A stretch of 64,000 nucleotides of DNA, taken from assembly GCF_026586665.1 (NCBI RefSeq), contig NZ_JAODIY010000011.1, positions 122,533 to 186,532 on the forward strand, given 5' to 3'. The position numbers were made by a program, and so were the translations under genes. Within the stretch, counting starts at the first letter, position 1. Each line of letters starts with the position of its first letter. Below, piece by piece: positions 1 through 64,000 of the stretch. A model generated the notes under the pieces. That model made no database searches. It worked only from the letters and a program-made list of their open reading frames with translations, and was not told the DNA's origin. The DNA comes from Halovenus rubra (lineage in GTDB: Archaea > Halobacteriota > Halobacteria > Halobacteriales > Haloarculaceae).

Positions 1-2
1 CC

Positions 3-545
3 GAGAACTTGGTTGGGGTCGCCGAGAGTGCACGCAATATCGAGAACATGATGAGCACGTCGGACATCGACGGGTCCATAGCGGTGGCACCGGTTGTCGA
101 CAAAGTAGTCAACAATCTGTCGTATCCAGACGTCGAGCTTACCACTTCATTACCATCAGATGCCACCGCGGCAGTCGACGCACAGTCGCTCAAGATTGTT
201 CTCTCCCAACTTGTCGAAAACGCCGCTAAACACAACGACAGTGAGGAGCCGTTCGTCATCATCTCAGGGGATATGACCGACAGTGGAAAGCTTCAGCTTG
301 CCGTCTCAGATAACGGGCCCGGTATTCCTGAACACGAACGGGCAGTTCTCGACGCCGGCGAAGAAGACCAGCTTCAACACGGCAGCGGCCTCGGACTCTG
401 GGCCGTTTACTGGGGAGTTACACAGATGGGCGGGACGCTATCTATTACGGACAATGACCCGCGAGGAACCACGGTCGTAGTTGCTGTCCCGTCCGGTGAA
501 CAAACAAAGTCAGACCAGCGTACCGAGAGCGAAGTTACGGCCTGA
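3..545 (+). CDS. Sensor histidine kinase, C-terminal part (5' end outside window)
   Basis: The reading frame is open to the left edge, so only the C-terminal ~180 residues are present. They form the ATP-binding (HATPase_c) domain of a two-component sensor kinase: an N box (LVENAAKH), a G1 box (DNGPGIP) and a G2 box (GSGLGLW) occur in the correct order. The sensor and His-phosphoacceptor regions lie outside the window, so the signal cannot be judged. The tail after the kinase core is short, polar and acidic. The gene converges on korB, with 26 nt between the two stop codons. Confidence 0.85.
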   Translation, partial: ENLVGVAESARNIENMMSTSDIDGSIAVAPVVDKVVNNLSYPDVELTTSLPSDATAAVDAQSLKIVLSQLVENAAKHNDSEEPFVIISGDMTDSGKLQLAVSDNGPGIPEHERAVLDAGEEDQLQHGSGLGLWAVYWGVTQMGGTLSITDNDPRGTTVVVAVPSGEQTKSDQRTESEVTA

Positions 546-571
546 AAAATACAAGGAGTGACAGACTTGAG

Positions 572-1435
572 TCAGTAGAACTCGCGGACGAGGTCCATTG
601 CACCTTCAGGTGCGCCCTCGGGGATATCCGCCATGTTCTCGTCGACGCCTTCGCGTTTTTCCCACGGGACGCTGTTCTCGTCTTGGTAGATAACACCCGT
701 GTACTCGGTATCAGCTTCGACAACCTTCTCACGAGCCGCGTCCTTGTCGTGGCGGTCGTGGTCGGTCTCGCCGAGGTCAACAATACTGTCTCGGAAGTAA
801 TCGTAGGTGTCGACGTCATTGAACGTGACACACGGCGAGTAGACGTTGACGAAACCAAAGCCGTCGTGCTCGATTGCTTCTTTGACGATTTCGGTATGGC
901 GCTGGCTGTCCGACGAGAACGACTGTGCGATAAAGGTCGCACCCGCAGACAGCGCAAGCGCGAGCGGGTTGACTGGGGGCATGCTGGTTCCCTCAGGCGA
1001 CGTCGCTGTCTCGAAGTCCTCGCGAGAGGTCGGCGACGCCTGGCCTTTCGTCAGTCCGTAGATACGGTTATCCATGACAACATAAGACATATCGACGTTG
1101 CGCCGGACAGCGTGGACGAAGTGTCCGGCACCGATGGAGTACCCGTCACCGTCACCGCCTGCGACCATTACCTCAAGCTCGGGGTTAGCGAGTTTTGCAC
1201 CGATGCCGACAGGCAGGGCGCGACCGTGGACGCCGTGGAGTGCATACGAGTGCATGTACGTCCCAATTTTGCCCGAACAGCCAATCCCTGCGACAACGAA
1301 CGTGTCGTCAGGGTGGTTGCCAGTTTCGGCAAGTCCTTTCATCATGCCGTTCATGGTGCCGAAGTCACCGCACCCGGGGCACCACGTCGGCTGTTTGTCC
1401 GATTTGAAGTCAATGAAGCGAACGTCTGAGCTCAT
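572..1435 (-). CDS. korB: 2-oxoacid:ferredoxin oxidoreductase beta subunit (probably 2-oxoglutarate)
   Basis: 287 residues. This is the TPP-binding beta subunit of a CoA-dependent 2-oxoacid:ferredoxin oxidoreductase, which in haloarchaea replaces the NAD-linked dehydrogenase complexes. Cys19 and Cys22 (WCPGCGDF), Cys53 (IGCSG) and Cys202 (SPCVTF) are the expected [4Fe-4S] ligands. GDGDG at 94-98 followed by MDN at 121-123 is the Mg-TPP site. Its start overlaps the korA stop by 4 nt (ATGA), so the two are translationally coupled. The size pair 287/586 residues fits what I recall for Kor rather than Por; substrate choice is inferred from this. Confidence 0.9.
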   Translation of the reverse strand: MSSDVRFIDFKSDKQPTWCPGCGDFGTMNGMMKGLAETGNHPDDTFVVAGIGCSGKIGTYMHSYALHGVHGRALPVGIGAKLANPELEVMVAGGDGDGYSIGAGHFVHAVRRNVDMSYVVMDNRIYGLTKGQASPTSREDFETATSPEGTSMPPVNPLALALSAGATFIAQSFSSDSQRHTEIVKEAIEHDGFGFVNVYSPCVTFNDVDTYDYFRDSIVDLGETDHDRHDKDAAREKVVEADTEYTGVIYQDENSVPWEKREGVDENMADIPEGAPEGAMDLVREFY

Positions 1436-3192
1436 GCTTGTACCTCCTGTGGGGCGAGTACTGCCTCGATTTCGTTTGCAAGTTCGTCCGCCTTGAAGCG
1501 GACGCCGTTGTATTTGTTGATTCGCTCAACGCGTTCGAGAACATCGTGCTCGATTACGTCGGCGAGCTGACCAGTCGCGTTACATTCGACGACAATTGTC
1601 GTCTCTGCCTGTTCAATCGCGTCGCTGAGGTCTGGTCGTGGGAACAGGTACGGAACTGAGAGGAATCGGACATCGGTCTCACGCTCCGAGAGGATGTCCA
1701 GTGCCTCACGCATGGGTCCTTCGTTCGACCCCCACGAGATGACTAGTGTCTCCGCGTCTGTGTCGCCATACTCACGACACTCCCAGTCTTCGCGTTGTTT
1801 TGCCGTCTCAACTTTCTGCTGGCGCTTTTCGACTTGTTCGAGACGGACATCAGTATCTTCCGTCCGTCGACCAAGCGCGTCGTGCTCCAGACCGGTTGTC
1901 ATGTGTGCACCGTCGTCGGTGCCAGGGAACGCCCGCGGGCTGATTCCATCAGCAGTCGAGAAATGCGGCTGGAAGCGACCCTGCTCGTCAAGCCAAGAGT
2001 CAATATCGGTCTCGTCGACAACGTTGCCCCGTTCGATTTCGACTTCATCCATATCGAACGCTTCTGGCGGGAACGTCTGTTCGGTAACTGCAAGCGAAAG
2101 GTCAGAGACGAGGAATACCGGAATCTGGTACTTTTCAGCGAGGTTGAATGCCTCGACAGTCTTCCAGAAGCACTCCGCGACCGTTGTTGGTGCAACCGCA
2201 AAGCGGTCGATTTCGCCGTGACCGCCGTAGAGCACCATATCGAGGTCACCCTGTTCCTGTTTGGTCGGCATTCCTGTCGATGGACCAGCGCGCATCACGT
2301 CACAGATGACAAGCGGCGTTTCGCTTGTTGCAACAAGTCCAAACGTTTCTGTCATCAGGTCGATTCCCGGCCCCGATGTGGCAGTCATCGCGCGTGCACC
2401 CGAACGGGCAGCCCCAAGCGCGAGATTGATTGCGGCGAGTTCGTCTTCGGCCTGAACGACTTTGCCACCGAACTCGTCGATACGACCGGTGAGATACGTC
2501 ATCACGTCAGTTGCGGGCGTAATCGGGTAGCCAGCGTAGAACCGACAGCCTGCGGCGATTGCGCCCATCCCGATGGCTTGGTCACCGTTAAGCAGGACAT
2601 AATCTTCGTCGGTTGTCTCGAGGTCGTAGTCGTACTCGTGATTGTACTCCTCGGCCGCATACTCCTGTCCGAGGCGCGCTGCCTTGCAGTTGTTCTCGAC
2701 GATAGACTGTCCCTTGTCGGAGAATCGCTTTTCGAGCGCCGAATCGAGATTCTCGATGGGGAAATCAGCAACCTCACAGGCAACACCGAGCGCAACGATA
2801 TTGCGCATGATGGCACCGCCAGCGTCCTCGGCGAGGCCCTTGAGTGGCACGTCGAGTCCAATCATCTCGTCGGGGATTTCCACGTCTTGCATCGTGGTCC
2901 GTTCGCCATCGTAGATGATGACACTCCCCTCGTGGAGTTCGTCCATATTTTCGTCGATAGTCCGCTCGGTCAACGCAATGAGGATGTCCAGGCGGTCGAC
3001 GACACTCTCGACGCGGTCGACTGACGTCCGTACCTTATAAGCAGTGTACCCGCCTCGGATTCGCGATGCGAAATCCTTCGAGGTGAAGACGTGCCGGCCG
3101 GCGCGTGAGAGCGCCTGTGCAAAGATCTTCCCGGTGGAGTCGATTCCATCGCCGGCTTCACCGCCGATGGCCCAGTTCAGGTCTTCTGGCAT
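1432..3192 (-). CDS. korA: 2-oxoacid:ferredoxin oxidoreductase alpha subunit (gamma-alpha fusion)
   Basis: 586 residues. The N-terminal ~190 residues are the gamma-type domain (starting IGGEAGDGIDSTGK), fused to the alpha pyrimidine-binding domain (GMGAIAAGCRFYAGYPITPA near 215-230), then domain II and a C-terminal transketolase-C-like part. With KorB it would form the (alpha-beta)2 enzyme oxidising a 2-oxoacid to acyl-CoA while reducing ferredoxin. It is the first gene of korAB. An A/T-rich stretch at 3219-3228 lies 27-36 nt before the ATG and may be its TATA element. Confidence 0.92.
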   Translation of the reverse strand: MPEDLNWAIGGEAGDGIDSTGKIFAQALSRAGRHVFTSKDFASRIRGGYTAYKVRTSVDRVESVVDRLDILIALTERTIDENMDELHEGSVIIYDGERTTMQDVEIPDEMIGLDVPLKGLAEDAGGAIMRNIVALGVACEVADFPIENLDSALEKRFSDKGQSIVENNCKAARLGQEYAAEEYNHEYDYDLETTDEDYVLLNGDQAIGMGAIAAGCRFYAGYPITPATDVMTYLTGRIDEFGGKVVQAEDELAAINLALGAARSGARAMTATSGPGIDLMTETFGLVATSETPLVICDVMRAGPSTGMPTKQEQGDLDMVLYGGHGEIDRFAVAPTTVAECFWKTVEAFNLAEKYQIPVFLVSDLSLAVTEQTFPPEAFDMDEVEIERGNVVDETDIDSWLDEQGRFQPHFSTADGISPRAFPGTDDGAHMTTGLEHDALGRRTEDTDVRLEQVEKRQQKVETAKQREDWECREYGDTDAETLVISWGSNEGPMREALDILSERETDVRFLSVPYLFPRPDLSDAIEQAETTIVVECNATGQLADVIEHDVLERVERINKYNGVRFKADELANEIEAVLAPQEVQA

Positions 3193-3387
3193 GCTACTTT
3201 TTCACTCTGGTGGCCGGACGAAAAAACCTTCTGTCATCGCGCGCCACGTCCTGTATGATTGTTCATTCAATACCCCGGTAGAACCGCTGTGACTGACCAT
3301 ACGTCCGATTCTATAAGAGAGAAATCGGAATTGAAGACATTTGAATAACAGGTAAAAGAGGTGACGAAGCCGGTCTAGTGGTTCGCA

Positions 3388-3394
3388 ATTTAAG
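3388..3394 (+). promoter_or_regulatory. TATA element of the acyl-CoA dehydrogenase gene
   Basis: ATTTAAG lies about 27 nt before the ATG at 3418. This predicts transcription starting at or next to the start codon, hence a leaderless mRNA. Judged by spacing and motif only. Confidence 0.55.
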
Positions 3395-3417
3395 AGCGAT
3401 GAGCCCCTAGTGGTGGT

Positions 3418-4572
3418 ATGGATTTGCTCGATGCGAGCATCATACCAGAAGAGGCTTGTTCTGTCAAACAAGAAGCGCGAGAATTTGCCAAAGAGCATAT
3501 TGAACCGAATGCCGAGGAGTACTTCGAGCGCGGTGAGTACCCATGGGAGATTGTCGAAAAGGGGATGGAAGCGGGACTCGTTGGACAATCTATCTCCGAG
3601 GAGTACGGCGGGCGTGGCCTCTCGCTGTCCGAGATGCTTGCCATCGCTGAGGAGTTCTATCGTGCCGACGCCGGTATCGCACTGAGCCTGCAACTCGCCG
3701 AGTTCGGAACAAACATTCTCGAAAAACACGGAAACGATGAGCAGAAAGATGAGTATCTCAGGCCAGTCGCCGCAAATGAACAAATTTCTGGGCTGGCGGT
3801 TTCCGAACCTGATACCGGTAGCGATATGGCAGGGATGTCAACCTCGGCCGAGAAGCAAGGCGAAGAGTGGGTCCTCAACGGCGAGAAGTACTGGGTCGGG
3901 AACGGTGTCGAGGCCGACTGGATGACAGTCTACGCCAAAACTGGCGACGACCCCGACAACCGCTATGGCAATTACTCCGTGTTTATCGTCCCGACTGACG
4001 CGCCGGGGTATGAGGCCGAGCATATCCCCGAAAAGATGTGTTACCGTGCCTCCAAGCAGGCTCATATCACGTTCAACGACTGTCGAATTCCCGAGGAGAA
4101 CCTCATTGGGACACAAGGGGCCGGATTCTACATGATCGCCGAGTTCTTCAATCACGGGCGAACCGTCGTAGCTGGCCACGGTCTTGGCCTCGCAGCGGCC
4201 GCAATTGAGGAAGCTTCGTCGTTCGTTCATGACCGAGAAGCGTTTGGCCGGACCGTCGACGAGTTCCAGGCTGTCCAACACGACCTCTCGGATATGCGCC
4301 TCGAATTCGAGTCTGCACGTGCATTGGCATGGCGGGCCGTCGACAAGGTCGAAACCAACGACAACGCTGGCTACTGGGCCGCGCTGGCTAAAACCCGGGC
4401 AACAGAAGCCGCAACCGAGTGCGCCGAGTTGGGAATGCAACTCCACGGGGGCCGGTCTGTCCTCGAAGAAAACAAAATATCGCGGGTGTACCGTGACGCT
4501 CGTGTGCCGGTTATCTACGAAGGTGCAAACCCCATCCAGCGCAACCTGATTTATCGTCAGGCCGAGCGGTAA
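3418..4572 (+). CDS. Acyl-CoA dehydrogenase
   Basis: 384 residues, full length for the family (380-400). It has the all-alpha N-domain, the FAD signature in GLAVSEPDTGSDMAG (around 125-139) and the C-terminal helical domain ending VIYEGANPIQRN, whose Glu is at the position of the catalytic base. The enzyme oxidises acyl-CoA to 2-enoyl-CoA and passes electrons to an ETF. The chain-length or branched-chain preference cannot be read from sequence. No etfAB or enoyl-CoA hydratase is adjacent; the next gene is a small flavin reductase 53 nt downstream, possibly co-transcribed. Confidence 0.92.
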   Translation: MDLLDASIIPEEACSVKQEAREFAKEHIEPNAEEYFERGEYPWEIVEKGMEAGLVGQSISEEYGGRGLSLSEMLAIAEEFYRADAGIALSLQLAEFGTNILEKHGNDEQKDEYLRPVAANEQISGLAVSEPDTGSDMAGMSTSAEKQGEEWVLNGEKYWVGNGVEADWMTVYAKTGDDPDNRYGNYSVFIVPTDAPGYEAEHIPEKMCYRASKQAHITFNDCRIPEENLIGTQGAGFYMIAEFFNHGRTVVAGHGLGLAAAAIEEASSFVHDREAFGRTVDEFQAVQHDLSDMRLEFESARALAWRAVDKVETNDNAGYWAALAKTRATEAATECAELGMQLHGGRSVLEENKISRVYRDARVPVIYEGANPIQRNLIYRQAER

Positions 4573-4625
4573 GGAAAGCCCCCGAAGAGCGAAACGCCCT
4601 TGATGCTCTCACCGGAAAAGCGCGT

Positions 4626-5279
4626 ATGGAGGAAACGCCTGCGGAGGTGAACGAAGTTCGTGATGTCGGGCCAGACGCAATCGCGCTCGATATCGAGTCG
4701 CCTGACGACTTCGATGCGGCACCCGGACAGTTCATCAAAGTCACACTTACTGTTGACGGCGACGAGGAATCCAGATTTTATACTATTTCCTCACCCAGCG
4801 TCGAGGATACGTTCGAGATGACCGTCGGTATCGATTCAGACGGCGAGGTCAGTCCCCAGTTGCGTGCTCTCAGTGCTGGCGACGAGCTCGTGTTGTCGGG
4901 TCCTTACGGGAACGCATACTACGAGGAAGAAGACCAAGTCTGTCTTATTGCGGGCGGACCCGGTATCGGCCCGTCTGTCGGGATTGCCGAGCGCGCGCTG
5001 ACCGACGGCGGTGAAGCAGCCGTTGTCTACCGTGATGACGACCCAATCCACAGGGAGCGACTCGAGACCCTGACCGCAGACGGTGGCGATGTCCGTGTGC
5101 TTGACAGTGAAAGTTCGCTCTCGACGGCTGTGCGGGCCAGCCTAGATACGTTGAGTGGAGATATCGAGACAACACAAGTGTTTGTCTACGGCTTTGCTGA
5201 GTTCCTCGACGATGCGATGGACGCTATCGAGCGCGCTGGCGGGGAACCCGACGGCGCAAAGGTCGAAAATTTCGGCTGA
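4626..5279 (+). CDS. FNR-family FAD/NAD(P) oxidoreductase
   Basis: 217 residues. A ferredoxin-NADP reductase-like fold: an N-terminal beta-barrel with the FAD motif RFYTISSP (about 55-62), a second flavin strand (SGPYGNAYY), then a nucleotide-binding half starting GGPGIGPSVGIAE. It ends VENFG, an aromatic-Gly terminus as in FNR proteins. It has no iron-sulfur or globin domain, so it is a stand-alone reductase; its acceptor is unknown. It follows the acyl-CoA dehydrogenase on the same strand, which could mean co-expression, but a functional link is only inference. Confidence 0.8.
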   Translation: MEETPAEVNEVRDVGPDAIALDIESPDDFDAAPGQFIKVTLTVDGDEESRFYTISSPSVEDTFEMTVGIDSDGEVSPQLRALSAGDELVLSGPYGNAYYEEEDQVCLIAGGPGIGPSVGIAERALTDGGEAAVVYRDDDPIHRERLETLTADGGDVRVLDSESSLSTAVRASLDTLSGDIETTQVFVYGFAEFLDDAMDAIERAGGEPDGAKVENFG

Positions 5280-5300
5280 GTTCGCTCAAATAGTACAGAT

Positions 5301-5307
5301 TTTATTA
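5301..5307 (+). promoter_or_regulatory. TATA element of the zinc-finger gene
   Basis: TTTATTA is centred 29 nt before the ATG at 5333, which fits a leaderless or nearly leaderless transcript. Confidence 0.5.
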
Positions 5308-5332
5308 CGGTTCGTCACATCTTCTCATGTGA

Positions 5333-6175
5333 ATGGTCTATCGCTGGCGGTGTCGTCACTGTGACTTCTCGGCGTGGGGGCAACGACGGGAGCAAGTCGC
5401 CAACCGTGTCAAACAGCACCTCGTCGAGCACAACCGACACAATATTTCCGACGGAGGAATGCAACTCCAATGGTCGTGCCCATACTGTGAGCGGACTGAA
5501 CAGAGTACAGATGGTTCGCGTGCGCTGAACAGTTACAAAGAGCATCTGTTCGAGCATGTTGAGGCACTCATGGAGTCGGGCGTTCACGTCGCCGAAGATT
5601 TCGGCTACGTGGGAAGTGCAATGGTCGCCGCGCCACTCGAAGGGACCGGCGCGGACAACGCCCGTATCCATTTCCTATCACCGGGCGATATTATTGTGTT
5701 GGTCACGACAAACGCTGTGCGGCGGATACAGTTACTCCAACAAGAACTTTCGGAGCTGCCCGCCTGGATTGTCGTTGTAACTACGAATGATCAACCACTC
5801 AAAGCGATGCCAAAAGAAGAGCTTTCTTCGCTGCCAATAGAGGTCGTCCAACTCGACAAGCAACTCGGGTTGTCAGGACTGGGCGAGACGATTTCTCGTG
5901 TACTGAGCGAGCAAGAGAAGATGGACGGCAGAATCTCTTGTGGGTTCGATATCCTCCCAGACTTAGTCGAGACGTTCGACCTGCAAAAAGTGTTCCAGTT
6001 CCTGCACATTCTCACCAACCGTCTCGAAGATGCAAACGCCCTCTCACATTTTTATATTGACCCATCCTCGGGATACGAAGGAAGTGCAAACGTCCTCGAA
6101 GAGATGTTCGACCTACGGATTGACGCGACCGAGAACACGTTCGTCTCCGGGCCACAAGCCCCAAGCGGTAACTGA
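5333..6175 (+). CDS. Zinc-finger protein with degenerate RecA/KaiC-like C-terminal half
   Basis: 280 residues. The first ~85 residues hold two Cys/His clusters (CRHCDFSAW with H29 and H33; CPYCERTEQ with two later His), which look like two C2H2-type zinc fingers. The rest, from about residue 110, resembles the core of KaiC/RecA-like haloarchaeal proteins (strands IIVLVTTN and WIVVVTTN, then a helix-strand pattern ending FDLRIDATENTFV), but I see no Walker A, so it is probably not an active ATPase. It has its own TATA element and converges on a HEAT-repeat gene with 14 nt between them. Function unknown. Confidence 0.75.
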   Translation: MVYRWRCRHCDFSAWGQRREQVANRVKQHLVEHNRHNISDGGMQLQWSCPYCERTEQSTDGSRALNSYKEHLFEHVEALMESGVHVAEDFGYVGSAMVAAPLEGTGADNARIHFLSPGDIIVLVTTNAVRRIQLLQQELSELPAWIVVVTTNDQPLKAMPKEELSSLPIEVVQLDKQLGLSGLGETISRVLSEQEKMDGRISCGFDILPDLVETFDLQKVFQFLHILTNRLEDANALSHFYIDPSSGYEGSANVLEEMFDLRIDATENTFVSGPQAPSGN

Positions 6176-6189
6176 TTGTTGGGCGGTCT

Positions 6190-7446
6190 CTAGGTGTCAG
6201 GTGCACCGTCGTCGTCATCCTCAGAGTAATCCTCGGGCTCACTAACGTACGTGTAATTAACGCCCGTCGAAACGAGTTCAGCGCCAGGGTCAGTACCAAG
6301 CTTATCCAGAACAAACTGCGTCCGGACCCATGGCTCTGAGCCACCCTCCTGTCGTTGCCGATACATCATGAGGCGCTTTTCGAGGTCTTTACCGCCAAGT
6401 TTGGCCAGCGTTGTTGCCGCGACTTGGGCCGTCGAGTCGTCCTCGTCGTCCAGTGCGTCAATAAGACATTCCTGTACTTGAGGATCAGCTTCATCAACTA
6501 GTCGGCCGATGAGCCAGATGGCGTTGCGTCGGATAGCCCACCGCTCGCTTTCGTTCAGAATATCAACGAGCTGTGGAACCACGTCAACCAACTCCAACGC
6601 TTCCAGCTGTTCGACAATCGTCGAGCGCATCTTATGACTTTTGTCCGACGGTGCTTGGACGAACAGCTCGATGAGCGAGATGATTGCAGTTCGACGGATT
6701 GGGCCTGATTCGTCCTCAAGTGCTCGTAATAACACGACAAGAGGTTCAATCGACCCGTACTGGCCAAGATTTTCGATGGCTATCTGGCGGACTTCCGGGT
6801 CGGCATCTCTGGCTGCTGGGATGAGTGCATCGAGGGCATTTTTCGTCCCGAGTGCACCAAGCGCGCTCGCTGCTTCCTTCTGGACCCGCGTGTCGGGGTC
6901 GGTCAGTCGTGTGGCAAGAGCCTCGACACAGCGATCGTCACCAATAGAGCCACACGCCCGGACGGCGCGAAGGCGAACGCGCGCGTCAGTATCAGTAAAC
7001 GCGCTGACAAGGGCCGGCAACGTCTCCTCGCCACCAAACCAGCCAATGCCTGTCGCGGCGACCAGTCGGAACTCCGGTCGGTCCATTTCGAGCCATTCGA
7101 CAAGGTTCTCGGCGATGAGCCATCCGGGTGCGCTTGAGACATCAAAATCCGCAAAACGGTTGATAAGCCGTTTGAGCGGTTCGTCACCGAACCGAACCAG
7201 CGAGTCGACAGCCTGTGAACGGACGTCTTCGTCGTCACACTGCTGGACTGTTACAATGAGTTCGGTAATAACCTCTTCTCGGCCCTGCTCTTCGGAAAGG
7301 TCCGAAAAATCACCCAGTAACTCGGCGGCACGCTGGCGGACCACAGGGCTGGACCCCCGTTTCATGTAGCCGATAAGTTTGGTCGTCTCACCGGCGCGGG
7401 CGAGTTCATAGAGGAACGTCTCTCCTTTGGAGTTCTCGAATGACAT
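6190..7446 (-). CDS. HEAT-repeat protein, paralogue of the che-linked one
   Basis: 418 residues made almost entirely of HEAT/PBS-lyase-type helical repeats of about 31 residues (recurring VRxRAxxALGxxGxxxAL patterns), ending in an acidic tail rich in Asp/Glu. It closely resembles in layout the HEAT protein at 17109-18350, including the start (short basic segment, then EREERAAxLLGxF-like helices). In Halobacterium a HEAT-repeat protein is encoded with, and interacts with, the taxis proteins; that supports a scaffold role, but the partner is unknown. Possible TATA on the minus strand at 7482-7488, giving a short leader. Confidence 0.8.
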   Translation of the reverse strand: MSFENSKGETFLYELARAGETTKLIGYMKRGSSPVVRQRAAELLGDFSDLSEEQGREEVITELIVTVQQCDDEDVRSQAVDSLVRFGDEPLKRLINRFADFDVSSAPGWLIAENLVEWLEMDRPEFRLVAATGIGWFGGEETLPALVSAFTDTDARVRLRAVRACGSIGDDRCVEALATRLTDPDTRVQKEAASALGALGTKNALDALIPAARDADPEVRQIAIENLGQYGSIEPLVVLLRALEDESGPIRRTAIISLIELFVQAPSDKSHKMRSTIVEQLEALELVDVVPQLVDILNESERWAIRRNAIWLIGRLVDEADPQVQECLIDALDDEDDSTAQVAATTLAKLGGKDLEKRLMMYRQRQEGGSEPWVRTQFVLDKLGTDPGAELVSTGVNYTYVSEPEDYSEDDDDGAPDT

Positions 7447-7512
7447 CCGTCGCTTCGCTTAAATCTACGGGAAGAGCCCGCATAAATGTACGTCTCTGCG
7501 GTCCGATATGTG

Positions 7513-8217
7513 TCACACTCGAACGTCCCAATACGAGACAGACGCAAGCGGGCCACCAGCGGGTGTCTTCCCAATAGCTTTATCGACTGTCCGGAAACCA
7601 GATGCGAAGACGTTTGGCAACTCGCGGTAGAACCCATACGGGAACACCCAGTCGTGTTCCGCGGCAACGAGGTCGAGGTCAGCGCCGTCGAGAAGGTTTC
7701 TAACTTCCGAGTTAGAGTAGAGCCGCGACCCCATTGGGAGTGCCCATGTGTACAGTGACCGTGCTGATTTCCGGTTGAACGTGTCGAAGAAAATTTGATT
7801 CTGCGAGACACGTTGCATTTCCTGCATGAACTCCGCTGGTTCGTGCATGAGGTGGAAAAACCGCATTGCCACAACAGTATCGAAGTGGTTATCCGGGAAG
7901 GGAAGCCGAGCGGCATCGCCACGCATGTACTCTAGTTTGCCGTCGACGCCAGCAGCTTGCGCCCGTTCGCGTCCTTGTTGGAGCATCGCTGCCGAGATAT
8001 CGAGACCGACGATATCCGCACCACGCTCTGCAAGCATAGCCGTAAAGCGCCCGGTTCCACACGCAATTTCGAGGACTTTGCTATCCTCAACCGGAGTGAC
8101 CGCCTGCAACACTGCCCGCTTCTCGCGGTCGTTGATGAGGCGACCACCCTGTGAGAACCGCTTGTCATCGTAGGCCTCGGCAACGTCCTCGGCCTGGTAC
8201 CACTCCTGTCCTTTCAC
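7513..8217 (-). CDS. SAM-dependent class I methyltransferase
   Basis: 234 residues. Motif I is KVLEIACGTGRF (about 45-56), motif II the acidic loop GLDISAAML (about 69-77) and motif IV NHFDTVVAMRFF. This is the UbiE/COQ5-like small-molecule methyltransferase fold. The substrate cannot be told. The start is GTG: TTATTAATG on the minus strand around 8244-8252 lies 27-35 nt upstream, fitting leaderless transcription. It is divergent from the glycosyltransferase gene. Confidence 0.85.
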   Translation of the reverse strand: MKGQEWYQAEDVAEAYDDKRFSQGGRLINDREKRAVLQAVTPVEDSKVLEIACGTGRFTAMLAERGADIVGLDISAAMLQQGRERAQAAGVDGKLEYMRGDAARLPFPDNHFDTVVAMRFFHLMHEPAEFMQEMQRVSQNQIFFDTFNRKSARSLYTWALPMGSRLYSNSEVRNLLDGADLDLVAAEHDWVFPYGFYRELPNVFASGFRTVDKAIGKTPAGGPLASVSYWDVRV

Positions 8218-8335
8218 GTTAGGTGCTCTTCATTCCCCCTGCATTAATAATGAACCGATACCGGCTGAACGCGAGGTAGCTGGGATGAGGTTACCGACAG
8301 AGATGAGGCCAAACGATGGCGGCGGATGGGCGGGG

Positions 8336-8343
8336 TTTTTTAC
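8336..8343 (+). promoter_or_regulatory. TATA element that fixes the glycosyltransferase start
   Basis: TTTTTTAC is about 26 nt before the ATG at 8366. The earlier in-frame ATG at 8285 lies upstream of this element, so the internal ATG is preferred. Confidence 0.55.
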
Positions 8344-8365
8344 TGCCGGCACCGACGCGACGAGT

Positions 8366-9406
8366 ATGCGTGTCGCGATAGTTGCACTCGAAACGACCCG
8401 CCACACTGACGCCGAGAGTGTTCGACACGTCGAACAGATTGCTCGGCTGCTCGCCGACCGTGGCCACGATGTGACGGTGTTCTGTGGACAGTGGTGGGAT
8501 GACTACCGCGACGAGTTCGTCGTCGATGGAGTGCGGTACCGTGCGGTGAGTTACGGTACCTCACCCGCTTCGTTCTGTACGCGTCTGCCTGCACTGCTAG
8601 GGATGTACCGTCCGGACGTGATTCATGCGGCAGTGCTCCCACCCCAACAGGTATTGGCCGCGCTGGCCGGCGGACAGTTCGCACGTGCCCCTGTTGTCGT
8701 CGAATGGTATGGGACCGAAACACTCGACGCGGACGACCGCTATGTGGGGTCGATAACTGGACAGGCCGACTGTATCATCACTCCCTCGGAGTTCGTCCGC
8801 ACGAACGTCCGGGAGTGCGGAGCAACCGATGAGAACACAGCCGTTATTCCCGAAAGTATCGACTTTTCGCTAACGGAGACGGTTGAACCAGCAGATGGCG
8901 TCGACCTTGTCTATGCCCATCAACTCGATGAGACGGCAAACCTCGACGACTTCTTGCTCGGACTTGCAGAACTCAGAGAGCGCGACTGGCAGGCAACCAT
9001 CATCGGCGATGGGCCGCTCCGTGAGGAGTACGAAGACGAAGCCACAAAGCTTCGTATTGACGACCGTGTCAGCTTTGTTGGGGAATGTAATCGTAAACGC
9101 CGGGTGAGTCTTTACCGCGGTGCTCACGCGTTTGTTCAGACGGCAAGCCGTGAACAGTACGCGACGGAACTGCTGTGGGCGCTTGCGGCTGGCTGTATTG
9201 GCATCGTCCAGTATCAGGCCGAATCCAGCGCACACGAACTCGTCGAACACCATGAGCGCGGCTTTGGCGTCACCAACCCACAGCAGATTGCCAACGCAAT
9301 TGCTGACGCCGGGGAGTACCCACACCTAACGACCGACGACGTATGGGAAGAGTACGATCATAGTGCCGTCGTCAGCCAGTATCTTGAGTTGTATCGGAAA
9401 CAATGA
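8366..9406 (+). CDS. Glycosyltransferase (GT4-like)
   Basis: 346 residues with two Rossmann-like halves. The N-terminal half begins MRVAIVALET followed by HVEQIARLLADRGHDVTVF, typical of GT-B acceptor domains. The C-terminal half carries ATIIGDGPLREEYE, VSFVGECNRKRRVSLYRGAHAFVQTASREQY and the E-rich donor loop near the end. It would transfer a sugar from a nucleotide donor; substrate unknown. An N-terminal extension of 27 residues is possible if the ATG at 8285 is used, but the promoter position argues against it. Confidence 0.82.
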   Translation: MRVAIVALETTRHTDAESVRHVEQIARLLADRGHDVTVFCGQWWDDYRDEFVVDGVRYRAVSYGTSPASFCTRLPALLGMYRPDVIHAAVLPPQQVLAALAGGQFARAPVVVEWYGTETLDADDRYVGSITGQADCIITPSEFVRTNVRECGATDENTAVIPESIDFSLTETVEPADGVDLVYAHQLDETANLDDFLLGLAELRERDWQATIIGDGPLREEYEDEATKLRIDDRVSFVGECNRKRRVSLYRGAHAFVQTASREQYATELLWALAAGCIGIVQYQAESSAHELVEHHERGFGVTNPQQIANAIADAGEYPHLTTDDVWEEYDHSAVVSQYLELYRKQ

Positions 9407-9421
9407 GAGCCGCTGGGAAGG

Positions 9422-10288
9422 CTACGAACGGTCGTCCCGAGACGTGCGACCCTCGATTGTGAACTCGTATCCGAGGTCGTGTTTCAGCGTTCTGAGGCCA
9501 TCGAGCACCGAACCCATCGTCTCGCTGTCCGGGAACGGGACCCGCGGTGGTGGGTCCGCCGATTCGGAGCGAAGTACCCACCGGGCAAGTCGGTCGAGCC
9601 ACGACGCCGACGAGGACGATTCCCAGTCACAGGAGAGCACTGGCCGGTCAGACACCGTGGAAACGCGCCGAAGCCGAGTCAGTTCGAACCGCCTCACTCT
9701 TTCGCTGTCGGTCTCATGTCGCCGGAGTGCATCCCAGGCCAGTTCGTACCGGTGTGATTTTACACCCCAGGAGGCGAGTCCCTCGGCAGGAACCAGCGCC
9801 GACCCGGGAACGCCAGCCAGTTCGGCGACAAGGGCATCGTACAGTGGATCGCGACCAGCCGTATTGACACGCCGGCAGTGACTATGGTGTGGGACCGACC
9901 AGTAGCGCCACACCTCGCCGTCCACGACCGCGAACTCCTCGACGTTGAACATGCGGTCGATCCAGGCGTCGGAGTCGTCCGGGTCGACCGCGAGGAGTGA
10001 CCTGACAAGGTCGCGGTCCTCGAGAAGCGTCGCGTAGTACTCGGGACCCGAGGTCTGGAACAACTGCGTCCCTTCCTCTGCCCGCGCAAGCCGTTGCTTG
10101 ATGCGGTCGAGTTCCTCCGTTTCGGCCGAGAGCCGGACGTGAACGCGGTCCCCGTATCCCATGACAACCTCGACGACCCGATTCTCGACCCGAATCTGCC
10201 CCACTTCGTCCCAATCTTTTCGTGGGTTCAGTCGGGTAACAACTCGATGAGTTGTCTCACTATCACCGTACGGGTCGACCAATTCCAT
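9422..10288 (-). CDS. Haloarchaeal conserved hypothetical protein downstream of folCP
   Basis: 288 residues, no recognised domain. The N-terminal third looks like a small beta-rich domain (RVVTRLNPRKDWDEVGQIRVENRVVEVVMGYGDRVHVRLSAE), followed by an acidic helical part with two His-rich spots (PHHSHCRR, LKHDLGYEF). It starts 3 nt after the folCP stop, so it is almost certainly the last gene of that operon. A folate-related role is possible from context only. No signal peptide or membrane segment is visible. Confidence 0.7.
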   Translation of the reverse strand: MELVDPYGDSETTHRVVTRLNPRKDWDEVGQIRVENRVVEVVMGYGDRVHVRLSAETEELDRIKQRLARAEEGTQLFQTSGPEYYATLLEDRDLVRSLLAVDPDDSDAWIDRMFNVEEFAVVDGEVWRYWSVPHHSHCRRVNTAGRDPLYDALVAELAGVPGSALVPAEGLASWGVKSHRYELAWDALRRHETDSERVRRFELTRLRRVSTVSDRPVLSCDWESSSSASWLDRLARWVLRSESADPPPRVPFPDSETMGSVLDGLRTLKHDLGYEFTIEGRTSRDDRS

Positions 10289-10291
10289 AGT

Positions 10292-12757
10292 TCACTGTTC
10301 GTTGGTTCCGTTCCGTGCGGCCTCGACAACATCGACAGCCGCGACGTTGGCGTCCACATCGTGAACGCGGACGATGTCCGCACCGCGGTCGGCGGCGAGT
10401 GTAGTTGCCGCGATGGTCGGCTCGTAGCGCTCGTCGGCATCGCGGTCGACGTGGCCAAACATCGACTTGTGAGAGTGGCCGACCAACACTGGACAGCCAA
10501 GGCCGGCGAACTCCTCTAAGCGGTCGAGTAACTCGAAGCTCTCGGCGGCGGACTTGCCAAAGCCCAACCCCGGGTCGATGATAATCTGTGGCCGGTCAAG
10601 ACCTGCCTTTTCAGCCAGTAGCACTCGCTCGGTGAGTTCATCGATAACATCCTCGACAACGTCGTCGTAATAGATATCGCGTTCAGGGACCACGGGCGTA
10701 TCGATAGAGTGCATCACGACAACAGGCACATCGTATTCTGCGGCGAGTAAGCGCATCTCAGGGTCCTCTAGCCCAGAGACATCGTTAAGAATGTCCGCCC
10801 CCGCATCAAGTGCACTACGAGCGACGCCTGCCTTTCGGGTGTCGACTGAGACTAACACATCAGACTCAGCAAGCGCCTCAATGACTGGGACAACCCGCTG
10901 GCGTTCGGTTTCGGCGTCGACCGGGTCTGCACCGGGACGAGTCGACTCACCGCCTACGTCAACGATATCGACTCCCGCCTCAACCATCTCCTCTGCCCGC
11001 TCGATTGCGTCTTCACGAGCCTTGTACTCGCCACCATCGTGGAAGCTGTCTGGTGTCGCGTTCAGGATCCCCATTACTGCTGTGTCACCCTCCCACGGAT
11101 AAGTTGGTGGCTCGGTTCCAATCCCAAGCGTCTCGCGAATCTCATCAGCCAGCGGTGACAAGCCGTATGGCTGGTCGTCGAGTTTGTCACAGAGGCGTTG
11201 GAACTGGGCCATCGTCCCCATCAACACGACAGTCCGTTTCTCTTTGTGGTGAGTAAGCCCCGAAACAGCACACTCGCCCCCAAGCGAGAGTAATTCTTCT
11301 TTGAGGGACTGGGCCTGTCGGGGTTGGACGCGGGTCTTGAGCAGGCGGTGGACTGCGTTCTCTTGCATCCGCCATACACCGGGTTCGGTGACATGGGTGT
11401 CTTCGAGAAGCGACGCCGCTGTCTGGACCGAGTCCGCACGCTTTGGCACAGAGGTCCGACTCCAGAGTGTTCGAGCCTCGCCAACGGTGTACAACGAGCC
11501 AGTTACGACGACTGCGTCCTCGTCACCGGCCGATTCGAGCGTGTCGCCGACTGCGCCAGCAACGTCTGTGCGGGTCGTAACAGTCGCGTCAGTCGTTTCG
11601 GTGAATGCCTGAGCGAGTGCGTCGTTGTCGGCAGCGCGGTCGCTGTCTGGTTCGCAGGTGACGACAGTATCTGCCACGTCGAGGGCTGCAGCCATCTCCT
11701 GATGGGGTTTGTCAGCCATCGCGCCGAAGACCAGATGCAACGAGTCAAAGGAAAACTCCGAGAGTGTCTCGGCGAGGACAGCAGCGCCACCGGGATTGTG
11801 GGCTCCATCGAGAACGACAAGCGGGTCTTGTCTCATGATTTCGAACCGACCCGGCCAATGGGCGTTCCGCAGGCCGCGAGCGACCGATTCCTCCGAGACA
11901 GATGTCTCGTGAACCGTCTCGATTTGCTGTGCAAGTGCAGACGCAACCCCAGCATTTCGAGCCTGATGCTCACCGAGCAGTGGGAGCCGCGCATCGATAT
12001 CCCAGTTGCCGCCGTCAATACTGACCTCGCCCTCGATGCCGACTCGCCCACCGTAGTCGACAGTTACCGTTTTTTTGGACTCTCTGTTAGTCACTCCATC
12101 GTCGTGCTGGACAACTCGAACAGTGTCGCCAGCAATCGGTTGGATTGCCCCGAAAGCGTCACCCTCGACACCCGTGACGAGTGGTCGGTCCGTCGGGGCA
12201 ACATGTGCCATGTCTCGCGCAATCGTTTCGACATCTTCGCCAAGAAAGTCGGTGTGTTCGAGCGCGACCGACGTGACCGCACTGGCAACCGGATCGACGA
12301 CGCTTGTCGCATCCTTCTCGCCACCAATACCCACTTCGAGGATTGCGACGTCAACATTCTGGCGGTCGAACTCCCAGAGTGCAAGCGCAGTAACTGTCTC
12401 AAAAAACGTTGGCGCGTCACCGTGTGCAGCACAGTCGACGATATACTCCTGTGTTGTCTCGATAAACTCACCGAGCGCACGCTCAGAGAGTTGTCGGCCG
12501 TTGACTGTGATGCGCTCGCGGATATCGTCAAGATGTGGTGAGGTGTAGAGACCGACATCGAGTCCTGCCTCCCGCAAGATTGACTCAACCATACGGGCGG
12601 TCGACCCTTTCCCGTTGCTCCCAGCAATCTGTACGCAGTCGAGGCGTTCATGTGGCTCCCCGAGTTCTGAGAGGAGCGCGACCGTGGCATCGGTCTCCGG
12701 ACGGGACGGAAACCGCTGTAAATCGAAAAGGAAGTTTGCCGCCTCCTGAAAGTTCAT
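10292..12757 (-). CDS. folCP: FolC-FolP fusion: dihydrofolate/folylpolyglutamate synthase and dihydropteroate synthase
   Basis: 821 residues joining two folate enzymes. Residues ~1-420 are Mur-ligase-type FolC, with the P-loop GSNGKGSTARM at about 47-57 and a ligase C-domain (DGAHNPGGAAVL). Residues ~430-821 are dihydropteroate synthase, with GILNATPDSFHDGG, DVGGESTRPGA, the ILNDVSG loop and IDPGLGFGKS. Together they condense the pterin with p-aminobenzoate and add glutamate. The same fusion is known from haloarchaea such as Haloferax. A TATA element at 12783-12789 fits the ATG. It leads a two-gene operon. Confidence 0.95.
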   Translation of the reverse strand: MNFQEAANFLFDLQRFPSRPETDATVALLSELGEPHERLDCVQIAGSNGKGSTARMVESILREAGLDVGLYTSPHLDDIRERITVNGRQLSERALGEFIETTQEYIVDCAAHGDAPTFFETVTALALWEFDRQNVDVAILEVGIGGEKDATSVVDPVASAVTSVALEHTDFLGEDVETIARDMAHVAPTDRPLVTGVEGDAFGAIQPIAGDTVRVVQHDDGVTNRESKKTVTVDYGGRVGIEGEVSIDGGNWDIDARLPLLGEHQARNAGVASALAQQIETVHETSVSEESVARGLRNAHWPGRFEIMRQDPLVVLDGAHNPGGAAVLAETLSEFSFDSLHLVFGAMADKPHQEMAAALDVADTVVTCEPDSDRAADNDALAQAFTETTDATVTTRTDVAGAVGDTLESAGDEDAVVVTGSLYTVGEARTLWSRTSVPKRADSVQTAASLLEDTHVTEPGVWRMQENAVHRLLKTRVQPRQAQSLKEELLSLGGECAVSGLTHHKEKRTVVLMGTMAQFQRLCDKLDDQPYGLSPLADEIRETLGIGTEPPTYPWEGDTAVMGILNATPDSFHDGGEYKAREDAIERAEEMVEAGVDIVDVGGESTRPGADPVDAETERQRVVPVIEALAESDVLVSVDTRKAGVARSALDAGADILNDVSGLEDPEMRLLAAEYDVPVVVMHSIDTPVVPERDIYYDDVVEDVIDELTERVLLAEKAGLDRPQIIIDPGLGFGKSAAESFELLDRLEEFAGLGCPVLVGHSHKSMFGHVDRDADERYEPTIAATTLAADRGADIVRVHDVDANVAAVDVVEAARNGTNEQ

Positions 12758-12759
12758 GC

Positions 12760-12800
12760 CTGACGGATACGGTGCTGTCTGCTTTATACTGACGGATACG
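12760..12800 (-). promoter_or_regulatory. folCP promoter with a 12-bp direct repeat around the TATA box
   Basis: On the minus strand GTATAAA (12789-12783) is about 29 nt before the folCP ATG. The 12-mer CTGACGGATACG occurs at 12760-12771 and again at 12789-12800, a period of 29 nt, so the copies lie just at the start codon and just upstream of the TATA box. It could be a tandem operator; no regulator is identified. Confidence 0.5.
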
Positions 12801-12840
12801 CTTCCAGTACTCAGCGAGCGATACCGTCGGGTTGTCCTCC

Positions 12841-13131
12841 TCAGAGTGACCGTTCCTCGACAGCAGGGTCGATTCCCGCAGCGGCGAGGTCCTCACAGAT
12901 TCGTTCCCGTAGCGGTGCCGGAACGTTACTCCGAGCAACCGGGACAGCTGCCGCGTCGACTTCTTCGGGAGGTACCTTCCAGTAGAGGACACAGTCGCTG
13001 GGGTGGTAGTATTCGATACTGTAGCGGTCGGTCGCACCGCTGTAGTGGACGCGTGCGGCGTGGTTCTCGACACGCCACCCTTCCTGTTTGCCGAGGGCGT
13101 TGAGAGTTGATTGTTCGCTGCCGTCGCTCAT
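12841..13131 (-). CDS. Small conserved haloarchaeal protein
   Basis: 96 residues, cytoplasmic, acidic. Composition and codon use match its neighbours. It has an aromatic/His central part (HYSGATDRYSIEYYHPSDCVLYWKV) that looks like a beta-sheet domain and an acidic helical end (LRERICEDLAAAGIDPA). I do not recognise a function. It lies 83 nt upstream of folCP on the same strand, separated from it by the folCP promoter, so it is probably not in the folCP operon. Confidence 0.65.
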   Translation of the reverse strand: MSDGSEQSTLNALGKQEGWRVENHAARVHYSGATDRYSIEYYHPSDCVLYWKVPPEEVDAAAVPVARSNVPAPLRERICEDLAAAGIDPAVEERSL

Positions 13132-13231
13132 ATGGTGTTTTCAGCGGCAAGAAGCCTACCGATTACGGTCGTGGGACAGCAACGGCGGCTTGGCTTGCCA
13201 AATGGCGCGGGCTATGCTGTACACGCAACCC

Positions 13232-13516
13232 TTACCAAGTCTCGATACGATCCGCCTCAATATCCTCGACACAGCTTTCACAGTCGGGGTGGTCGGCGTC
13301 GTAGCAGGCGGGTCGACCGCCACCGTCAATGTTGACAGCTCGCTTTTCGGCGTGTCGTCGACAAACCAGCTTCACTCGTCCCCGGTTATCGGTCGGCAGG
13401 TCCTCAGGCGGTTCGTACATCCCTCTGTAGAACTCGCTTCTGGCCTCCTCGTACTGGCGGCCCACATCCTGTAGCTTCGTCCGGAGAAAGCGAGCCAGTC
13501 GGTCCCCGTCGCTCAT
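13232..13516 (-). CDS. Small cysteine-rich conserved haloarchaeal protein
   Basis: 94 residues from the ATG at 13516 (an upstream in-frame start at 13555 would add 13 poorly conserved-looking residues). After a basic/aromatic N-terminal helix (RLARFLRTKLQDVGRQYEEARSEFY in outline) come Cys and His residues: LVCRRHAEKR, then ACYDADHPDCESC. This looks like one zinc-binding site. Function unknown. It is on the same strand as the preceding thioredoxin gene, about 100 nt away from it. Confidence 0.65.
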   Translation of the reverse strand: MSDGDRLARFLRTKLQDVGRQYEEARSEFYRGMYEPPEDLPTDNRGRVKLVCRRHAEKRAVNIDGGGRPACYDADHPDCESCVEDIEADRIETW

Positions 13517-13615
13517 GGTCGCAGTACGTGGTGTATCCTGATATGCCTGTCTCACGACACAAGGACACTGCTGTTATTTGAGTCTCGTTCCGGGGACTCT
13601 AAGAGAACAGGACAC

Positions 13616-13882
13616 TCAGGCGTCGGCAGACGCGAACGCGTCCTCAATATCGTCAGCCTGCGTGACGCCGACGAACCGCTCGACGACACCGTCATCGTTC
13701 TCGACGATAAGTGTCGGAAGCGAACGGACCTGATACTCGTTTGCGACATCCTGGTTCTCGTCTACATCGATTTTCTCGAATGTGACATCGCTGTACTCTT
13801 CTTCAAGCTCCTCCAGAATCGGGTCCTGCGTCTTGCACGGACCACACCAGTCGGCATAGAAGTCTTTAATTGTGACAGTCAT
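13616..13882 (-). CDS. Thioredoxin
   Basis: 88 residues from the ATG at 13882, starting MTVTIKDFYADWCGPC. It contains the redox motif WCGPC, the cis-Pro segment SLPTLIV and the C-terminal helix. It is a cytoplasmic disulfide reductase. In-frame ATGs at 13894 and 13915 would add 4 or 11 residues; the short form is preferred because it is the usual start I recall for haloarchaeal thioredoxins. An A/T-rich stretch at 13929-13941 is a plausible TATA region. No thioredoxin reductase is adjacent; a short TrxB-like flavoprotein is at 40710. Confidence 0.9.
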   Translation of the reverse strand: MTVTIKDFYADWCGPCKTQDPILEELEEEYSDVTFEKIDVDENQDVANEYQVRSLPTLIVENDDGVVERFVGVTQADDIEDAFASADA

Positions 13883-14101
13883 CGTTGCGCCCATAGATAG
13901 CTTATCGGCAGTCATAAGCGTTATTCTCTTATGCAAAAACTGTACACGCGCGTTTTCGCTACGGTGAGAAAAAAGCAATTACGCCGGGTAGAGACAAGAC
14001 AGACGGGCAGACTGAAATCGTGCAGTTGTCTACTGCGATGGTGACCAGCATATTACACTGAATAGACCAACAGTAGAGAGGCTTCTCAGTTAGGTCCCAC
14101 G

Positions 14102-14108
14102 TTTATAC
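14102..14108 (+). promoter_or_regulatory. TATA element of the flavin amine-oxidase-like gene
   Basis: TTTATAC is about 26 nt before the ATG at 14131, in line with a leaderless transcript. Confidence 0.55.
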
Positions 14109-14130
14109 ACAAGTAGTCGTAACGGAGGTA

Positions 14131-15756
14131 ATGCCAGAAATCGCTGTCGTCGGCGGTGGCATCGGCGGCCTCTCAGCAGCACACGAACTCGTCGACCGCG
14201 GGTTCGATGTCACTGTCTTCGAGGCTAACGACCGGTTCGGCGGAAAAGCACGGTCGATGGATGCGACCGATGGTCCGAACCCGCTCCATGGTGAGCACGG
14301 CTTTCGCTTTTTTCCAGCGTTTTACCGCCACGTCTTCGAGACGATGGAACGGATACCCGACGGCAACGGCACCGTTGCCGACAACCTCGTCGAAACCGAG
14401 CAGACACTCATTGCCGCCGTCGACGGGCCAGAGCGTGTCGCAAGCAGTGCGACCCCTGATTCGATACAAGGCTGGCTCGACGCTGCGCGGCCAGCGTTTG
14501 CAGAAGACCTCCCGCGGACTGACGTGGCTTTTTTGCTCGAACGGCTACTGTACCTACTGACAGCGTGTGAGAGTCGTCGTGAAGAGGAACTCGATGAAGT
14601 GTCTTGGTGGGAGTTTATCGATGCTGAAAACCGGTCGCCTGAATTCCGCGACCGGCTCGGCTACGCCGTGCAATCACTGGTTGCCCTGCGCCCTCAAGTC
14701 GGGAGCGCGCGGACAGTCGGCTCAATTTATACGCAACTGTTGTTCGGACAGATGAATCCACAACGTCCGACCGAGCAGATTCTGAATGCACCGACGAGCG
14801 AAGCCTGGATTGAGCCGTGGGTCGACTATCTCGATGCACATGGTGTTACACTACATTCAGGACGGCCAGCCCAAGCGTTTGAGGCCAGCGGCGAGCGTAT
14901 CGATACTCTCGTCCTCGCTGATGGTGAGCGGATCAGCGCCGATGCATTCGTACTCGCGGTCCCCGTCGAGGTCGCGCCGTCGTTCGTTTCGTCAGAGATG
15001 GCGGCGGCCGCGCCCGAGCTCTCGGACATCGACCGGCTCGATACCGCATGGATGAACGGAGTTCAGTTCTATCTCACCGAAGACGTACAGCTCTCGCGCG
15101 GTCATCAGGTGTATGCTGATGCCCCCTGGGCGCTGACTTCCATCTCACAGCGCCAGTTCTGGCCCGAGTATGATATTGAAGGACGCGGTCCCGACGCAGT
15201 CGAGGGTGTACTCTCGGTGATTGCCTCAGATTGGGACACACCGGGTATCCTCCACGGTAAACCGGCACGAGAGTGTACCCGCGAAGAGATACAATCCGAG
15301 ATATGGGCACAACTGAAGACCCACCTCAACACCGAGGAAAGTCGTCTCAGCGATGAAATGCTCGTCGACACCTTCCTCGACCCGGCAATTGTCGAGAGTA
15401 CTAGTGGCGTTACAAATCAGTCACCACTGCTCATCAACACGGTCGGCTCGCTCAAGAATCGACCGCCAGCCAACGTTGGTATCGACAACCTCGTTGTTGC
15501 CAGCGATTACGTTCGGACAAACTCGGATTTGGCGTCAATGGAGTCAGCCAACGAAGCGGGGCGTCGGGCAGCGAACGCATTATTCGAGCAGTATGGAATC
15601 GGTGACCGCGCGCAGGTGTGGGAACTACAGGAGCCATCCATCTTCGAGCCATTCAAGCGTCAAGACCGCCTGCGTTACCGTCTTGGATTACCACATCCGG
15701 CCGAGGTTACACAGTCGCTTCGTTCTGTTTCAAGTCGTCTGCTTGGGTCGGCATAA
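14131..15756 (+). CDS. FAD-dependent amine oxidase / phytoene-desaturase-like oxidoreductase
   Basis: 541 residues. The dinucleotide-binding motif VVGGGIGGLSAAHELVDRG begins at residue 6 and is followed by VFEANDRFGGKARS, the NAD(P)-binding-8/amine-oxidase signature. Near the C-terminus LVVASDYVRTN and SMESANEAGRRAAN close the FAD site. The family includes carotenoid desaturases, squalene-related dehydroxylases and amine oxidases. The active-site loop does not let me choose between them; isoprenoid metabolism is a reasonable guess in a haloarchaeon. It stands alone with its own promoter. Confidence 0.8.
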   Translation: MPEIAVVGGGIGGLSAAHELVDRGFDVTVFEANDRFGGKARSMDATDGPNPLHGEHGFRFFPAFYRHVFETMERIPDGNGTVADNLVETEQTLIAAVDGPERVASSATPDSIQGWLDAARPAFAEDLPRTDVAFLLERLLYLLTACESRREEELDEVSWWEFIDAENRSPEFRDRLGYAVQSLVALRPQVGSARTVGSIYTQLLFGQMNPQRPTEQILNAPTSEAWIEPWVDYLDAHGVTLHSGRPAQAFEASGERIDTLVLADGERISADAFVLAVPVEVAPSFVSSEMAAAAPELSDIDRLDTAWMNGVQFYLTEDVQLSRGHQVYADAPWALTSISQRQFWPEYDIEGRGPDAVEGVLSVIASDWDTPGILHGKPARECTREEIQSEIWAQLKTHLNTEESRLSDEMLVDTFLDPAIVESTSGVTNQSPLLINTVGSLKNRPPANVGIDNLVVASDYVRTNSDLASMESANEAGRRAANALFEQYGIGDRAQVWELQEPSIFEPFKRQDRLRYRLGLPHPAEVTQSLRSVSSRLLGSA

Positions 15757-15834
15757 GCGAACATCGTCGCTACGGCTGCATAATGTATCCGTCGGTTCAG
15801 CCGTCACGGGCCGGTGGTACTGCTCTTCAGTATA

Positions 15835-15909
15835 CGGGCGTGATGGGATTTGAACCCACGACCGTCGGATTAGAAGTCCGACGCTCTATCCGGGCTGAGC
15901 TACACGCCC
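15835..15909 (-). tRNA. tRNA-Arg, anticodon TCT
   Basis: The minus strand folds into a full cloverleaf. The acceptor GGGCGTG pairs with CACGCCC; the D arm has GCTC/GAGC, the anticodon stem TCGGA/TCCGA has loop CTTCTAA, and the T arm has GTGGG/CCCAT with loop TTCAAAT. The anticodon TCT reads AGA/AGG. The discriminator base is G. No intron is seen, and CCA is not encoded. Confidence 0.95.
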
Positions 15910-15963
15910 CTGCGTTTGAGTCCGAACTTCTCACAAATAGAGATTTGGATTTCCATAGAGCCG

Positions 15964-17052
15964 TTACTGTTGTATCTGTGATTGTCGTTGTGTCCACGAT
16001 TCGGCAACGGCAAACGAGAGGGTGCTGGCGACACCGAGCAATGTCCCGCCTGTAAGCATAAACGCAAGGAACTCAAGCGAGGCTTCATCGAGGAAGAAGC
16101 CACTCACTCCCGAGAGCACAGCAGCGATAGCGACGATATAGAACGGCGCGTTGAGATAGCGCCAGTGGAACTCACCGCTGATATACTCGTCAGTGACGCG
16201 GCCAAGGCTGCTCATGACACCAGCGGCGGCGAACCACTGGACCGAACCAAACAACAGCGCGGCAATCACTTCGACGACACCAAGCGACTGCGTTGTGGCC
16301 TCCCGCGTTGCTTCGAGCTCTTGCATCCCGCCGACCCCACCGATAACGAGCAACGCGAGGGCAACGACAGAGGTGATTAACGTTACTCGACCGGTAAACA
16401 GGCCCGTCCGCACGCGCTCGACCACCCAGTCAATCCACTCCATAACGCCGAACCCACGGGCAAGCAAATAGAGCCCCAGTAACCCCGACGCAAACCCAAA
16501 CACGGTCCCGGGCAGACCGACGAGATTGGCGAGAATCGTCAGTGGATAGATAAGCAACAGGATACCTAGTGGCACCAGCAGTGTCCCCCGTGTCTCGGGG
16601 TCATCAAGCACCTGCTTGATAGTGTAATACATTGATTCAAGGTCTTGTGCCTGCCGGACAACGACGCGCCGAACGCTATCGATGTACACCCGCGAGCGGA
16701 TAACTGGGAGCACCGACTCGTCCTGTGCGCCGTCAGTAACGACGACAGCACGCACATCCTCACCCGTGTCGAGTTCAGCGAGCACGCGGTCAACTTCGTT
16801 ACCGACTTCTCGGTTAGCTTCGACCTCACGACCGTCGATGCCGGCAACTGCGGCGACCTCGATTTCCTCATCGTCGATTGAGTCAATGAGATGGAGCCCC
16901 TCAAACAACACGTTCACGTCACTGTCTTCTGGGTCAGCAATAGCGAGCGCGACTGCTGCTTTTCGGACTTCCTCTCGGCCAATTACCGGCGTCTCCATTC
17001 CAGTTTTGCGTCCGAGGTCGTTATCGAGGTCGACACACAGCACCAGCAGCAT
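15964..17052 (-). CDS. DUF373 family archaeal membrane protein
   Basis: 362 residues. The N-terminal ~140 residues are a soluble alpha/beta domain starting LLVLCVDLDNDLGRKTG, with DPEDSDVN and VVTDGAQDE motifs, the DUF373 signature. The rest contains about five to six membrane spans (for example TLLVPLGILLLIYPLTILANL and VTLITSVVALALLVIGGVGG). The family is conserved in archaea and has no established biochemical role that I know. It is downstream of the che-linked HEAT gene on the same strand but has a TATA-like GATAAACC (17080-17073) about 25 nt before its ATG. Confidence 0.85.
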   Translation of the reverse strand: MLLVLCVDLDNDLGRKTGMETPVIGREEVRKAAVALAIADPEDSDVNVLFEGLHLIDSIDDEEIEVAAVAGIDGREVEANREVGNEVDRVLAELDTGEDVRAVVVTDGAQDESVLPVIRSRVYIDSVRRVVVRQAQDLESMYYTIKQVLDDPETRGTLLVPLGILLLIYPLTILANLVGLPGTVFGFASGLLGLYLLARGFGVMEWIDWVVERVRTGLFTGRVTLITSVVALALLVIGGVGGMQELEATREATTQSLGVVEVIAALLFGSVQWFAAAGVMSSLGRVTDEYISGEFHWRYLNAPFYIVAIAAVLSGVSGFFLDEASLEFLAFMLTGGTLLGVASTLSFAVAESWTQRQSQIQQ

Positions 17053-17108
17053 AGACGTGGCTACGCCAGCCCGGTTTATCTGCTTTCGGGAGTCGGTGGC
17101 TCGTCACG

Positions 17109-18350
17109 CTACCCCGACGTGTTGCCGGTTCGGCCCCCAAGTTTCGAGAGCGCGGAGAAAGCGCGTTTTCGAACCTCTTGATCATCTGTGTCGTCGAGCA
17201 GGTTCTCTATCTCACGAGCCGTCTCTTCGTCACCGATTTTTCCGAGCGTAAACAGCGCCTGTGCTCTGGCTTCGCTGTCGTGTTCATCGTTGGTTGCAAG
17301 TGAGAGTAATTCTGCCTCGGCGTAGGTGCCGCCGATTTCGGCCAGACTTGTCGCCGCAAACTGTCGGGTCATCTGCTGACCGTCTTCGAGTGCGACGAGC
17401 AGTGCATCGACGGCATCGCGGTTGGACTCGTCGTCAAGTACACGTCCAAGAAGCCATGCCGTATTCCGCCGCTGTGAGGGTTGTGTCCCCTGTTCCAGAA
17501 TTTCGACAAGGGGCGTAACAACAGTACCGTCCTCAGTTGCCGCTAGCCGATCAACGACCGTCTCGCGTATCTCATGGCTCTCTTCTGTCGGGACGTTCGA
17601 TAGCAACTCGATAAGCGAGAAAACGGCTGTCCGACGGACAGCCGCAGAGTCGTCAGCAAGCGAGGTAACAAGATATTCGACCGGACTGTCGTTGCTGAAC
17701 TTCCCAAACCCGTTGACTGCGATACGACGGACGCGTTCGTCGTTGTCTTCGTAAAGTTGTAACAGCGCAGAGAGAGCCTGCCGGTTCCCGATTCGCCCGA
17801 GTGACTCGGCAGCTTCGAGCCGGACAGTTGGTTTTGAGTCGCTCAACAGTGATTCGAGACCATCAGTTGCTCGCGCATCAGTTATCAGGCCAACTGCCCG
17901 GGCAGAACGAGCGCGGACACGCGGATCAGGGTCCCGGAACCGCTCGATAAGATCCGGAACAGCATCACCCTCACCAAGCTCACCGAGGCCATTTGCGGCA
18001 GCCATCCGGAGTTCGGGGATGTCGGCTGACAGCCCGCGCATGAATGCTTTGGCGCGGACCCACTCCGCCCCTTCCTCAAACTCAATATCGGCCATCGTCG
18101 CCATCAGTTGCGTGAGAGCGTCCTGTCCGAGATTGTTGAGCGAGTCGACCGCCACAGCAACGACGGCGTCGGAATCGTCCTCGTTAACGGTCGTAATCAA
18201 TGCGCGGATGATATCATCTCTGTCATCGTGTTCTTCAAACCGACCAAGCAATTTTGCTGCGCGCTCCCTGATGTTCGTGTTCTCCGAAGAGTTGAGAGTG
18301 CGGATTATTTCTTGTGCGTTACCGTTTCGTTCGTACTCGTAGAGGGACAT
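17109..18350 (-). CDS. HEAT-repeat protein of the che operon
   Basis: 413 residues built from HEAT/PBS-lyase-like repeats from about residue 20 to the end (for example VPDLIERFRDPDPRVRARSARAVGL in outline). Its start lies 3 nt after the cheR stop, so it is co-transcribed with cheB-cheA-cheR. A HEAT protein linked to che genes in Halobacterium was reported to bind taxis proteins and the CheF-type adaptors, so a scaffold between Che signalling and the archaellum switch is the best inference. A paralogue is encoded at 6190-7446. Confidence 0.85.
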   Translation of the reverse strand: MSLYEYERNGNAQEIIRTLNSSENTNIRERAAKLLGRFEEHDDRDDIIRALITTVNEDDSDAVVAVAVDSLNNLGQDALTQLMATMADIEFEEGAEWVRAKAFMRGLSADIPELRMAAANGLGELGEGDAVPDLIERFRDPDPRVRARSARAVGLITDARATDGLESLLSDSKPTVRLEAAESLGRIGNRQALSALLQLYEDNDERVRRIAVNGFGKFSNDSPVEYLVTSLADDSAAVRRTAVFSLIELLSNVPTEESHEIRETVVDRLAATEDGTVVTPLVEILEQGTQPSQRRNTAWLLGRVLDDESNRDAVDALLVALEDGQQMTRQFAATSLAEIGGTYAEAELLSLATNDEHDSEARAQALFTLGKIGDEETAREIENLLDDTDDQEVRKRAFSALSKLGGRTGNTSG

Positions 18351-18353
18351 GAA

Positions 18354-19163
18354 TTACGTACGCTGGTAGATGCGTTGTTTCTTGTGTACGGGGTCGAAAT
18401 GTTCGCGGCTCACCGTCGGAAGGGTCTCTGTCATACCAATCATAAGATAGCCGCCGTCACGGAGCGATTTCCGTATCGTCTCGAAAATCGGTTCCTTGTA
18501 CGAGGCATCAATGTAGATGAGTAGATTGCGACACAATACGAGGTCGAAGTCTCGTTTTGACTCGCCCCGAATGAGGTCGTGTTGCTCGAAGGTGACCAAA
18601 TCCTTGACGCGGTCGCGGACCTCGAAACGGTTCTCATCTTTGTCGATATACGGCGAATAGTCAGTCAGTGGTTCGAGTTCCTCTGCAATGTCACTCGTCT
18701 GTGATGTCTCGTAGACCCCACGCCGTGCAGTTTCGAGGATATCCGGGTTAATATCGGTGCCAAGAATATCGATACGGCGCTGGTTGATATCATCGTCGTC
18801 CAGTGCGAGCATCGCAAGCGAGTACGGTTCTCTTCCGTCAGCACTGGGGGCACTCCAGATATTGACACGACGATTCGACTCAGTAAGGTCACGCAGGACC
18901 TCCCGCAGTTTCTCCCACGCTTCGGGATTCCTGAAAAAGCCGGTGACATTTATCGATAAGGAATCTAACAGGAGTTCCTGTTCTTCAGGGTTGCTCTTGA
19001 GCAAGCGCTGGTAGGTCTTGTAGTCGTCATGGTCGGTACGCCGCATCCGAGCGGTAATCCGTCGGTCCAGGTACGCGTCGTTGTAGAACCCGGACTCGAA
19101 GTTCATGTTCTGTTCGATATACTCAAGCAGGTCGGAAAACGAACGGTCGTCGCCTCGGTTCAT
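18354..19163 (-). CDS. cheR: Chemotaxis protein methyltransferase CheR
   Basis: 269 residues: the alpha-helical CheR N-domain (1-75, with RRITARMRR and SINVTGFFRN) followed by the SAM-binding domain. It methylates glutamates on transducers for adaptation. In the SAM loop the sequence is IWSAPSADGREPYSLAM, where most CheR proteins have a Gly-Glu-Glu-Pro-Tyr pattern, so the first Glu is Arg here. LGTDINPDIL and LCRNLLIYID motifs are normal. It overlaps the cheA stop by 4 nt, giving coupled translation. Confidence 0.93.
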   Translation of the reverse strand: MNRGDDRSFSDLLEYIEQNMNFESGFYNDAYLDRRITARMRRTDHDDYKTYQRLLKSNPEEQELLLDSLSINVTGFFRNPEAWEKLREVLRDLTESNRRVNIWSAPSADGREPYSLAMLALDDDDINQRRIDILGTDINPDILETARRGVYETSQTSDIAEELEPLTDYSPYIDKDENRFEVRDRVKDLVTFEQHDLIRGESKRDFDLVLCRNLLIYIDASYKEPIFETIRKSLRDGGYLMIGMTETLPTVSREHFDPVHKKQRIYQRT

Positions 19164-21103
19164 AGCGTCACCACGTCAAGGATATGGACAATATTGCCGT
19201 CGCCGAGGACAGCCGTTCCGGAAAGACCGGGCGTACCACTGAGAATGCCTTCAAGTGGCTTGACGACGACTTCTTCCTGAGAGTTGACCGCGTCACAGCG
19301 TAACGCTACCTGACGCTCAGATTCACGGATGCGGACAAGCATCTCGCCACCCTCGACACCGCCGTCAGCGGTGGCCCGTCGGGGCACTTCAAACCGTTTG
19401 CCGAGGTTGATGACAGGATAAATTTCTTCGTTGTGTTTGATGACCTCCTGCCCGTTTACGTGTTTCATCTCGTCTGCACTCGTAATTTCGTCGACGTTCT
19501 TGATAGGCACGCCGTACTCCTCGTCGCCAACCTGCACGAACAGAACTTTGACGATTGCCATGGTCACCGGCAGTCGGAGAGAGACGGTCGAGCCTTCGCC
19601 GGGTGTACTGTCGACATCGACCGACCCGTCTAGTTGAGTCACAGTATCGTGGACAACGTCCATCCCAACTCCACGCCCGCTGGTGTCGGTCACTTCCTCT
19701 GCCGTCGAAAAGCCAGGATGGAAAACCAGATCGTAAATATCCGAGTTGTCCATCATTTCTAACTCTTCAGGGGAGCGGACATTGCGCTCGATTGCGGTCT
19801 GTTTGATTTCTTCGACATCGAGACCAGCACCGTCATCAGCCACTTCGATTGTGACATGGTCACGTTGCCGGGACGCACGCAGCGTGACCTGTCCTTCGGT
19901 TGGTTTGCCTGCCTCGACCCGTTGTTCTGGGGACTCGATACCGTGGTCGAGTGCGTTCCGGATGATATGCATCAGTGGGTCGGAGATTTCGGTGAGGATT
20001 GTCCGGTCAAGTTCGATGTCCTCGCCCTCGATTTCGAAGTTCACCTCCTTGTCCAGTTCACGCGAGAGGTCACGCACCATCCGAGGGAACTTACCGACGA
20101 CCTTCTTTAACGGAATGAGTCGCATATCCATCACGGTGTTCTGGAGGTTTGCCGTGATTTTGTCGAGTTCGTTCAGCGTATCGCTCGCAGAGTCAAGATT
20201 GTTCTCCTCGACGGCGCGCCGGAGCTTGATACGACTGGTGACCAGTTGTTCGACCAGCCCATGAAGGTCGTCAAGCTTGTCTACATCAACCCTGACAGAC
20301 TTGATTTCGTCAACCTCGTGTTCGTCAGTCGAGCCAGTCAGTGAAACGCTGTTTTCCTCCTCTAAGACTTCATCTGTTACGTTGTCGACAGCAGCGTCAT
20401 GGACACGACCCAGTGCCTCCAACTCGTCAGCCACTGCACCAGTGTCATCGGCGTCGAGCAAGAGCGTAAAGGCATCCTCGAAATCACCATTTTCGATGTC
20501 CTCGCGGTCGGGAATCGCATCAATGATATCGAACGCTTCTTCGACCGATTCAAGAATGAACATCGAGTCGACACCGGGCATATCGCTGTCCCCGAGGTCG
20601 ACAACGGCATGAACGACCTGACTGCTTACTTCTTCTTTGTCGACATCGACGGCAGAAAGGTCGACTTCCTGAGAGTTGTTGTCGGTCCCAGTGGTGGAAT
20701 TTTCTTCGGTATCAACGGAGCTAGTTCCTTCCTCTAGGACAGCCCGAAGTTGGGAGACAGTCTCCGACGTATCTAGTGAGGCTTCGCCTTCTTCCTCAAT
20801 TTCTTTGACGATAGCCTCAATCTGGTCAACCCCGGCGAAGATCAGGTCCATTACCTCCGATGTCACGCTCATGTTGCCCTCGCGCATCTCGTCAAGGAGG
20901 TCTTCCATTGCGTGCGCGAGATTCGACGCATCGTCGAATCCCATTGCGCCGAAGTTACCTTTCAGCGTATGTGCTGTCCGGAATATCTGGTCCATCGCTT
21001 CCTGTGCGTTTGGATCAGATTCCAACTCCAGCAGCGAGTTGTTCAGTTTCGTTATCTCCTCTTCGCTCTCCCGAATGAACGCATCGAGGTACTGGTCGTC
21101 CAT
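19160..21103 (-). CDS. cheA: Chemotaxis histidine kinase CheA
   Basis: 647 residues. The P1 HPt domain is at 1-105 with phospho-acceptor His45 in FRTAHTLKGN. A long acidic linker follows, with a P2-like module (about 165-235). P3 dimerisation (VDKLDDLHGLVEQLV) comes next, then the P4 kinase domain with MHIIRNALDHGIES (N box) and DDGAGLD and GRGVGMDVV (G boxes). The CheW-like P5 domain forms the C-terminus. It phosphorylates CheY and CheB in response to Htr transducers, none of which is encoded here. It lies 44 nt downstream of cheB in the leftward che operon. Confidence 0.97.
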   Translation of the reverse strand: MDDQYLDAFIRESEEEITKLNNSLLELESDPNAQEAMDQIFRTAHTLKGNFGAMGFDDASNLAHAMEDLLDEMREGNMSVTSEVMDLIFAGVDQIEAIVKEIEEEGEASLDTSETVSQLRAVLEEGTSSVDTEENSTTGTDNNSQEVDLSAVDVDKEEVSSQVVHAVVDLGDSDMPGVDSMFILESVEEAFDIIDAIPDREDIENGDFEDAFTLLLDADDTGAVADELEALGRVHDAAVDNVTDEVLEEENSVSLTGSTDEHEVDEIKSVRVDVDKLDDLHGLVEQLVTSRIKLRRAVEENNLDSASDTLNELDKITANLQNTVMDMRLIPLKKVVGKFPRMVRDLSRELDKEVNFEIEGEDIELDRTILTEISDPLMHIIRNALDHGIESPEQRVEAGKPTEGQVTLRASRQRDHVTIEVADDGAGLDVEEIKQTAIERNVRSPEELEMMDNSDIYDLVFHPGFSTAEEVTDTSGRGVGMDVVHDTVTQLDGSVDVDSTPGEGSTVSLRLPVTMAIVKVLFVQVGDEEYGVPIKNVDEITSADEMKHVNGQEVIKHNEEIYPVINLGKRFEVPRRATADGGVEGGEMLVRIRESERQVALRCDAVNSQEEVVVKPLEGILSGTPGLSGTAVLGDGNIVHILDVVTL

Positions 21104-21147
21104 CGTTAGTTCACCTCTTGTTGTCGTTTCATAAGTGTTCCCTGGTG

Positions 21148-22215
21148 CTACTGTTCAGATTGTGTCCCATGCTCGTCTGGCCGTGCAGCACGGATGATAC
21201 CGTCCGCGATGTCGTCGATAGCGAGGACCTCATCGACGTATCCTGTCTCGATAGCGCGCTTTGGCATACCGAACACAGCCGAAGTCTCCTCGTTCTGTGC
21301 AATCGTGATTCCGTCGACCGCTTTGACGGATTTGATGCCTGCAGCCCCATCTTCTCCCATCCCGGTGAGGATAACCCCGATGAGAGGGTCCCGTATGACC
21401 TCTGCGGCACTCGACATGGTCATGTCGACAGCTGGCCGAACACTGTTGACTGGTGGGTCCTCTGTCAGTTTCACTCGAAGCCGCCCGCTACGGTAGTTCG
21501 AGACGACCATGTGTTTACCACCAGAAGCAACGAGGGCCTCACCATCGCCGATACGGTCCCCGTCAGATGCCTCACTGACATCGTACTCACTACGGGAGTC
21601 GATCCGCTTTGCAAACCGTTCGGTGAAGCCGTCTGGCATGTGTTGAACAATAAGAACACGAAAGCCAGCCGCAGGCGGTAGCGTCGAGAGGACGCGTTCG
21701 ACCATTTTCGGTCCGCCAGTCGACGAGCCAATAAGCAGTGTTGGATTGTCGACGAACTCTTGGGACGTTGGTTCGTCGGGCGTCGGAGCGGCGCTAGTCT
21801 TGTTCTCTTTTGAGAAGTCCACATTAGCAACCGACGTGACCATCTCGACGAGTTGATCTTCGAGCCGAGACATCTCCATCGAGACCTCTCCACCGGGTTT
21901 GGTAAAGAAGTCAACTGCACCCTTGTCGAGTGCACGGAATGTCACGTCGGCATCATCGTCGGTGTGAGCTGACAACATCAACACTGGTGTTGGTCGCGTC
22001 TCCATGATTTGCTCGACCGCCTCAATACCATCCATCTCTGGCATCTCGACGTCCATGGTGACCACATCTGGCTCGTGCTCGGTTACGGCGTCGACGGCTT
22101 CTACCCCGTTACGAGCCTGTGCCACAACCTCGACACCACCGTCCTCAAGAATGTCAGTGATGACACTCCGCATGAAATGCGAGTCGTCTGAGACCACAGC
22201 GCGTGTTCCTGACAT
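21148..22215 (-). CDS. cheB: Protein-glutamate methylesterase CheB
   Basis: 355 residues. The receiver domain carries Asp10-Asp11 and phospho-acceptor Asp55 in VVTMDVEMP. The C-terminal methylesterase domain has the Ser motif IGSSTGGPK, the His motif VQHMPDGFT and the Asp motif ILTGMGEDGA. It demethylates, and possibly deamidates, transducers when phosphorylated by CheA. It is the first gene of cheB-cheA-cheR-HEAT and is divergent from cheW. A minus-strand TATA-like TTTATTTAGA at 22349-22358 would give a leader of about 100 nt. Confidence 0.96.
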   Translation of the reverse strand: MSGTRAVVSDDSHFMRSVITDILEDGGVEVVAQARNGVEAVDAVTEHEPDVVTMDVEMPEMDGIEAVEQIMETRPTPVLMLSAHTDDDADVTFRALDKGAVDFFTKPGGEVSMEMSRLEDQLVEMVTSVANVDFSKENKTSAAPTPDEPTSQEFVDNPTLLIGSSTGGPKMVERVLSTLPPAAGFRVLIVQHMPDGFTERFAKRIDSRSEYDVSEASDGDRIGDGEALVASGGKHMVVSNYRSGRLRVKLTEDPPVNSVRPAVDMTMSSAAEVIRDPLIGVILTGMGEDGAAGIKSVKAVDGITIAQNEETSAVFGMPKRAIETGYVDEVLAIDDIADGIIRAARPDEHGTQSEQ

Positions 22216-22348
22216 CTATGGGTACCTGCTGGAATACCGTTGTGACACTCCCTCTCTTACTCGTCTCCCCACTTCGCTTCCGGTCGAAGCGCACACAGCA
22301 CCCGGACAACGGTCACTTCGCTGCATTCACACTCAGTACTGCGGCAAG

Positions 22349-22408
22349 TATCTAAATAAAGACTCCGGCGCTGTAATCAATCATGATAGTCTGGTGGGCA
22401 GATTTAAG
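22349..22408. promoter_or_regulatory. Divergent cheB / cheW promoter region
   Basis: On the minus strand TTTATTTAGA (22358-22349) faces cheB; on the plus strand ATTTAAG (22402-22408) faces cheW. Both would give 5' leaders of roughly 75-105 nt, unlike the leaderless pattern elsewhere in the window. Assigned by eye; start sites are not proven. Confidence 0.4.
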
Positions 22409-22508
22409 TTACCCTGCACCAACTTTTTTCCTACGTGAACCGGTCGACAGGACCAGCACAGGCGAACAAGATTCGACAGACAATACGACAGAGAGGAGAG
22501 CACAATCG

Positions 22509-22931
22509 ATGAAAACGACCGGACAGGTTCTCGAATTCAAGCTCGAGGAGGAAACGTACTGCGTAAGTATCGACTATGTGACAGAGATTGTGGATATTGG
22601 TGAGTTAACCACAGTTCCGAACTCACCGCCACACATTCAAGGGGTAATGGACCTTCGTGGGCGAACGACTTCCATTGTGGACCCCAAGGCAGTGTTCGAC
22701 ATTGATTCGGACCGAGAGCCAGCTCGCATCATTGTCTTTGACCCTGAGATTGTCAACGACCAAGCTGCAGCAGGGTGGCTCGTCGACGAGGTCAATCAAG
22801 TTGTACAGGTTGATGACGACGACGTAGACGAGTCTCCTGCGGAAGATGACGAAGCAATCTACGGTGTCATCAAAAGCGAGGGAGAAAAGTACGTTATCTG
22901 GGTCGACCCTGCAGCGGTACACAGGGCTTAA
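22509..22931 (+). CDS. cheW: Chemotaxis coupling protein CheW
   Basis: 140 residues from the ATG at 22509, beginning MKTTGQVLEFKLEEETYCV. The upstream in-frame extension back to 22383 is not CheW-like and overlaps the promoter region. It is a single SH3-like CheW domain with the usual VPNSPPHIQGVMDLRGR and WLVDEVNQVV segments. It couples CheA to transducers at the membrane. The gene is divergent from cheB and is followed 51 nt later by the KaiC-like ATPase gene, which has its own TATA-like element. Confidence 0.94.
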   Translation: MKTTGQVLEFKLEEETYCVSIDYVTEIVDIGELTTVPNSPPHIQGVMDLRGRTTSIVDPKAVFDIDSDREPARIIVFDPEIVNDQAAAGWLVDEVNQVVQVDDDDVDESPAEDDEAIYGVIKSEGEKYVIWVDPAAVHRA

Positions 22932-22982
22932 CAAACAGGGACTTTTTTATCGCCCGCGGGCACTACAGTCAACTATTAGATT

Positions 22983-23711
22983 ATGGTGGAGCTAACCAAA
23001 ACCGGCATTGATGGACTCGACGAAATTCTTAACGGAGGTATTGTCAAGAACTCGACAACGCTCGTGAGTGGGAATCCGGGAGCAGGCAAGAGTATTCTTG
23101 GTCTCCAGTACATCTACAACGGCGTCGAACAGTTTGATGAGAAAGGCGTGTTCCTTTCGTTTGAAGAAAATGAACAAGACCTGCGGGAGGCCGCAGAGTC
23201 AATTGGCTTCGAAAATTGGGGAGATCACGTCGAAGAAGGTAACATCAAAATCTACGACAAAAAAGAGTTGTTGCGGGAAAATGACTTCAATTCCTCGCTC
23301 GAACTGTTGCTTGGCGAACTTGACGGAGACGATTACGAACGACTCGTGTTGGACTCACTAACAATGTTCCAACTATTTTTCGACAGCGAACGCGAGAAGC
23401 GGACGTATCTGCTGAAGTTCACAGATATTCTCAGTGAGAACAATCTTACCACGCTGATGACCAACGAGCAAGGCACCGTCTTCCCTGAGACCGACATCGG
23501 ACTGGAGAACTTCCTGACCGATGGGAACATTTTCCTACTCCAGACACCAACCGACTCCGGCGTCAACCGATACGCGTGGGTTGCAAAAATGCGGAAGAAA
23601 AATATTGACACAGATATTTTCCCGATGGAGATACTGGAAGGAAACGGTATCACAGTTCACGAGAATGCCAGCGCGTTCTCTATGATGAACGACAACGACT
23701 CACCGCTGTAA
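22983..23711 (+). CDS. KaiC-like RecA-superfamily ATPase
   Basis: 242 residues, a single RecA-like domain. Walker A is GNPGAGKS at about 31-38, preceded by the typical KaiC start TGIDGLDEILNGG. Walker B is RLVLDSLTMF, and KMRKKNIDTDIFPMEI is the usual C-terminal strand. It resembles ArlH in fold but is a separate protein; arlH is at 36456. Position between cheW and the archaellins suggests a motility-related regulatory role, which is inference. TTTTTTATC near 22945-22953 is a likely TATA element. The amino-acid and base composition is more A/T-rich than the neighbours. Confidence 0.85.
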   Translation: MVELTKTGIDGLDEILNGGIVKNSTTLVSGNPGAGKSILGLQYIYNGVEQFDEKGVFLSFEENEQDLREAAESIGFENWGDHVEEGNIKIYDKKELLRENDFNSSLELLLGELDGDDYERLVLDSLTMFQLFFDSEREKRTYLLKFTDILSENNLTTLMTNEQGTVFPETDIGLENFLTDGNIFLLQTPTDSGVNRYAWVAKMRKKNIDTDIFPMEILEGNGITVHENASAFSMMNDNDSPL

Positions 23712-23875
23712 CGTGGTGAAATCGATGTTTGGTTTTCGTTATTGCGTACAAAAACGATAGTTTTACGGCCTAATATCGAATATATCGCCAGATTTGAGGC
23801 TTCGTCGGGTGATTCAATATACCAATACGGCTGCCGATAGATTTATGGTTCTCGTAATTTATAATTTGATAATAA

Positions 23876-24214
23876 ATGTCATCAGTGGATCTGTTACAGA
23901 CCCTTGGGAACAAATACAGCGCGGAGATACTTGATGCAACAGACGAACCGCGTTCGGCCCAAGAGTTGAGCGATGAGCTTGATATTCCTATCGCTACGTG
24001 TTATCGGCGAATCGACGAACTCACCGAACACAACTTGCTCGAGCTTCACGATAATATTCTCTCGGATGACAGACGGCGAATCAAGGTGTATCGCCGAAAC
24101 GTCGAGGCAGTCCGTGTCGAATTTGAGGAGAATGAGTTGTTTGTCGATATTGAGGAACGCTCTGAGGTGACAAATACCCTCGACGAGGCGTGGAAGACTC
24201 TTTCAGAGGGCTAG
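23876..24214 (+). CDS. Winged-helix transcriptional regulator
   Basis: 112 residues. An ArsR/EarA-like winged helix covers residues 5-75: LLQTLGNKYSAEILDATDE, then RSAQELSDELDIPIATCYRRIDEL as helix-turn-helix, and the wing DDRRRIKVYRRN. No sensor domain is present. It sits upstream of the archaellin operon, as euryarchaeal archaellum activators often do, so it is a candidate regulator of the array. This is inference from position. A TATA-like ATTTATG at 23841-23847 predicts a short or absent leader. Confidence 0.82.
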   Translation: MSSVDLLQTLGNKYSAEILDATDEPRSAQELSDELDIPIATCYRRIDELTEHNLLELHDNILSDDRRRIKVYRRNVEAVRVEFEENELFVDIEERSEVTNTLDEAWKTLSEG

Positions 24215-24319
24215 CTGTCCCACTCTGGCTCTAATACTGTACTGTGTTTTTGCAATGCCAATGAGTTTGATATGCGAGAGAATTATAGCAGATTATCAAC
24301 GAAAATATTCACGTAAGTG

Positions 24320-24329
24320 GATTTAAGAC
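24320..24329 (+). promoter_or_regulatory. TATA element that sets the start of the small membrane protein
   Basis: GATTTAAGAC lies about 28 nt before the GTG at 24353. The in-frame GTGs at 24317 and 24332 lie upstream of or just past this element, so they are less likely starts. Confidence 0.5.
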
Positions 24330-24352
24330 GAGTGGGACAGTATACAGTACCA

Positions 24353-24637
24353 GTGGCGTCAATAATTGAGCTCCTGTATGCTGTGGTGACGCTCGTATTT
24401 ATCATTGCGAGCCTGACAATGGTTGGAATGGCGGTGCGTGCATATGTTCAGACAGCACGGACAGCAATGCTTCACCTCGCCGTCGGATTCTCGCTGGCTG
24501 TCGCCGGTGCCGCGGCGACACTCATCAGTGCCTTTTATAGTGGGTTTGAGAACGCACAGATGTTGCTGCTCGTCAAGAGTTCTTTCTTTACCATCGGCTT
24601 TCTGTTCGTTATTTATAGCCTACTCGTCTACGAGTAG
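24353..24637 (+). CDS. Small three-span membrane protein
   Basis: 94 residues from the GTG at 24353. Three hydrophobic segments are clear: LYAVVTLVFIIASLTMVGMA, MLHLAVGFSLAVAGAAATL and SFFTIGFLFVIYSLLVY, with a basic loop after the first (RAYVQTARTA). It directly follows a winged-helix regulator, a pairing that I recall seeing elsewhere in haloarchaea, which may indicate a membrane partner for the regulator. No function is established. A T-rich run at 24674-24680 may end the transcript. Confidence 0.65.
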   Translation: MASIIELLYAVVTLVFIIASLTMVGMAVRAYVQTARTAMLHLAVGFSLAVAGAAATLISAFYSGFENAQMLLLVKSSFFTIGFLFVIYSLLVYE

Positions 24638-24927
24638 CGAGGATTGTTCTCCAGCGCGCCCACACGCAAGCTGATTTTTTATTGTTAGTCCGACCACCAC
24701 CCACAGGGCTGAACTAGACACTTTCATAATCGGACCCCAGAGTTAAGTTATCAATATCAAAATTCTGTTTTTAGAAGGAGGTCAGAATTACTGCAATAAA
24801 TATTTACCAGTATCTAGAGTTTCAGGCCCTAAGGACCAGTTTTTTACCATCTCGGAGAAGATTATCAGTCATTGAAGTATCGTATTTTACCCCCAATATC
24901 TATTTTCAATACCGATAATTTGGAGCA

Positions 24928-24943
24928 CACCCTTATTAGGGTG
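24928..24943 (+). promoter_or_regulatory. Inverted repeat overlapping the presumed archaellin core promoter
   Basis: CACCCT and AGGGTG form a perfect 6-bp inverted repeat with loop TATT. The CTTATTA inside it is a TATA-like element about 53-59 nt before the first archaellin ATG, so the repeat may be an operator or the core promoter itself. Confidence 0.45.
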
Positions 24944-24963
24944 GCTAGGAGATGATGAGATAA

Positions 24964-24981
24964 GTCTGGTAGAGCCCAGAC
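24964..24981 (+). promoter_or_regulatory. Stem-loop in the archaellin 5' leader
   Basis: GTCTGG and CCAGAC pair perfectly over 6 bp around a 6-nt loop (TAGAGC), ending 9 nt before the ATG at 24991. The first archaellin lacks a good ribosome-binding site, whereas all later ones have one, so this structure may act in initiation or mRNA stability. Confidence 0.45.
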
Positions 24982-24990
24982 AGATAAACC

Positions 24991-25716
24991 ATGTTAGGAA
25001 ACGACAAAGAAACGGAACCCAATCGTGCCCAAGTTGGAATTGGCACGCTTATTGTGTTCATTGCGATGGTGCTTGTTGCTGCAATTGCCGCCGGTGTACT
25101 CATCAACACTGCCGGCTTCCTGCAGACTCAAGCCGAGGATACTGGGACAGAGAGTACATCACAAGTCGCCGACAATCTCAAAGTTATTACGGAAGTCGGT
25201 AACGTGAGTGCGGATGACAAGATAGATCAAGTCCGGCTGGGTGTCCAGCCCGCTGCCGGTGCTGGAGATGTCAATCTCGCTCAACTCACCTTGCAGTGGG
25301 TGAGCGACGATGAGTTTGCGAACATTATTGTTGGTAATGATACCAGCGACGGCAGCGATGCAGGTGGCACCGCTTCCGGTGATACAGACCCAACGGACAT
25401 TGCGGTTCTGAACGGAACTGGAGGAGTCCCAGAGAACGGGCAAGAGCGGTACGGAATTCAGGTTATCAAGGCAGAAAATGAAGACGATGTCGTGATGACT
25501 GATAGCTCCGACCGCTATGAGATTATTGTCCCACTCAATCACACAGCTGACAGCAACTTCAATAGCGGTGATTTCAACGGGAAGTTGCGGGCACTCGATG
25601 AGGGTGAGAGCGTCGAAGTGACTATCACGAACGAAGTCGGTGCACAGACCGTCTCGTTCCTGCAGGTCCCCGACTCACTCTCGGGAGACTCCGAGGGCTC
25701 AAACGTTAACCTCTGA
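24991..25716 (+). CDS. Archaellin 1
   Basis: 241 residues. A 12-residue leader ends NR, followed by [20 protein letters not shown], the class III signal peptide cut by prepilin peptidase PibD/ArlK, giving mature Ala13. The hydrophobic helix to about residue 50 forms the filament core, and the exposed beta domain carries several N-glycosylation sequons (NVS, NDT, NGT, NHT). It is the first gene of the array and has a leader peptide different from copies 2-5. It has no ribosome-binding site next to the ATG; a stem-loop sits there instead. The variable middle contains a Gly/Ser/Thr-rich stretch. Confidence 0.95.
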   Translation: MLGNDKETEPNRAQVGIGTLIVFIAMVLVAAIAAGVLINTAGFLQTQAEDTGTESTSQVADNLKVITEVGNVSADDKIDQVRLGVQPAAGAGDVNLAQLTLQWVSDDEFANIIVGNDTSDGSDAGGTASGDTDPTDIAVLNGTGGVPENGQERYGIQVIKAENEDDVVMTDSSDRYEIIVPLNHTADSNFNSGDFNGKLRALDEGESVEVTITNEVGAQTVSFLQVPDSLSGDSEGSNVNL

Positions 25717-25727
25717 GGTGAACAGGC

Positions 25728-26471
25728 ATGAAACAACTACTCTTCGACACGGACGAATCGACTGACCGCTCACGCGCACAGGTTGGTATCGGCACCCTCA
25801 TCGTGTTCATCGCGATGGTGCTTGTTGCCGCAATCGCCGCTGGTGTGCTCATCAACACTGCCGGCTTCCTGCAAACGCAAGCCGAAGACACGGGAACCGA
25901 GAGTACCTCACAGGTCGCCGACAACCTCAAAGTTATCACCGAGGTTGGCAACGTGAGCGAAGGTGACAAAATCAATTCAGTCCGGCTGGGTGTCCAGCCC
26001 GCTGCCGGTGCTGGAGATGTGAATCTCGCTCAACTCACCTTGCAGTGGGTGAGTCAAGACGAGTTCGCTAATATCATCATTGGCAACGAGAGTGGCGGGG
26101 CCGACGAGCTTGCGACAGGTGACGTTGCACCCGGCAACGTTGTTCTGGAGAACGACAATGGTACATACAACAACGGCGAGCAGTACCTCGTCGATGTCAT
26201 CAAGGCCGAAAACGAGGATGATATCGTCATGACCGACAGCTCCGACCGCTATGAGATTGTTGTTCCACTCGCCGCGGCCGCAGTTGATGCCAGTGATATA
26301 GACCAATCGAGCACAACTAGTCCTTTCGACCAGGGAACGCTCAAAGAGTTAGACGAGGGGGAGACAATTGAAGTGACTATCACGAACGAAGTTGGTGCAC
26401 AGACCGTCTCGTTCCTGCAGGTCCCTGACTCACTCTCTGGAGACTCTGCGGACTCAAACGTTAACCTCTGA
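25728..26471 (+). CDS. Archaellin 2
   Basis: 247 residues. The leader of 16 residues ([16 protein letters not shown]) is cut before AQVGIG. The N-terminal helix and residues to about 105 are nearly identical to copies 3-5. The variable stretch is about 110-205 and includes an Ala-rich piece, and the end ([20 protein letters not shown]) is conserved. Sequons are seen at NVS, NES and in the middle. GAGGTGA at 25715-25721 overlaps the previous stop and lies 6 nt before the ATG. Confidence 0.95.
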
Positions 26472-26482
26472 GGTGAACACAC

Positions 26483-27205
26483 ATGAAACAACTACTCTTC
26501 GACACGGACGAATCGACTGACCGCTCACGCGCACAGGTTGGTATCGGCACCCTCATCGTGTTCATCGCGATGGTGCTTGTTGCCGCAATCGCCGCCGGTG
26601 TCCTCATCAACACTGCTGGCTTCCTGCAAACACAAGCCGAGGACACGGGAACCGAGAGTACCTCACAAGTTGCCGATAATCTCAAAGTCATCACCGAGAT
26701 TGGCAACGTGAGTAGTGGAGACCAGATTAACCAGGTCCGGCTGGGTGTCCAGCCCGCCGCCGGTGCCGGTGATGTGAACCTCGCTCAACTCACCTTGCAG
26801 TGGGTGAGCGATGATGATTTCGCCAACATCATCGTTGGCAACGAGAGTGGGCAAAACAATCTTGCAACTGGTGACGTCAGGCCAGGAAATGTGGTCCTCG
26901 AAGATACTAATGGAGACTTCGGTGAGCAGTACCTCGTCGATGTTGTCAAGGCCGAAAACGAGGACGATATCGTGATGACTGATAGCTCCGACCGCTACGA
27001 GATTATCGTCCCGCTGGCCAATGAGACAGTTAGTGGTGATGAGCTAGATGGGAGTGATTCCTTCCTCGGTGAACTCAACCCGCTCGAAGAAGGTGAGAGC
27101 GTCGAAGTGACCATCACGAACGAAGTCGGTGCACAGACCGTCTCGTTCCTGCAGGTCCCCGACTCACTCTCGGGAGACTCCGAGGACTCAAACGTTAACC
27201 TCTGA
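26483..27205 (+). CDS. Archaellin 3
   Basis: 240 residues, with the same leader and N-terminal helix as copy 2. It differs mainly between residues 110 and 200, where it has NNLATGDVRPGN and an acidic GDELDGSDSFLGEL stretch. Mature protein starts at Ala17. It has sequons NVS, NES and NET. It is translated from a site like that of the other copies, 11 nt after the preceding stop. The block [15 protein letters not shown], shared by all copies, separates two variable sub-regions. Confidence 0.95.
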   Translation: MKQLLFDTDESTDRSRAQVGIGTLIVFIAMVLVAAIAAGVLINTAGFLQTQAEDTGTESTSQVADNLKVITEIGNVSSGDQINQVRLGVQPAAGAGDVNLAQLTLQWVSDDDFANIIVGNESGQNNLATGDVRPGNVVLEDTNGDFGEQYLVDVVKAENEDDIVMTDSSDRYEIIVPLANETVSGDELDGSDSFLGELNPLEEGESVEVTITNEVGAQTVSFLQVPDSLSGDSEDSNVNL

Positions 27206-27216
27206 GGTGAACACAT

Positions 27217-27951
27217 ATGAAACAACTACTCTTCGACACGGACGAATCGACTGACCGCTCACGCGCACAGGTTGGTATCGGCACCCTCATCGTGTTCATC
27301 GCGATGGTGCTTGTTGCCGCAATCGCCGCCGGTGTGCTCATCAACACTGCCGGATTCCTGCAAACACAGGCCGAGGATACTGGGACTGAGAGTACCTCAC
27401 AGGTCGCTGACAACCTCAAAGTCATCACCGAGGTTGGCAACGTGAGCGAGGGTGACAAAATCAATTCAGTCCGGCTGGGCGTCCAGCCCGCCGCCGGTGC
27501 TGGAGATGTGAATCTCGCCCAGCTCACCTTGCAGTGGGTGAGTGACAACGAGTTTGCCAATATTATCGTTGGTAACGAAAGTTCACAAAACAAGCTTGCA
27601 GCTGGCGACGTCGCACCCGGTGACATTGTCCTAGAAGACACTGATGGCACCGTGAATAGTAACGGTGAACAGTACCTCATCGACGTCATCAAAGCCGAAA
27701 ACCAGGACGATGTCGTCATGACCGACAGCTCCGACCGCTACGAGCTTGTCATCCCGTTAGCCCCAGCAGCAGCTGGCGACGCAGAACGAGACGCTACTAG
27801 TGACTTCAATCAGGGCTCGCTGGAGGCACTGGATGAGGGTGAGAGCGTCGAAGTGACTATCACGAACGAGGTCGGCGCACAGACTGTCTCGTTCCTGCAG
27901 GTTCCCGACTCACTCTCTGGGGACACCGCGGACTCAAACGTTAACCTCTGA
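27217..27951 (+). CDS. Archaellin 4
   Basis: 244 residues, same leader as copies 2 and 3. The variable region has SSQNKLAAGDVAPGD and an Ala-rich APAAAGDAERDATSDF stretch. Around residues 160-165 it has AENQDD where the other copies have AENEDD. Sequons NVS and NES are kept. The DNA of the first ~330 nt is almost the same as copy 2, which points to recent gene conversion or duplication. Confidence 0.95.
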   Translation: MKQLLFDTDESTDRSRAQVGIGTLIVFIAMVLVAAIAAGVLINTAGFLQTQAEDTGTESTSQVADNLKVITEVGNVSEGDKINSVRLGVQPAAGAGDVNLAQLTLQWVSDNEFANIIVGNESSQNKLAAGDVAPGDIVLEDTDGTVNSNGEQYLIDVIKAENQDDVVMTDSSDRYELVIPLAPAAAGDAERDATSDFNQGSLEALDEGESVEVTITNEVGAQTVSFLQVPDSLSGDTADSNVNL

Positions 27952-27962
27952 GGTGAACACAT

Positions 27963-28688
27963 ATGAGACAACTACTCTTCGACACGGACGAATCGACTGA
28001 CCGCTCACGCGCACAGGTTGGTATCGGCACCCTCATCGTGTTCATCGCGATGGTTCTGGTCGCCGCAATCGCCGCCGGTGTGCTCATCAACACTGCCGGT
28101 TTCCTGCAAACACAAGCCGAAGACACGGGAACCGAGAGTACCTCACAGGTCGCCGACAACCTCAAAGTCATCACCGAGGTTGGCAACGTGAGTGGCAGCG
28201 ACCAAATCAATTCAGTCCGGCTGGGCGTCCAGCCTGCCGCCGGTGCCGGTGATGTGAACCTCGCTCAACTCACCTTGCAGTGGGTGAGCGATGACGAGTT
28301 CGCCAATATCATCGTTGGCAACGAGAGTGGAGAAACGGGCTTGGCAGCAGGCGATGTTTCCCCCTCAAACGTTGTCCTCGGGAACGCCAGTTCACAGGAG
28401 CAGTACATTATCGATGTCATCAAAGCCGAAAACGAGGATGATATCGTCATGACCGACAGCTCCGACCGTTACGAGCTTGTTATTCCGTTAGAGCAAGCAG
28501 CGATTGAAAGCGCTGATATCGATGGCGGTACCACTGGCGACATCGATCAAGGGTCACTGGCTCCGCTTGACGAGGGAACGAGCGCTGAGGTGACCATCAC
28601 GAACGAAGTCGGTGCACAGACCGTCTCGTTCCTCCAGGTCCCTGACTCGCTTTCTGGAGACTCCGAAGGATCAACCGTCAACCTCTGA
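27963..28688 (+). CDS. Archaellin 5
   Basis: 241 residues; the leader begins MRQLLF instead of MKQLLF. The variable part holds [14 protein letters not shown] and [15 protein letters not shown]. Sequons NVS, NES and NAS are present. The C-terminal conserved end is slightly changed (SEGSTVNL). Spacer and ribosome-binding site are identical in layout to the earlier copies. Confidence 0.95.
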
Positions 28689-28699
28689 GGTGAACCCGT

Positions 28700-29446
28700 A
28701 TGAATTCACTAAGTATGGACAGGCAAGACAGCGCTGAGACACGTGCACAAGTGGGTATTGGTACCCTTATTGTGTTCATTGCGATGGTGCTTGTTGCCGC
28801 AATCGCCGCCGGTGTGCTCATCAACACTGCTGGCTTCCTGCAAACGCAAGCCGAAGACACGGGAACCGAGAGTACCTCACAGGTCGCCGACAGCCTTACT
28901 GTCATCACGACGGCAGGGAACGTCAGCGAAGACGACACGATTAACGCCCTTCGGATTGGGGTGCAACCAGCCGCTGGAGCGGGTGACATCAACCTTGCTC
29001 AGTTCACCATGCAGTACGTCGCCGACGAGCAGTTTGCCAATATCGTCGTCGGCAACGAATCGACTAAACAGGCAGAAGGGGACACGAACCCGGACAGTAT
29101 CGGTCTGACCAGCCAGAACGTCGAGAACAGAGCTGAGTTCTTGGTGGATGTCATCAAGGCCGAAAACGAGGATGATATCGTCATGACCGACAGCTCCGAC
29201 CGCTACGAGATTGTCATCCCGCTCGACGATACGTTGAACAGCACGACCTACCCGGTGTACGATAAAAGTGGAAGCTCAGTGGGTGACAGCTATATCGCTG
29301 GACAGGGTGCACTCCCACCAGGCCTCGACGAAGGTGAGAGTTCAGAGATTACCATTACCACCGAAGTTGGCGCACAGGCCGTGACGTTCATCCAAGTTCC
29401 GGACTCGCTGGCCGGTGAGGATGCTGGAAATATAATTAGCGTCTGA
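28700..29446 (+). CDS. Archaellin 6 (most divergent)
   Basis: 248 residues. The leader is different ([15 protein letters not shown], cut before AQVGIG), residues 60-105 diverge from copies 1-5 (for example [23 protein letters not shown]), and the end is AGNIISV rather than SNVNL. The segment between ([25 protein letters not shown]) is again nearly the same as in the others. It may be a minor filament component such as a hook-like or terminal subunit, by analogy with divergent last copies in other archaea; this is inference. Confidence 0.94.
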
Positions 29447-29464
29447 ACAGCCACTACGCGGTCT

Positions 29465-29491
29465 GTTACAGTATTTTGACGATCCTGTAAC
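29465..29491 (+). terminator. Inverted repeat after the archaellin array
   Basis: GTTACAG and CTGTAAC form a perfect 7-bp stem around a 13-nt loop containing TATTTT, starting 19 nt after the last archaellin stop. It may mark the 3' end of the archaellin mRNA or stabilise it. No long T-run follows, so termination is uncertain. Confidence 0.4.
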
Positions 29492-29654
29492 GAGGTTCTG
29501 GCTGTGGTATCAACCCATGAGTAGATATGTCTTACTTGCGTGGTCGACGAAAGGCAGTTCGCTGCTCTGTTAACAGTGTTGTACTACGGACAGATATCAC
29601 AGAGTGACCTGTGACGGAGACACGTTTTTGTCCGTTCAAAATAAACACTATGTC

Positions 29655-30413
29655 ATGGCTGATCGGTCGGGAGACGACGTCGAGAACCTCGACGACATCG
29701 ATGAGGGTCCCGCAAACGAGGGACGTATCCTCTCGCCCGAGGAACTCGACATCAGCAAAAGCGAACACGTCGAGGAGCTCGAAGAGGGGCGGTTCGTCGT
29801 CTCACCCGACGGTCCGCCGGATCCCGGACCGGCAAAGCGCGAGGAGACATCATCATCGGACTCGCGTAACAGACAGTCAGAGTCACCACGGCAAGACGAT
29901 GACCCGTCAGATTTTACACAGCAGTCAGAGACACAGCGAGGCCACAGTGAGACACAGCCACAGGGCGGTGGTCAATCACGGCGACAACCACGGAACGAAC
30001 AGCCCCAACAAGAGCCACGCTCAGCGCCGTCACAGCGACAACAATCCGAGCCACAACAAAACACTGAGCTGACACAGGAACAGGTTCACCAGTGGCTGCA
30101 GGCAAGTTTTGAGAACGGTAATTCCACGTACGGGTTCGACGTAACTGCCACCTTCGAAGGGTCGACCAGCCAGCGCCGGATGGCCTCAAACGATGTCGTG
30201 ACTATTTTTGAGAGTCTTATGCTCTGGTATGCCCAACAGGTCGACAACAATACACCTGTCGAGGAGATTCTTGGCATCCTGCTAATGGAGTCAAACGTTC
30301 CCGTCCGCTACCCGCCCGAAAGCCTCCATCAGCTTATCAAGTCATCGAATCTGACACCTGAAGATTCCATTGGCGACCTGCTCGAAGAGATTGACGACGG
30401 TGTTCAGTTCTGA
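29655..30413 (+). CDS. Conserved haloarchaeal hypothetical protein between archaellins and cheY
   Basis: 252 residues from the ATG at 29655 (an in-frame start at 29604 adds 17 unlikely residues). Residues ~1-60 are acidic. About 60-155 are a Gln/Ser/Arg/Pro-rich disordered linker with few hydrophobic residues. From about 158 a folded helical domain follows (LTQEQVHQWLQASF, VVTIFESLMLWYAQQV, VEEILGILLMESNVPVRYPP), which looks conserved. No membrane span or signal peptide is present. Position suggests a part in taxis or switch assembly. Function is unknown. Confidence 0.7.
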   Translation: MADRSGDDVENLDDIDEGPANEGRILSPEELDISKSEHVEELEEGRFVVSPDGPPDPGPAKREETSSSDSRNRQSESPRQDDDPSDFTQQSETQRGHSETQPQGGGQSRRQPRNEQPQQEPRSAPSQRQQSEPQQNTELTQEQVHQWLQASFENGNSTYGFDVTATFEGSTSQRRMASNDVVTIFESLMLWYAQQVDNNTPVEEILGILLMESNVPVRYPPESLHQLIKSSNLTPEDSIGDLLEEIDDGVQF

Positions 30414-30457
30414 GAACGAGACACGGGAGATATCAACGCCGATAATTACCGGGAAGG

Positions 30458-30466
30458 TTTTATTTA
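30458..30466 (+). promoter_or_regulatory. TATA element of cheY
   Basis: TTTATTTAC is about 33 nt before the ATG at 30496, which supports that start over the longer upstream frame and a promoter for cheY-cheC-cheD. Confidence 0.45.
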
Positions 30467-30495
30467 CGTCATCGCAGTACAATGTGGTGAGAGAC

Positions 30496-30855
30496 ATGGC
30501 AGAAGTGCTCATAGCCGACGACTCCGAATTCATGCGAAACCTCCTTCGAGAGATTCTGGAGGAAGACCATGATATCATCGACGAGGTTGAAAACGGCGTC
30601 GAGGCCGTTGAGGTCTTCAAAGAACAGCAACCTGACCTAGTTATGATGGATATTGTGATGCCGATACGGGACGGCATCGAAGCAACCGACGAAATTAAAA
30701 ACGAGTTCCCAAACTCGAATGTCATCATGTGTACTAGCGTTGGTCAGGAAGAAAAAATGAAAGAGGCGGTCAAAGCGGGGGCTGACGGGTATATCACGAA
30801 ACCGTTCCAGAAACCGAGCGTGATAGAGGCAATCAAAGACGTCGTGCCCTCATAG
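30496..30855 (+). CDS. cheY: Chemotaxis response regulator CheY
   Basis: 119 residues, a single receiver domain. Asp8-Asp9 form the acidic pocket, Asp52 in LVMMDIVMP is the phospho-acceptor, CTS the Thr/Ser switch and ITKPF the conserved Lys. In archaea phospho-CheY acts on the ArlCDE switch through CheF adaptors. The 42-codon upstream extension of the frame is not CheY-like. It leads cheY-cheC-cheD with 2-nt gaps. Confidence 0.96.
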   Translation: MAEVLIADDSEFMRNLLREILEEDHDIIDEVENGVEAVEVFKEQQPDLVMMDIVMPIRDGIEATDEIKNEFPNSNVIMCTSVGQEEKMKEAVKAGADGYITKPFQKPSVIEAIKDVVPS

Positions 30856-30857
30856 CA

Positions 30858-32075
30858 ATGAAGATCGACGTTCAATCGCTCGACACATTCAATAAACTTG
30901 CACACGAGGGGGCGGAGGAAGCAACACGCTCGATGACCCAGATGACGGGTATCGAAGCAACAGTCGAAGTGACGAAAATCTCACTTGTCGATAGAGAGGA
31001 CCTCGGAGAGGAGTTTGGAAGAGAAACCGAGTTTGTCGGTGTCCAGTTCGGGTTCGAAGGTGCGCTTACTGGCAAGACAGTGCTCATCTTCGAACGAGAA
31101 CGGAGTTCCGAAATCGTCGAGGCGCTCGTTCCGGGCGGGAACGCAGACGAATCGATGGCCCAAAGCAGTGTCGAGGAGATCGGCAATATCATGATGAGTG
31201 GGTTCATCGACGGCTGGGCCGAGTATCTGGGGACCACCATCGACCACTCGCCGCCAACGTACATCGAACGGACAGGGAAAGACATCCTGCCGGGAAGTCC
31301 CGACACAAACGAACGCGACCAGGTGTTCGTCTTCAGCAGTGAGATACAGTGGGAAGGAGAGAATGTCTCCTTCTATATATACATGGTGCCGGAGTACGAG
31401 CCGTTGACGAAGCTGATGTCCGAGCATCGGGACGAAGAGGCCGATGCGATTCCTGTTGAGAAACTCGCTGCGTTTAATCAGATGACCCGCGAGGGGACAC
31501 AGCGTGCGGCCGAAAACGTCGAGATGATGTCAGGCATCGAGACGGAGGCAGAGGTCTCACAGATATCATTTGCACCGATTGAGGACGTGCCAAAACAGTT
31601 CGGCGAGGAAACTTACGTGGGGACTGCAGTAGAGTTTACCGGCATCCCAAGTGGGTTTTTACTCGTGCTCTTCGACGAGCAGTCAGCAATAACCGTTGCT
31701 GAGGGGCTGATGCCGATGGAGATGGAAAGTAGTGAGCTAACAGACAAGCACAAAGCTGCAATCGAGGAACTCGGTAACATCATGACAAGTGGGTTCGTCG
31801 ACGGCTGGGCCAACGTCCTACAGCGGTCGGTTGAGCACACACCGCCTCGGTTAGTCCATGACATGGGGCAAGCAATCCTCGATCCACTCGCAGCACAACT
31901 GGGGCAACATCAGCGTCACGCGTTTATGATCGATTCAAAGATGAAAACCGAGGATCTAGAGTTCGAAAGCAAGATTCACGCACTTCCGAACGAGCAGGAA
32001 CTCCGTGAGACGCTGGATGACCTTGACCTTGACAGGGCAGATCAGACCGAGGCCAATGTTGACCAACTCTTCTAA
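30858..32075 (+). CDS. cheC: CheC-CheC tandem phosphatase-like protein
   Basis: 405 residues with two CheC domains. The first active-site signature is EEIGNIMMSGFIDGWAEYLG (about 97-116) and the second EELGNIMTSGFVDGWANVLQ (about 298-317); both keep the Glu and Asn that characterise the CheC/FliY/CheX CheY-phosphatases. Each domain begins with a similar helix (FNKLAHEGAEEATRSM and FNQMTREGTQRAAENV), so it is an internal duplication. The protein would dephosphorylate CheY-P and bind CheD. A double-domain CheC of about this length is known in Halobacterium. Confidence 0.93.
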   Translation: MKIDVQSLDTFNKLAHEGAEEATRSMTQMTGIEATVEVTKISLVDREDLGEEFGRETEFVGVQFGFEGALTGKTVLIFERERSSEIVEALVPGGNADESMAQSSVEEIGNIMMSGFIDGWAEYLGTTIDHSPPTYIERTGKDILPGSPDTNERDQVFVFSSEIQWEGENVSFYIYMVPEYEPLTKLMSEHRDEEADAIPVEKLAAFNQMTREGTQRAAENVEMMSGIETEAEVSQISFAPIEDVPKQFGEETYVGTAVEFTGIPSGFLLVLFDEQSAITVAEGLMPMEMESSELTDKHKAAIEELGNIMTSGFVDGWANVLQRSVEHTPPRLVHDMGQAILDPLAAQLGQHQRHAFMIDSKMKTEDLEFESKIHALPNEQELRETLDDLDLDRADQTEANVDQLF

Positions 32076-32077
32076 GC

Positions 32078-32599
32078 ATGAAGGTCTATGATGGGAGTGA
32101 GACAGACAGCTCACAGGAAGAAGAGCCAGAGCGTGTTAAGGTCGGTATCGCCGAGTACGAGGTGACAACCGACAGTGCAACGCTGACCACTAGTGGGCTT
32201 GGCTCGTGTGTCGGCGTTGGCCTCTACGATACGAAAACCGGAGCAGCCGGGCTCGTTCACGTGATGCTCCCAGTCGCCGAAGAGATGGACGACGGAAAGC
32301 CAGCGAAGTTTGCAGATACAGGAACGGAGCTCCTGATAGAAGAACTCGAAGCGACTGGGTCACGCAGGCGAGACCTTGTGGCGAAAATCGCTGGCGGCAG
32401 CGATATGCTCGACTTCTCTGAAGGTGGCTCCGGTATTGGCGACCGGAATATCGACAAAGTAAAAGAAACTCTCGAAGGCTACAATATTTCGCTCGTCGGC
32501 GAAGATGTTGGCGGCGACCACGGACGCTCAGTCCAACTCAAATCCGTGGATGGGGATTTTCTCGTCAAAAGTGCAAACCGAGACGATAGGACACTGTGA
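32078..32599 (+). CDS. cheD: Chemoreceptor glutamine deamidase CheD
   Basis: 173 residues. The catalytic Cys sits in GLGSCVGVGLYD and the His in GLVHVMLP, with the conserved Thr upstream (TTSG), matching the CheD Cys-His-Thr triad. It deamidates transducer glutamines and is a partner of CheC. It begins 2 nt after cheC. The N-terminal ~20 residues are an acidic extension. The che triplet is followed by a 255-nt A/T-rich interval and then the arl genes. Confidence 0.93.
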   Translation: MKVYDGSETDSSQEEEPERVKVGIAEYEVTTDSATLTTSGLGSCVGVGLYDTKTGAAGLVHVMLPVAEEMDDGKPAKFADTGTELLIEELEATGSRRRDLVAKIAGGSDMLDFSEGGSGIGDRNIDKVKETLEGYNISLVGEDVGGDHGRSVQLKSVDGDFLVKSANRDDRTL

Positions 32600-32854
32600 T
32601 AACGGATCTCTTCGGAGAAACGCTCCAATGACAAAAAGAGCTGGTGCGCTCCCGTCAGACAGCCGGCAGACTCAATTTCAGTAATTGATAGATAGTTACC
32701 TTCTCTCGACAGACTGGCAGAGAAACTAACGTCAGACGCATTTTCCAGAGAATATAGGTTGAATTTACATATAAATATAGAAAAAATGTATTTATTATCA
32801 GTTATGATATGTGAAACAATACATTCAAGGGCATGAGAGCGGATCTTATATGTA
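32600..32854 (+). promoter_or_regulatory. Interval before the arl operon
   Basis: 255 nt without a gene. The right half is A/T-rich (TATAAATATA near 32770-32779 and GTATTTATTA near 32787-32796) and most likely carries the arlCDE operon promoter. The distance to the ATG at 32855 then implies a leader of several tens of nt. No clear operator is seen. Confidence 0.45.
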
Positions 32855-34612
32855 ATGAGTAGCTTCGTGTCTGCGTTGTTGCTACAGGCTGCTGTGCCCG
32901 ATGCTGCAACAATGACCGTAGTGTTTGTGCTTCTTTCTGGTGGGCTTGCTGGGATGAGTATCCGTAACATGTTCGAGTCGATCATGTCTGAAGAGGAGGA
33001 AGGGGATGCCGGTGACTTATCACAGGGAGACGACGGTGGCGACGGGCTTGGGGGTGGCGGTGGACTGGATGGTGGTGACGACCTCGGTGGCGGTCTGATG
33101 GACGACGAAGGGGGTGACGATGACGAAAACCTCGATGGCCTTGGTGGGCTCGAAGACGACGACCTCGGCGGGCTTGACGATGACGGATTCGACGATATGG
33201 GTGGTGGTAGCGGCGGCGGTGGTGGCGGAAATGTTGACGAGCTTGAGCATCGCCTCGACGAGCTCGAAAACGAAGTTGGCAGCCTCTCATCAACAGTCAA
33301 CACTGTCCGAAACGAGAACGAGCAAATCTCGGAAACTGTCGGGGAGGTCGAAGAAAACGTCCGAAAACTGCTTGATATTTACGAGATGGTGACTCGTGGT
33401 GTCAACCCGTTTGCCGACGATATCGACGCGGGAATGGGTGGTGGCGGTGGTGGCATGGGTGATGGTTCGTTCGGTCTGTTCGACGACGGAGAAGAAGAAG
33501 AGGGAAGTGATGTTGACGATGATATCGCGGAAGCCGAGGCAGAGGGCTTTTTCGATGATGACCTCATCGAAGAAGATGACGGGATGGAGATGGACACCGG
33601 AGGCGGTGACATGCTCGGCGAGAGTGACAGTACCAGCGCCGACGAGAGTGCCGACGCGTTTCAGGAAAGTTTCGAGGACGACTTCGATGAGGAAGATTTC
33701 GACATGAGCGATTCGGCAGCTGATGCTGACTTTGGCGATGAGTCAGCCCAAGAGTCGGATGACGGCGGCGACGGTGGGGGCGGCTCCTCGTTCGAGGACC
33801 TAAAGGAGGAATACGACTCGGGCGATGCCGAGTGGGCCGAAGAGGAAGAAGGCGACGCCATGGACGACGCCTTCGGCGAGAGTGAGGGCGTGGATGATTC
33901 CCTCGATGAGAGTGTAGAGATGGACGAGTCGTTCGAAGACGAGAGCGGAGGTGACGACGAGTTCGGTGACGATGAACTGTTCGACGATGTCATCGAAGAG
34001 GACAAATCCGACACCGAAGAGGAACCCGAGACCACAAAAGACAGCGAAGCGGAGGTGACGACTGAAGTCGAGTCAACAACCGAGCCGACGACCGAACAGC
34101 CTGTCGAAGAGCCAGAGTCTGCGCCAGAATCGGCTCAAGAGCCAACGACGACCGGAGAGACAGAGCCGACAACGACCGAGGAGACAGATTCCACGACGAC
34201 CAAACAGACGGCGTCAGAGACAACCGAGCAGGCTGTCGAGGAGCCAGTGACTGACAATACCGGAACAGAGACGAGCAGTTCAGACGATGGAAAACCGTAC
34301 CTATCGACGGTTCCTGATGGTTTCGCTTCTGAACTTATCGTTGTGGAGTGGCTCGAATTTCTCGTCGACGAGGCGGGTGTTCGTGGCACCGCAAAAGCAA
34401 TCGATTACTACGAGAGTATCGACTGGGTAGATGAGCAAGTCGCCGAAGACCTGCAGTCTTATCTCAGAGGGTTTGACAGCACGGGTTCCGGTTCGCTAAC
34501 AATTGACCACCACACGCAGAGTCTGGAATACATCGGCCAGCTAAACGGCGACGGCGTGGCCGCTACATACGGACTCGGGCACGGGGGTGGAAGCAATGGG
34601 CTTCAGCGTTAG
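32855..34612 (+). CDS. arlCDE: Archaellum switch protein, single-chain ArlCDE
   Basis: 585 residues. A hydrophobic segment (about 17-36, TMTVVFVLLSGGLAG) begins the protein. Then comes an Asp/Gly-rich stretch, a coiled coil (about 128-175, VDELEHRLDELENEVGSL) ending in the FlaC-type motif KLLDIYEMVTRGVNPFADD, about 170 residues of Asp/Glu/Gly/Ser-rich sequence, and a Thr/Glu-rich repeat. The C-terminal FlaD/E domain (about 485-585, VPDGFASELIVVEWLEFLVDEAG) completes it. These proteins form the cytoplasmic switch that receives CheY-P via CheF. The C and D/E parts, separate in many archaea, are in one chain here. Confidence 0.9.
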   Translation: MSSFVSALLLQAAVPDAATMTVVFVLLSGGLAGMSIRNMFESIMSEEEEGDAGDLSQGDDGGDGLGGGGGLDGGDDLGGGLMDDEGGDDDENLDGLGGLEDDDLGGLDDDGFDDMGGGSGGGGGGNVDELEHRLDELENEVGSLSSTVNTVRNENEQISETVGEVEENVRKLLDIYEMVTRGVNPFADDIDAGMGGGGGGMGDGSFGLFDDGEEEEGSDVDDDIAEAEAEGFFDDDLIEEDDGMEMDTGGGDMLGESDSTSADESADAFQESFEDDFDEEDFDMSDSAADADFGDESAQESDDGGDGGGGSSFEDLKEEYDSGDAEWAEEEEGDAMDDAFGESEGVDDSLDESVEMDESFEDESGGDDEFGDDELFDDVIEEDKSDTEEEPETTKDSEAEVTTEVESTTEPTTEQPVEEPESAPESAQEPTTTGETEPTTTEETDSTTTKQTASETTEQAVEEPVTDNTGTETSSSDDGKPYLSTVPDGFASELIVVEWLEFLVDEAGVRGTAKAIDYYESIDWVDEQVAEDLQSYLRGFDSTGSGSLTIDHHTQSLEYIGQLNGDGVAATYGLGHGGGSNGLQR

Positions 34613-35036
34613 CGGCTCGGCGGCGATTATTTTCCTCAGCCTATTCATCGCCTTCGGGATGTTGTATACGACCGCCGATAATTCGTTCAACAGCGTATTC
34701 GACGCCCAAGACGACCAGACAGACGGAGCACTGGAGATGAAGAATACGAATATTACCGTGGGTTCGACAGACTACAGTGACCCCAGTGATGAGCTGACGA
34801 TTACAGCGAACAACACAGGTGCAACGGCACTCTCACTGAACGCCACCAGCCTACTGGTTGACAACAGCCTTGCACAGGGTTGGGAAGCCAATGCAAGCGT
34901 CGACAGCAACGAGAAAACTGATCTCTGGTTACCCGGGGAAACGGTGACAATTACTGTATCGAAGACGAGCCAACCGGCGCGAGTCTCACTGACAACGGCC
35001 TCAGGTGTCTCGGCAACAGCTGAGGTGGCAACATGA
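34596..35036 (+). CDS. arlF: Archaellum stator protein ArlF
   Basis: 146 residues from the ATG at 34596 (a GTG at 34587 adds three residues). It starts MGFSVSGSAAIIFLSLFIAFGML, an N-terminal membrane anchor, followed by an exported beta-sandwich with several Asn-X-Thr/Ser sites. ArlF with ArlG forms the pseudoperiplasmic stator that binds the S-layer. It overlaps the 3' end of arlCDE by 17 nt. It is followed by a second ArlF-like gene. Confidence 0.9.
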   Translation: MGFSVSGSAAIIFLSLFIAFGMLYTTADNSFNSVFDAQDDQTDGALEMKNTNITVGSTDYSDPSDELTITANNTGATALSLNATSLLVDNSLAQGWEANASVDSNEKTDLWLPGETVTITVSKTSQPARVSLTTASGVSATAEVAT

Positions 35037-35051
35037 ACGGAGGTGTCTGCA

Positions 35052-35924
35052 ATGGGATTTAGCACAAGCGCCAGCCTCCTGATCATCTTTTTTGGTGCAT
35101 TTATCGCACTCGGGACAGTGTACACGGTGGCGTCGAATACGACCGAGGATGTCTCAACCGCCTACAGTGACGATTTTTCCGCAGAGTCAGCCATCGTCGA
35201 GACTGGACTGTCTGTTGAAGCAACCTACCACGAGACTGATGGAAATCTCACACTCCGAGCCGATAATGACGGGGCCACAGACCTCATCGTCTCGGAGATG
35301 GATGTGCTGGTTGACGGCGTCTTCCGTCCACTGTCGTCATTTGATATTGTGGCTGTTGACGACCGTGGGACCGACCTCTGGAAAACGGGCGAACAGCTCC
35401 GTATCGAAAACACGTCCGCGAGTGCCACGCGAGTCAAAGTGATAACAGATACAGGCGTCGCCGCGACTGCGCCGGTCACTGTGGTTGGCTTTACGAACGA
35501 CTCTGCACGAACTCTCGACCGAACCGGAAACGGAACGGACTCGACAATTTCGTTCGATATCGAGACGAGCTACGCCGAAAATGTGACACTACAGAGCGTC
35601 AGCGTTGACACGGTTGCGGGTGCGGGGCCGACGACGCTCAACTACGCGAAGAATGGGTCACTCTCGGAGTTAAACATTACAATCGGACCCAACCATGGCA
35701 CAGCAAACGCAACTGCTGACGGAGAGTTCAGTATTGGGGAGACGATTAGCCACAATGCCATCAGCTTGGGGCCCGAAGAGACGGCACGGTATCGCCTCGG
35801 TGAGTTTCGGGATGCAAGCGGTAGCCCTGTGGCGATGCCTTCAACAACGGTGTCAGTGACGATTACCTTCGAGGACCCCTACGGCGTCGAACGGACCTTT
35901 AGCTTCACGGAGGCGGGATTTTAA
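35052..35924 (+). CDS. Second ArlF-like protein with C-terminal extension
   Basis: 290 residues. The first ~145 residues align in layout with the preceding ArlF (MGFSTSASLLIIFFGAFIALGTVYT anchor, then LRADNDGATDLIVSEMDVLVDG and DLWKTGEQLRIENTS). The remaining ~145 residues are a second exported beta-rich domain with many sequons (NGT, NVT, NGS, NIT, NAT). A strong ribosome-binding site GGAGGTG at 35039-35045 stands 6 nt before the ATG. It could replace or complement ArlF, perhaps contacting the S-layer; this is inference. It lies in the normal position between arlF and arlG. Confidence 0.8.
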   Translation: MGFSTSASLLIIFFGAFIALGTVYTVASNTTEDVSTAYSDDFSAESAIVETGLSVEATYHETDGNLTLRADNDGATDLIVSEMDVLVDGVFRPLSSFDIVAVDDRGTDLWKTGEQLRIENTSASATRVKVITDTGVAATAPVTVVGFTNDSARTLDRTGNGTDSTISFDIETSYAENVTLQSVSVDTVAGAGPTTLNYAKNGSLSELNITIGPNHGTANATADGEFSIGETISHNAISLGPEETARYRLGEFRDASGSPVAMPSTTVSVTITFEDPYGVERTFSFTEAGF

Positions 35925-35985
35925 TGAATGATAGCCTCGGCGACAACCATACAAGCGCTAGCCTGCTACTAGAGGTGAACAACTA

Positions 35986-36459
35986 ATGGCGAGTGTTTCT
36001 GTCTCTCATCTCATCTTGTTCATCGCCAGCATGATCATCGCAGCTGGGGTCGCTGGTGTGTTCACGACCAGCGTCGAGGACCTGTCGAATGCGATCGACG
36101 AACGAGGCGTTCAGATAAGTGATAACGTCCGAACGAGTGTCGATATCATCAGCGACAGCGGAAGCAGCAATATCTATGACGGCACAAGCAACACGACGAC
36201 AATCTACGTCAAGAATACGGGGTCACAGAGCTTGAACCCAGTGGTGCGCCAGATTGACATTCTGGTCAATGGCAGCTTCAAAACGAGCGATGACGTATCT
36301 GCCACTGTGCTCAGTGAGGGGAACCCAGACACCTGGGACACAAACGAGGTTATCGAGTTGCAGATAAACGACCATCTCAGCACTGGCGATCACCGAATAC
36401 TGGTTATCGTCAATGGTGACGAAGAAACGTTCAAATTCAGAGTGGAGGACAACACATGA
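35986..36459 (+). CDS. arlG: Archaellum stator protein ArlG
   Basis: 157 residues. It starts [26 protein letters not shown], a membrane anchor of the ArlG type, followed by [22 protein letters not shown] and an exported beta-sandwich with sequons (NTT, NGS). It partners ArlF. A ribosome-binding site AGAGGTGA lies at about 35970-35977, 8 nt before the ATG. The stop overlaps the arlH start by 4 nt. Confidence 0.9.
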
Positions 36460-37223
36460 GTATCTCACGTAACGAACTGTATTCAATCGGCCTAGACGAA
36501 CGAGATCGCTTGGATAAAGAACTCGGCGGCGGCTTTCCACCCGGTAGTATCGTCCTCATTGAGGGCGATTACGGGTCCGGAAAGTCCGCGATGAGCCAGC
36601 GGTTTTCGTATGGTCTCTGTGAAGAGGACCACTCTGTGACGCTACTATCGACGGAGCTAACGGTCGGTAGTTATCTCGAACAGATGAATTCGCTAAATTA
36701 CGGAATGGTGAATCATCTACTGGAGGAGGATATTTTGTTCCTCCACGCAGATATCGGCGAGTCGAAGAGCTCGTTCACTGACAACGGCGACGACGAAGAG
36801 GAACGGATGGACCTCCTCAAACGACTAATGGAGGCCAAAGTCATGTGGGACTCGGACGTTGTCATCATCGATACGTTCGACGCCATCCTCAGAAACGACC
36901 CCACGTTCGAGGCCCTGGTTCGGCAAAACGAAGAGCGCCAAGCCGCACTAGAGATCATCTCCTTTTTCAGGGATGTTATCTCCGACGGGAAAGTCATCAT
37001 GCTGACCGTTGACCCGACGACCTTGGATGAGGAAGCTTTGGGACCGTTCCGTTCTATCGCCGATGTGTTCCTCGAACTAGAGATGGTCGAAGTTGGTAAC
37101 GATGTCCGTCGGCAGATCAGCGTGTTGCGATTTGCCGGAATGGGCGAACAGGTCGGGGATACAATTGGATACTCGGTGCGCTCAGGAACAGGAATCGTGA
37201 TCGAAAGCCGCAGCGTTGCATAA
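36456..37223 (+). CDS. arlH: Archaellum ATP-binding protein ArlH
   Basis: 255 residues, a RecA/KaiC-like domain. Walker A is [15 protein letters not shown] (about 33-47), where Asp-Tyr replaces the usual first residues, as in ArlH proteins. Walker B is [10 protein letters not shown]. ArlH forms a ring under ArlI/ArlJ and is thought to regulate motor assembly through nucleotide state. Start overlaps arlG by 4 nt, and arlI follows after 6 nt. Confidence 0.95.
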
Positions 37224-37229
37224 CAATCC

Positions 37230-38906
37230 ATGACAGACCACGGAAGACCCAACCCCTCAGACGAACTCAGACAACACGCAGCCCGGAGGCCACATCTGCG
37301 TGAGCATCTCCAAAAATTCAAGCAGATAACTGGAGAGTTCCCACTGTTCATCGATGAGGCTGACGACGACTACGAGAGCAACAGACCAAACGTCATCTAC
37401 CCTGTCGGTGGTCCAATTTATGCCCACGTCTACGGCGATGTCGGGCAAGACACGAAGTACTACGCAATTGAGCCAGACCTCTCTGAAGACGAAAGTGGGC
37501 TGTTCAATACGGTTCGGGACCGCTTGCTTGAATTGAGCGTGACAAAGCCCGCACCACAGGACGAGGCCGAGTACGACGACCGTATCGAGGAGTTACTTCA
37601 GGAGACGACGAAAGTCAAGAGTGCCGAAGAAGAACGCGGCGGCGTGCTTACACGGCTATCAAATATTACGGAAGTCGGGAAAGTCGAAGTGACTGAACAG
37701 ACATACGAGAACATCCGATACCGACTCAACCGCGATATCGTGGGTCTCGGTCCGCTAGAGCCAGTGATGCGTGACCCGGCAAATGAGGATATTCACGTTA
37801 TCGGTCATACCGAGTGCCACGTTGACCACGGCGTCTACAGCATGCTTGAGACAACCGTCGAGTGGGATGACCCCGAACACTTCGACCAATGGCTCAAGAA
37901 CATGGGCGAGCGGATGGGCGACCCTGTGAGTGACTCGGACCCAGTTGTCGACTCAACGCTCCCCGACGGCTCACGCCTCAATCTTATTTACTCAGACGAC
38001 GTGAGTCTGAAAGGTCCCTCACTCACCATTCGTCAGGGTGACGATGTGCCACTATCTATCTTCCAGATTACCGCTTGGAACACGCTCAGTCCAGAGCTGT
38101 CGGCATACCTCTGGCTCTGTCTTGAAAACGAGCAGACGGTGTTCGTCGTCGGGGAGACCGCATCAGGGAAGACAACAACGTTGAATTCCATCATGTCGTT
38201 CATCCCGCGAGATTCCAAAATTTACACCGCAGAGGACACCGCAGAGGTGCTCCCGCCACACAACACATGGCAACAGCTGTTGACACGAGAGGGAGACGAC
38301 GAAGACACGTCAATCGACATGTTCGATTTGGTTGCAGCAGCACTGCGGTCCCGTCCAGACTACATTATTGTGGGTGAGGTTCGTGGCGAGGAGGGTCGGA
38401 TGGCCTTCCAGGCTGCACAGACCGGTCACCCGGTGATGCTTACGTTCCACGCCAGCGATATCGTTTCGATGATTCAGCGCTTTACCGGTGAGCCAATTAA
38501 TGTCCCGGAGACGTTCATGGACGTTGCTGACGTTGCACTGTTCCAGAACCGTGTCAAACAAGGCGACGATGTGCTCCGTCGTGTCACATCTGTTCAGGAA
38601 ATCGAGGGTTACTCCAAGGAGATGGATGGTGTCGTCACTCGTCAGAGCTTCTTTTGGGACCCCGTCGAAGACGAGATTAATTTCCAGGGCCGGAACAACT
38701 CTTATGTCCTCGAAGAGCAGATTGCGACGCTGCTGGGGTATGAGGAAACGCGTGATATCTACAACGACCTTGACTTCCGGGCGCGGCTTATCGAGCGCGC
38801 TATTCAGGAAGGAATTACCGGGTATCACGAAGTCAACGAACTCATCACTGACTTCCAACGGGATGGCATCGAGGGGCTTCCCTTCGACATTGTGCGCCAG
38901 GACTAA
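37230..38906 (+). CDS. arlI: Archaellum motor ATPase ArlI
   Basis: 558 residues, a type II/IV secretion superfamily ATPase. Walker A is VVGETASGKTTTLNS (about 309-323), the Asp box is PRDSKIYTAEDTAEV, Walker B is YIIVGEVRGEEG and the His box is HPVMLTFHASD. A long acidic N-terminal domain is typical of haloarchaeal ArlI. It powers both assembly and rotation of the archaellum. It overlaps arlJ by one nucleotide (TAATG). Confidence 0.96.
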   Translation: MTDHGRPNPSDELRQHAARRPHLREHLQKFKQITGEFPLFIDEADDDYESNRPNVIYPVGGPIYAHVYGDVGQDTKYYAIEPDLSEDESGLFNTVRDRLLELSVTKPAPQDEAEYDDRIEELLQETTKVKSAEEERGGVLTRLSNITEVGKVEVTEQTYENIRYRLNRDIVGLGPLEPVMRDPANEDIHVIGHTECHVDHGVYSMLETTVEWDDPEHFDQWLKNMGERMGDPVSDSDPVVDSTLPDGSRLNLIYSDDVSLKGPSLTIRQGDDVPLSIFQITAWNTLSPELSAYLWLCLENEQTVFVVGETASGKTTTLNSIMSFIPRDSKIYTAEDTAEVLPPHNTWQQLLTREGDDEDTSIDMFDLVAAALRSRPDYIIVGEVRGEEGRMAFQAAQTGHPVMLTFHASDIVSMIQRFTGEPINVPETFMDVADVALFQNRVKQGDDVLRRVTSVQEIEGYSKEMDGVVTRQSFFWDPVEDEINFQGRNNSYVLEEQIATLLGYEETRDIYNDLDFRARLIERAIQEGITGYHEVNELITDFQRDGIEGLPFDIVRQD

Positions 38907-40660
38907 TGTCTACTGACAGCTCAGACGCAACGCTCGACCTAACAATCTCCGAGAACATCCAGTCGCTGCTAAAGTCCTACCGGAAGATGCAGATGCCGAT
39001 GGGGCAGTACGTCTCCTTTATTATGGTCCCATCAGTGGGATTTTTGATTGTGACGGGTATTCTCGCGTTCGTCCTGCCGTTGCCAATGAGTATCCGGTTG
39101 CCCATTCCGTTGCTAGGGATGCTAGCATTTTTGTCGGCGGTCTTTTACCCGAAGATACTGTTGAGCCAGCGCAAGCGTCAGCTCAACAACCGCTTTCATC
39201 TGATGGTCACACATATGACGATTCTGGCGACGACAAAAATCGACCGGATGGAGGTGTTTCGGACGCTGGCCGAAGAAGACGAGTATGGTGAACTCGCAAA
39301 CGAGTTGCGCCGTGTTGTCGAACTCGTCGATACCTGGAACCAGAGCCTCGACGACGCTCTCCGGCGACGGTCAAATGAGGTACCAAGCGATACGCTTTCA
39401 GACTTTTTTGAACGTCTTGCCTACACAATGGGAGCCGGACAGTCACTCCGGAAGTACCTGCTGACCGAGCAAGAGCAGATTCTAGAAAACTACGCGACAG
39501 TGTATGAATCGTCACTCGATAATCTCGAAGTGATGAAAGACCTCTACCTGTCGATGGTCCTGTCGATGACGTTCGCGCTGGTGTTCGCGGTCGTCCTACC
39601 GGTGCTGACCGGGACAGAGCCAACGATGACTGTGAGTGCCGTCATCCTGCTTTACATCTTTATCCAGACAGCCTTCTTCCTCGCAATGCGGTCGTTGTCA
39701 CCATACGACCCTGTGTGGTACCACCCCGAATCGAAACCGTCAGCCGTCGAGTCAAAGATTACCCGGAGCTTCTATTTTGGAGTTGGGCTCACAGCAGTGT
39801 TGATGGTCATCTCGGTTACCGGCATCATCGGCCTCAGTCCCATCGGGCTGGCCACGTTCATTCCAGGTATTAGTGACCCACTCCCGCTCCCGTTTTACGC
39901 TGTTATCCCGGTAACGCCGCTTATCGTTCCGGGATTTGTTCTCAACCGGGCCGAAAAGCGGGTCAAAGCCCGCGATCAAGAGTATCCCAGCTTCATCCGG
40001 GCACTGGGAACCACCGAGGCAGTCAAACAGTCTACAAGTTCGGACGTGCTCAGCACGCTTCGGAACAAAGACTTTGGTCCGCTCACGAACAACGTTGACG
40101 ACCTCTACAAGCGTCTCAATATGCGCATCGAACCGACTGAGGCGTGGCGATATTTCACCGCGGACTGTCGCTCGTATCTGATTCAGACGTTCAGTGAGAT
40201 GTATCTTATGGGCCGAGAAATGGGAGGTGACCCACAGCTACTTGGCGAGCTTATCTCAGAGAATATGAACCGGTCGCTCCAACTCCGCGAGCAGCGCAAC
40301 CAGGCGTCGACAACGCTCATCGGCCTGCTTTACGGTATCACTGCCGCATCAACCTTTGCCTTCTTTATTGGGCTGGAAGTTGTCAATGTCATCTCCGAAT
40401 TGGGCCTCGACCTAGATACTGGTGCAGGCATCGATGTCGGGCAGATTATTCAGCCGGATGTGTACAATATCCCTCTTATCGAGTTCTTACTCATCGTCGT
40501 CATCATGTTCTCGGCGATGCTCTCATCGCTGATGGTCCGAACGGTCGACGGTGGCCACAAAATTAACACGTACCTGCATTTCGTGTTACTGGCGTGGATT
40601 TCGGCCCTCGTCGCCACATTTACTCGGTGGCTCATCAACACGTTCCTCGCAGTCGGATGA
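38906..40660 (+). CDS. arlJ: Archaellum membrane platform protein ArlJ
   Basis: 584 residues, polytopic, with two T2SF-like cytoplasmic modules between clusters of membrane spans (for example YVSFIMVPSVGFLIVTGILAF, LSMVLSMTFALVFAVVLPVL, LLIVVIMFSAMLSSLMV). It is the membrane core that ArlI acts on. As the last gene of arlCDE-F-F2-G-H-I-J it closes the operon; the next gene, on the same strand, is a flavoprotein 49 nt downstream. Confidence 0.95.
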   Translation: MSTDSSDATLDLTISENIQSLLKSYRKMQMPMGQYVSFIMVPSVGFLIVTGILAFVLPLPMSIRLPIPLLGMLAFLSAVFYPKILLSQRKRQLNNRFHLMVTHMTILATTKIDRMEVFRTLAEEDEYGELANELRRVVELVDTWNQSLDDALRRRSNEVPSDTLSDFFERLAYTMGAGQSLRKYLLTEQEQILENYATVYESSLDNLEVMKDLYLSMVLSMTFALVFAVVLPVLTGTEPTMTVSAVILLYIFIQTAFFLAMRSLSPYDPVWYHPESKPSAVESKITRSFYFGVGLTAVLMVISVTGIIGLSPIGLATFIPGISDPLPLPFYAVIPVTPLIVPGFVLNRAEKRVKARDQEYPSFIRALGTTEAVKQSTSSDVLSTLRNKDFGPLTNNVDDLYKRLNMRIEPTEAWRYFTADCRSYLIQTFSEMYLMGREMGGDPQLLGELISENMNRSLQLREQRNQASTTLIGLLYGITAASTFAFFIGLEVVNVISELGLDLDTGAGIDVGQIIQPDVYNIPLIEFLLIVVIMFSAMLSSLMVRTVDGGHKINTYLHFVLLAWISALVATFTRWLINTFLAVG

Positions 40661-40709
40661 TGCGGTAACTTTCTTGCATCCGGGACCCAAACGCGATATA
40701 TGTAACCAT

Positions 40710-41291
40710 ATGACACACGTAACAATTGTTGGCGGTGGTCCCGCCGGTCTGAGCGCGGCACTGTTCGTCGAAAAAAACGGGCTTGACGCGACAGTATTCG
40801 ACATGGACGAGACATGGATGCACAAAGCCCACCTGTTCAACTATCCTGGTATCGGCTCGATTGATGGCTCGTCATACTTGGAGGTTCTCCGGTCACAGGC
40901 CGACAGTTTTGGTGTCGACCGACACCAAGAGACCGAGGTTACGGGAGTCACTGCCAACGGTGACAGGTTTACCGTCTCGACTGAAAACGACAGCCACGAC
41001 ACAGCGTATCTCGTGTTAGCGACGGGAGCGAATCGAGACCTCGCAAAGGAGTTAGACTGTGCGTTCGACGGCGACGTGGTTGACGTGGACGTGACAATGG
41101 AGACAAGCGTTACCGATGCCTACGCGACAGGCGCGATGGTTCGCGACCAAGAGTGGCAGGCCGTCATTTCCGCCGGTGACGGCACAGCAGCTGCACTGAA
41201 CATCCTCTCGAAGGAGAAAGGTGAGCACTTCCACGATTTCGATGTGCCTGCAGACGCTGCCAGCGTCTTTGGCGGGCTGGCAGAGGAGTAG
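40710..41291 (+). CDS. Short TrxB-like FAD-dependent oxidoreductase
   Basis: 193 residues from the ATG at 40710. The FAD motif TIVGGGPAGLSAALFVEKNG is at residues 5-24, and the second FAD site near the end is AYATGAMVRDQEWQAVISAGDGTAAALNI. The NADPH-binding domain and the CxxC centre of thioredoxin reductase are missing, so it is a single-domain relative. Short proteins of this kind are known from haloarchaea; their electron donor and acceptor are unclear. It is not part of the motility operon by function. Confidence 0.78.
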   Translation: MTHVTIVGGGPAGLSAALFVEKNGLDATVFDMDETWMHKAHLFNYPGIGSIDGSSYLEVLRSQADSFGVDRHQETEVTGVTANGDRFTVSTENDSHDTAYLVLATGANRDLAKELDCAFDGDVVDVDVTMETSVTDAYATGAMVRDQEWQAVISAGDGTAAALNILSKEKGEHFHDFDVPADAASVFGGLAEE

Positions 41292-41353
41292 CGTACGTCA
41301 GCCTTGCAACCGGTTTCAGCAGTCTTATTCGGCCGGGCGGCCGAATGCGTGCC

Positions 41354-41773
41354 ATGAACGCAAAACGAGAGGCGTTTCTGGCTGGCAAGCGGCCAGATGA
41401 TGTCCACGTCTACATTGACACCAGCGCTGTCTCGAATCCTGAGGCACTCGAAGCACACGGCGAACGTGTTGACGGTGGAATCGTCTTGCTGATGGACGGC
41501 GACCAAGCCAGATCAGTGTTTCAGAGCGCAACAGGTATCGACCCGATGGCACTCGCACAGGATGCGATGGCAACCGACGGCGACGTGACTGAGGACTGTG
41601 CCGGCGGCATCTGTCCGGACGGTGACCACGAGCCGAAATTCATCTTTTCGTTCGCAGAAGAGCAAAACGAGGAGGTCGGCGGCCTCTATGCGGACGGTGA
41701 CGTTATTCACGCCTACGTCGCTTGCGACTGCGGTGAGCGCTACTCTGATAAGTGGGTTGCCAGCGAGCAGTAA
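41354..41773 (+). CDS. Conserved haloarchaeal protein with a C-terminal Cys cluster
   Basis: 139 residues from the ATG at 41354; an in-frame ATG nine bases upstream is possible, but a TATA-like TCTTATT at 41321-41327 favours the inner one. The sequence is cytoplasmic and acidic, with CAGGICPDGDH in the middle and YVACDCGERYSDKW at the end, so it might bind one metal. I recognise it as a widely conserved haloarchaeal family of unknown function; the family number is not certain. Confidence 0.7.
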   Translation: MNAKREAFLAGKRPDDVHVYIDTSAVSNPEALEAHGERVDGGIVLLMDGDQARSVFQSATGIDPMALAQDAMATDGDVTEDCAGGICPDGDHEPKFIFSFAEEQNEEVGGLYADGDVIHAYVACDCGERYSDKWVASEQ

Positions 41774-41802
41774 GCGACCACGCGACAGTGCGACTCCGGA
41801 GA

Positions 41803-41809
41803 AAATATC
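41803..41809 (+). promoter_or_regulatory. TATA element of the nucleoside phosphorylase gene
   Basis: AAATATC is about 29 nt before the ATG at 41835, which supports this start over the longer upstream frame that would overlap the preceding gene. Confidence 0.5.
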
Positions 41810-41834
41810 ACAGTGCCGAGCAACTGCGTTGCAA

Positions 41835-42611
41835 ATGCCAGACCAACACAAAATCCCAAACTACGACGACAAGTACACTGCAGATGCGTTGTTTTCGCCG
41901 ATAGATGCAATGGACGTGCAAGGACAAGGAGTCCCAGATGTACCGCCTACGGTCATTCTTGGCTATCAAGAAGCGTTGACCGCGGAGGTTCGTGACCGTG
42001 CCAGCGGAGTTGTCGACATTGTCCGGTCACAGCAGTGTTATCTCCTCTCGGATGCCGTCGGATACGTTCCAGTCCACGAATCAGGCGTCGGTGCGCCAGT
42101 CACTGCGATGATTGTCGAAAACGTTATCGCTGCAGGTGCAGGTGCGGTTGTGATGCTCGGTGGCTGTGCCTGTCTCCAGACAGAGATATCGCCACATGCA
42201 GCGATTCTACCGACCGAAACAATCCGCGACGAAGGTGTCTCGTATCATTACGTGCCTGCTGAAGAGGGGGTCGTGGCGACGGAGCCACTGGTAGACGAAC
42301 TGGAGACAGCGTTGTCGGCCGCCGGGTTCGAGACGCCGCGTGGACGGACGTGGACGACAAGCGCGATGTATCGGGAAACCGTGCCCGAAATCGAGCAGTA
42401 CCAGAACGATGGCGTCGTTTCGCTGTGTATGGAATCTGCAGCAATTTGGGCAGTTTGTCAGTATCGCGGCGTCGACGCCGCGACAGTCCACAAGATAGGC
42501 GACTATCTCAACCCAGGCGAATGGGTACCAGACTCTGGTGATAAAAAGGGGTTACCTGACATGTTGACGCCGACTATCGACGCGCTGACCGAGCACGTCG
42601 AGTCGGCATAG
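41835..42611 (+). CDS. Nucleoside phosphorylase (uridine phosphorylase-like)
   Basis: 258 residues, PNP/UDP phosphorylase fold. SGVGAPVTAMIVENVIAAGAGAVVMLGGC (about 75-103) is the family phosphate-binding signature in modified form, and VSLCMESAAIWAVCQYRG carries the Met-Glu that binds the ribose. It would split a nucleoside with phosphate to base and ribose-1-phosphate. Whether uridine, purine or methylthioadenosine is used cannot be told. Its frame could extend back to 41598, but that part overlaps the preceding gene and is not family-like. Confidence 0.85.
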   Translation: MPDQHKIPNYDDKYTADALFSPIDAMDVQGQGVPDVPPTVILGYQEALTAEVRDRASGVVDIVRSQQCYLLSDAVGYVPVHESGVGAPVTAMIVENVIAAGAGAVVMLGGCACLQTEISPHAAILPTETIRDEGVSYHYVPAEEGVVATEPLVDELETALSAAGFETPRGRTWTTSAMYRETVPEIEQYQNDGVVSLCMESAAIWAVCQYRGVDAATVHKIGDYLNPGEWVPDSGDKKGLPDMLTPTIDALTEHVESA

Positions 42612-42618
42612 CTGGCGG

Positions 42619-42846
42619 TCAGTCTACCAGTGGGAGAACAACGCCAAAAACCAGCGGCGAGAAGAACCCGACGACTGTCCCGATTATTTCAGCGTAGAGA
42701 AAAAGGGTGTGTTCCCACCCAGGCACCGGTGTCTGGAGCCCTGGTGCAATAATGCCTCCGAGTGCGCCAGAAACAAACAGTGCAATTCCTAAAAAGAACC
42801 CACTCTTTGCCAGCTTGGCGTAGTTGGTAGTGCTGTATTGTGTCAT
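42619..42846 (-). CDS. Small two-span membrane protein
   Basis: 75 residues with two hydrophobic segments (FFLGIALFVSGALGGIIAPGL and YAEIIGTVVGFFSPLVFGVVLPL) linked by a short aromatic loop. Composition and codon use are normal for the window. I recognise no function. It converges on the phosphorylase gene with a 7-nt gap and is followed upstream by the DHH phosphoesterase gene on the same strand, 56 nt away. Confidence 0.65.
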   Translation of the reverse strand: MTQYSTTNYAKLAKSGFFLGIALFVSGALGGIIAPGLQTPVPGWEHTLFLYAEIIGTVVGFFSPLVFGVVLPLVD

Positions 42847-42902
42847 AGCAGTAAATCGATGAGTGGTATTTGAGAACTTTTCGATTTCGCTGTCGGATCC
42901 GC

Positions 42903-44000
42903 TTACTCGTCGCTTGCGTTATCGGATTCAGTCTCGGTGTCGTCCGCAAGGCGCTGAAATGCACCAATGATAGCCTGTTTGGCAACTGCGCCCTGTGTCG
43001 TCCAGTGGTGAGCGTAATCGAGCATGTCATCATAGATATCGGGCTTACAGCCTGCCGCTTTTGGATGACCACCACCGTTGACCTGTGCGGCTACCTCGTG
43101 ACAGCGTTCGAATGTCTCTGTCCCACGAATCGAGGCAGAGCCAGCTGGTTTGACGATAACCGCGGCATCGGACCCTTGCTCGCGAAGTGCCTCGGCAACC
43201 TCGTTCTGTGAGCACCGTCCGTACGTGACACCGATAGTCCAAGGACCGGCCTCGCGCATCTCGGCGCGCTCGATTGCTTTCTCGATAAGGGCTTCTTTCT
43301 CGATGCGTTGCTCGGCGAGGAACTCGTCAACTTCAGCAGGGAAATCCACACCGTGTTCAAGAACCGTCTCGACGTACTCTTCGGGGTCAGTCCAGTAGGC
43401 GTAATCAGCGAGGTCGTCCGAGCGTTCGTCGTCGCGTATCCAGAGGTCATGGTCACGAGTCACCGCAGCGAGTTCCTCAAAGCGGTCATCGAACGTGTGG
43501 TCCAGTTCGTTGAGAGCGACATCTGCGGTACAGACTTCGTCTGACTCACCGACAGTCAGGTCGACGCCTGTCTCCCTGACCTGTGTTGCCAGGTCGTCAT
43601 CCCACTGGTGGTGGTCGTACCACGAGAACGACGCAAGTCGTGAGACAGCATCCGGAAGCGCGTCGATATCACTCTCGCTGTCGGGACAGAGGTCACAGAC
43701 GTAGACCGTCGCCTCAGGGTTAGCGTACTCGGCGACCCATTCAAGCGCTTCTTCGAGTTCGTGTGGTCCCGCCGGGAGCAACGCACCCTCACCGTGGACC
43801 AGACGGACCAGTGCAGTGCAGGCAAGTCCGTCAGCATCTGGGTCTGCAACTACAACCACATCGCTGCCGGTAAGCGTTTCTTCGGCTTCGCGTTCAGCTT
43901 CCTGTTCTTCCAGCGAATCAGGATAAAAAAAGCCCGCTCCGGGGAGCACAGATTTTCGACCAATAGAGAGTTGTTCGTCCTCGATAAGCCAGTCTTGCAT
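42903..44000 (-). CDS. DHH-family phosphoesterase (RecJ-like)
   Basis: 365 residues. Motif I VVVADPDADGLACTAL (about 49-64) and the DHH motif FSWYDHHQWDDD (about 129-140) bind the metals. The C-terminal DHHA1 domain ends VNGGGHPKAAGC. Members act as single-strand exonucleases, nanoRNases or cyclic dinucleotide phosphodiesterases. At this size it belongs with the archaeal RecJ-like group; the substrate is not settled by sequence. The promoter is not obvious. Confidence 0.85.
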   Translation of the reverse strand: MQDWLIEDEQLSIGRKSVLPGAGFFYPDSLEEQEAEREAEETLTGSDVVVVADPDADGLACTALVRLVHGEGALLPAGPHELEEALEWVAEYANPEATVYVCDLCPDSESDIDALPDAVSRLASFSWYDHHQWDDDLATQVRETGVDLTVGESDEVCTADVALNELDHTFDDRFEELAAVTRDHDLWIRDDERSDDLADYAYWTDPEEYVETVLEHGVDFPAEVDEFLAEQRIEKEALIEKAIERAEMREAGPWTIGVTYGRCSQNEVAEALREQGSDAAVIVKPAGSASIRGTETFERCHEVAAQVNGGGHPKAAGCKPDIYDDMLDYAHHWTTQGAVAKQAIIGAFQRLADDTETESDNASDE

Positions 44001-44068
44001 ACCTTGCCGTTATGGCCAATAGCAAAGAACTCCTCGCTTTTGTTCAGTTATCGGCCAGCTAACAAAGA

Positions 44069-44503
44069 TTACTCCAGTTGGCGGACAGTCAATACGGGGA
44101 TAGGCGACCGCCGGACAACAGCCTCGGCGACGCTTCCGAGCAGGTAGGCATGCTCGCCGTGACGGCCACGAGTCCCCATGGCGATAACATCAGCTCCAAC
44201 CGCCTCACCATACTCGATAAGCTCGCTTGCAGGGCTTCCCTCTCTGACAGCGGTGACAACTTCCATATCCCCTTGTTGGGCAGCCTCGTCACGAACCGTG
44301 GCTAACGCATCCTCACCAGTCGACTCGATAGCATCGTGTAACTGGTCGCGGACTTCTTCGGGTGAGGCAGCAATCTCGTTTTCATCGATGACGTACACTG
44401 CGTGAACGGTCGCGTCGAACCGGGAAGCGACATCAAGTGCGGTTCGGATACCGCGCTTTGTGCTTTCGGACCCGTCCGTCGCGATGACGACCGTTTCGAA
44501 CAT
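44069..44503 (-). CDS. Universal stress protein (UspA family) 1
   Basis: 144 residues from the ATG at 44503, starting MFETVVIATDGSESTKRG. The ATP-binding motif GTRGRHGEHAYLLGSVAEAVVRRSPIPVLTV is complete (G-2x-G-9x-G-S type), so it is an ATP-binding Usp. The upstream frame to 44887 overlaps the divergent usp gene and is not family-like. CTTTTTTATC at 44534-44525 is 26 nt upstream and gives a leaderless start. Confidence 0.9.
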   Translation of the reverse strand: MFETVVIATDGSESTKRGIRTALDVASRFDATVHAVYVIDENEIAASPEEVRDQLHDAIESTGEDALATVRDEAAQQGDMEVVTAVREGSPASELIEYGEAVGADVIAMGTRGRHGEHAYLLGSVAEAVVRRSPIPVLTVRQLE

Positions 44504-44524
44504 ACTACGAGCTAACCGGGGAAC

Positions 44525-44570
44525 GATAAAAAAGCCGCGTGATTCCTCCTGTCGGACCGGCGGGTTTTTT
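44525..44570. promoter_or_regulatory. Divergent TATA elements between two usp genes
   Basis: On the minus strand CTTTTTTATC (44534-44525) faces the usp gene at 44503; on the plus strand TTTTTT (44565-44570) faces the usp at 44596. Each is 26-28 nt from its start codon. Confidence 0.5.
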
Positions 44571-44595
44571 GTTGAGCGCCTAGGAGTAGCAAGCG

Positions 44596-45039
44596 ATGGC
44601 GCTCGACATCGACCTTGTCCTCGTGGCGGTCGACGGCAGCGATGAATCCCAAGAAGCTGCGGAGTCAGCAGCTGCTCTCGCCGAGCAATACGAGGCAGAG
44701 CTTCACCTCCTGCATTTCGTCGACAACCGGGTAATGCGAGGTATTCAGACAGGAGACCTCTCACCGGAGACGGTTGCAGGCGAACAACAGGCCCTGAGTT
44801 CGGCCATCCGTGAGATGTTGGCCGACAGTATACCGCTCTCGTTCTCTGGAGCGACAGGCTATTCGACGACGAAACTCGGACAGACACCCGGAAACATCGT
44901 CCTCGACGTCGCCGAAGAACTCAGCGCAGACTTTCTTGTCGTCCCCCGTGAGACACCGAGTGGGGACCCCGACAAGGTTGTCGGTAAGGCTGCTCTCCAT
45001 GTCCTCGAGTACGCCAGTCAGCCGGTGCTCTCGGTCTGA
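44596..45039 (+). CDS. Universal stress protein (UspA family) 2
   Basis: 147 residues. MALDIDLVLVAVDGSDESQEAAE starts the alpha/beta Usp fold. The C-terminal ATP loop is replaced by VVPRETPSGDPDKVVGKAALHVLEYASQPVLSV, which keeps only part of the Gly pattern, so nucleotide binding is less certain than in the neighbour. It is divergent from the first usp gene. Its regulation is likely shared through the 92-nt intergenic interval. Confidence 0.88.
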   Translation: MALDIDLVLVAVDGSDESQEAAESAAALAEQYEAELHLLHFVDNRVMRGIQTGDLSPETVAGEQQALSSAIREMLADSIPLSFSGATGYSTTKLGQTPGNIVLDVAEELSADFLVVPRETPSGDPDKVVGKAALHVLEYASQPVLSV

Positions 45040-45077
45040 GTCTCTCTAAAACCGGTGTGGATTTGCCGTTACAGTAG

Positions 45078-45611
45078 TTACTCTGGTGTGGCGAGTCTGA
45101 GTGACATCTCCAGTTCGAAGCTGTCGTCGCCGGTTCGTTCGAAGCCAATTTTCTCATAGAGTGCAATAGCCGAACGGTTCCAGCGTTCAACGGTAAGCCA
45201 GATGCACTCGAGGCCTTCCCGTTGTGCTAGACCGAGCGCCGTTCTGACAAGTTCGGTCCCGATATGTGCACCCTGATACCCCTGGAGGACAAAAATAGCG
45301 AGTTCGGAGGCTCCGTCGCGATCAGGGACCAACATTACGTGGCCGACCGCCGAGTCGTCGTGTCTAGCAACGGTATTCAACGCGTCTTCGTCCATAACAA
45401 CGTCGAGCCATTCGTTGATTCCCGACTCGTCGCCAGGAGGGATGCCCTGTGCACGGTCTTCTGGGTCAAAGTCGAGATACATTGCGGTGAGGGCATCCCT
45501 ATCTTCGTGTTTCGCTTGGCGGTACCTAATGTCTCGGCTTTCCCGGTCAGTGGCCGTTCGTGGCGGCGCGGGAAAGCCATCGACTGAGTCATCTGGGAAT
45601 CGTACTGTCAT
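45078..45611 (-). CDS. GNAT-family N-acetyltransferase
   Basis: 177 residues. The acetyl-CoA-binding segment is LQGYQGAHIGTELVRTALGLAQREG (motif A, QxxGxG/A-like), followed by IWLTVERWNRSAIALYEKIGFERTG (motif B). The N-terminal ~30 residues are a polar extension. The target is not predictable; possibly proteins or small amines. It overlaps the upstream usp gene by 4 nt, so the two form an operon. Confidence 0.88.
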   Translation of the reverse strand: MTVRFPDDSVDGFPAPPRTATDRESRDIRYRQAKHEDRDALTAMYLDFDPEDRAQGIPPGDESGINEWLDVVMDEDALNTVARHDDSAVGHVMLVPDRDGASELAIFVLQGYQGAHIGTELVRTALGLAQREGLECIWLTVERWNRSAIALYEKIGFERTGDDSFELEMSLRLATPE

Positions 45612-45967
45612 CGTATCAGTGTTACTGTCGTGTGGGCGTTTAGCAGGACGAACTCGATAACGGGGTCGAACTGTATCTTGCCAAGCGGACTAGTCTGTCC
45701 TCCGGCAAGCACGATACGGTCATACCCATCCGACTCGGAGAGTTCGACGAGCTGACTGCCCGGGTTATCTTCAAGCGTCTCGACTGTCGCGTCGAAATCG
45801 AGGGTATCGAGGCGTTCTCTGACGGTCGCCTCTGCACCAGCGAGTGAGCCCGAACTGTCGTAGACTGCGACGGTGATAGCGTCACCGGCTTGTCTTGCAC
45901 GGGAGACGACTTCCTCAAGTCCCGCCATCGCGCGCTCGCTCGCATCGACGCCGACGATAAGTCGCAT
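45608..45967 (-). CDS. Short UspA-like protein
   Basis: 119 residues. It starts MRLIVGVDASERAMAGLEEVV and has the central strand pattern of Usp, but ends LAGGQTSPLGKIQFDPVIEFVLLNAHTTVTLI, with GGxxSPxGK replacing the usual ATP loop. It is shorter than typical Usp proteins (about 140). It is co-transcribed with the GNAT gene (4-nt overlap). A minus-strand GTTTTAGTAG near 45989-45998 lies about 27 nt upstream as a TATA element. Confidence 0.8.
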   Translation of the reverse strand: MRLIVGVDASERAMAGLEEVVSRARQAGDAITVAVYDSSGSLAGAEATVRERLDTLDFDATVETLEDNPGSQLVELSESDGYDRIVLAGGQTSPLGKIQFDPVIEFVLLNAHTTVTLIR

Positions 45968-46064
45968 GTCTCGGCTGACGGTCGGAGACTACTAAAACGC
46001 ACCGTCCCAGCCTGAGTTACAGCGATGGCAAGCCGAAATCTCACCGGTTTTGATTAGAGGGAAA

Positions 46065-47114
46065 TCACTCGGTGAGTTGTACTGGCTGGGCAGTCCAGAC
46101 GTCCTGCTCGTAGTCGAGCCACGTCACCACGACCACGTGTGGCACTGTCAGCGCGGCGATAAGGACAAGATACAGACCGACCCACTCCGAAAGTGTTCCG
46201 GGTGAGACGGGGACGAACCAGTAGAAAATACCGAGAAAGGCCAACGATATGGCTGTTAGTGGGGCGGCGTCCCGCCCAAATCGAGCTAGTGCCGTACCAT
46301 ACTGTCTGGCGTTGAGCGCCCGGCGGGCACCCGGGTCGATAGCGAGTAGACGACCAATATGCCGGAGTGAATGCCAGCATGTAAAGTAAAGCCCCACAGC
46401 GAGTATTGGCGGAACGAGCGCAAAAAAGCCAACAAGCAAACACACCTCCGCCACATCGACAATCCAGTCGCGTCGGCGCGTAGCGCGATGGTACCCGACT
46501 GCAAGCGAGGCGATAAGTAACGTTGTCACCAACAGTCCCACGACGAATCGCCCGGTCGGGCTAAAAACGATATCTATCGGACCGAGTGTCGATGCAGCGA
46601 ACAGGCCGACTAGGGTCTTGGCAATCAACTGATACTGGTCGGGAAAGGCTACAAGCGGGACAAGCATCGGTAGCGTTCCTCGGGCGAGGCCAGTCAGCGC
46701 TCGCTGGGACGGCGTCCCAAGATGCTCAAGCCCAAGCAGCGCCAAAAGAGAGTGTACCTCACCCTGCCCCCAGTGGAGCCACGTGACCATAATAAAGCTC
46801 ACAAAACCAACGATAGGCACAACGAACCAGATAACAGCGTAGAGTCCACCGACGACAGCATAAAGAGCGCCAACGGCAACAAATGAACGGCCAGTCGCCG
46901 TCCGGCCACGAACGCGGGTCGGAGCGAGATGGTCAACTGCACCATGGGGTAGGCCAAGCAGCGCAACGCTGGCCACGAGTGGGACGAACTGGTATTCAAG
47001 CGGGAGTGTGAGGCCGGCAGCAAAAAGTAAGGTAACAGCAACGAGGATGACCCAGCCGGGCACAATGGTTACCCTGATGAGTTGCCGTCGTACGTTCTCA
47101 GTGTGCCCGGTCAT
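46065..47114 (-). CDS. brp: Brp/Blh family beta-carotene 15,15'-dioxygenase
   Basis: 349 residues, polytopic membrane protein. The family hallmarks are GLPHGAVDHL (about 74-83) and later WLHWGQGEVHSLL and FTCWHSLRHIGRLL, whose His residues hold the catalytic iron. It splits beta-carotene into two retinal molecules for rhodopsins. The gene starts one base inside the crtY stop (TGATG), so the pair is coupled. No opsin gene is in this window. Confidence 0.93.
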   Translation of the reverse strand: MTGHTENVRRQLIRVTIVPGWVILVAVTLLFAAGLTLPLEYQFVPLVASVALLGLPHGAVDHLAPTRVRGRTATGRSFVAVGALYAVVGGLYAVIWFVVPIVGFVSFIMVTWLHWGQGEVHSLLALLGLEHLGTPSQRALTGLARGTLPMLVPLVAFPDQYQLIAKTLVGLFAASTLGPIDIVFSPTGRFVVGLLVTTLLIASLAVGYHRATRRRDWIVDVAEVCLLVGFFALVPPILAVGLYFTCWHSLRHIGRLLAIDPGARRALNARQYGTALARFGRDAAPLTAISLAFLGIFYWFVPVSPGTLSEWVGLYLVLIAALTVPHVVVVTWLDYEQDVWTAQPVQLTE

Positions 47115-47905
47115 CAGTTACTGTCTTCAGCAGCGACCAATCCACGAAGAGGAGTGAGCGCGGCTATCGGTGTCACGGTCGACCACTGTGCTACAAGCCA
47201 GAGAAAGAGGACGTATCCCTGCACGACAAAGATATTTGTGAGGAGGAAAAAAATCGCTTCCTCAACGGGAAAGCCAAACGGTGCAATTCCGACAGTGTGA
47301 GTTGTCGAAATCGTCCAGAGACCAGCGGAAATCGCAAACCAATCGATTACCCAGAAATATAGCGTTGGGAGCGCGATGGCGATACTGACAGGCCGACGGG
47401 CGCGCCAGAGGTGTGGCCAGCCAAACGCCCACTGGATTGCCAACACAGGGCCACCCCAAGCCAGCATTGAGCCGAGATAAAGCCATGAGCTCCCTGAAAG
47501 CAGTAGAGCGATTCCGAGAATACACAGCCCGAAGCCAGCGGCCAGCCCAACGAAACGGTCCCAGAGGGCGACACTGAGGTCAGTATCGGTCGGCACCGAT
47601 AGCAGACAGAGAACGAGGACTGTGGCGATTGGTTGTATCACAAAAAACAGGTACTCGCCGACCGGTGCAGCCCAGATAGTCGCCCAGACAACGTCTTCGC
47701 CGTACCACCAGACATCCGCCTCAATAAGAAGATTATCCCAGGGAGTCGTGTATCCGACAGCGAGTATAAGGATAACAGCAAGCCCAGCGACTCTTTTCCG
47801 TGTTGCGAGGTGGGTTCCGCGTCGCCACGAAACAACAAGTAACAGGGCTATAATTGGGAGGGTAAACAGGAGGTGAAACTGGAAATACGTATCCGGTGAA
47901 ATCAT
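47114..47905 (-). CDS. crtY: Lycopene beta-cyclase, CrtY (CrtYcd type)
   Basis: 263 residues with about seven membrane spans. The repeated domain structure has PWDN (residues ~53-56) and the second domain PVEEAIFFLLTN, the signature of heterodimeric-type (crtYc-crtYd) lycopene cyclases fused in one chain. It makes beta-carotene, the substrate of Brp encoded directly downstream. A minus-strand TATA-like CTATTATAC (48004-47996) and a Bat-like activator site further upstream (48012-48026) precede it, with a leader of about 68 nt. Confidence 0.92.
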   Translation of the reverse strand: MISPDTYFQFHLLFTLPIIALLLVVSWRRGTHLATRKRVAGLAVILILAVGYTTPWDNLLIEADVWWYGEDVVWATIWAAPVGEYLFFVIQPIATVLVLCLLSVPTDTDLSVALWDRFVGLAAGFGLCILGIALLLSGSSWLYLGSMLAWGGPVLAIQWAFGWPHLWRARRPVSIAIALPTLYFWVIDWFAISAGLWTISTTHTVGIAPFGFPVEEAIFFLLTNIFVVQGYVLFLWLVAQWSTVTPIAALTPLRGLVAAEDSN

Positions 47906-47995
47906 GTGAGCAGGATATCCCTCAAGGGTCCACGAGTTGGCAAACGTGGCCAGTATCGAGAGGAGACACTCTGTATGTTACACCTAAACACCCCA

Positions 47996-48026
47996 GTATA
48001 ATAGTCATATGCCAAACTAGTCAGGG
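47996..48026 (-). promoter_or_regulatory. crtY-brp promoter with a site resembling the Bat upstream activator sequence
   Basis: Minus-strand CCCTGACTAGTTTGG (48026-48012) agrees at 11 of 13 fixed positions with the bop-regulon UAS as I recall it (ACCcnactagTTnGG). It is in the right orientation and is followed 7 nt later by CTATTATAC (48004-47996). The implied start site is near 47973, placing the UAS centre near -46. Confidence 0.5.
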
Positions 48027-48046
48027 AGCAGGCGAAAAACGGACAG

Positions 48047-51000
48047 TTACCGGCTCCAGGGAAGACGGTCGCGCGTCGACTCTCTTCGACGTTCGATAAC
48101 CGATTCGGCCCAGCTGATAGCTTCATCAAGTACCTCGGTCGGCTCTTCGTCGAACTCGAACTTGCGAATGTGAGACGAGTTTCCGTCTTCGTGGCCGCCA
48201 ATCATATGCGTCGTCTGGCGCTCATTGTCGGCTGGAACGAGGTATGCCAGCACATTGTTGTGTGCCTTGGCAGTCTCGTACTCTGTGAGGCGACGTGAGG
48301 AGTCGTAGTCGACAAGGACCGAGAACTTCGAGAGCATCATGTAGATAGCGCGTTTTTCCTCAGCGGGCCGGCCTTCAACATCCGGGAGGCCAGTCGCCTG
48401 CCGCGTGTCGTACCCGTGATTGGTGAGGCGCGTCTCGACCTCATCAAGATGTCCACCCTCATCAGCGCTTGCCTCCATGAGTAACACGGAGTTATCAATC
48501 GTGTCGACGACGGTATCTAGCGCGTCACCGAACTCTGCGAGGTCACCGCCTTCGTCAGAGAGTGCATCCAAGTAGCCGGCATCGGCAACGCTTCGCAACG
48601 CCTCAATCTGCGTGCGGAGGTCTTCACGATTCTTTGGCTGGCCCCAGTACTCCTGAAGTTTGGGTCGCTCATCAATCGGTTCAACATCGATTGGCTCCTC
48701 AGAGTGCCGAATCGCCTCTAGCCCTGCCTGTGCACTCTCGATTGTCGAGAAGTACGGTGTGTCTTCCTCAACACAAATTTCGAGCACATCGCGGTCACGT
48801 GTCAAGACGAAGTCAATCTCACCAGAGCGAAGCGCGTTCTCGAGGTCGTCGTCATCCTCAAAGTCGCTAAAGTCGACAGCATCAAAGAACTCGGTGTAGC
48901 CAACGACCGGCAAATCTACGAGCGCAGTCCCTTCCTTGGGGATTGGCCGACCGCGTGACATCTGTGCTTTCTCGTAGGCCTTGCCAAACGTTTGTGCGGT
49001 GCCCATCACTTCCCCGGTCGATTTCATCTCCGGACCGAGCCGAGGGTCGCTGCCAGGGAGGCGGTCAAACGGCAACACGACATCTTTGACACTGACTTCG
49101 TCTGGAATCTGTTCTTCGTAATCGAGGTCGTCGAGCGACTCGCCGGCCATGACTTTTGCAGCGATTTTCGCAATTGGAACGCCGGTTGCCTTCGAAACGA
49201 ATGGGACAGTCCGGGATGAACGTGGATTCGCTTCGAGGACGTACACCTCGCCGTCCCTGACCGCGAGTTGGACGTTCAACAGACCGACCGTATCGAGTGC
49301 CTCTGCAATATCTTCGACGACTTCGCGGACGCGACGATTGACATCTCGACCAAGCGAACGAGGTGGGATCATACAGGCCGAGTCGCCAGAGTGAACGCCA
49401 GCAGTCTCGACGTGTTCCATTACGCCACCGATGAGGACGTTCTCGCCGTCGGACACAGCGTCTACGTCAAGTTCGACTGCGTCGGAGAGGAACTCGTCAA
49501 TAAGGATTGGCTTCTCGGGGGAGACACGAACGGCCTCCTCAATGTACGTTTCGAGGTCTTCATCATTGTAAACGACCTCCATTGCTCGGCCACCGAGCAC
49601 ATACGACGGACGGACCAACACGGGATACCCAATATCATGAGCGAGGTCAAGCGCTTCTTCTCTGCTGGTCGCAGTCGCGCCGTCGGCCTGAGCAATGCCA
49701 AGGTTACCCATCAGCTTGTTGAAGCGGTCCCGGTCCTCTGCAAGGTCCATTGCGTCGACTGATGTCCCGAGTATCTCGCAGTCGAGACCGCGGCGGTCGA
49801 GTTCCTGTTCTAGGGGGTGACCAATATCGACACTGGTCTGCCCGCCGAACTGAACCATTACGCCATCCGCATTCGTTGACTCGATAACATCTGCGACTTC
49901 CTCCGCGGTAATTGGCTCGAAGAAAAGCCCGTCAGAGGTGTCGTAGTCCGTCGAGACGGTTTCAGGGTTGTTGTTGACGACGTGAGCGTCGATACCCATC
50001 TCACGGAGCGCGCGGATAGCGTGTACTGAGCAGTAGTCGAACTCAACCCCTTGTCCAATTCTGATGGGGCCACCGCCGACAACCACAACGCTTTCGATGT
50101 CACGGTCAACCATGAGTTCATCCCGGCTAAGCTCCGAAACAGGGTCACGCGCCGAGTAGTAGTACGGTGTCGATGCAGCAAACTCACCGGCACAAGTGTC
50201 AACCAGTTTGAAATCGCGGTCAACAGTCTTCTCTTCGACGCTATCAACAGTGGCGACAGTCCCGCCGTCAGACCGCGGTTCTGATGAGTGTTGCTCACCG
50301 CCGTCAGGAGCAGGGTTCCCCTCGACAGTTCCTCGTTTGTCAAGCAGAGAATCCGGTAACCAAGATGCGTGTGTATCGTTGAATTCCCCACCAGCAAGGG
50401 CAGTTATTTCATGGTCAGTGAATCCAACGTTCGCCGCTGACTCAAAGTCGCCGTCGGCTGGAGCACCAGCGGCCTCTGCAATTCGTTTGTAACGCTCGAC
50501 GTACCACTCTCTGATTTCGGTCAGTTCAACAACCTCGTCAACAGAGAAGTCCCGTTCGAACGCTTCAAACATTGCGTAAGGGCGATCTGGTGTCGGCGAC
50601 GTGAGGAATTCCGTTTCTAGTTCCTCGTCCGAGACCTCACTCCAGTCCGCAGCAGGGTCGTACTCCGAAGAGCGCAGCGCCTTGAGCAGCGATTCCTCAA
50701 ACGTCCGACCGATAGCCATCGCCTCACCGGTTGACTTCATCGCTGGCCCAAGTTCGAAGTCAACGTCAGGGAACTTGTCTTTGGGCCATCGAGGCACTTT
50801 TGTCACGATGTAGTCGATAGCCGGTTCGAAAGCAGCGGTCGTCTCGCCAGTAATCTCGTTTTTGATTTCGTGGAGGCGCTTGCCAAGTGCAACCTTGGCG
50901 GTCACACGGGCGATTGGGTACCCAGTTGCTTTCGAGGCAAGTGCTGAAGACCGGGAGACACGGGGGTTGACCTCGACAACGCGGTACTCACCACCTGGCG

Positions 51001-51874
51001 TACCGTCATCATGCCAAGCGAACTGGATGTTACAACCGCCTTGAATGCCGAGTTCACGGATGACTTTCAGGGCTGTATCGCGCATCTCTTGATGGCCTTC
51101 GTCTGGGATAACTTGAGATGGCGTGACGACAACTGATTCCCCAGTGTGAATACCCATGGGGTCGATATTCTCCATGTTGCAGATAATAATGCAGGAGTCG
51201 TCAGCGTCGCGCATCACTTCGTATTCGAGTTCAATCCAGCCATCGATAGATTCCGTAATCATCACGCGATTGTCCCGTGAGAGACTGAGTCCCTTGCGAA
51301 CTGCATCCTTGAGTTCGTCCATATCGCCGATGACGCCCGAACCGGCACCGCCGAGCGTGTACGTTGTGCGCATGATAACCGGCAGTCCGCCCACAGCCTC
51401 GACGGCTTCTTCGACTTCAGCCATGGATTCGATTGTCACCGACGCTGGCACCGGCTCGTCGATAGCCTCCATTCGTTGGCGGAACTCGTCGCGGTCTTCG
51501 GTCGCGTAAATCGTATCCAACGGTGTGCCCATAACGTCAACATCGTACTCGTCGAGAACCCCTTCCTCGGCGAGTTCAGCGGTGACGTTCAACCCAGTCT
51601 GACCTCCCAGACCAGCGATGACACCATCAGGCTGTTCTTTCCGGATGATCTCGGTAATAGCCTCGGTGTTGATTGGCTCAATGTATACCTCGTCTGCCAT
51701 ATCCGGATCGGTCATAATCGTTGCCGGGTTGGAGTTGACCAACACGACGCGCGCGCCCTCCTCTTGGAGTGCCCGGCAGGCCTGTGCCCCTGAATAGTCG
51801 AACTCTGCCGCCTGTCCTATCTGTATCGGGCCACTCCCGATGAGCAGAATTGTCCGGTCTTCTCCCTCTGTCAT
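48047..51874 (-). CDS. carB: Carbamoyl-phosphate synthase large subunit with extra C-terminal domain
   Basis: 1275 residues from the ATG at 51874. The two ATP-grasp synthetase halves each begin with GSGPIQIGQAAEFDYSG and GGGPIRIGQGVEFDYCS, joined by an acidic 50-residue linker. The MGS-like allosteric part ends near 1073. Residues about 1074-1275 add a domain not found in ordinary CarB, with NSVLLMEASADEGGHLDEV, LSKFSVLVDYDSS and NNVLAYLVPADNE. The start is chosen because TATA-like GTATAATTT (51919-51911) predicts transcription just upstream. The earlier in-frame start at 52003 is unlikely. No carA is adjacent. Confidence 0.93.
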   Translation of the reverse strand: MTEGEDRTILLIGSGPIQIGQAAEFDYSGAQACRALQEEGARVVLVNSNPATIMTDPDMADEVYIEPINTEAITEIIRKEQPDGVIAGLGGQTGLNVTAELAEEGVLDEYDVDVMGTPLDTIYATEDRDEFRQRMEAIDEPVPASVTIESMAEVEEAVEAVGGLPVIMRTTYTLGGAGSGVIGDMDELKDAVRKGLSLSRDNRVMITESIDGWIELEYEVMRDADDSCIIICNMENIDPMGIHTGESVVVTPSQVIPDEGHQEMRDTALKVIRELGIQGGCNIQFAWHDDGTPGGEYRVVEVNPRVSRSSALASKATGYPIARVTAKVALGKRLHEIKNEITGETTAAFEPAIDYIVTKVPRWPKDKFPDVDFELGPAMKSTGEAMAIGRTFEESLLKALRSSEYDPAADWSEVSDEELETEFLTSPTPDRPYAMFEAFERDFSVDEVVELTEIREWYVERYKRIAEAAGAPADGDFESAANVGFTDHEITALAGGEFNDTHASWLPDSLLDKRGTVEGNPAPDGGEQHSSEPRSDGGTVATVDSVEEKTVDRDFKLVDTCAGEFAASTPYYYSARDPVSELSRDELMVDRDIESVVVVGGGPIRIGQGVEFDYCSVHAIRALREMGIDAHVVNNNPETVSTDYDTSDGLFFEPITAEEVADVIESTNADGVMVQFGGQTSVDIGHPLEQELDRRGLDCEILGTSVDAMDLAEDRDRFNKLMGNLGIAQADGATATSREEALDLAHDIGYPVLVRPSYVLGGRAMEVVYNDEDLETYIEEAVRVSPEKPILIDEFLSDAVELDVDAVSDGENVLIGGVMEHVETAGVHSGDSACMIPPRSLGRDVNRRVREVVEDIAEALDTVGLLNVQLAVRDGEVYVLEANPRSSRTVPFVSKATGVPIAKIAAKVMAGESLDDLDYEEQIPDEVSVKDVVLPFDRLPGSDPRLGPEMKSTGEVMGTAQTFGKAYEKAQMSRGRPIPKEGTALVDLPVVGYTEFFDAVDFSDFEDDDDLENALRSGEIDFVLTRDRDVLEICVEEDTPYFSTIESAQAGLEAIRHSEEPIDVEPIDERPKLQEYWGQPKNREDLRTQIEALRSVADAGYLDALSDEGGDLAEFGDALDTVVDTIDNSVLLMEASADEGGHLDEVETRLTNHGYDTRQATGLPDVEGRPAEEKRAIYMMLSKFSVLVDYDSSRRLTEYETAKAHNNVLAYLVPADNERQTTHMIGGHEDGNSSHIRKFEFDEEPTEVLDEAISWAESVIERRRESTRDRLPWSR

Positions 51875-52054
51875 TACCGGTGACAGTCCGTACATCGTAA
51901 TAAGCCCGACGAAATTATACGAAACTCGAAGGTGTGTTTCGAATATCGTACACCTGATGACGAATTTCACAGCGCTGAAGAAATCGAGTACAACGACGAG
52001 CAACTGAGAGAAGGAAAACGTTTTTGTAGGATTTTGGTTATATTCTACGAATAT

Positions 52055-53320
52055 ATGAGGCGTTTCGGTTGTGTGCTGGCGGTCGTCGGAATTGTTGTAC
52101 TGGCAGGTTGTGCAGGCCTGTCAGGAGTTACAGAACAAGAGACCCCTCACGAGTCTACGCCAGAAAGGAATGCTACCGAACAGCAGACGGTAGTAACACC
52201 GACGCAAGTATCCACGGTGACACCAGATCCAAAGCCTACATCGACACCCACACCCGAGTGGGAAAAAGATGCTGTCGCATCAAGTATCGAGAATCCGACC
52301 AAAGTAGCAATAAAGACTTACGCCCACAATCGGTCGGAGGCGTTGGTGAGAGCGACCGTCACTGTCTATGACGGGACCGGTACGCAGCAGCAGTCGTTCG
52401 CGCTCAACGGTAGCTCAAAACATACGATTAGCAATCTGGAGCCAGGGACGAATTATACCGCCCGAATCACAGAGATTGGGTGGCAGGATATGCCACCTGT
52501 GGAGTCTTCGTTTGATCCTGGACAGACCGACATGGTTGAGGTATTTACACTCCCAAACTTCCAGCAGACACAGAAATTCAAGTGGAAATGGAGACATATT
52601 CATCATGCATACGTAAATGACAAGACGCTCGAAATGAAGAACACCTCTAGATTAGTCGAAGAAAGAGAGCAGATTATCGGCGGAGGAACATACGACAACG
52701 GAGATTGGGTGAGTGAACTTAATTTATTGTGGGTTATAAAGAGTGAAAAGTTCACTCCGGTGAAGACTGCTTCCATCCAAAACGAGCTTCAACTTCGTAA
52801 CTGGAACGGGAATTGGGAGAATGCCAAAAGATTTGCATTCAATCCAAAATACAAGCCAGCATTTGATCCAGTTCGAGGTAACCTAATTGGTATGGAAAGC
52901 ATCTCGCTTAAATATGTAGACACGCAGAAATTGAACGATTCAACAGTTCCAGAACCGATTCAATTCCACTCAATTCCCAAACAAAATAAAGGAGAAAAGG
53001 TGCATATTTTTAATATTAGTATGAGGGGCTATTCTGAATGGGCGGATAGTGATTATGTATTTGGGCCCCGTAATCAGGCGCGCATCTATGTAGATGTCAA
53101 AACTGGACATGTCCTTCGATGGGAAGCACGAGAGCGCCTTGCAAACAAAGCTGGGTATTTTGATAAATATCAGGGGATGAATCCTAGTATCCACATCATT
53201 GACTTCTACGACCACGGAAACCAGAGTATCGGAATTGATGCTGAAGACTTCCCCTCGCCTAAAGAATGCAGAGCAGTACTAACGGATAAATTCAGTAAGC
53301 CCTGCCGGAAGATCGATTAA
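52055..53320 (+). CDS. Exported lipoprotein of unknown function
   Basis: 421 residues from the ATG at 52055. A signal peptide ends in the lipobox VLAGC at residues 18-22 (Cys22 would be lipid-linked). A Thr/Pro/Glu-rich spacer (about 35-75) leads to beta-rich domains with many Asn-X-Ser/Thr sites. VDTQKLNDSTVPEP and YVDVKTGHVLRWEA resemble haloarchaeal outer-surface proteins, but no family is certain. The base composition is distinctly A/T-rich from about 52580 onward, unlike neighbours. Its last 29 nt overlap the end of the convergent gene at 53292-54749. Confidence 0.75.
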   Translation: MRRFGCVLAVVGIVVLAGCAGLSGVTEQETPHESTPERNATEQQTVVTPTQVSTVTPDPKPTSTPTPEWEKDAVASSIENPTKVAIKTYAHNRSEALVRATVTVYDGTGTQQQSFALNGSSKHTISNLEPGTNYTARITEIGWQDMPPVESSFDPGQTDMVEVFTLPNFQQTQKFKWKWRHIHHAYVNDKTLEMKNTSRLVEEREQIIGGGTYDNGDWVSELNLLWVIKSEKFTPVKTASIQNELQLRNWNGNWENAKRFAFNPKYKPAFDPVRGNLIGMESISLKYVDTQKLNDSTVPEPIQFHSIPKQNKGEKVHIFNISMRGYSEWADSDYVFGPRNQARIYVDVKTGHVLRWEARERLANKAGYFDKYQGMNPSIHIIDFYDHGNQSIGIDAEDFPSPKECRAVLTDKFSKPCRKID

Positions 53321-54749
53321 CCGATACCTCAAGACTTCGTAATGAGTGTGGGCTTTTCTTATAGACGTGATCTTGAGACTTCAGAGCAGTATCTTCACTT
53401 ATACCTGGAGTGGTGATTTTTTTTCGGTTGCGAGTGAAAGTTGGATTATTTATTTCAGCTTCTGCTTTCTTTTTTTGCCCCCTTTCTGCTCCGTACCAGC
53501 TAGGACCCACTGTTTTTCCCTTCGAATGTTCAAGCTCTACCTTGACTTGCCCGTTGTTAATTTGGTTAGGTCCTACAGGGATAGTCCCGTCATCCCGGAC
53601 ATCATACACTGTTCCATCCTCAGCAACAAACTCCACGTTATGTTCCTCTGGAGCAATAGCTATATTTTCGAGGTTTACATCACCGGGTGCCTCTAGAGCA
53701 ATCTCGGTTTTCATCTGCTCCCCATCAACATAGACATTAGCGTCAAGTTCGCTGAACATGAATGCACAGTCTATTTTTTTCGAGCAAACTTGCGCTCCGG
53801 CGAGTGATTCAACCGATGCCTCTTGACTGTCGGAGTCGTTGGCCGTCCGAGCAACGAATTCGTGTGTTCCTACATCACCAGACGTGGTTTTCCACCGAAA
53901 CTCAACGGTCTCCTCTGTCTCCGATGCTAGTGATACAACCGTACTGTTAACTGGAGTCCCATCGCGCATGAGCGAAACATTTTGTGTGGCGGCGCCGTCA
54001 CCGACATTTTCGATATTGGTGGTTACGGTAAGGGAGTCACCTGCCGGAACGGGCGTATCAATGTTGGTGATATCGACCGTGAAGTGTGGCTTGGGTTTGG
54101 TAACGCGGACGGTCATTCCGTCGCTGGCCTGATACCCTAACTCGTCGGCTACCGTCGCGTTGACCGGGTACACACCAGGCTCAGTGAACGTGAGTGTCGT
54201 CTCTTCATGTATCGACCGCGACCCAGAGAATGATGCATCATCGTGGTGCGCGCCATCATGTCGCCACAACAGCGACGAGAGTGGTTCTTCGGTCGCCGTC
54301 GCTTCTGCGGTGTACGTCGCTGTCTCGCCGACGACCACCTCCGATGGACCGCTGACCGACAGTTCTGGAGGCTTGTAGGCCTCGACCTCAACGTGGAGTG
54401 TGTCAGAGTCTGTCTGGTTTGTATTGTCAGTTACTGAAACTGTTACCTCGTACGTACCGGTTGTGTTGGCTACAAATGAGGTTGTGATACATGTCGAGCA
54501 CTTTGGCTGGAGTGTCTTACCAGCGGGCGTCTCAATACGCCACTTATACTCAGTGATACGTCCGTCGGGCGCAGTCGAACCGCCCGCATCTAAGTAGACT
54601 GTGCTCCCCTCTGTTGTTGTCTGGTCGAGACCAGCATCAGCGAGGGGCCTACTTTCGGCTACGCTACTGACAGCGCCGACCCCACCGGCGAGGATGGTTC
54701 CCAATCCAACTACAACAACAAGAATCCCAATTCCTGCTTTTGTCCACAT
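53292..54749 (-). CDS. Secreted PKD / CARDB-domain protein
   Basis: 485 residues. An N-terminal signal or anchor segment (GILVVVVGLGTILAGGVGAV) is followed by a PKD domain (about 35-125, ADAGLDQTTTEGSTVYLDAGGST), a second Ig-like domain (about 130-215) and a CARDB-like domain (about 220-325, DITNIDTPVPAGDSLTVTTNIENVGDG). Such proteins are cell-surface adhesion or structural modules in haloarchaea. The last ~60 residues are unusual, being rich in Lys/Arg/Ser in contrast to the acidic body. A TATA-like TTATATG near 54777-54784 precedes the ATG. Confidence 0.78.
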   Translation of the reverse strand: MWTKAGIGILVVVVGLGTILAGGVGAVSSVAESRPLADAGLDQTTTEGSTVYLDAGGSTAPDGRITEYKWRIETPAGKTLQPKCSTCITTSFVANTTGTYEVTVSVTDNTNQTDSDTLHVEVEAYKPPELSVSGPSEVVVGETATYTAEATATEEPLSSLLWRHDGAHHDDASFSGSRSIHEETTLTFTEPGVYPVNATVADELGYQASDGMTVRVTKPKPHFTVDITNIDTPVPAGDSLTVTTNIENVGDGAATQNVSLMRDGTPVNSTVVSLASETEETVEFRWKTTSGDVGTHEFVARTANDSDSQEASVESLAGAQVCSKKIDCAFMFSELDANVYVDGEQMKTEIALEAPGDVNLENIAIAPEEHNVEFVAEDGTVYDVRDDGTIPVGPNQINNGQVKVELEHSKGKTVGPSWYGAERGQKKKAEAEINNPTFTRNRKKITTPGISEDTALKSQDHVYKKSPHSLRSLEVSVNRSSGRAY

Positions 54750-54846
54750 CTTACCACCGAGTTGTCACGTCATAGCATATAAAACACAGGATATATTCAT
54801 AAAATAATACCAAGACACAGGTTTCTCGGCGGTATCGAATGCGCGT

Positions 54847-54855
54847 TATTTATAC
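54847..54855 (+). promoter_or_regulatory. TATA element of the TPP-enzyme gene
   Basis: TATTTATAC lies about 27 nt before the ATG at 54879, predicting a leaderless transcript. Confidence 0.55.
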
Positions 54856-54878
54856 TTGCTTCCAAAGAGACAGTATAT

Positions 54879-56522
54879 ATGAAGGTCGGTCGAGCGGTCA
54901 TCGAGCAACTTGCGACGAATGGTATCGAAACACTGTTTGGAATCCCAGGGAAGCAAACCCTACCACTAAATGAGGCAATCGGTAATCGGGAGGATATTGA
55001 TTTCATCGTCGCGCGCCACGAGACGGCAGTTTCCCATGCTGCATGGGGCTACGCAGAAACGAGTGGCAGGCCCGCTGCTACAGTCGTCATTCCCGGGCCT
55101 GGAGATATGAACGCAATGAACGGATTAAAAAACGCACTCAACGACTGTACACCACTCATCCATATCGCTGTCGAGACAAGCCCTGAAATCCGTGGCGGTG
55201 ACGGCATCCACGAAACACCACCTGATACCTACGATAACGTCGTCAAAGAAAACATAGTCGTCGATAGCCCCGAAAGCACGCTTGTCAATCTACAGGAAGC
55301 TATCGACACCGCGATGACAGCCCCAAAGGGTCCGGTCCGCGTCGGCATTCCGAAAAACTTCCTTAAACAAGACCGGAAACTCTCTCAGCCAGCAACGTAC
55401 TCCAGAGAGCATATTACAGATGTGCCGATGGAGGATATCACTGATGGGGCAGAGGTCTTGGCGACGAGTGATGAGCCAGTAATCCTTGCCGGCGGTGGTG
55501 TCCGAGCGTCCGGGGCAAGCGACCAAGTGCTGACTATCGCCGAAACATTAAATGCGCCCATCGTAACGACCTACAAGGGTAAGGGTGCAGTCCCTGATGC
55601 TGACGACCGAGTTGCCGGTGCGCTCTCCGGTAGTGCCAGTCCAGAGTTGCTTGACTGTCTCGCCAACGCTGACACGCTCCTCGCTGTCGGAACGGACTTC
55701 GACGCCGTTGGCACGCGCGCGTGGTCGATCGATATGCCCGCTGATATCATCCATGTGACCCTCTCGCCTGACGACCTCGGGACAGGTTACGACCCAACGG
55801 TTGGAATTATCGCTGACGCTGCTGACACGCTCGAAGCGCTCGAAGAGCAGCTTTCAGGCCGGGACATCCCTGACGCAAGCGGTGTCGAGCGAGCACAAGC
55901 TGTGCGTACAGGAACTGAAGAACGTATCGAGCCACTGCTTGATGACGAGCCACCATTGACCTCTGTTCGAGCACTCCGGGCCATTCGTGACGAGTTACCT
56001 GACGAGACAGTGGTCGCCGCTGACGCCGGCGGGTTCCGTGTATGGGGCCTCAACGTCTTCGAGGCAGCAGGTCCCCGTTCGTACGTTAACCCCGGCTCGT
56101 GGGCAACGATGGGGACCGGTCTTCCCTCAGGTCTCGGCGCGCAACTCGCCAATCCTGACGACGATGTGGTTGTCCTGACTGGTGATGGTGGGCTGATGAT
56201 GTGCCTTCATGAACTACATACTGCTGCCGCCGAAAAAATTCCCGTGACGATTGTCGTGTTCAATAACAGCGATTACGCCATTATCAGCGAGGAGGCGGGT
56301 CGGTCATTCGATCTCCCTAAAGAAGCCTACAGCTGGGCCGACGCACCACTTGATTTTGCGACGATTGCTGACGGTATGGGACTGGAAACGATCCAAGCGA
56401 GTCGGCCAGCCGAGATATCGGACGCGCTTGCAGACGCGCTTGCTACCGATGCCCCAACGCTCATCGAAGTTCCGACAGACCCAACGGAGCCACAAGCAGG
56501 TACCTGGATGTCCCAGGAGTAA
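54879..56522 (+). CDS. Thiamine-pyrophosphate enzyme (acetolactate synthase-like)
   Basis: 547 residues with the three-domain POX/ALS layout. The N-terminal pyrimidine domain contains ARHETAVSHAAWGYAE with the catalytic Glu (about residue 49). The central domain has PVILAGGGVRASG, and the C-terminal domain has the TPP motif LTGDGGLMMCLHELHTAAAEKIPVTIVVFNN. The reaction could be acetolactate synthesis, benzoylformate or oxalyl decarboxylation. It is not next to an ilvN/ilvC, so biosynthetic ALS is less likely than a catabolic relative. Confidence 0.87.
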   Translation: MKVGRAVIEQLATNGIETLFGIPGKQTLPLNEAIGNREDIDFIVARHETAVSHAAWGYAETSGRPAATVVIPGPGDMNAMNGLKNALNDCTPLIHIAVETSPEIRGGDGIHETPPDTYDNVVKENIVVDSPESTLVNLQEAIDTAMTAPKGPVRVGIPKNFLKQDRKLSQPATYSREHITDVPMEDITDGAEVLATSDEPVILAGGGVRASGASDQVLTIAETLNAPIVTTYKGKGAVPDADDRVAGALSGSASPELLDCLANADTLLAVGTDFDAVGTRAWSIDMPADIIHVTLSPDDLGTGYDPTVGIIADAADTLEALEEQLSGRDIPDASGVERAQAVRTGTEERIEPLLDDEPPLTSVRALRAIRDELPDETVVAADAGGFRVWGLNVFEAAGPRSYVNPGSWATMGTGLPSGLGAQLANPDDDVVVLTGDGGLMMCLHELHTAAAEKIPVTIVVFNNSDYAIISEEAGRSFDLPKEAYSWADAPLDFATIADGMGLETIQASRPAEISDALADALATDAPTLIEVPTDPTEPQAGTWMSQE

Positions 56523-56524
56523 GC

Positions 56525-57457
56525 TCACAACGGAAGACGCGAGCGAACCCACCCAATGATACCGTCGCTATCTGCCGTTTCAGATTTTTCGGGTTCGCTA
56601 TCTACTTCGATCCAATTGAATTCAGCTGGTGAGTCAATTTCCTCACGGACGTCTTCAAGAATGTAGTCCGACCGGTTTGCAGGGAGTGCAGGCTTTTCGT
56701 CATCGCTTTGCTGTGGACTCGTTTCCTCCGCCGACGCGAACGGAACATGCTCGTTAGTTGCGGTTGTCTCTGCCGTTTCATCAGCGTCATTCTCGGATTC
56801 TGTCGAGAGTGTTTCCCACTGCACAGTTTCGTCTGTGTCAGTACTGTCGTCGGTCGGAGCTTCTGTAGACGACGTTCGTTCCGTGTCGGCTCCGGTTGTT
56901 GAGTGAGACTGGTCGGCAGTTTGTTCACTGTGTTGTGTTTCTTGAATTGATCTGCCAACGGCAGATGCCTCTTGTGTCTCCGGCGGTGCGTTGGCTGTAT
57001 TCTCGGTCGTCATCACCGATGTCGTCTCGTCGTCAGTCGACGCTCTCTCAGTGCCGTCATTGGTCCGTTCGATATCTGGGTCGATACTAGTGACTGTTTC
57101 GACAGTATTTCCATCTTGCTTTGCCACGATAGTTGCGTAGCTAATAAAGTCGACAAGAGATGAGATATCCACACGCTTGATTCCGTATACTGTTTCAATT
57201 TGCTCCCTTCCGCCGATTTCGGTACTAAAATGAAGGCGTGAGTCCTCAAACACCCAACCATCAGCCAAGTAATTCGAGGTGAAACTGAGGTGGGTTGTTG
57301 TGAGCGCGTCAGGGACAGTTTGCTGGTAATCGACGGTAATCGCTTCCTCCCGGAGGTTTTTCATGATAAGCTTGACCGCGACATAGGACTCCCGACGGTA
57401 GAGTGTTATTTGACAGGCAAGCGTGTCCCCGCCGTTTGGTCGTGTCTGTTCTGTCAT
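56525..57457 (-). CDS. Module protein 3: N-terminal beta domain with disordered acidic tail
   Basis: 310 residues. Residues ~1-125 are a beta-rich domain with the pattern VKLIMKNLREEAITVDY, PDALTTTHLSF, DGWVFEDSRLHFSTEI and IETVYGIKRVD. This pattern is shared in spacing and residue type with the N-terminus of the protein at 57491-58852, so the two are probably paralogous. The remainder is a Thr/Ser/Glu/Asp-rich disordered region ending in short hydrophobic-acidic motifs (DYILEDVREEIDSPAEFNWIEVD and GWVRSRLPL). No function is recognised. It is the last gene of a leftward three-gene unit. Confidence 0.7.
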   Translation of the reverse strand: MTEQTRPNGGDTLACQITLYRRESYVAVKLIMKNLREEAITVDYQQTVPDALTTTHLSFTSNYLADGWVFEDSRLHFSTEIGGREQIETVYGIKRVDISSLVDFISYATIVAKQDGNTVETVTSIDPDIERTNDGTERASTDDETTSVMTTENTANAPPETQEASAVGRSIQETQHSEQTADQSHSTTGADTERTSSTEAPTDDSTDTDETVQWETLSTESENDADETAETTATNEHVPFASAEETSPQQSDDEKPALPANRSDYILEDVREEIDSPAEFNWIEVDSEPEKSETADSDGIIGWVRSRLPL

Positions 57458-57490
57458 CGCTCAGTTGTACTGTCACTCGTAACGCGGTCC

Positions 57491-58852
57491 TCAGTCATCC
57501 GTGAACATTTTCAACGCACCTGTTACTTTTTCCCGCCAGCTCTGTAGCGTGCTGACCTCGGCTTCTAGGTCGTCGACAGTCTCTTCCATTGCGGTCACGT
57601 CCTCACTCACGTCGTCGACTTCTTGTTCGACGGAACCCAGACGCGGTTCGACCGTTTCCTGCCACTCTGTGTTCGTTTCGACATCGTCACTGAGCGTCCC
57701 AACCTCTGATTCGACGCGGTCAAGTCGGTCTTGGAACTCCCCGAATACTTCCGCAGGTGCCCCGTGTTGTTCGAGCACAGCCTCCATCGAGGCGCTGAAC
57801 GCTTCGATATCGCTCATCCGAGACTGGAGGTTTGCAATCCGCGCATCATGGGCACCGCTACCGCCACTGGTTGCAGGGTCGACAGTGCCGAGCTGGCGGC
57901 GCTGTTGCTCCGAGAGCTCGCCCTCGTCGAGACGTGTGCGTAGCTCCGCAACCAGTTCGTCTGTCGAAACCGACGATACATCAGTCTCGTCTTGCTCGTG
58001 TGCAGTCATCTCTGCATTGTCTGAGTCTTGTGTTGTCATATTATCATCCTCATATGACGATGCCGTCATTTCAGTGGTTGTATCACGCTCATCCCCAGAC
58101 GACTGGGGTTCGACTGTCTCATCAACCAAGCTTTCGTCAAGTGTCGATGTCAGGTCTGTTGTATCGTCGTCAGTCGGTTCAGACTCCTCGTGGTTGCCAG
58201 ACCCAGTCTCAGTTTCGGAGTCAGAGTCAACAGAATCACTAACGTCCTCAGCATCAATGAGTGGGTCAGCTGTCTCATTTGACAGTTCATCTTCCGGGTC
58301 AACGAGAATATCATCCGGGTTAGTACCAATCTCTGCCGTTTCCGCCTCTTTGTTTTCTTGATCGTGTGTCGACTCAAATCCGCTCGCAGACAGTGCATCA
58401 GACGTATCTGATGGCTCGCTAGCATCACTCACCTGTTCTTCTGGCGGCGAGTCGTCGGTTTCGGCGTTGGTTGGCAGGGAGTCAACCGGCGTGACGGCAG
58501 TGATTTCACAACCTTCGAGAGTTTGTGTCGCAGTGGCTTCATCGCCATTCTGTATCAAATAGAGCGTCGTGAGCGTCGTATCGGGGTCGATTTCAGCTTC
58601 GAAGGTCAGATAATCTTCACCGATGGTCCAGGACTCAGCTTCGAAGTCGGGATGGAATCCAATACGGTCAGCGTCAACATTCGGGAGTCGGAGTTGGACA
58701 CTTGTCCGCTCGGGCCGCATCGAGACAAGCTTTAGAACTACCGCAGGTGACTCAAATTCATCTTCGGTGTAGAGCTGGTACACAGTGATTCCGTCGGCTG
58801 ATACGGTCGCGTCCCGATCATACGAACGCTCTCCCATACCGTATACTGTCAC
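57491..58852 (-). CDS. Module protein 2: beta domain, acidic linker and C-terminal coiled coil
   Basis: 453 residues. The N-terminal domain (about 1-115, VVLKLVSMRPERTSVQLRLPNVDADRIGF, ESWTIGEDYLTFEAEI, TLYLIQNGDE) matches the pattern of the gene product at 56525-57457. A long acidic, Ser/Thr-rich linker (about 125-290) follows. The C-terminal ~150 residues are predicted coiled coil (heptads in VEQEVDDVSEDVTAMEETVDDLEAEVSTLQSW). It probably forms dimers or higher assemblies. No catalytic motif is seen. The function is unknown. Confidence 0.72.
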   Translation of the reverse strand: MTVYGMGERSYDRDATVSADGITVYQLYTEDEFESPAVVLKLVSMRPERTSVQLRLPNVDADRIGFHPDFEAESWTIGEDYLTFEAEIDPDTTLTTLYLIQNGDEATATQTLEGCEITAVTPVDSLPTNAETDDSPPEEQVSDASEPSDTSDALSASGFESTHDQENKEAETAEIGTNPDDILVDPEDELSNETADPLIDAEDVSDSVDSDSETETGSGNHEESEPTDDDTTDLTSTLDESLVDETVEPQSSGDERDTTTEMTASSYEDDNMTTQDSDNAEMTAHEQDETDVSSVSTDELVAELRTRLDEGELSEQQRRQLGTVDPATSGGSGAHDARIANLQSRMSDIEAFSASMEAVLEQHGAPAEVFGEFQDRLDRVESEVGTLSDDVETNTEWQETVEPRLGSVEQEVDDVSEDVTAMEETVDDLEAEVSTLQSWREKVTGALKMFTDD

Positions 58853-58918
58853 TCTACTGGGTCAAAATGGTGGCGGTGTACTGCTGATATCGTCATCTCT
58901 CGGCTCCGTAAGCGTCGG

Positions 58919-59968
58919 TTATGCGTGCGAGACCTGTTCGATTTGAATCCTGTGTCCGCCTTCACGTTTCGAGACACCAAGGGTCCAACCACAGTTAGCA
59001 ACCTGTTGTTGGATCGTCTCCAACTCAGCACGTTGTTGGGACGTAACCAGCGCATCCTTCGTTTGGCTTGTTGGTTCGTTACCGAGGAGAGAGGCCGTAC
59101 AGTCAAGGTAGATTCCGTTTTCGGTGGTTCCAACCCGAACGACCTGTCGTCTCGCTGTCTCCCGCTGTGGAGTGTATCCTCCGTCGTTTTCCAGGGTAAT
59201 GTCGCTTTCAGGGTTTCTGTCCTGTGCACGGAGTGCAATTGCCTTGCTTGTAAACACTTGGTTTGTACGCTGACCGGTTTCAGTGTGGCTGCCAACGACT
59301 GCTTGGATGAGATTCTGGAGTGTTGACTCAAGTTGTTCCCCGTCGGTTCGGAGTCGTCGCGAGTCGATAATCTCCAACACAACCGACTGCGTTTCAACTG
59401 CTTCCCACGAAGATTCGACAACGCTAGCGAGCGATGTCGCCGACGAGTCCGTAGATTGGACCTCAGTCTGTCGCTGTGTCCCGCCTTCCATACTGCTATC
59501 TGAATGCTGAGTCGTACCCACTGAGGCAGTCTGTGATTGGCTTTTTGTTTTGTGTGACGAGGTGGTCGTATCTGTCTCCTGTGAGGCAGACCGTGACGTT
59601 GGTGTTGACGACGGTGTCGTTTCAGCTGCAGTATCACCAGTTGACTCAGTTGTCTCCGCAGACGACGAATCCTCAGTAGCGGTCGAAATTTCTTGTTTGA
59701 CCGTCTCTAACTGGTTCTGTGTCTGCTCGAACTGACGGCGATACGACGTTGTCTTTTTTTGTTGCTGTTCGACCTGTTGTTCAAGCGCTTTCTGCTGGGT
59801 TTGTAACCGAGTGATATGCCGATAGAGGACAACCACGACACCCACTGTGACCAGCCCAAAAGTTCCGATACCAGCTCCAGCCAGTGGCGTCAGTAATATT
59901 CCAGACGCTACAGCCACGACGAAAGCAACATTTAGCCCGCCAACAGCTATCAGTGTCTCGCGGTTCAT
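58919..59968 (-). CDS. Module protein 1: membrane-anchored coiled-coil protein
   Basis: 349 residues. Two hydrophobic segments at the N-terminus (LIAVGGLNVAFVVAVASGILL and IGTFGLVTVGVVVVLY) are followed by a coiled coil (TRLQTQQKALEQQVEQQQKK and QTQNQLETVKQEI, about 55-95). A Ser/Thr-rich linker (95-185) leads to a folded C-terminal domain (about 185-349, SVVLEIIDSRRLRTDGEQLESTL and NCGWTLGVSKREGGHRIQIEQV). It appears to be the membrane-anchored first gene of the unit that continues with the two paired-domain proteins. No known family was recognised. Confidence 0.72.
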   Translation of the reverse strand: MNRETLIAVGGLNVAFVVAVASGILLTPLAGAGIGTFGLVTVGVVVVLYRHITRLQTQQKALEQQVEQQQKKTTSYRRQFEQTQNQLETVKQEISTATEDSSSAETTESTGDTAAETTPSSTPTSRSASQETDTTTSSHKTKSQSQTASVGTTQHSDSSMEGGTQRQTEVQSTDSSATSLASVVESSWEAVETQSVVLEIIDSRRLRTDGEQLESTLQNLIQAVVGSHTETGQRTNQVFTSKAIALRAQDRNPESDITLENDGGYTPQRETARRQVVRVGTTENGIYLDCTASLLGNEPTSQTKDALVTSQQRAELETIQQQVANCGWTLGVSKREGGHRIQIEQVSHA

Positions 59969-60068
59969 TGTAAGCTCTTACAGCATTATTGATACCCTAC
60001 CACATCAAATACCTAGTCTTTTTGTCATACGTGCGTCAGACACCTCTTATCTTAGTAGCACGACAGAG

Positions 60069-60695
60069 TCAGCAATCGCCAGCAATTTCATCGTCGAATC
60101 TATCCAGAAACGACTCCACGAATGCACTTCGGTCGTCGGCAAGTTCCCGGCCAATATCGGTGTACATCCGGCTGGGGAGGTCAAGGATTTTCTTATAGAA
60201 GTGATTGTACTGGTCAGCACCCGCTGTGGTTTCGTCGGCAGATACTGGCACTGTTGGGTCGTATATTGTCTCACCACGCTCACCCCCGTAGCTGAAACAG
60301 CGGGCGACACCGATAGCACCGAGCGCGTCAAGATTATCAGCGTCACAGAGAATTTTAGCCTCCAGTGTCTCGGGTTCCAGCGCGTTTGAGTAGCGGTGCA
60401 CCCGAATCGCGTGACAGACCGCATCGATATGTTCATCATCGACAGGACGGTTTGTGAGGAGGTCCCGCGCTTCCTGAGCGCCCCACATGGCGTGGTCGTC
60501 AATATCTCCGCGGTCCTCACGCGCTCTGCCAATGTCGTGCAACAAAACCGCATGGCGGACGACTGATTCGTCGGCCTCGTAGTGGTCGAGAAGAGTTTCA
60601 GCAAGGTTTTCGACGCGCTGGACGTGGTGCCAGTCGTGTGCTGGGTTCATTTCTGCGGTAAAATACGACCGAGCAACGGTGCGAATATCGTCCAT
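60069..60695 (-). CDS. HD-domain phosphohydrolase
   Basis: 208 residues. The HD signature reads HDWHHVQRVENLAETLL (His near residue 19-23), then VLLHDIGRAREDR with the His-Asp pair, and HAIRVHRYSN plus LCDADNLDALGAIGVAR supplying the further metal ligands. It belongs to the small YfbR/YedJ-like hydrolases acting on phosphate esters of nucleotides or unknown substrates. It is next to, and on the same strand as, the helicase gene, 44 nt after its start region is separated by the helicase stop, but no link is proven. Confidence 0.87.
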   Translation of the reverse strand: MDDIRTVARSYFTAEMNPAHDWHHVQRVENLAETLLDHYEADESVVRHAVLLHDIGRAREDRGDIDDHAMWGAQEARDLLTNRPVDDEHIDAVCHAIRVHRYSNALEPETLEAKILCDADNLDALGAIGVARCFSYGGERGETIYDPTVPVSADETTAGADQYNHFYKKILDLPSRMYTDIGRELADDRSAFVESFLDRFDDEIAGDC

Positions 60696-60739
60696 GGCTG
60701 TGCGGATTTCCCCCCGCTCAATAACGGTTGCGGTGCCGA

Positions 60740-63031
60740 TCAGGGTCGTGGGGGCTCGCCGTCGTAGGCGTTCATGTCGCCATAGAAGTTCAATAATCCG
60801 AACTTGAGTTTCGAGGGGTCGACATCAATCATCTCTTTGCGCTCCTCTGTGGGGAACGTTCCGCGGACAGCATACTCTGGCATTTCAATTTCGGCCCGCT
60901 CGGTGTACCGTGCGTCAAGTAGGATTCTCGCACCAAAATCGTCTGGGGAACGGACAACCCGCCCAAGTGCCTGTCGCGTTTTGCGGACGGTAGGAATCTC
61001 GACAGCGTACCGCCAACCGGCATCGTCGCCAGAATTGGTTGGATCGTCGTTCCCGAACTCTGTCTTGTAGGCCTGCTGGACCGCATCCATCCGGTTGTCC
61101 AAGTGGGGGTACGGGACACCGACAACCACGACAGTCCGTGCGTCATCCCCGTCATAGCTCACGCCTTCACCGAGTGTGCCCCATAGTGAGGTGAACAGGA
61201 GGCCGTCGTCGTCGCTAGCGAACTGCTCTCGAAGGTCGTTGGCCGCCGTCCCAGGCTCGTCGAGATAGGTCGTACCAGTTGTAATGCGGTCATGATACCG
61301 CTCAGCTTCGCCGTAGCTCGGAAAGAACGCAAGCGTGTTTCCAGGTGTCATCCGGGCTGTGTCTTCGAGGACAGTTGTAACGGTCTCCTGTACATCTCGG
61401 TCGCCACGGTTACTGGAAAACAGTGCGGGACCGTCGACCGCATAGGTCCGTCGACGGTCGTCGGGGAACTGTGCCCCGTAGGCCATCGTTTTCGGTTCTT
61501 CTAGTCCCAGTACGTCTTCGGTCACGTCGAACGGCCGCAAGGTTGCACTCATCAGGACGCCTGCATGGAGGTCATCGAACAGCGATTGTGTCACCTGCTC
61601 GGGGATGCAAGTGTACAGTTCTACGCGCCCGTAGATATCACCTTGCGTGTCGTTGATTCGCTCATCAATATCACCAGACTCACCGCGTTGTTCGCGGCGG
61701 ACACTCGCGACCGGATACATACCACTGTCATCGCTCTCATCGAGCCACGATTTGAGGAAGGTAGCGGCCTGGAGCGTCTGGCACTCCTTGCGGACGCTCG
61801 TTTCACCGTTCTTGTAGGCCTCGTTGTACTGGCTGTCGAGTTCGCGGCCGAGTTCAACCGCCTCTTCGAGTTCCTGCTCGTAGCCCGGCCCGGAGTACGA
61901 CTGGAGGAACGCAAGCGTCAGGTCGTCACGTCGGCCCTCGTTCGCGATGGAGAGGTCCGTCCAGTGTTCATCGACCTGCTCGGGACCCGGAATATCGGTG
62001 TCGTAGGACCCTTTGTTCAGATGGTCATCGTAGGTTTCTCGAAGCGCTCGCAGGAACGTCGAGATAATGTTGTATGCGCTATCGGAGCGCCGGTCATCAG
62101 TACCGTCTCCAGGGCCATCCCCGCTTGACGTTTCCGAGACGCGATGGGTCTCGCCATCTAGCTCGTCGAGCGCGCTCTCGATGGTGTTCTCGGTGACTGT
62201 CCGCCGGGCGTGGTCGCGGGCAGCATCTTCGACGTTGTGGGCCTCGTCGAAGATAGCGATAACATCCTCAGGGTCCCGACCCAGCCACCGGAAGAACTGC
62301 TCGCGTATCATCGGGTCAAGCAGATGGTGGTAGTTACAGACCACGAGGTCGACCCCTTCAACGCCCTCCTTGAGGAGTTCGTACCCACAGAAGCCCCGTT
62401 CGTGAGCGAACTCATAGATTTCGTCGGGCGTGCGCACGTCATCGTATAGCCATGCGAAGAAGTCGGTCGTGTCACCGGTCAAGTTCCGGTAGTAGTGGTC
62501 GCAGGTGGCACGATCCTCGAACTCCGCGAGGTCAGACTCGGCGGCGTCGAGTTCGTCCATGAGGGCCGAGCGGGCTTCGGTCGCTTCACTATCACCCTGC
62601 TGGCTCCGCTCGAGGAGGTCACGTTGTTTGCCTTCGAGTTCGGCAACCTCCTGTTCGGTGTCAACCAGTTCGCGCGTGGTGTCGCGCAGGGCCTGGCACT
62701 CCTCGTAGCCCACGTCGATGTGACACATCGAGTTTTTCCCCCGGAAGACGACCGCCCGCACGTCCTCGGTATCGGCGATGGCGCTGGCTTCACGGCGAAA
62801 CTGGCGCATCTGCTGGTGGACGTTCGTGGTGATGACGACCGTTTTGTCGGTTTCGCGGGCGTATTCGAGCGCCGGCGTCAGTGACGCCAGCGTCTTTCCC
62901 GTCCCTGTTGCCCCCTCAAAGAGCATATCTGTCCCGTCTTCGAGCGCGTCGTACACCTGGGCCATGGCCTCACGCTGGTGGTCGTAGGGAGCATCGTACG
63001 GGAAGTACCGTAGGTACGACGGATCTGGCAC
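60740..63031 (-). CDS. Rad3/XPD-family DNA helicase
   Basis: 763 residues from a GTG start at 63031, chosen because GTTTATATC (63062-63054) lies 26 nt upstream; the longer frame to 63226 would run through this promoter and the divergent gene. Motifs in order: Q-like PYDHQREAMAQVYDAL, Walker A EGATGTGKT (about 36-44), a four-Cys iron-sulfur region (CHIDVGYEEC, CDHYY and FCGYE), DEAH in AIFDEAHNVEDAARDHARR, and C-terminal motifs LGEGVSYDGD and RQALGRVVRSPDDFG. It is a 5'-3' DNA helicase of the XPD/DinG type, likely in repair. Confidence 0.92.
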   Translation of the reverse strand: MPDPSYLRYFPYDAPYDHQREAMAQVYDALEDGTDMLFEGATGTGKTLASLTPALEYARETDKTVVITTNVHQQMRQFRREASAIADTEDVRAVVFRGKNSMCHIDVGYEECQALRDTTRELVDTEQEVAELEGKQRDLLERSQQGDSEATEARSALMDELDAAESDLAEFEDRATCDHYYRNLTGDTTDFFAWLYDDVRTPDEIYEFAHERGFCGYELLKEGVEGVDLVVCNYHHLLDPMIREQFFRWLGRDPEDVIAIFDEAHNVEDAARDHARRTVTENTIESALDELDGETHRVSETSSGDGPGDGTDDRRSDSAYNIISTFLRALRETYDDHLNKGSYDTDIPGPEQVDEHWTDLSIANEGRRDDLTLAFLQSYSGPGYEQELEEAVELGRELDSQYNEAYKNGETSVRKECQTLQAATFLKSWLDESDDSGMYPVASVRREQRGESGDIDERINDTQGDIYGRVELYTCIPEQVTQSLFDDLHAGVLMSATLRPFDVTEDVLGLEEPKTMAYGAQFPDDRRRTYAVDGPALFSSNRGDRDVQETVTTVLEDTARMTPGNTLAFFPSYGEAERYHDRITTGTTYLDEPGTAANDLREQFASDDDGLLFTSLWGTLGEGVSYDGDDARTVVVVGVPYPHLDNRMDAVQQAYKTEFGNDDPTNSGDDAGWRYAVEIPTVRKTRQALGRVVRSPDDFGARILLDARYTERAEIEMPEYAVRGTFPTEERKEMIDVDPSKLKFGLLNFYGDMNAYDGEPPRP

Positions 63032-63053
63032 GGGCAGTGCTACGGTGTTCTGG

Positions 63054-63062
63054 GATATAAAC
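63054..63062 (-). promoter_or_regulatory. TATA element of the Rad3/XPD helicase gene
   Basis: Minus-strand GTTTATATC is centred 26 nt before the GTG at 63031, predicting a leaderless transcript and fixing the start. A divergent A/T-rich ATTATTTTG near 63101-63109 may serve the gene at 63130. Confidence 0.55.
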
Positions 63063-63129
63063 GACAGCCTCGAAGTGGCTGTATCCCTTTCATCCGAACC
63101 ATTATTTTGATGTAGACAAAATATGTGAT

Positions 63130-64000
63130 ATGGTGGCATGCCACACGAGACGGCAAACACTCCAAGCGGGGGTTTCTCTTGCCGGAGCCATTGCAGGAGG
63201 TGGCTGTCTCTCTGGCAGGTCGTCATCCACAGACGATGTTCTCACGCTGCGGGTTGGTTCGAAAACTTTCATAGAAAGTGATTTTCTGGGCCACCTCTGT
63301 ATCGAACTTTTAAAAGAGAGAGACGACGCTAGCATCATCAACCGTCTTAGTTACTCGTCGCCGACACTCGGGGTTTGGAAAGGACTGACATCTGGGGAGA
63401 TCGATGTTTACTGGGAGTACTCTGGGACACTCTGGCACGAAATCCCACCTAACCGCGACACGCAGTACTACGAACTAGACGAGATGTACCGGCACGCGAA
63501 AACGCTCACAGAAGACAAGTACGATGTCGAGGTGTTGTCGATGGCCCCGTTCAACAACTCTTATAGCCTCATCACAACCGAGGCGTGGGCGGACAGAACT
63601 GGTGTCCGCTCGGTCAGCGATTTTGCCGCCTACCTGAACGCGGGCAACACCGATACCGTCGCCGGCGTCAGCCCGGGAACGTACGAACGCGAGGATGCTT
63701 GGCCGGGAATGTTATCTCACTACGATATCCGCCGGGAAACCATCGAGGAGTGGGACGAAAAGCGCCAGAACGTGCTGTTGCTCCCAACCGGGGAAATCTA
63801 TTCGCGACTCGTCCGTGGGAGTGTCAACGTTGCGCTTCGGTTTACCTCCGACCCCCAAATCGAGCACTACGATCTGGTCGTCCTCGATGACGACGGCAAC
63901 TACTGGTCGGTATACAGCCCTGCGCCGGTCGTTCCGGCGTGGCTGTCTGCCGATTATCCCGAGATTCATGCGCTTCTCGACCAGCTCGGTCCTGCGATCG
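63130..64000 (+). CDS. Tat-exported lipoprotein, osmoprotectant-type ABC binding protein (3' end outside window)
   Basis: 290 residues visible, open at the right edge. The N-terminus has the twin-arginine motif RRQTLQ, a hydrophobic stretch (AGVSLAGAIAGG) and the lipobox GGC with Cys24 as lipid site, the usual haloarchaeal export route. Then LRVGSKTFIESDFLGHLCIELL, GEIDVYWEYSGTLWHEI and SLITTEAW resemble the OpuAC/ProX-like glycine-betaine and choline binding proteins (QAT family). The gene is divergent from the helicase with 98 nt between. The partner permease would lie beyond the edge. Confidence 0.82.
   Translation, partial: MVACHTRRQTLQAGVSLAGAIAGGGCLSGRSSSTDDVLTLRVGSKTFIESDFLGHLCIELLKERDDASIINRLSYSSPTLGVWKGLTSGEIDVYWEYSGTLWHEIPPNRDTQYYELDEMYRHAKTLTEDKYDVEVLSMAPFNNSYSLITTEAWADRTGVRSVSDFAAYLNAGNTDTVAGVSPGTYEREDAWPGMLSHYDIRRETIEEWDEKRQNVLLLPTGEIYSRLVRGSVNVALRFTSDPQIEHYDLVVLDDDGNYWSVYSPAPVVPAWLSADYPEIHALLDQLGPAI

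Follow-up and report, generated by a model that had tools for sequence, protein, structure and literature searches.

Six archaellin genes in an archaellum locus

A haloarchaeal DNA segment that carries six archaellin genes in one tandem array raises the question of whether the copies exchange sequence and, if so, whether the exchange generates new filament variants or keeps the subunits alike. The array occupies positions 24991-29446 on the + strand, on which all features below also lie, of the 64,000-nt stretch of DNA that was analysed (the window). It consists of the open reading frames F1 (24991..25716, 241 aa, without the 10-residue leader), F2 (25728..26471, 247 aa), F3 (26483..27205, 240 aa), F4 (27217..27951, 244 aa), F5 (27963..28688, 241 aa) and F6 (28700..29446, 248 aa). 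When the genome is searched with the Pfam Arch_flagellin model, F1-F6 all score 102-110 bits against the curated PF01917 cut-off of 29.5 bits that defines our archaellin call. In addition, a class III signal peptide and an N-terminal helix (RA-QVGIGTL...) are present in all six, confirming that the six tandem archaellins of the original prediction are real genes.

The array sits where archaellins are found in arl/che regions. Upstream of it lie cheA, cheB, cheW, a KaiC-type ATPase gene, an HTH gene and a DUF7521 gene, while a DUF7500 gene, a response regulator gene, cheC, cheD, arlCE, archaellin-like arlF/G, arlH, arlI and arlJ lie downstream. Pfam recovers CheC, the KaiC-type ATPase and the archaellin-like downstream genes, and neighbours without a Pfam result (arlCE, arlH, arlI and arlJ among them) were named from their sequences. 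The che and arl blocks are collinear between the window and two other Halovenus species. F1-F6 are thus best explained as the archaellin-coding portion of a haloarchaeal arl (archaellum) locus of ordinary type, and their products are predicted to assemble into the filament. In two Halovenus genomes, G001 and G003, the locus is split, and the genes for the arl machinery lie on a different contig from the archaellins or ~75 kb away from them.

All five junctions between the genes are 11 nt long and read CTCTGAGGTGAAC....ATG. Specifically, the TGA stop overlaps a Shine-Dalgarno sequence, GAGGTGA, at junction 1 (25714..25730) and likewise at 26469, 27203, 27949 and 28686, in accordance with the predicted merging of stop codon and ribosome-binding site. 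Similar junctions separate the archaellins of Halovenus G004 (11/11/15/11 nt) and H. aranensis (10 nt), and the uniform spacing is therefore a clade trait that was copied along with the repeat unit.

A putative promoter and leader (24913..24969) precedes F1, with GATAAT at 24914, a TATA-like TTATTAG at 24933 and AAGTCTG at 24962. The spaced GATAAT, TTATTAG-like and AAGTCTG blocks are kept before the first archaellin in seven Halovenus genomes whose arrays differ, and this region is possibly a site for an archaellum regulator together with a TATA box. Within 24900-29500, TTATTAGGG is found only once, and the promoter-like blocks precede F1 alone. Since the 11-nt junctions also leave no room for a promoter, the six genes are likely co-transcribed from a single promoter before F1, a reading that draws on conservation. 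A scan for bacterial-type promoters and terminators inside the array returned weak matches only (6 promoters versus 2.8 expected and 4 terminators versus 4.0), with a sigma-70 model that is not applicable to archaea.

The position of the array, between the DUF7521 and DUF7500 genes, is conserved, and its copy number is variable. At the orthologous position G004 has five archaellins and H. aranensis has three, giving six, five and three copies in three Halovenus species; in Halovenus G001, G003 and G014, archaellins follow matching upstream genes with other spacings. The original prediction that six is a large number is only partly right. Clusters of six archaellin-family genes each are present in G069 and G183, two species of another haloarchaeal genus in another family, one of the clusters being on a single-contig genome, and PF01917 matches reach 15 per genome when arlF/G-like genes and split matches are counted. 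Species are reported to carry one to seven archaellins (PMC8821640), with seven in Hht. litchfieldiae (PMC7349177; PMC6011602). Six copies are not exceptional.

We also considered whether the count of six could be an artefact of assembly, as the genome is a 48-contig draft and the array contains repeats of up to 119 nt. This candidate was rejected as very unlikely, because the repeats are short, the loops are distinct in every copy, and the homologous five-gene array lies within a 3.33-Mb contig of G004.

Sequence exchange between copies

Identity along the six copies follows a conserved-variable-conserved-variable-conserved layout. The predicted conserved-variable-conserved pattern is correct in kind, but an additional mid-domain block, common to all six copies including F6, splits the variable part. 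F2-F5 were expected to be near-identical at both ends. Over the first ~120 nt this holds, with 93-100% DNA identity, but their 3' ends are only 78-93% identical, and the closest 3' pair is F1/F3, the 3' end of F1 being nearly that of F3. Specifically, F1 and F3 share a 73-nt exact match in the C-terminal region (25624..25696 and 27113-27185). The longest exact repeat in the array is the 119-nt match between F3 and F4 (26483..26601 and 27217-27335), and the exact-match search also found 59 nt shared by F3 and F5 in the first beta strands (26756..26814 and 28236-28294). F2 and F6 share two candidate conversion tracts, one of 61 nt in the N-terminal region (25863..25923 and 28832-28892) and one of 59 nt in the mid-domain block, between divergent loops (26193..26251 and 29147-29205).

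Exchange was assessed from silent codons at positions with an identical amino acid in all six copies (97 polymorphic columns), so that protein conservation cannot create a clustering signal. Silent partner switches among F1-F6 number 529, compared with 683±22.6 in shuffles, and none of 5000 shuffles is as extreme. Significant silent runs change partner from tract to tract, linking F1-F2 at codons 88-108, F2-F6 at codons 46-65 (p=0.0002), F1-F3 at codons 232-252 (p=0.008) and F5-F6 at codons 51-65; the F2-F6 and F1-F3 runs back the 61-nt and 73-nt exact matches, respectively. Silent sites are clustered in the G004 array as well (261 switches versus 338±15, 0/2000), while the clustering is not significant among the three copies of H. 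aranensis (G002; 391/2000). Clustered silent matches with different partners in each tract point to short conversion tracts rather than to uniform divergence or a simple rate gradient. Sequence exchange between the copies, as originally proposed, is thus well supported. The same proposal held that uniform silent divergence together with an invariant copy number would speak against exchange; neither is seen, silent divergence along a single gene pair ranging from 0 to above 0.6, near saturation.

Alternatively, the copies could have been duplicated in tandem recently, their loops then diverging under diversifying selection, without conversion. This would account for the nearly identical 5' ends of F2-F5 and for the fact that the ends are always alike among the copies of an array. 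We give it very little credence. It needs uniform silent divergence, but the divergence is patchy along one pair and the closest partner changes between tracts. Furthermore, F6 belongs to an old lineage held in common with G004, yet it carries the silent codons of F2-F5 in its core.

Histories of core and loops

The comparison between species used 11 Halovenus copies, from one genome per species, and silent differences at codons whose amino acid is common to all 11. In the helix, silent divergence is 0.28/0.27 within arrays and 0.57 between the window and G004 (bootstrap interval of the difference, 0.15-0.44), so that paralogues are closer than orthologues at these silent sites. The silent difference of F6 from F2-F5 is 0.34 in the helix, 0.31 just after the helix and 0.20 in the mid-block, and rises to 0.64-0.65 in the first beta region and the C-terminus, whereas its difference from its orthologue g4E, the last gene of the G004 array, is 0.53-0.64 across helix, mid-block, first beta region and C-terminus.

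Constraint on codons or mRNA could instead keep silent divergence low at the gene ends. In G069 and G183 the gene ends are also low in silent divergence between species, and for this reason some silent constraint at the ends may exist. As an account of the array in place of exchange, however, constraint is highly improbable, because the helix codons differ twice as much between the window and G004 as within the array, and because it leaves the partner-specific tracts inexplicable.

The variable loops tell another history. In the loops, F6 and g4E share amino-acid identities of 0.52 and 0.47, compared with at most 0.28 between F6 and any other F copy, and both the loops and the C-terminus of F6 are orthologous to those of g4E. 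In the loop tree F6 pairs with the last G004 gene, and G004 genes A and D fall with F2-F5; this tree, from uncertain loop alignments, rejects a clade of F1-F6 (p-AU 0.003) and a clade of the G004 copies (p-AU 0.0008). The helix tree, by contrast, places F1-F6 in one clade (94/97). A clade of F6 with g4E is rejected in the mid-block tree (p-AU 0.003) and marginally in the helix block (p-AU 0.07). All these trees use short blocks, with weak support for several branches, and the p-AU values, from several tests, are uncorrected. Gene trees of different segments are thus discordant. The closeness of F6 to F2-F5 is confined to the N-terminal region and the mid-block, and the F6 loops go with G004, indicating that the core blocks spread after the species split.

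An AlphaFold model of F3 predicts a helix at residues 14-55, a beta domain after it and poorly defined loops at 120-147 and 181-194. The predicted helix and most beta strands fall in the conserved blocks, and the poorly defined loops in the variable parts. In the Halobacterium salinarum filament, all five archaellins are detected, and the regions specific to each archaellin are exposed to the solution (PMC11239922). Conversion in the array mainly homogenises the filament core, while the solvent-facing loops are old and retained rather than freshly shuffled. Such a pattern, in which the core is homogenised and the loops predate the species split, is concerted evolution and the reverse of what a mechanism that reshuffles variable domains would produce.

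The original prediction had suggested that the array could produce filament variants, or different subunit ratios, through gene conversion. Under such a reading, conversion or unequal crossing-over would reshuffle surface loops within a population, as antigenic or virus-escape variation. Past exchange between the copies is established, copy number differs among species at one locus, virus pressure has been connected with the variation of haloarchaeal archaellins (PMC6011602), and polyploid Haloferax volcanii carries out intermolecular gene conversion very efficiently, although in tracts much longer than those in the window array (PMC8223754). Nevertheless, an active variant generator is unlikely, and the suggestion is not borne out, since the loop identities pre-date speciation while the core was homogenised. 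In addition, all six frames are open, and a DNA search of the genome found no silent donor cassettes outside the array, the sole other match being 91 nt within a lipoprotein gene that is itself intact; the array therefore lacks the combination of silent donors and an expression site by which phase or antigenic variation is recognised. An extended version, in which exchange within populations changes loops and copy number against archaellum-binding viruses and a lipoprotein-borne archaellin domain acts as decoy or scaffold, is very unlikely.

Archaellin outer domains do occur on other anchors. Outside the window, the same genome encodes a 346-aa protein (G000:C44:23752-24789; L060:1253-2290) that begins with a Tat-type signal and a lipobox (MRRRRFLGTVSGISVTGVAGC). 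After ~140 aa of unlike sequence follows an archaellin outer domain, which matches PF01917 positions 37-159 at 37.8 bits, whereas the signal peptide and helix of archaellins are missing. From these features it appears to be an archaellin domain on a lipid anchor; its single-sequence fold (pLDDT 37) is too poor to interpret. Similar proteins are encoded in other haloarchaea (L084 in G006:C3, L082 in G245:C1, L083 in G245:C16 and L081 in G161:C23), where Tat-lipobox or zinc-ribbon/membrane-anchored N-termini are joined to archaellin outer domains, some of which retain a remnant of the helix end. A literature search for anchored archaellin-outer-domain proteins found no paper.

Taken together, we consider it very probable that the array is a six-copy set of arl archaellins evolving partly in concert, with core-compatible subunits of distinct surfaces that would share a mixed filament. 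Unequal exchange would have expanded the genes to six tandem copies; one promoter ahead of F1 would transcribe them, and the stop-overlapping Shine-Dalgarno sequences would allow translation of each gene. Ectopic conversion in short tracts, whose exact-match cores span ~45-120 nt, has homogenised the N-terminal helix, the mid-domain block and C-terminal parts among neighbours, while outward-facing loops, presumably kept distinct by selection, retain subfamily identities that predate the split of the Halovenus species. The resulting subunits would be compatible in the core, different on the surface and used together.

Comparison with known systems

The array clearly exemplifies a known kind of gene family and is no new switching system. 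It offers a clean natural case of one archaellin family in which the core has been homogenised and the outer loops have been preserved, and it warns that whole-archaellin gene trees mix two histories. It also bears on why euryarchaea keep several archaellins, suggesting that selection favours compatible cores and that diversity is maintained at the surface. Literature searches on archaellin with gene conversion and on archaellin in Halovenus returned nothing directly on point.

Among related systems, G069 and G183 resemble the window in having six PF01917 genes clustered near arlF/G-like genes, with significant silent clustering, but their proteins are ~320-350 aa long and the five long copies are spaced by more than 400 nt rather than 11 nt. 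Halorubrum lacusprofundi flaB1/flaB2 are likewise tandem archaellins, for which signal-peptide exchange and copy loss have been attributed to recombination (PMC7349177, PMC6011602); they are, however, two strongly divergent genes without multi-copy homogenisation. Recurrent concerted evolution of Alteromonadales fla genes gives tandem filament-subunit copies that are closer within than between species (PMC6053082), although these encode bacterial flagellin, an unrelated protein. Archaea are represented in that survey of concerted evolution by methanogen genes alone, and archaellins are absent from its list (PMC6053082). The window array also resembles Halobacterium salinarum ArlA1-A2 and ArlB1-B3, which are several near-identical archaellins with a conserved core and solution-facing variable parts (PMC11239922; PMC7349177), except that the five Halobacterium genes form two operons, whereas the six of the window form a single array, in which the junctions are uniformly 11 nt and the loops differ more.
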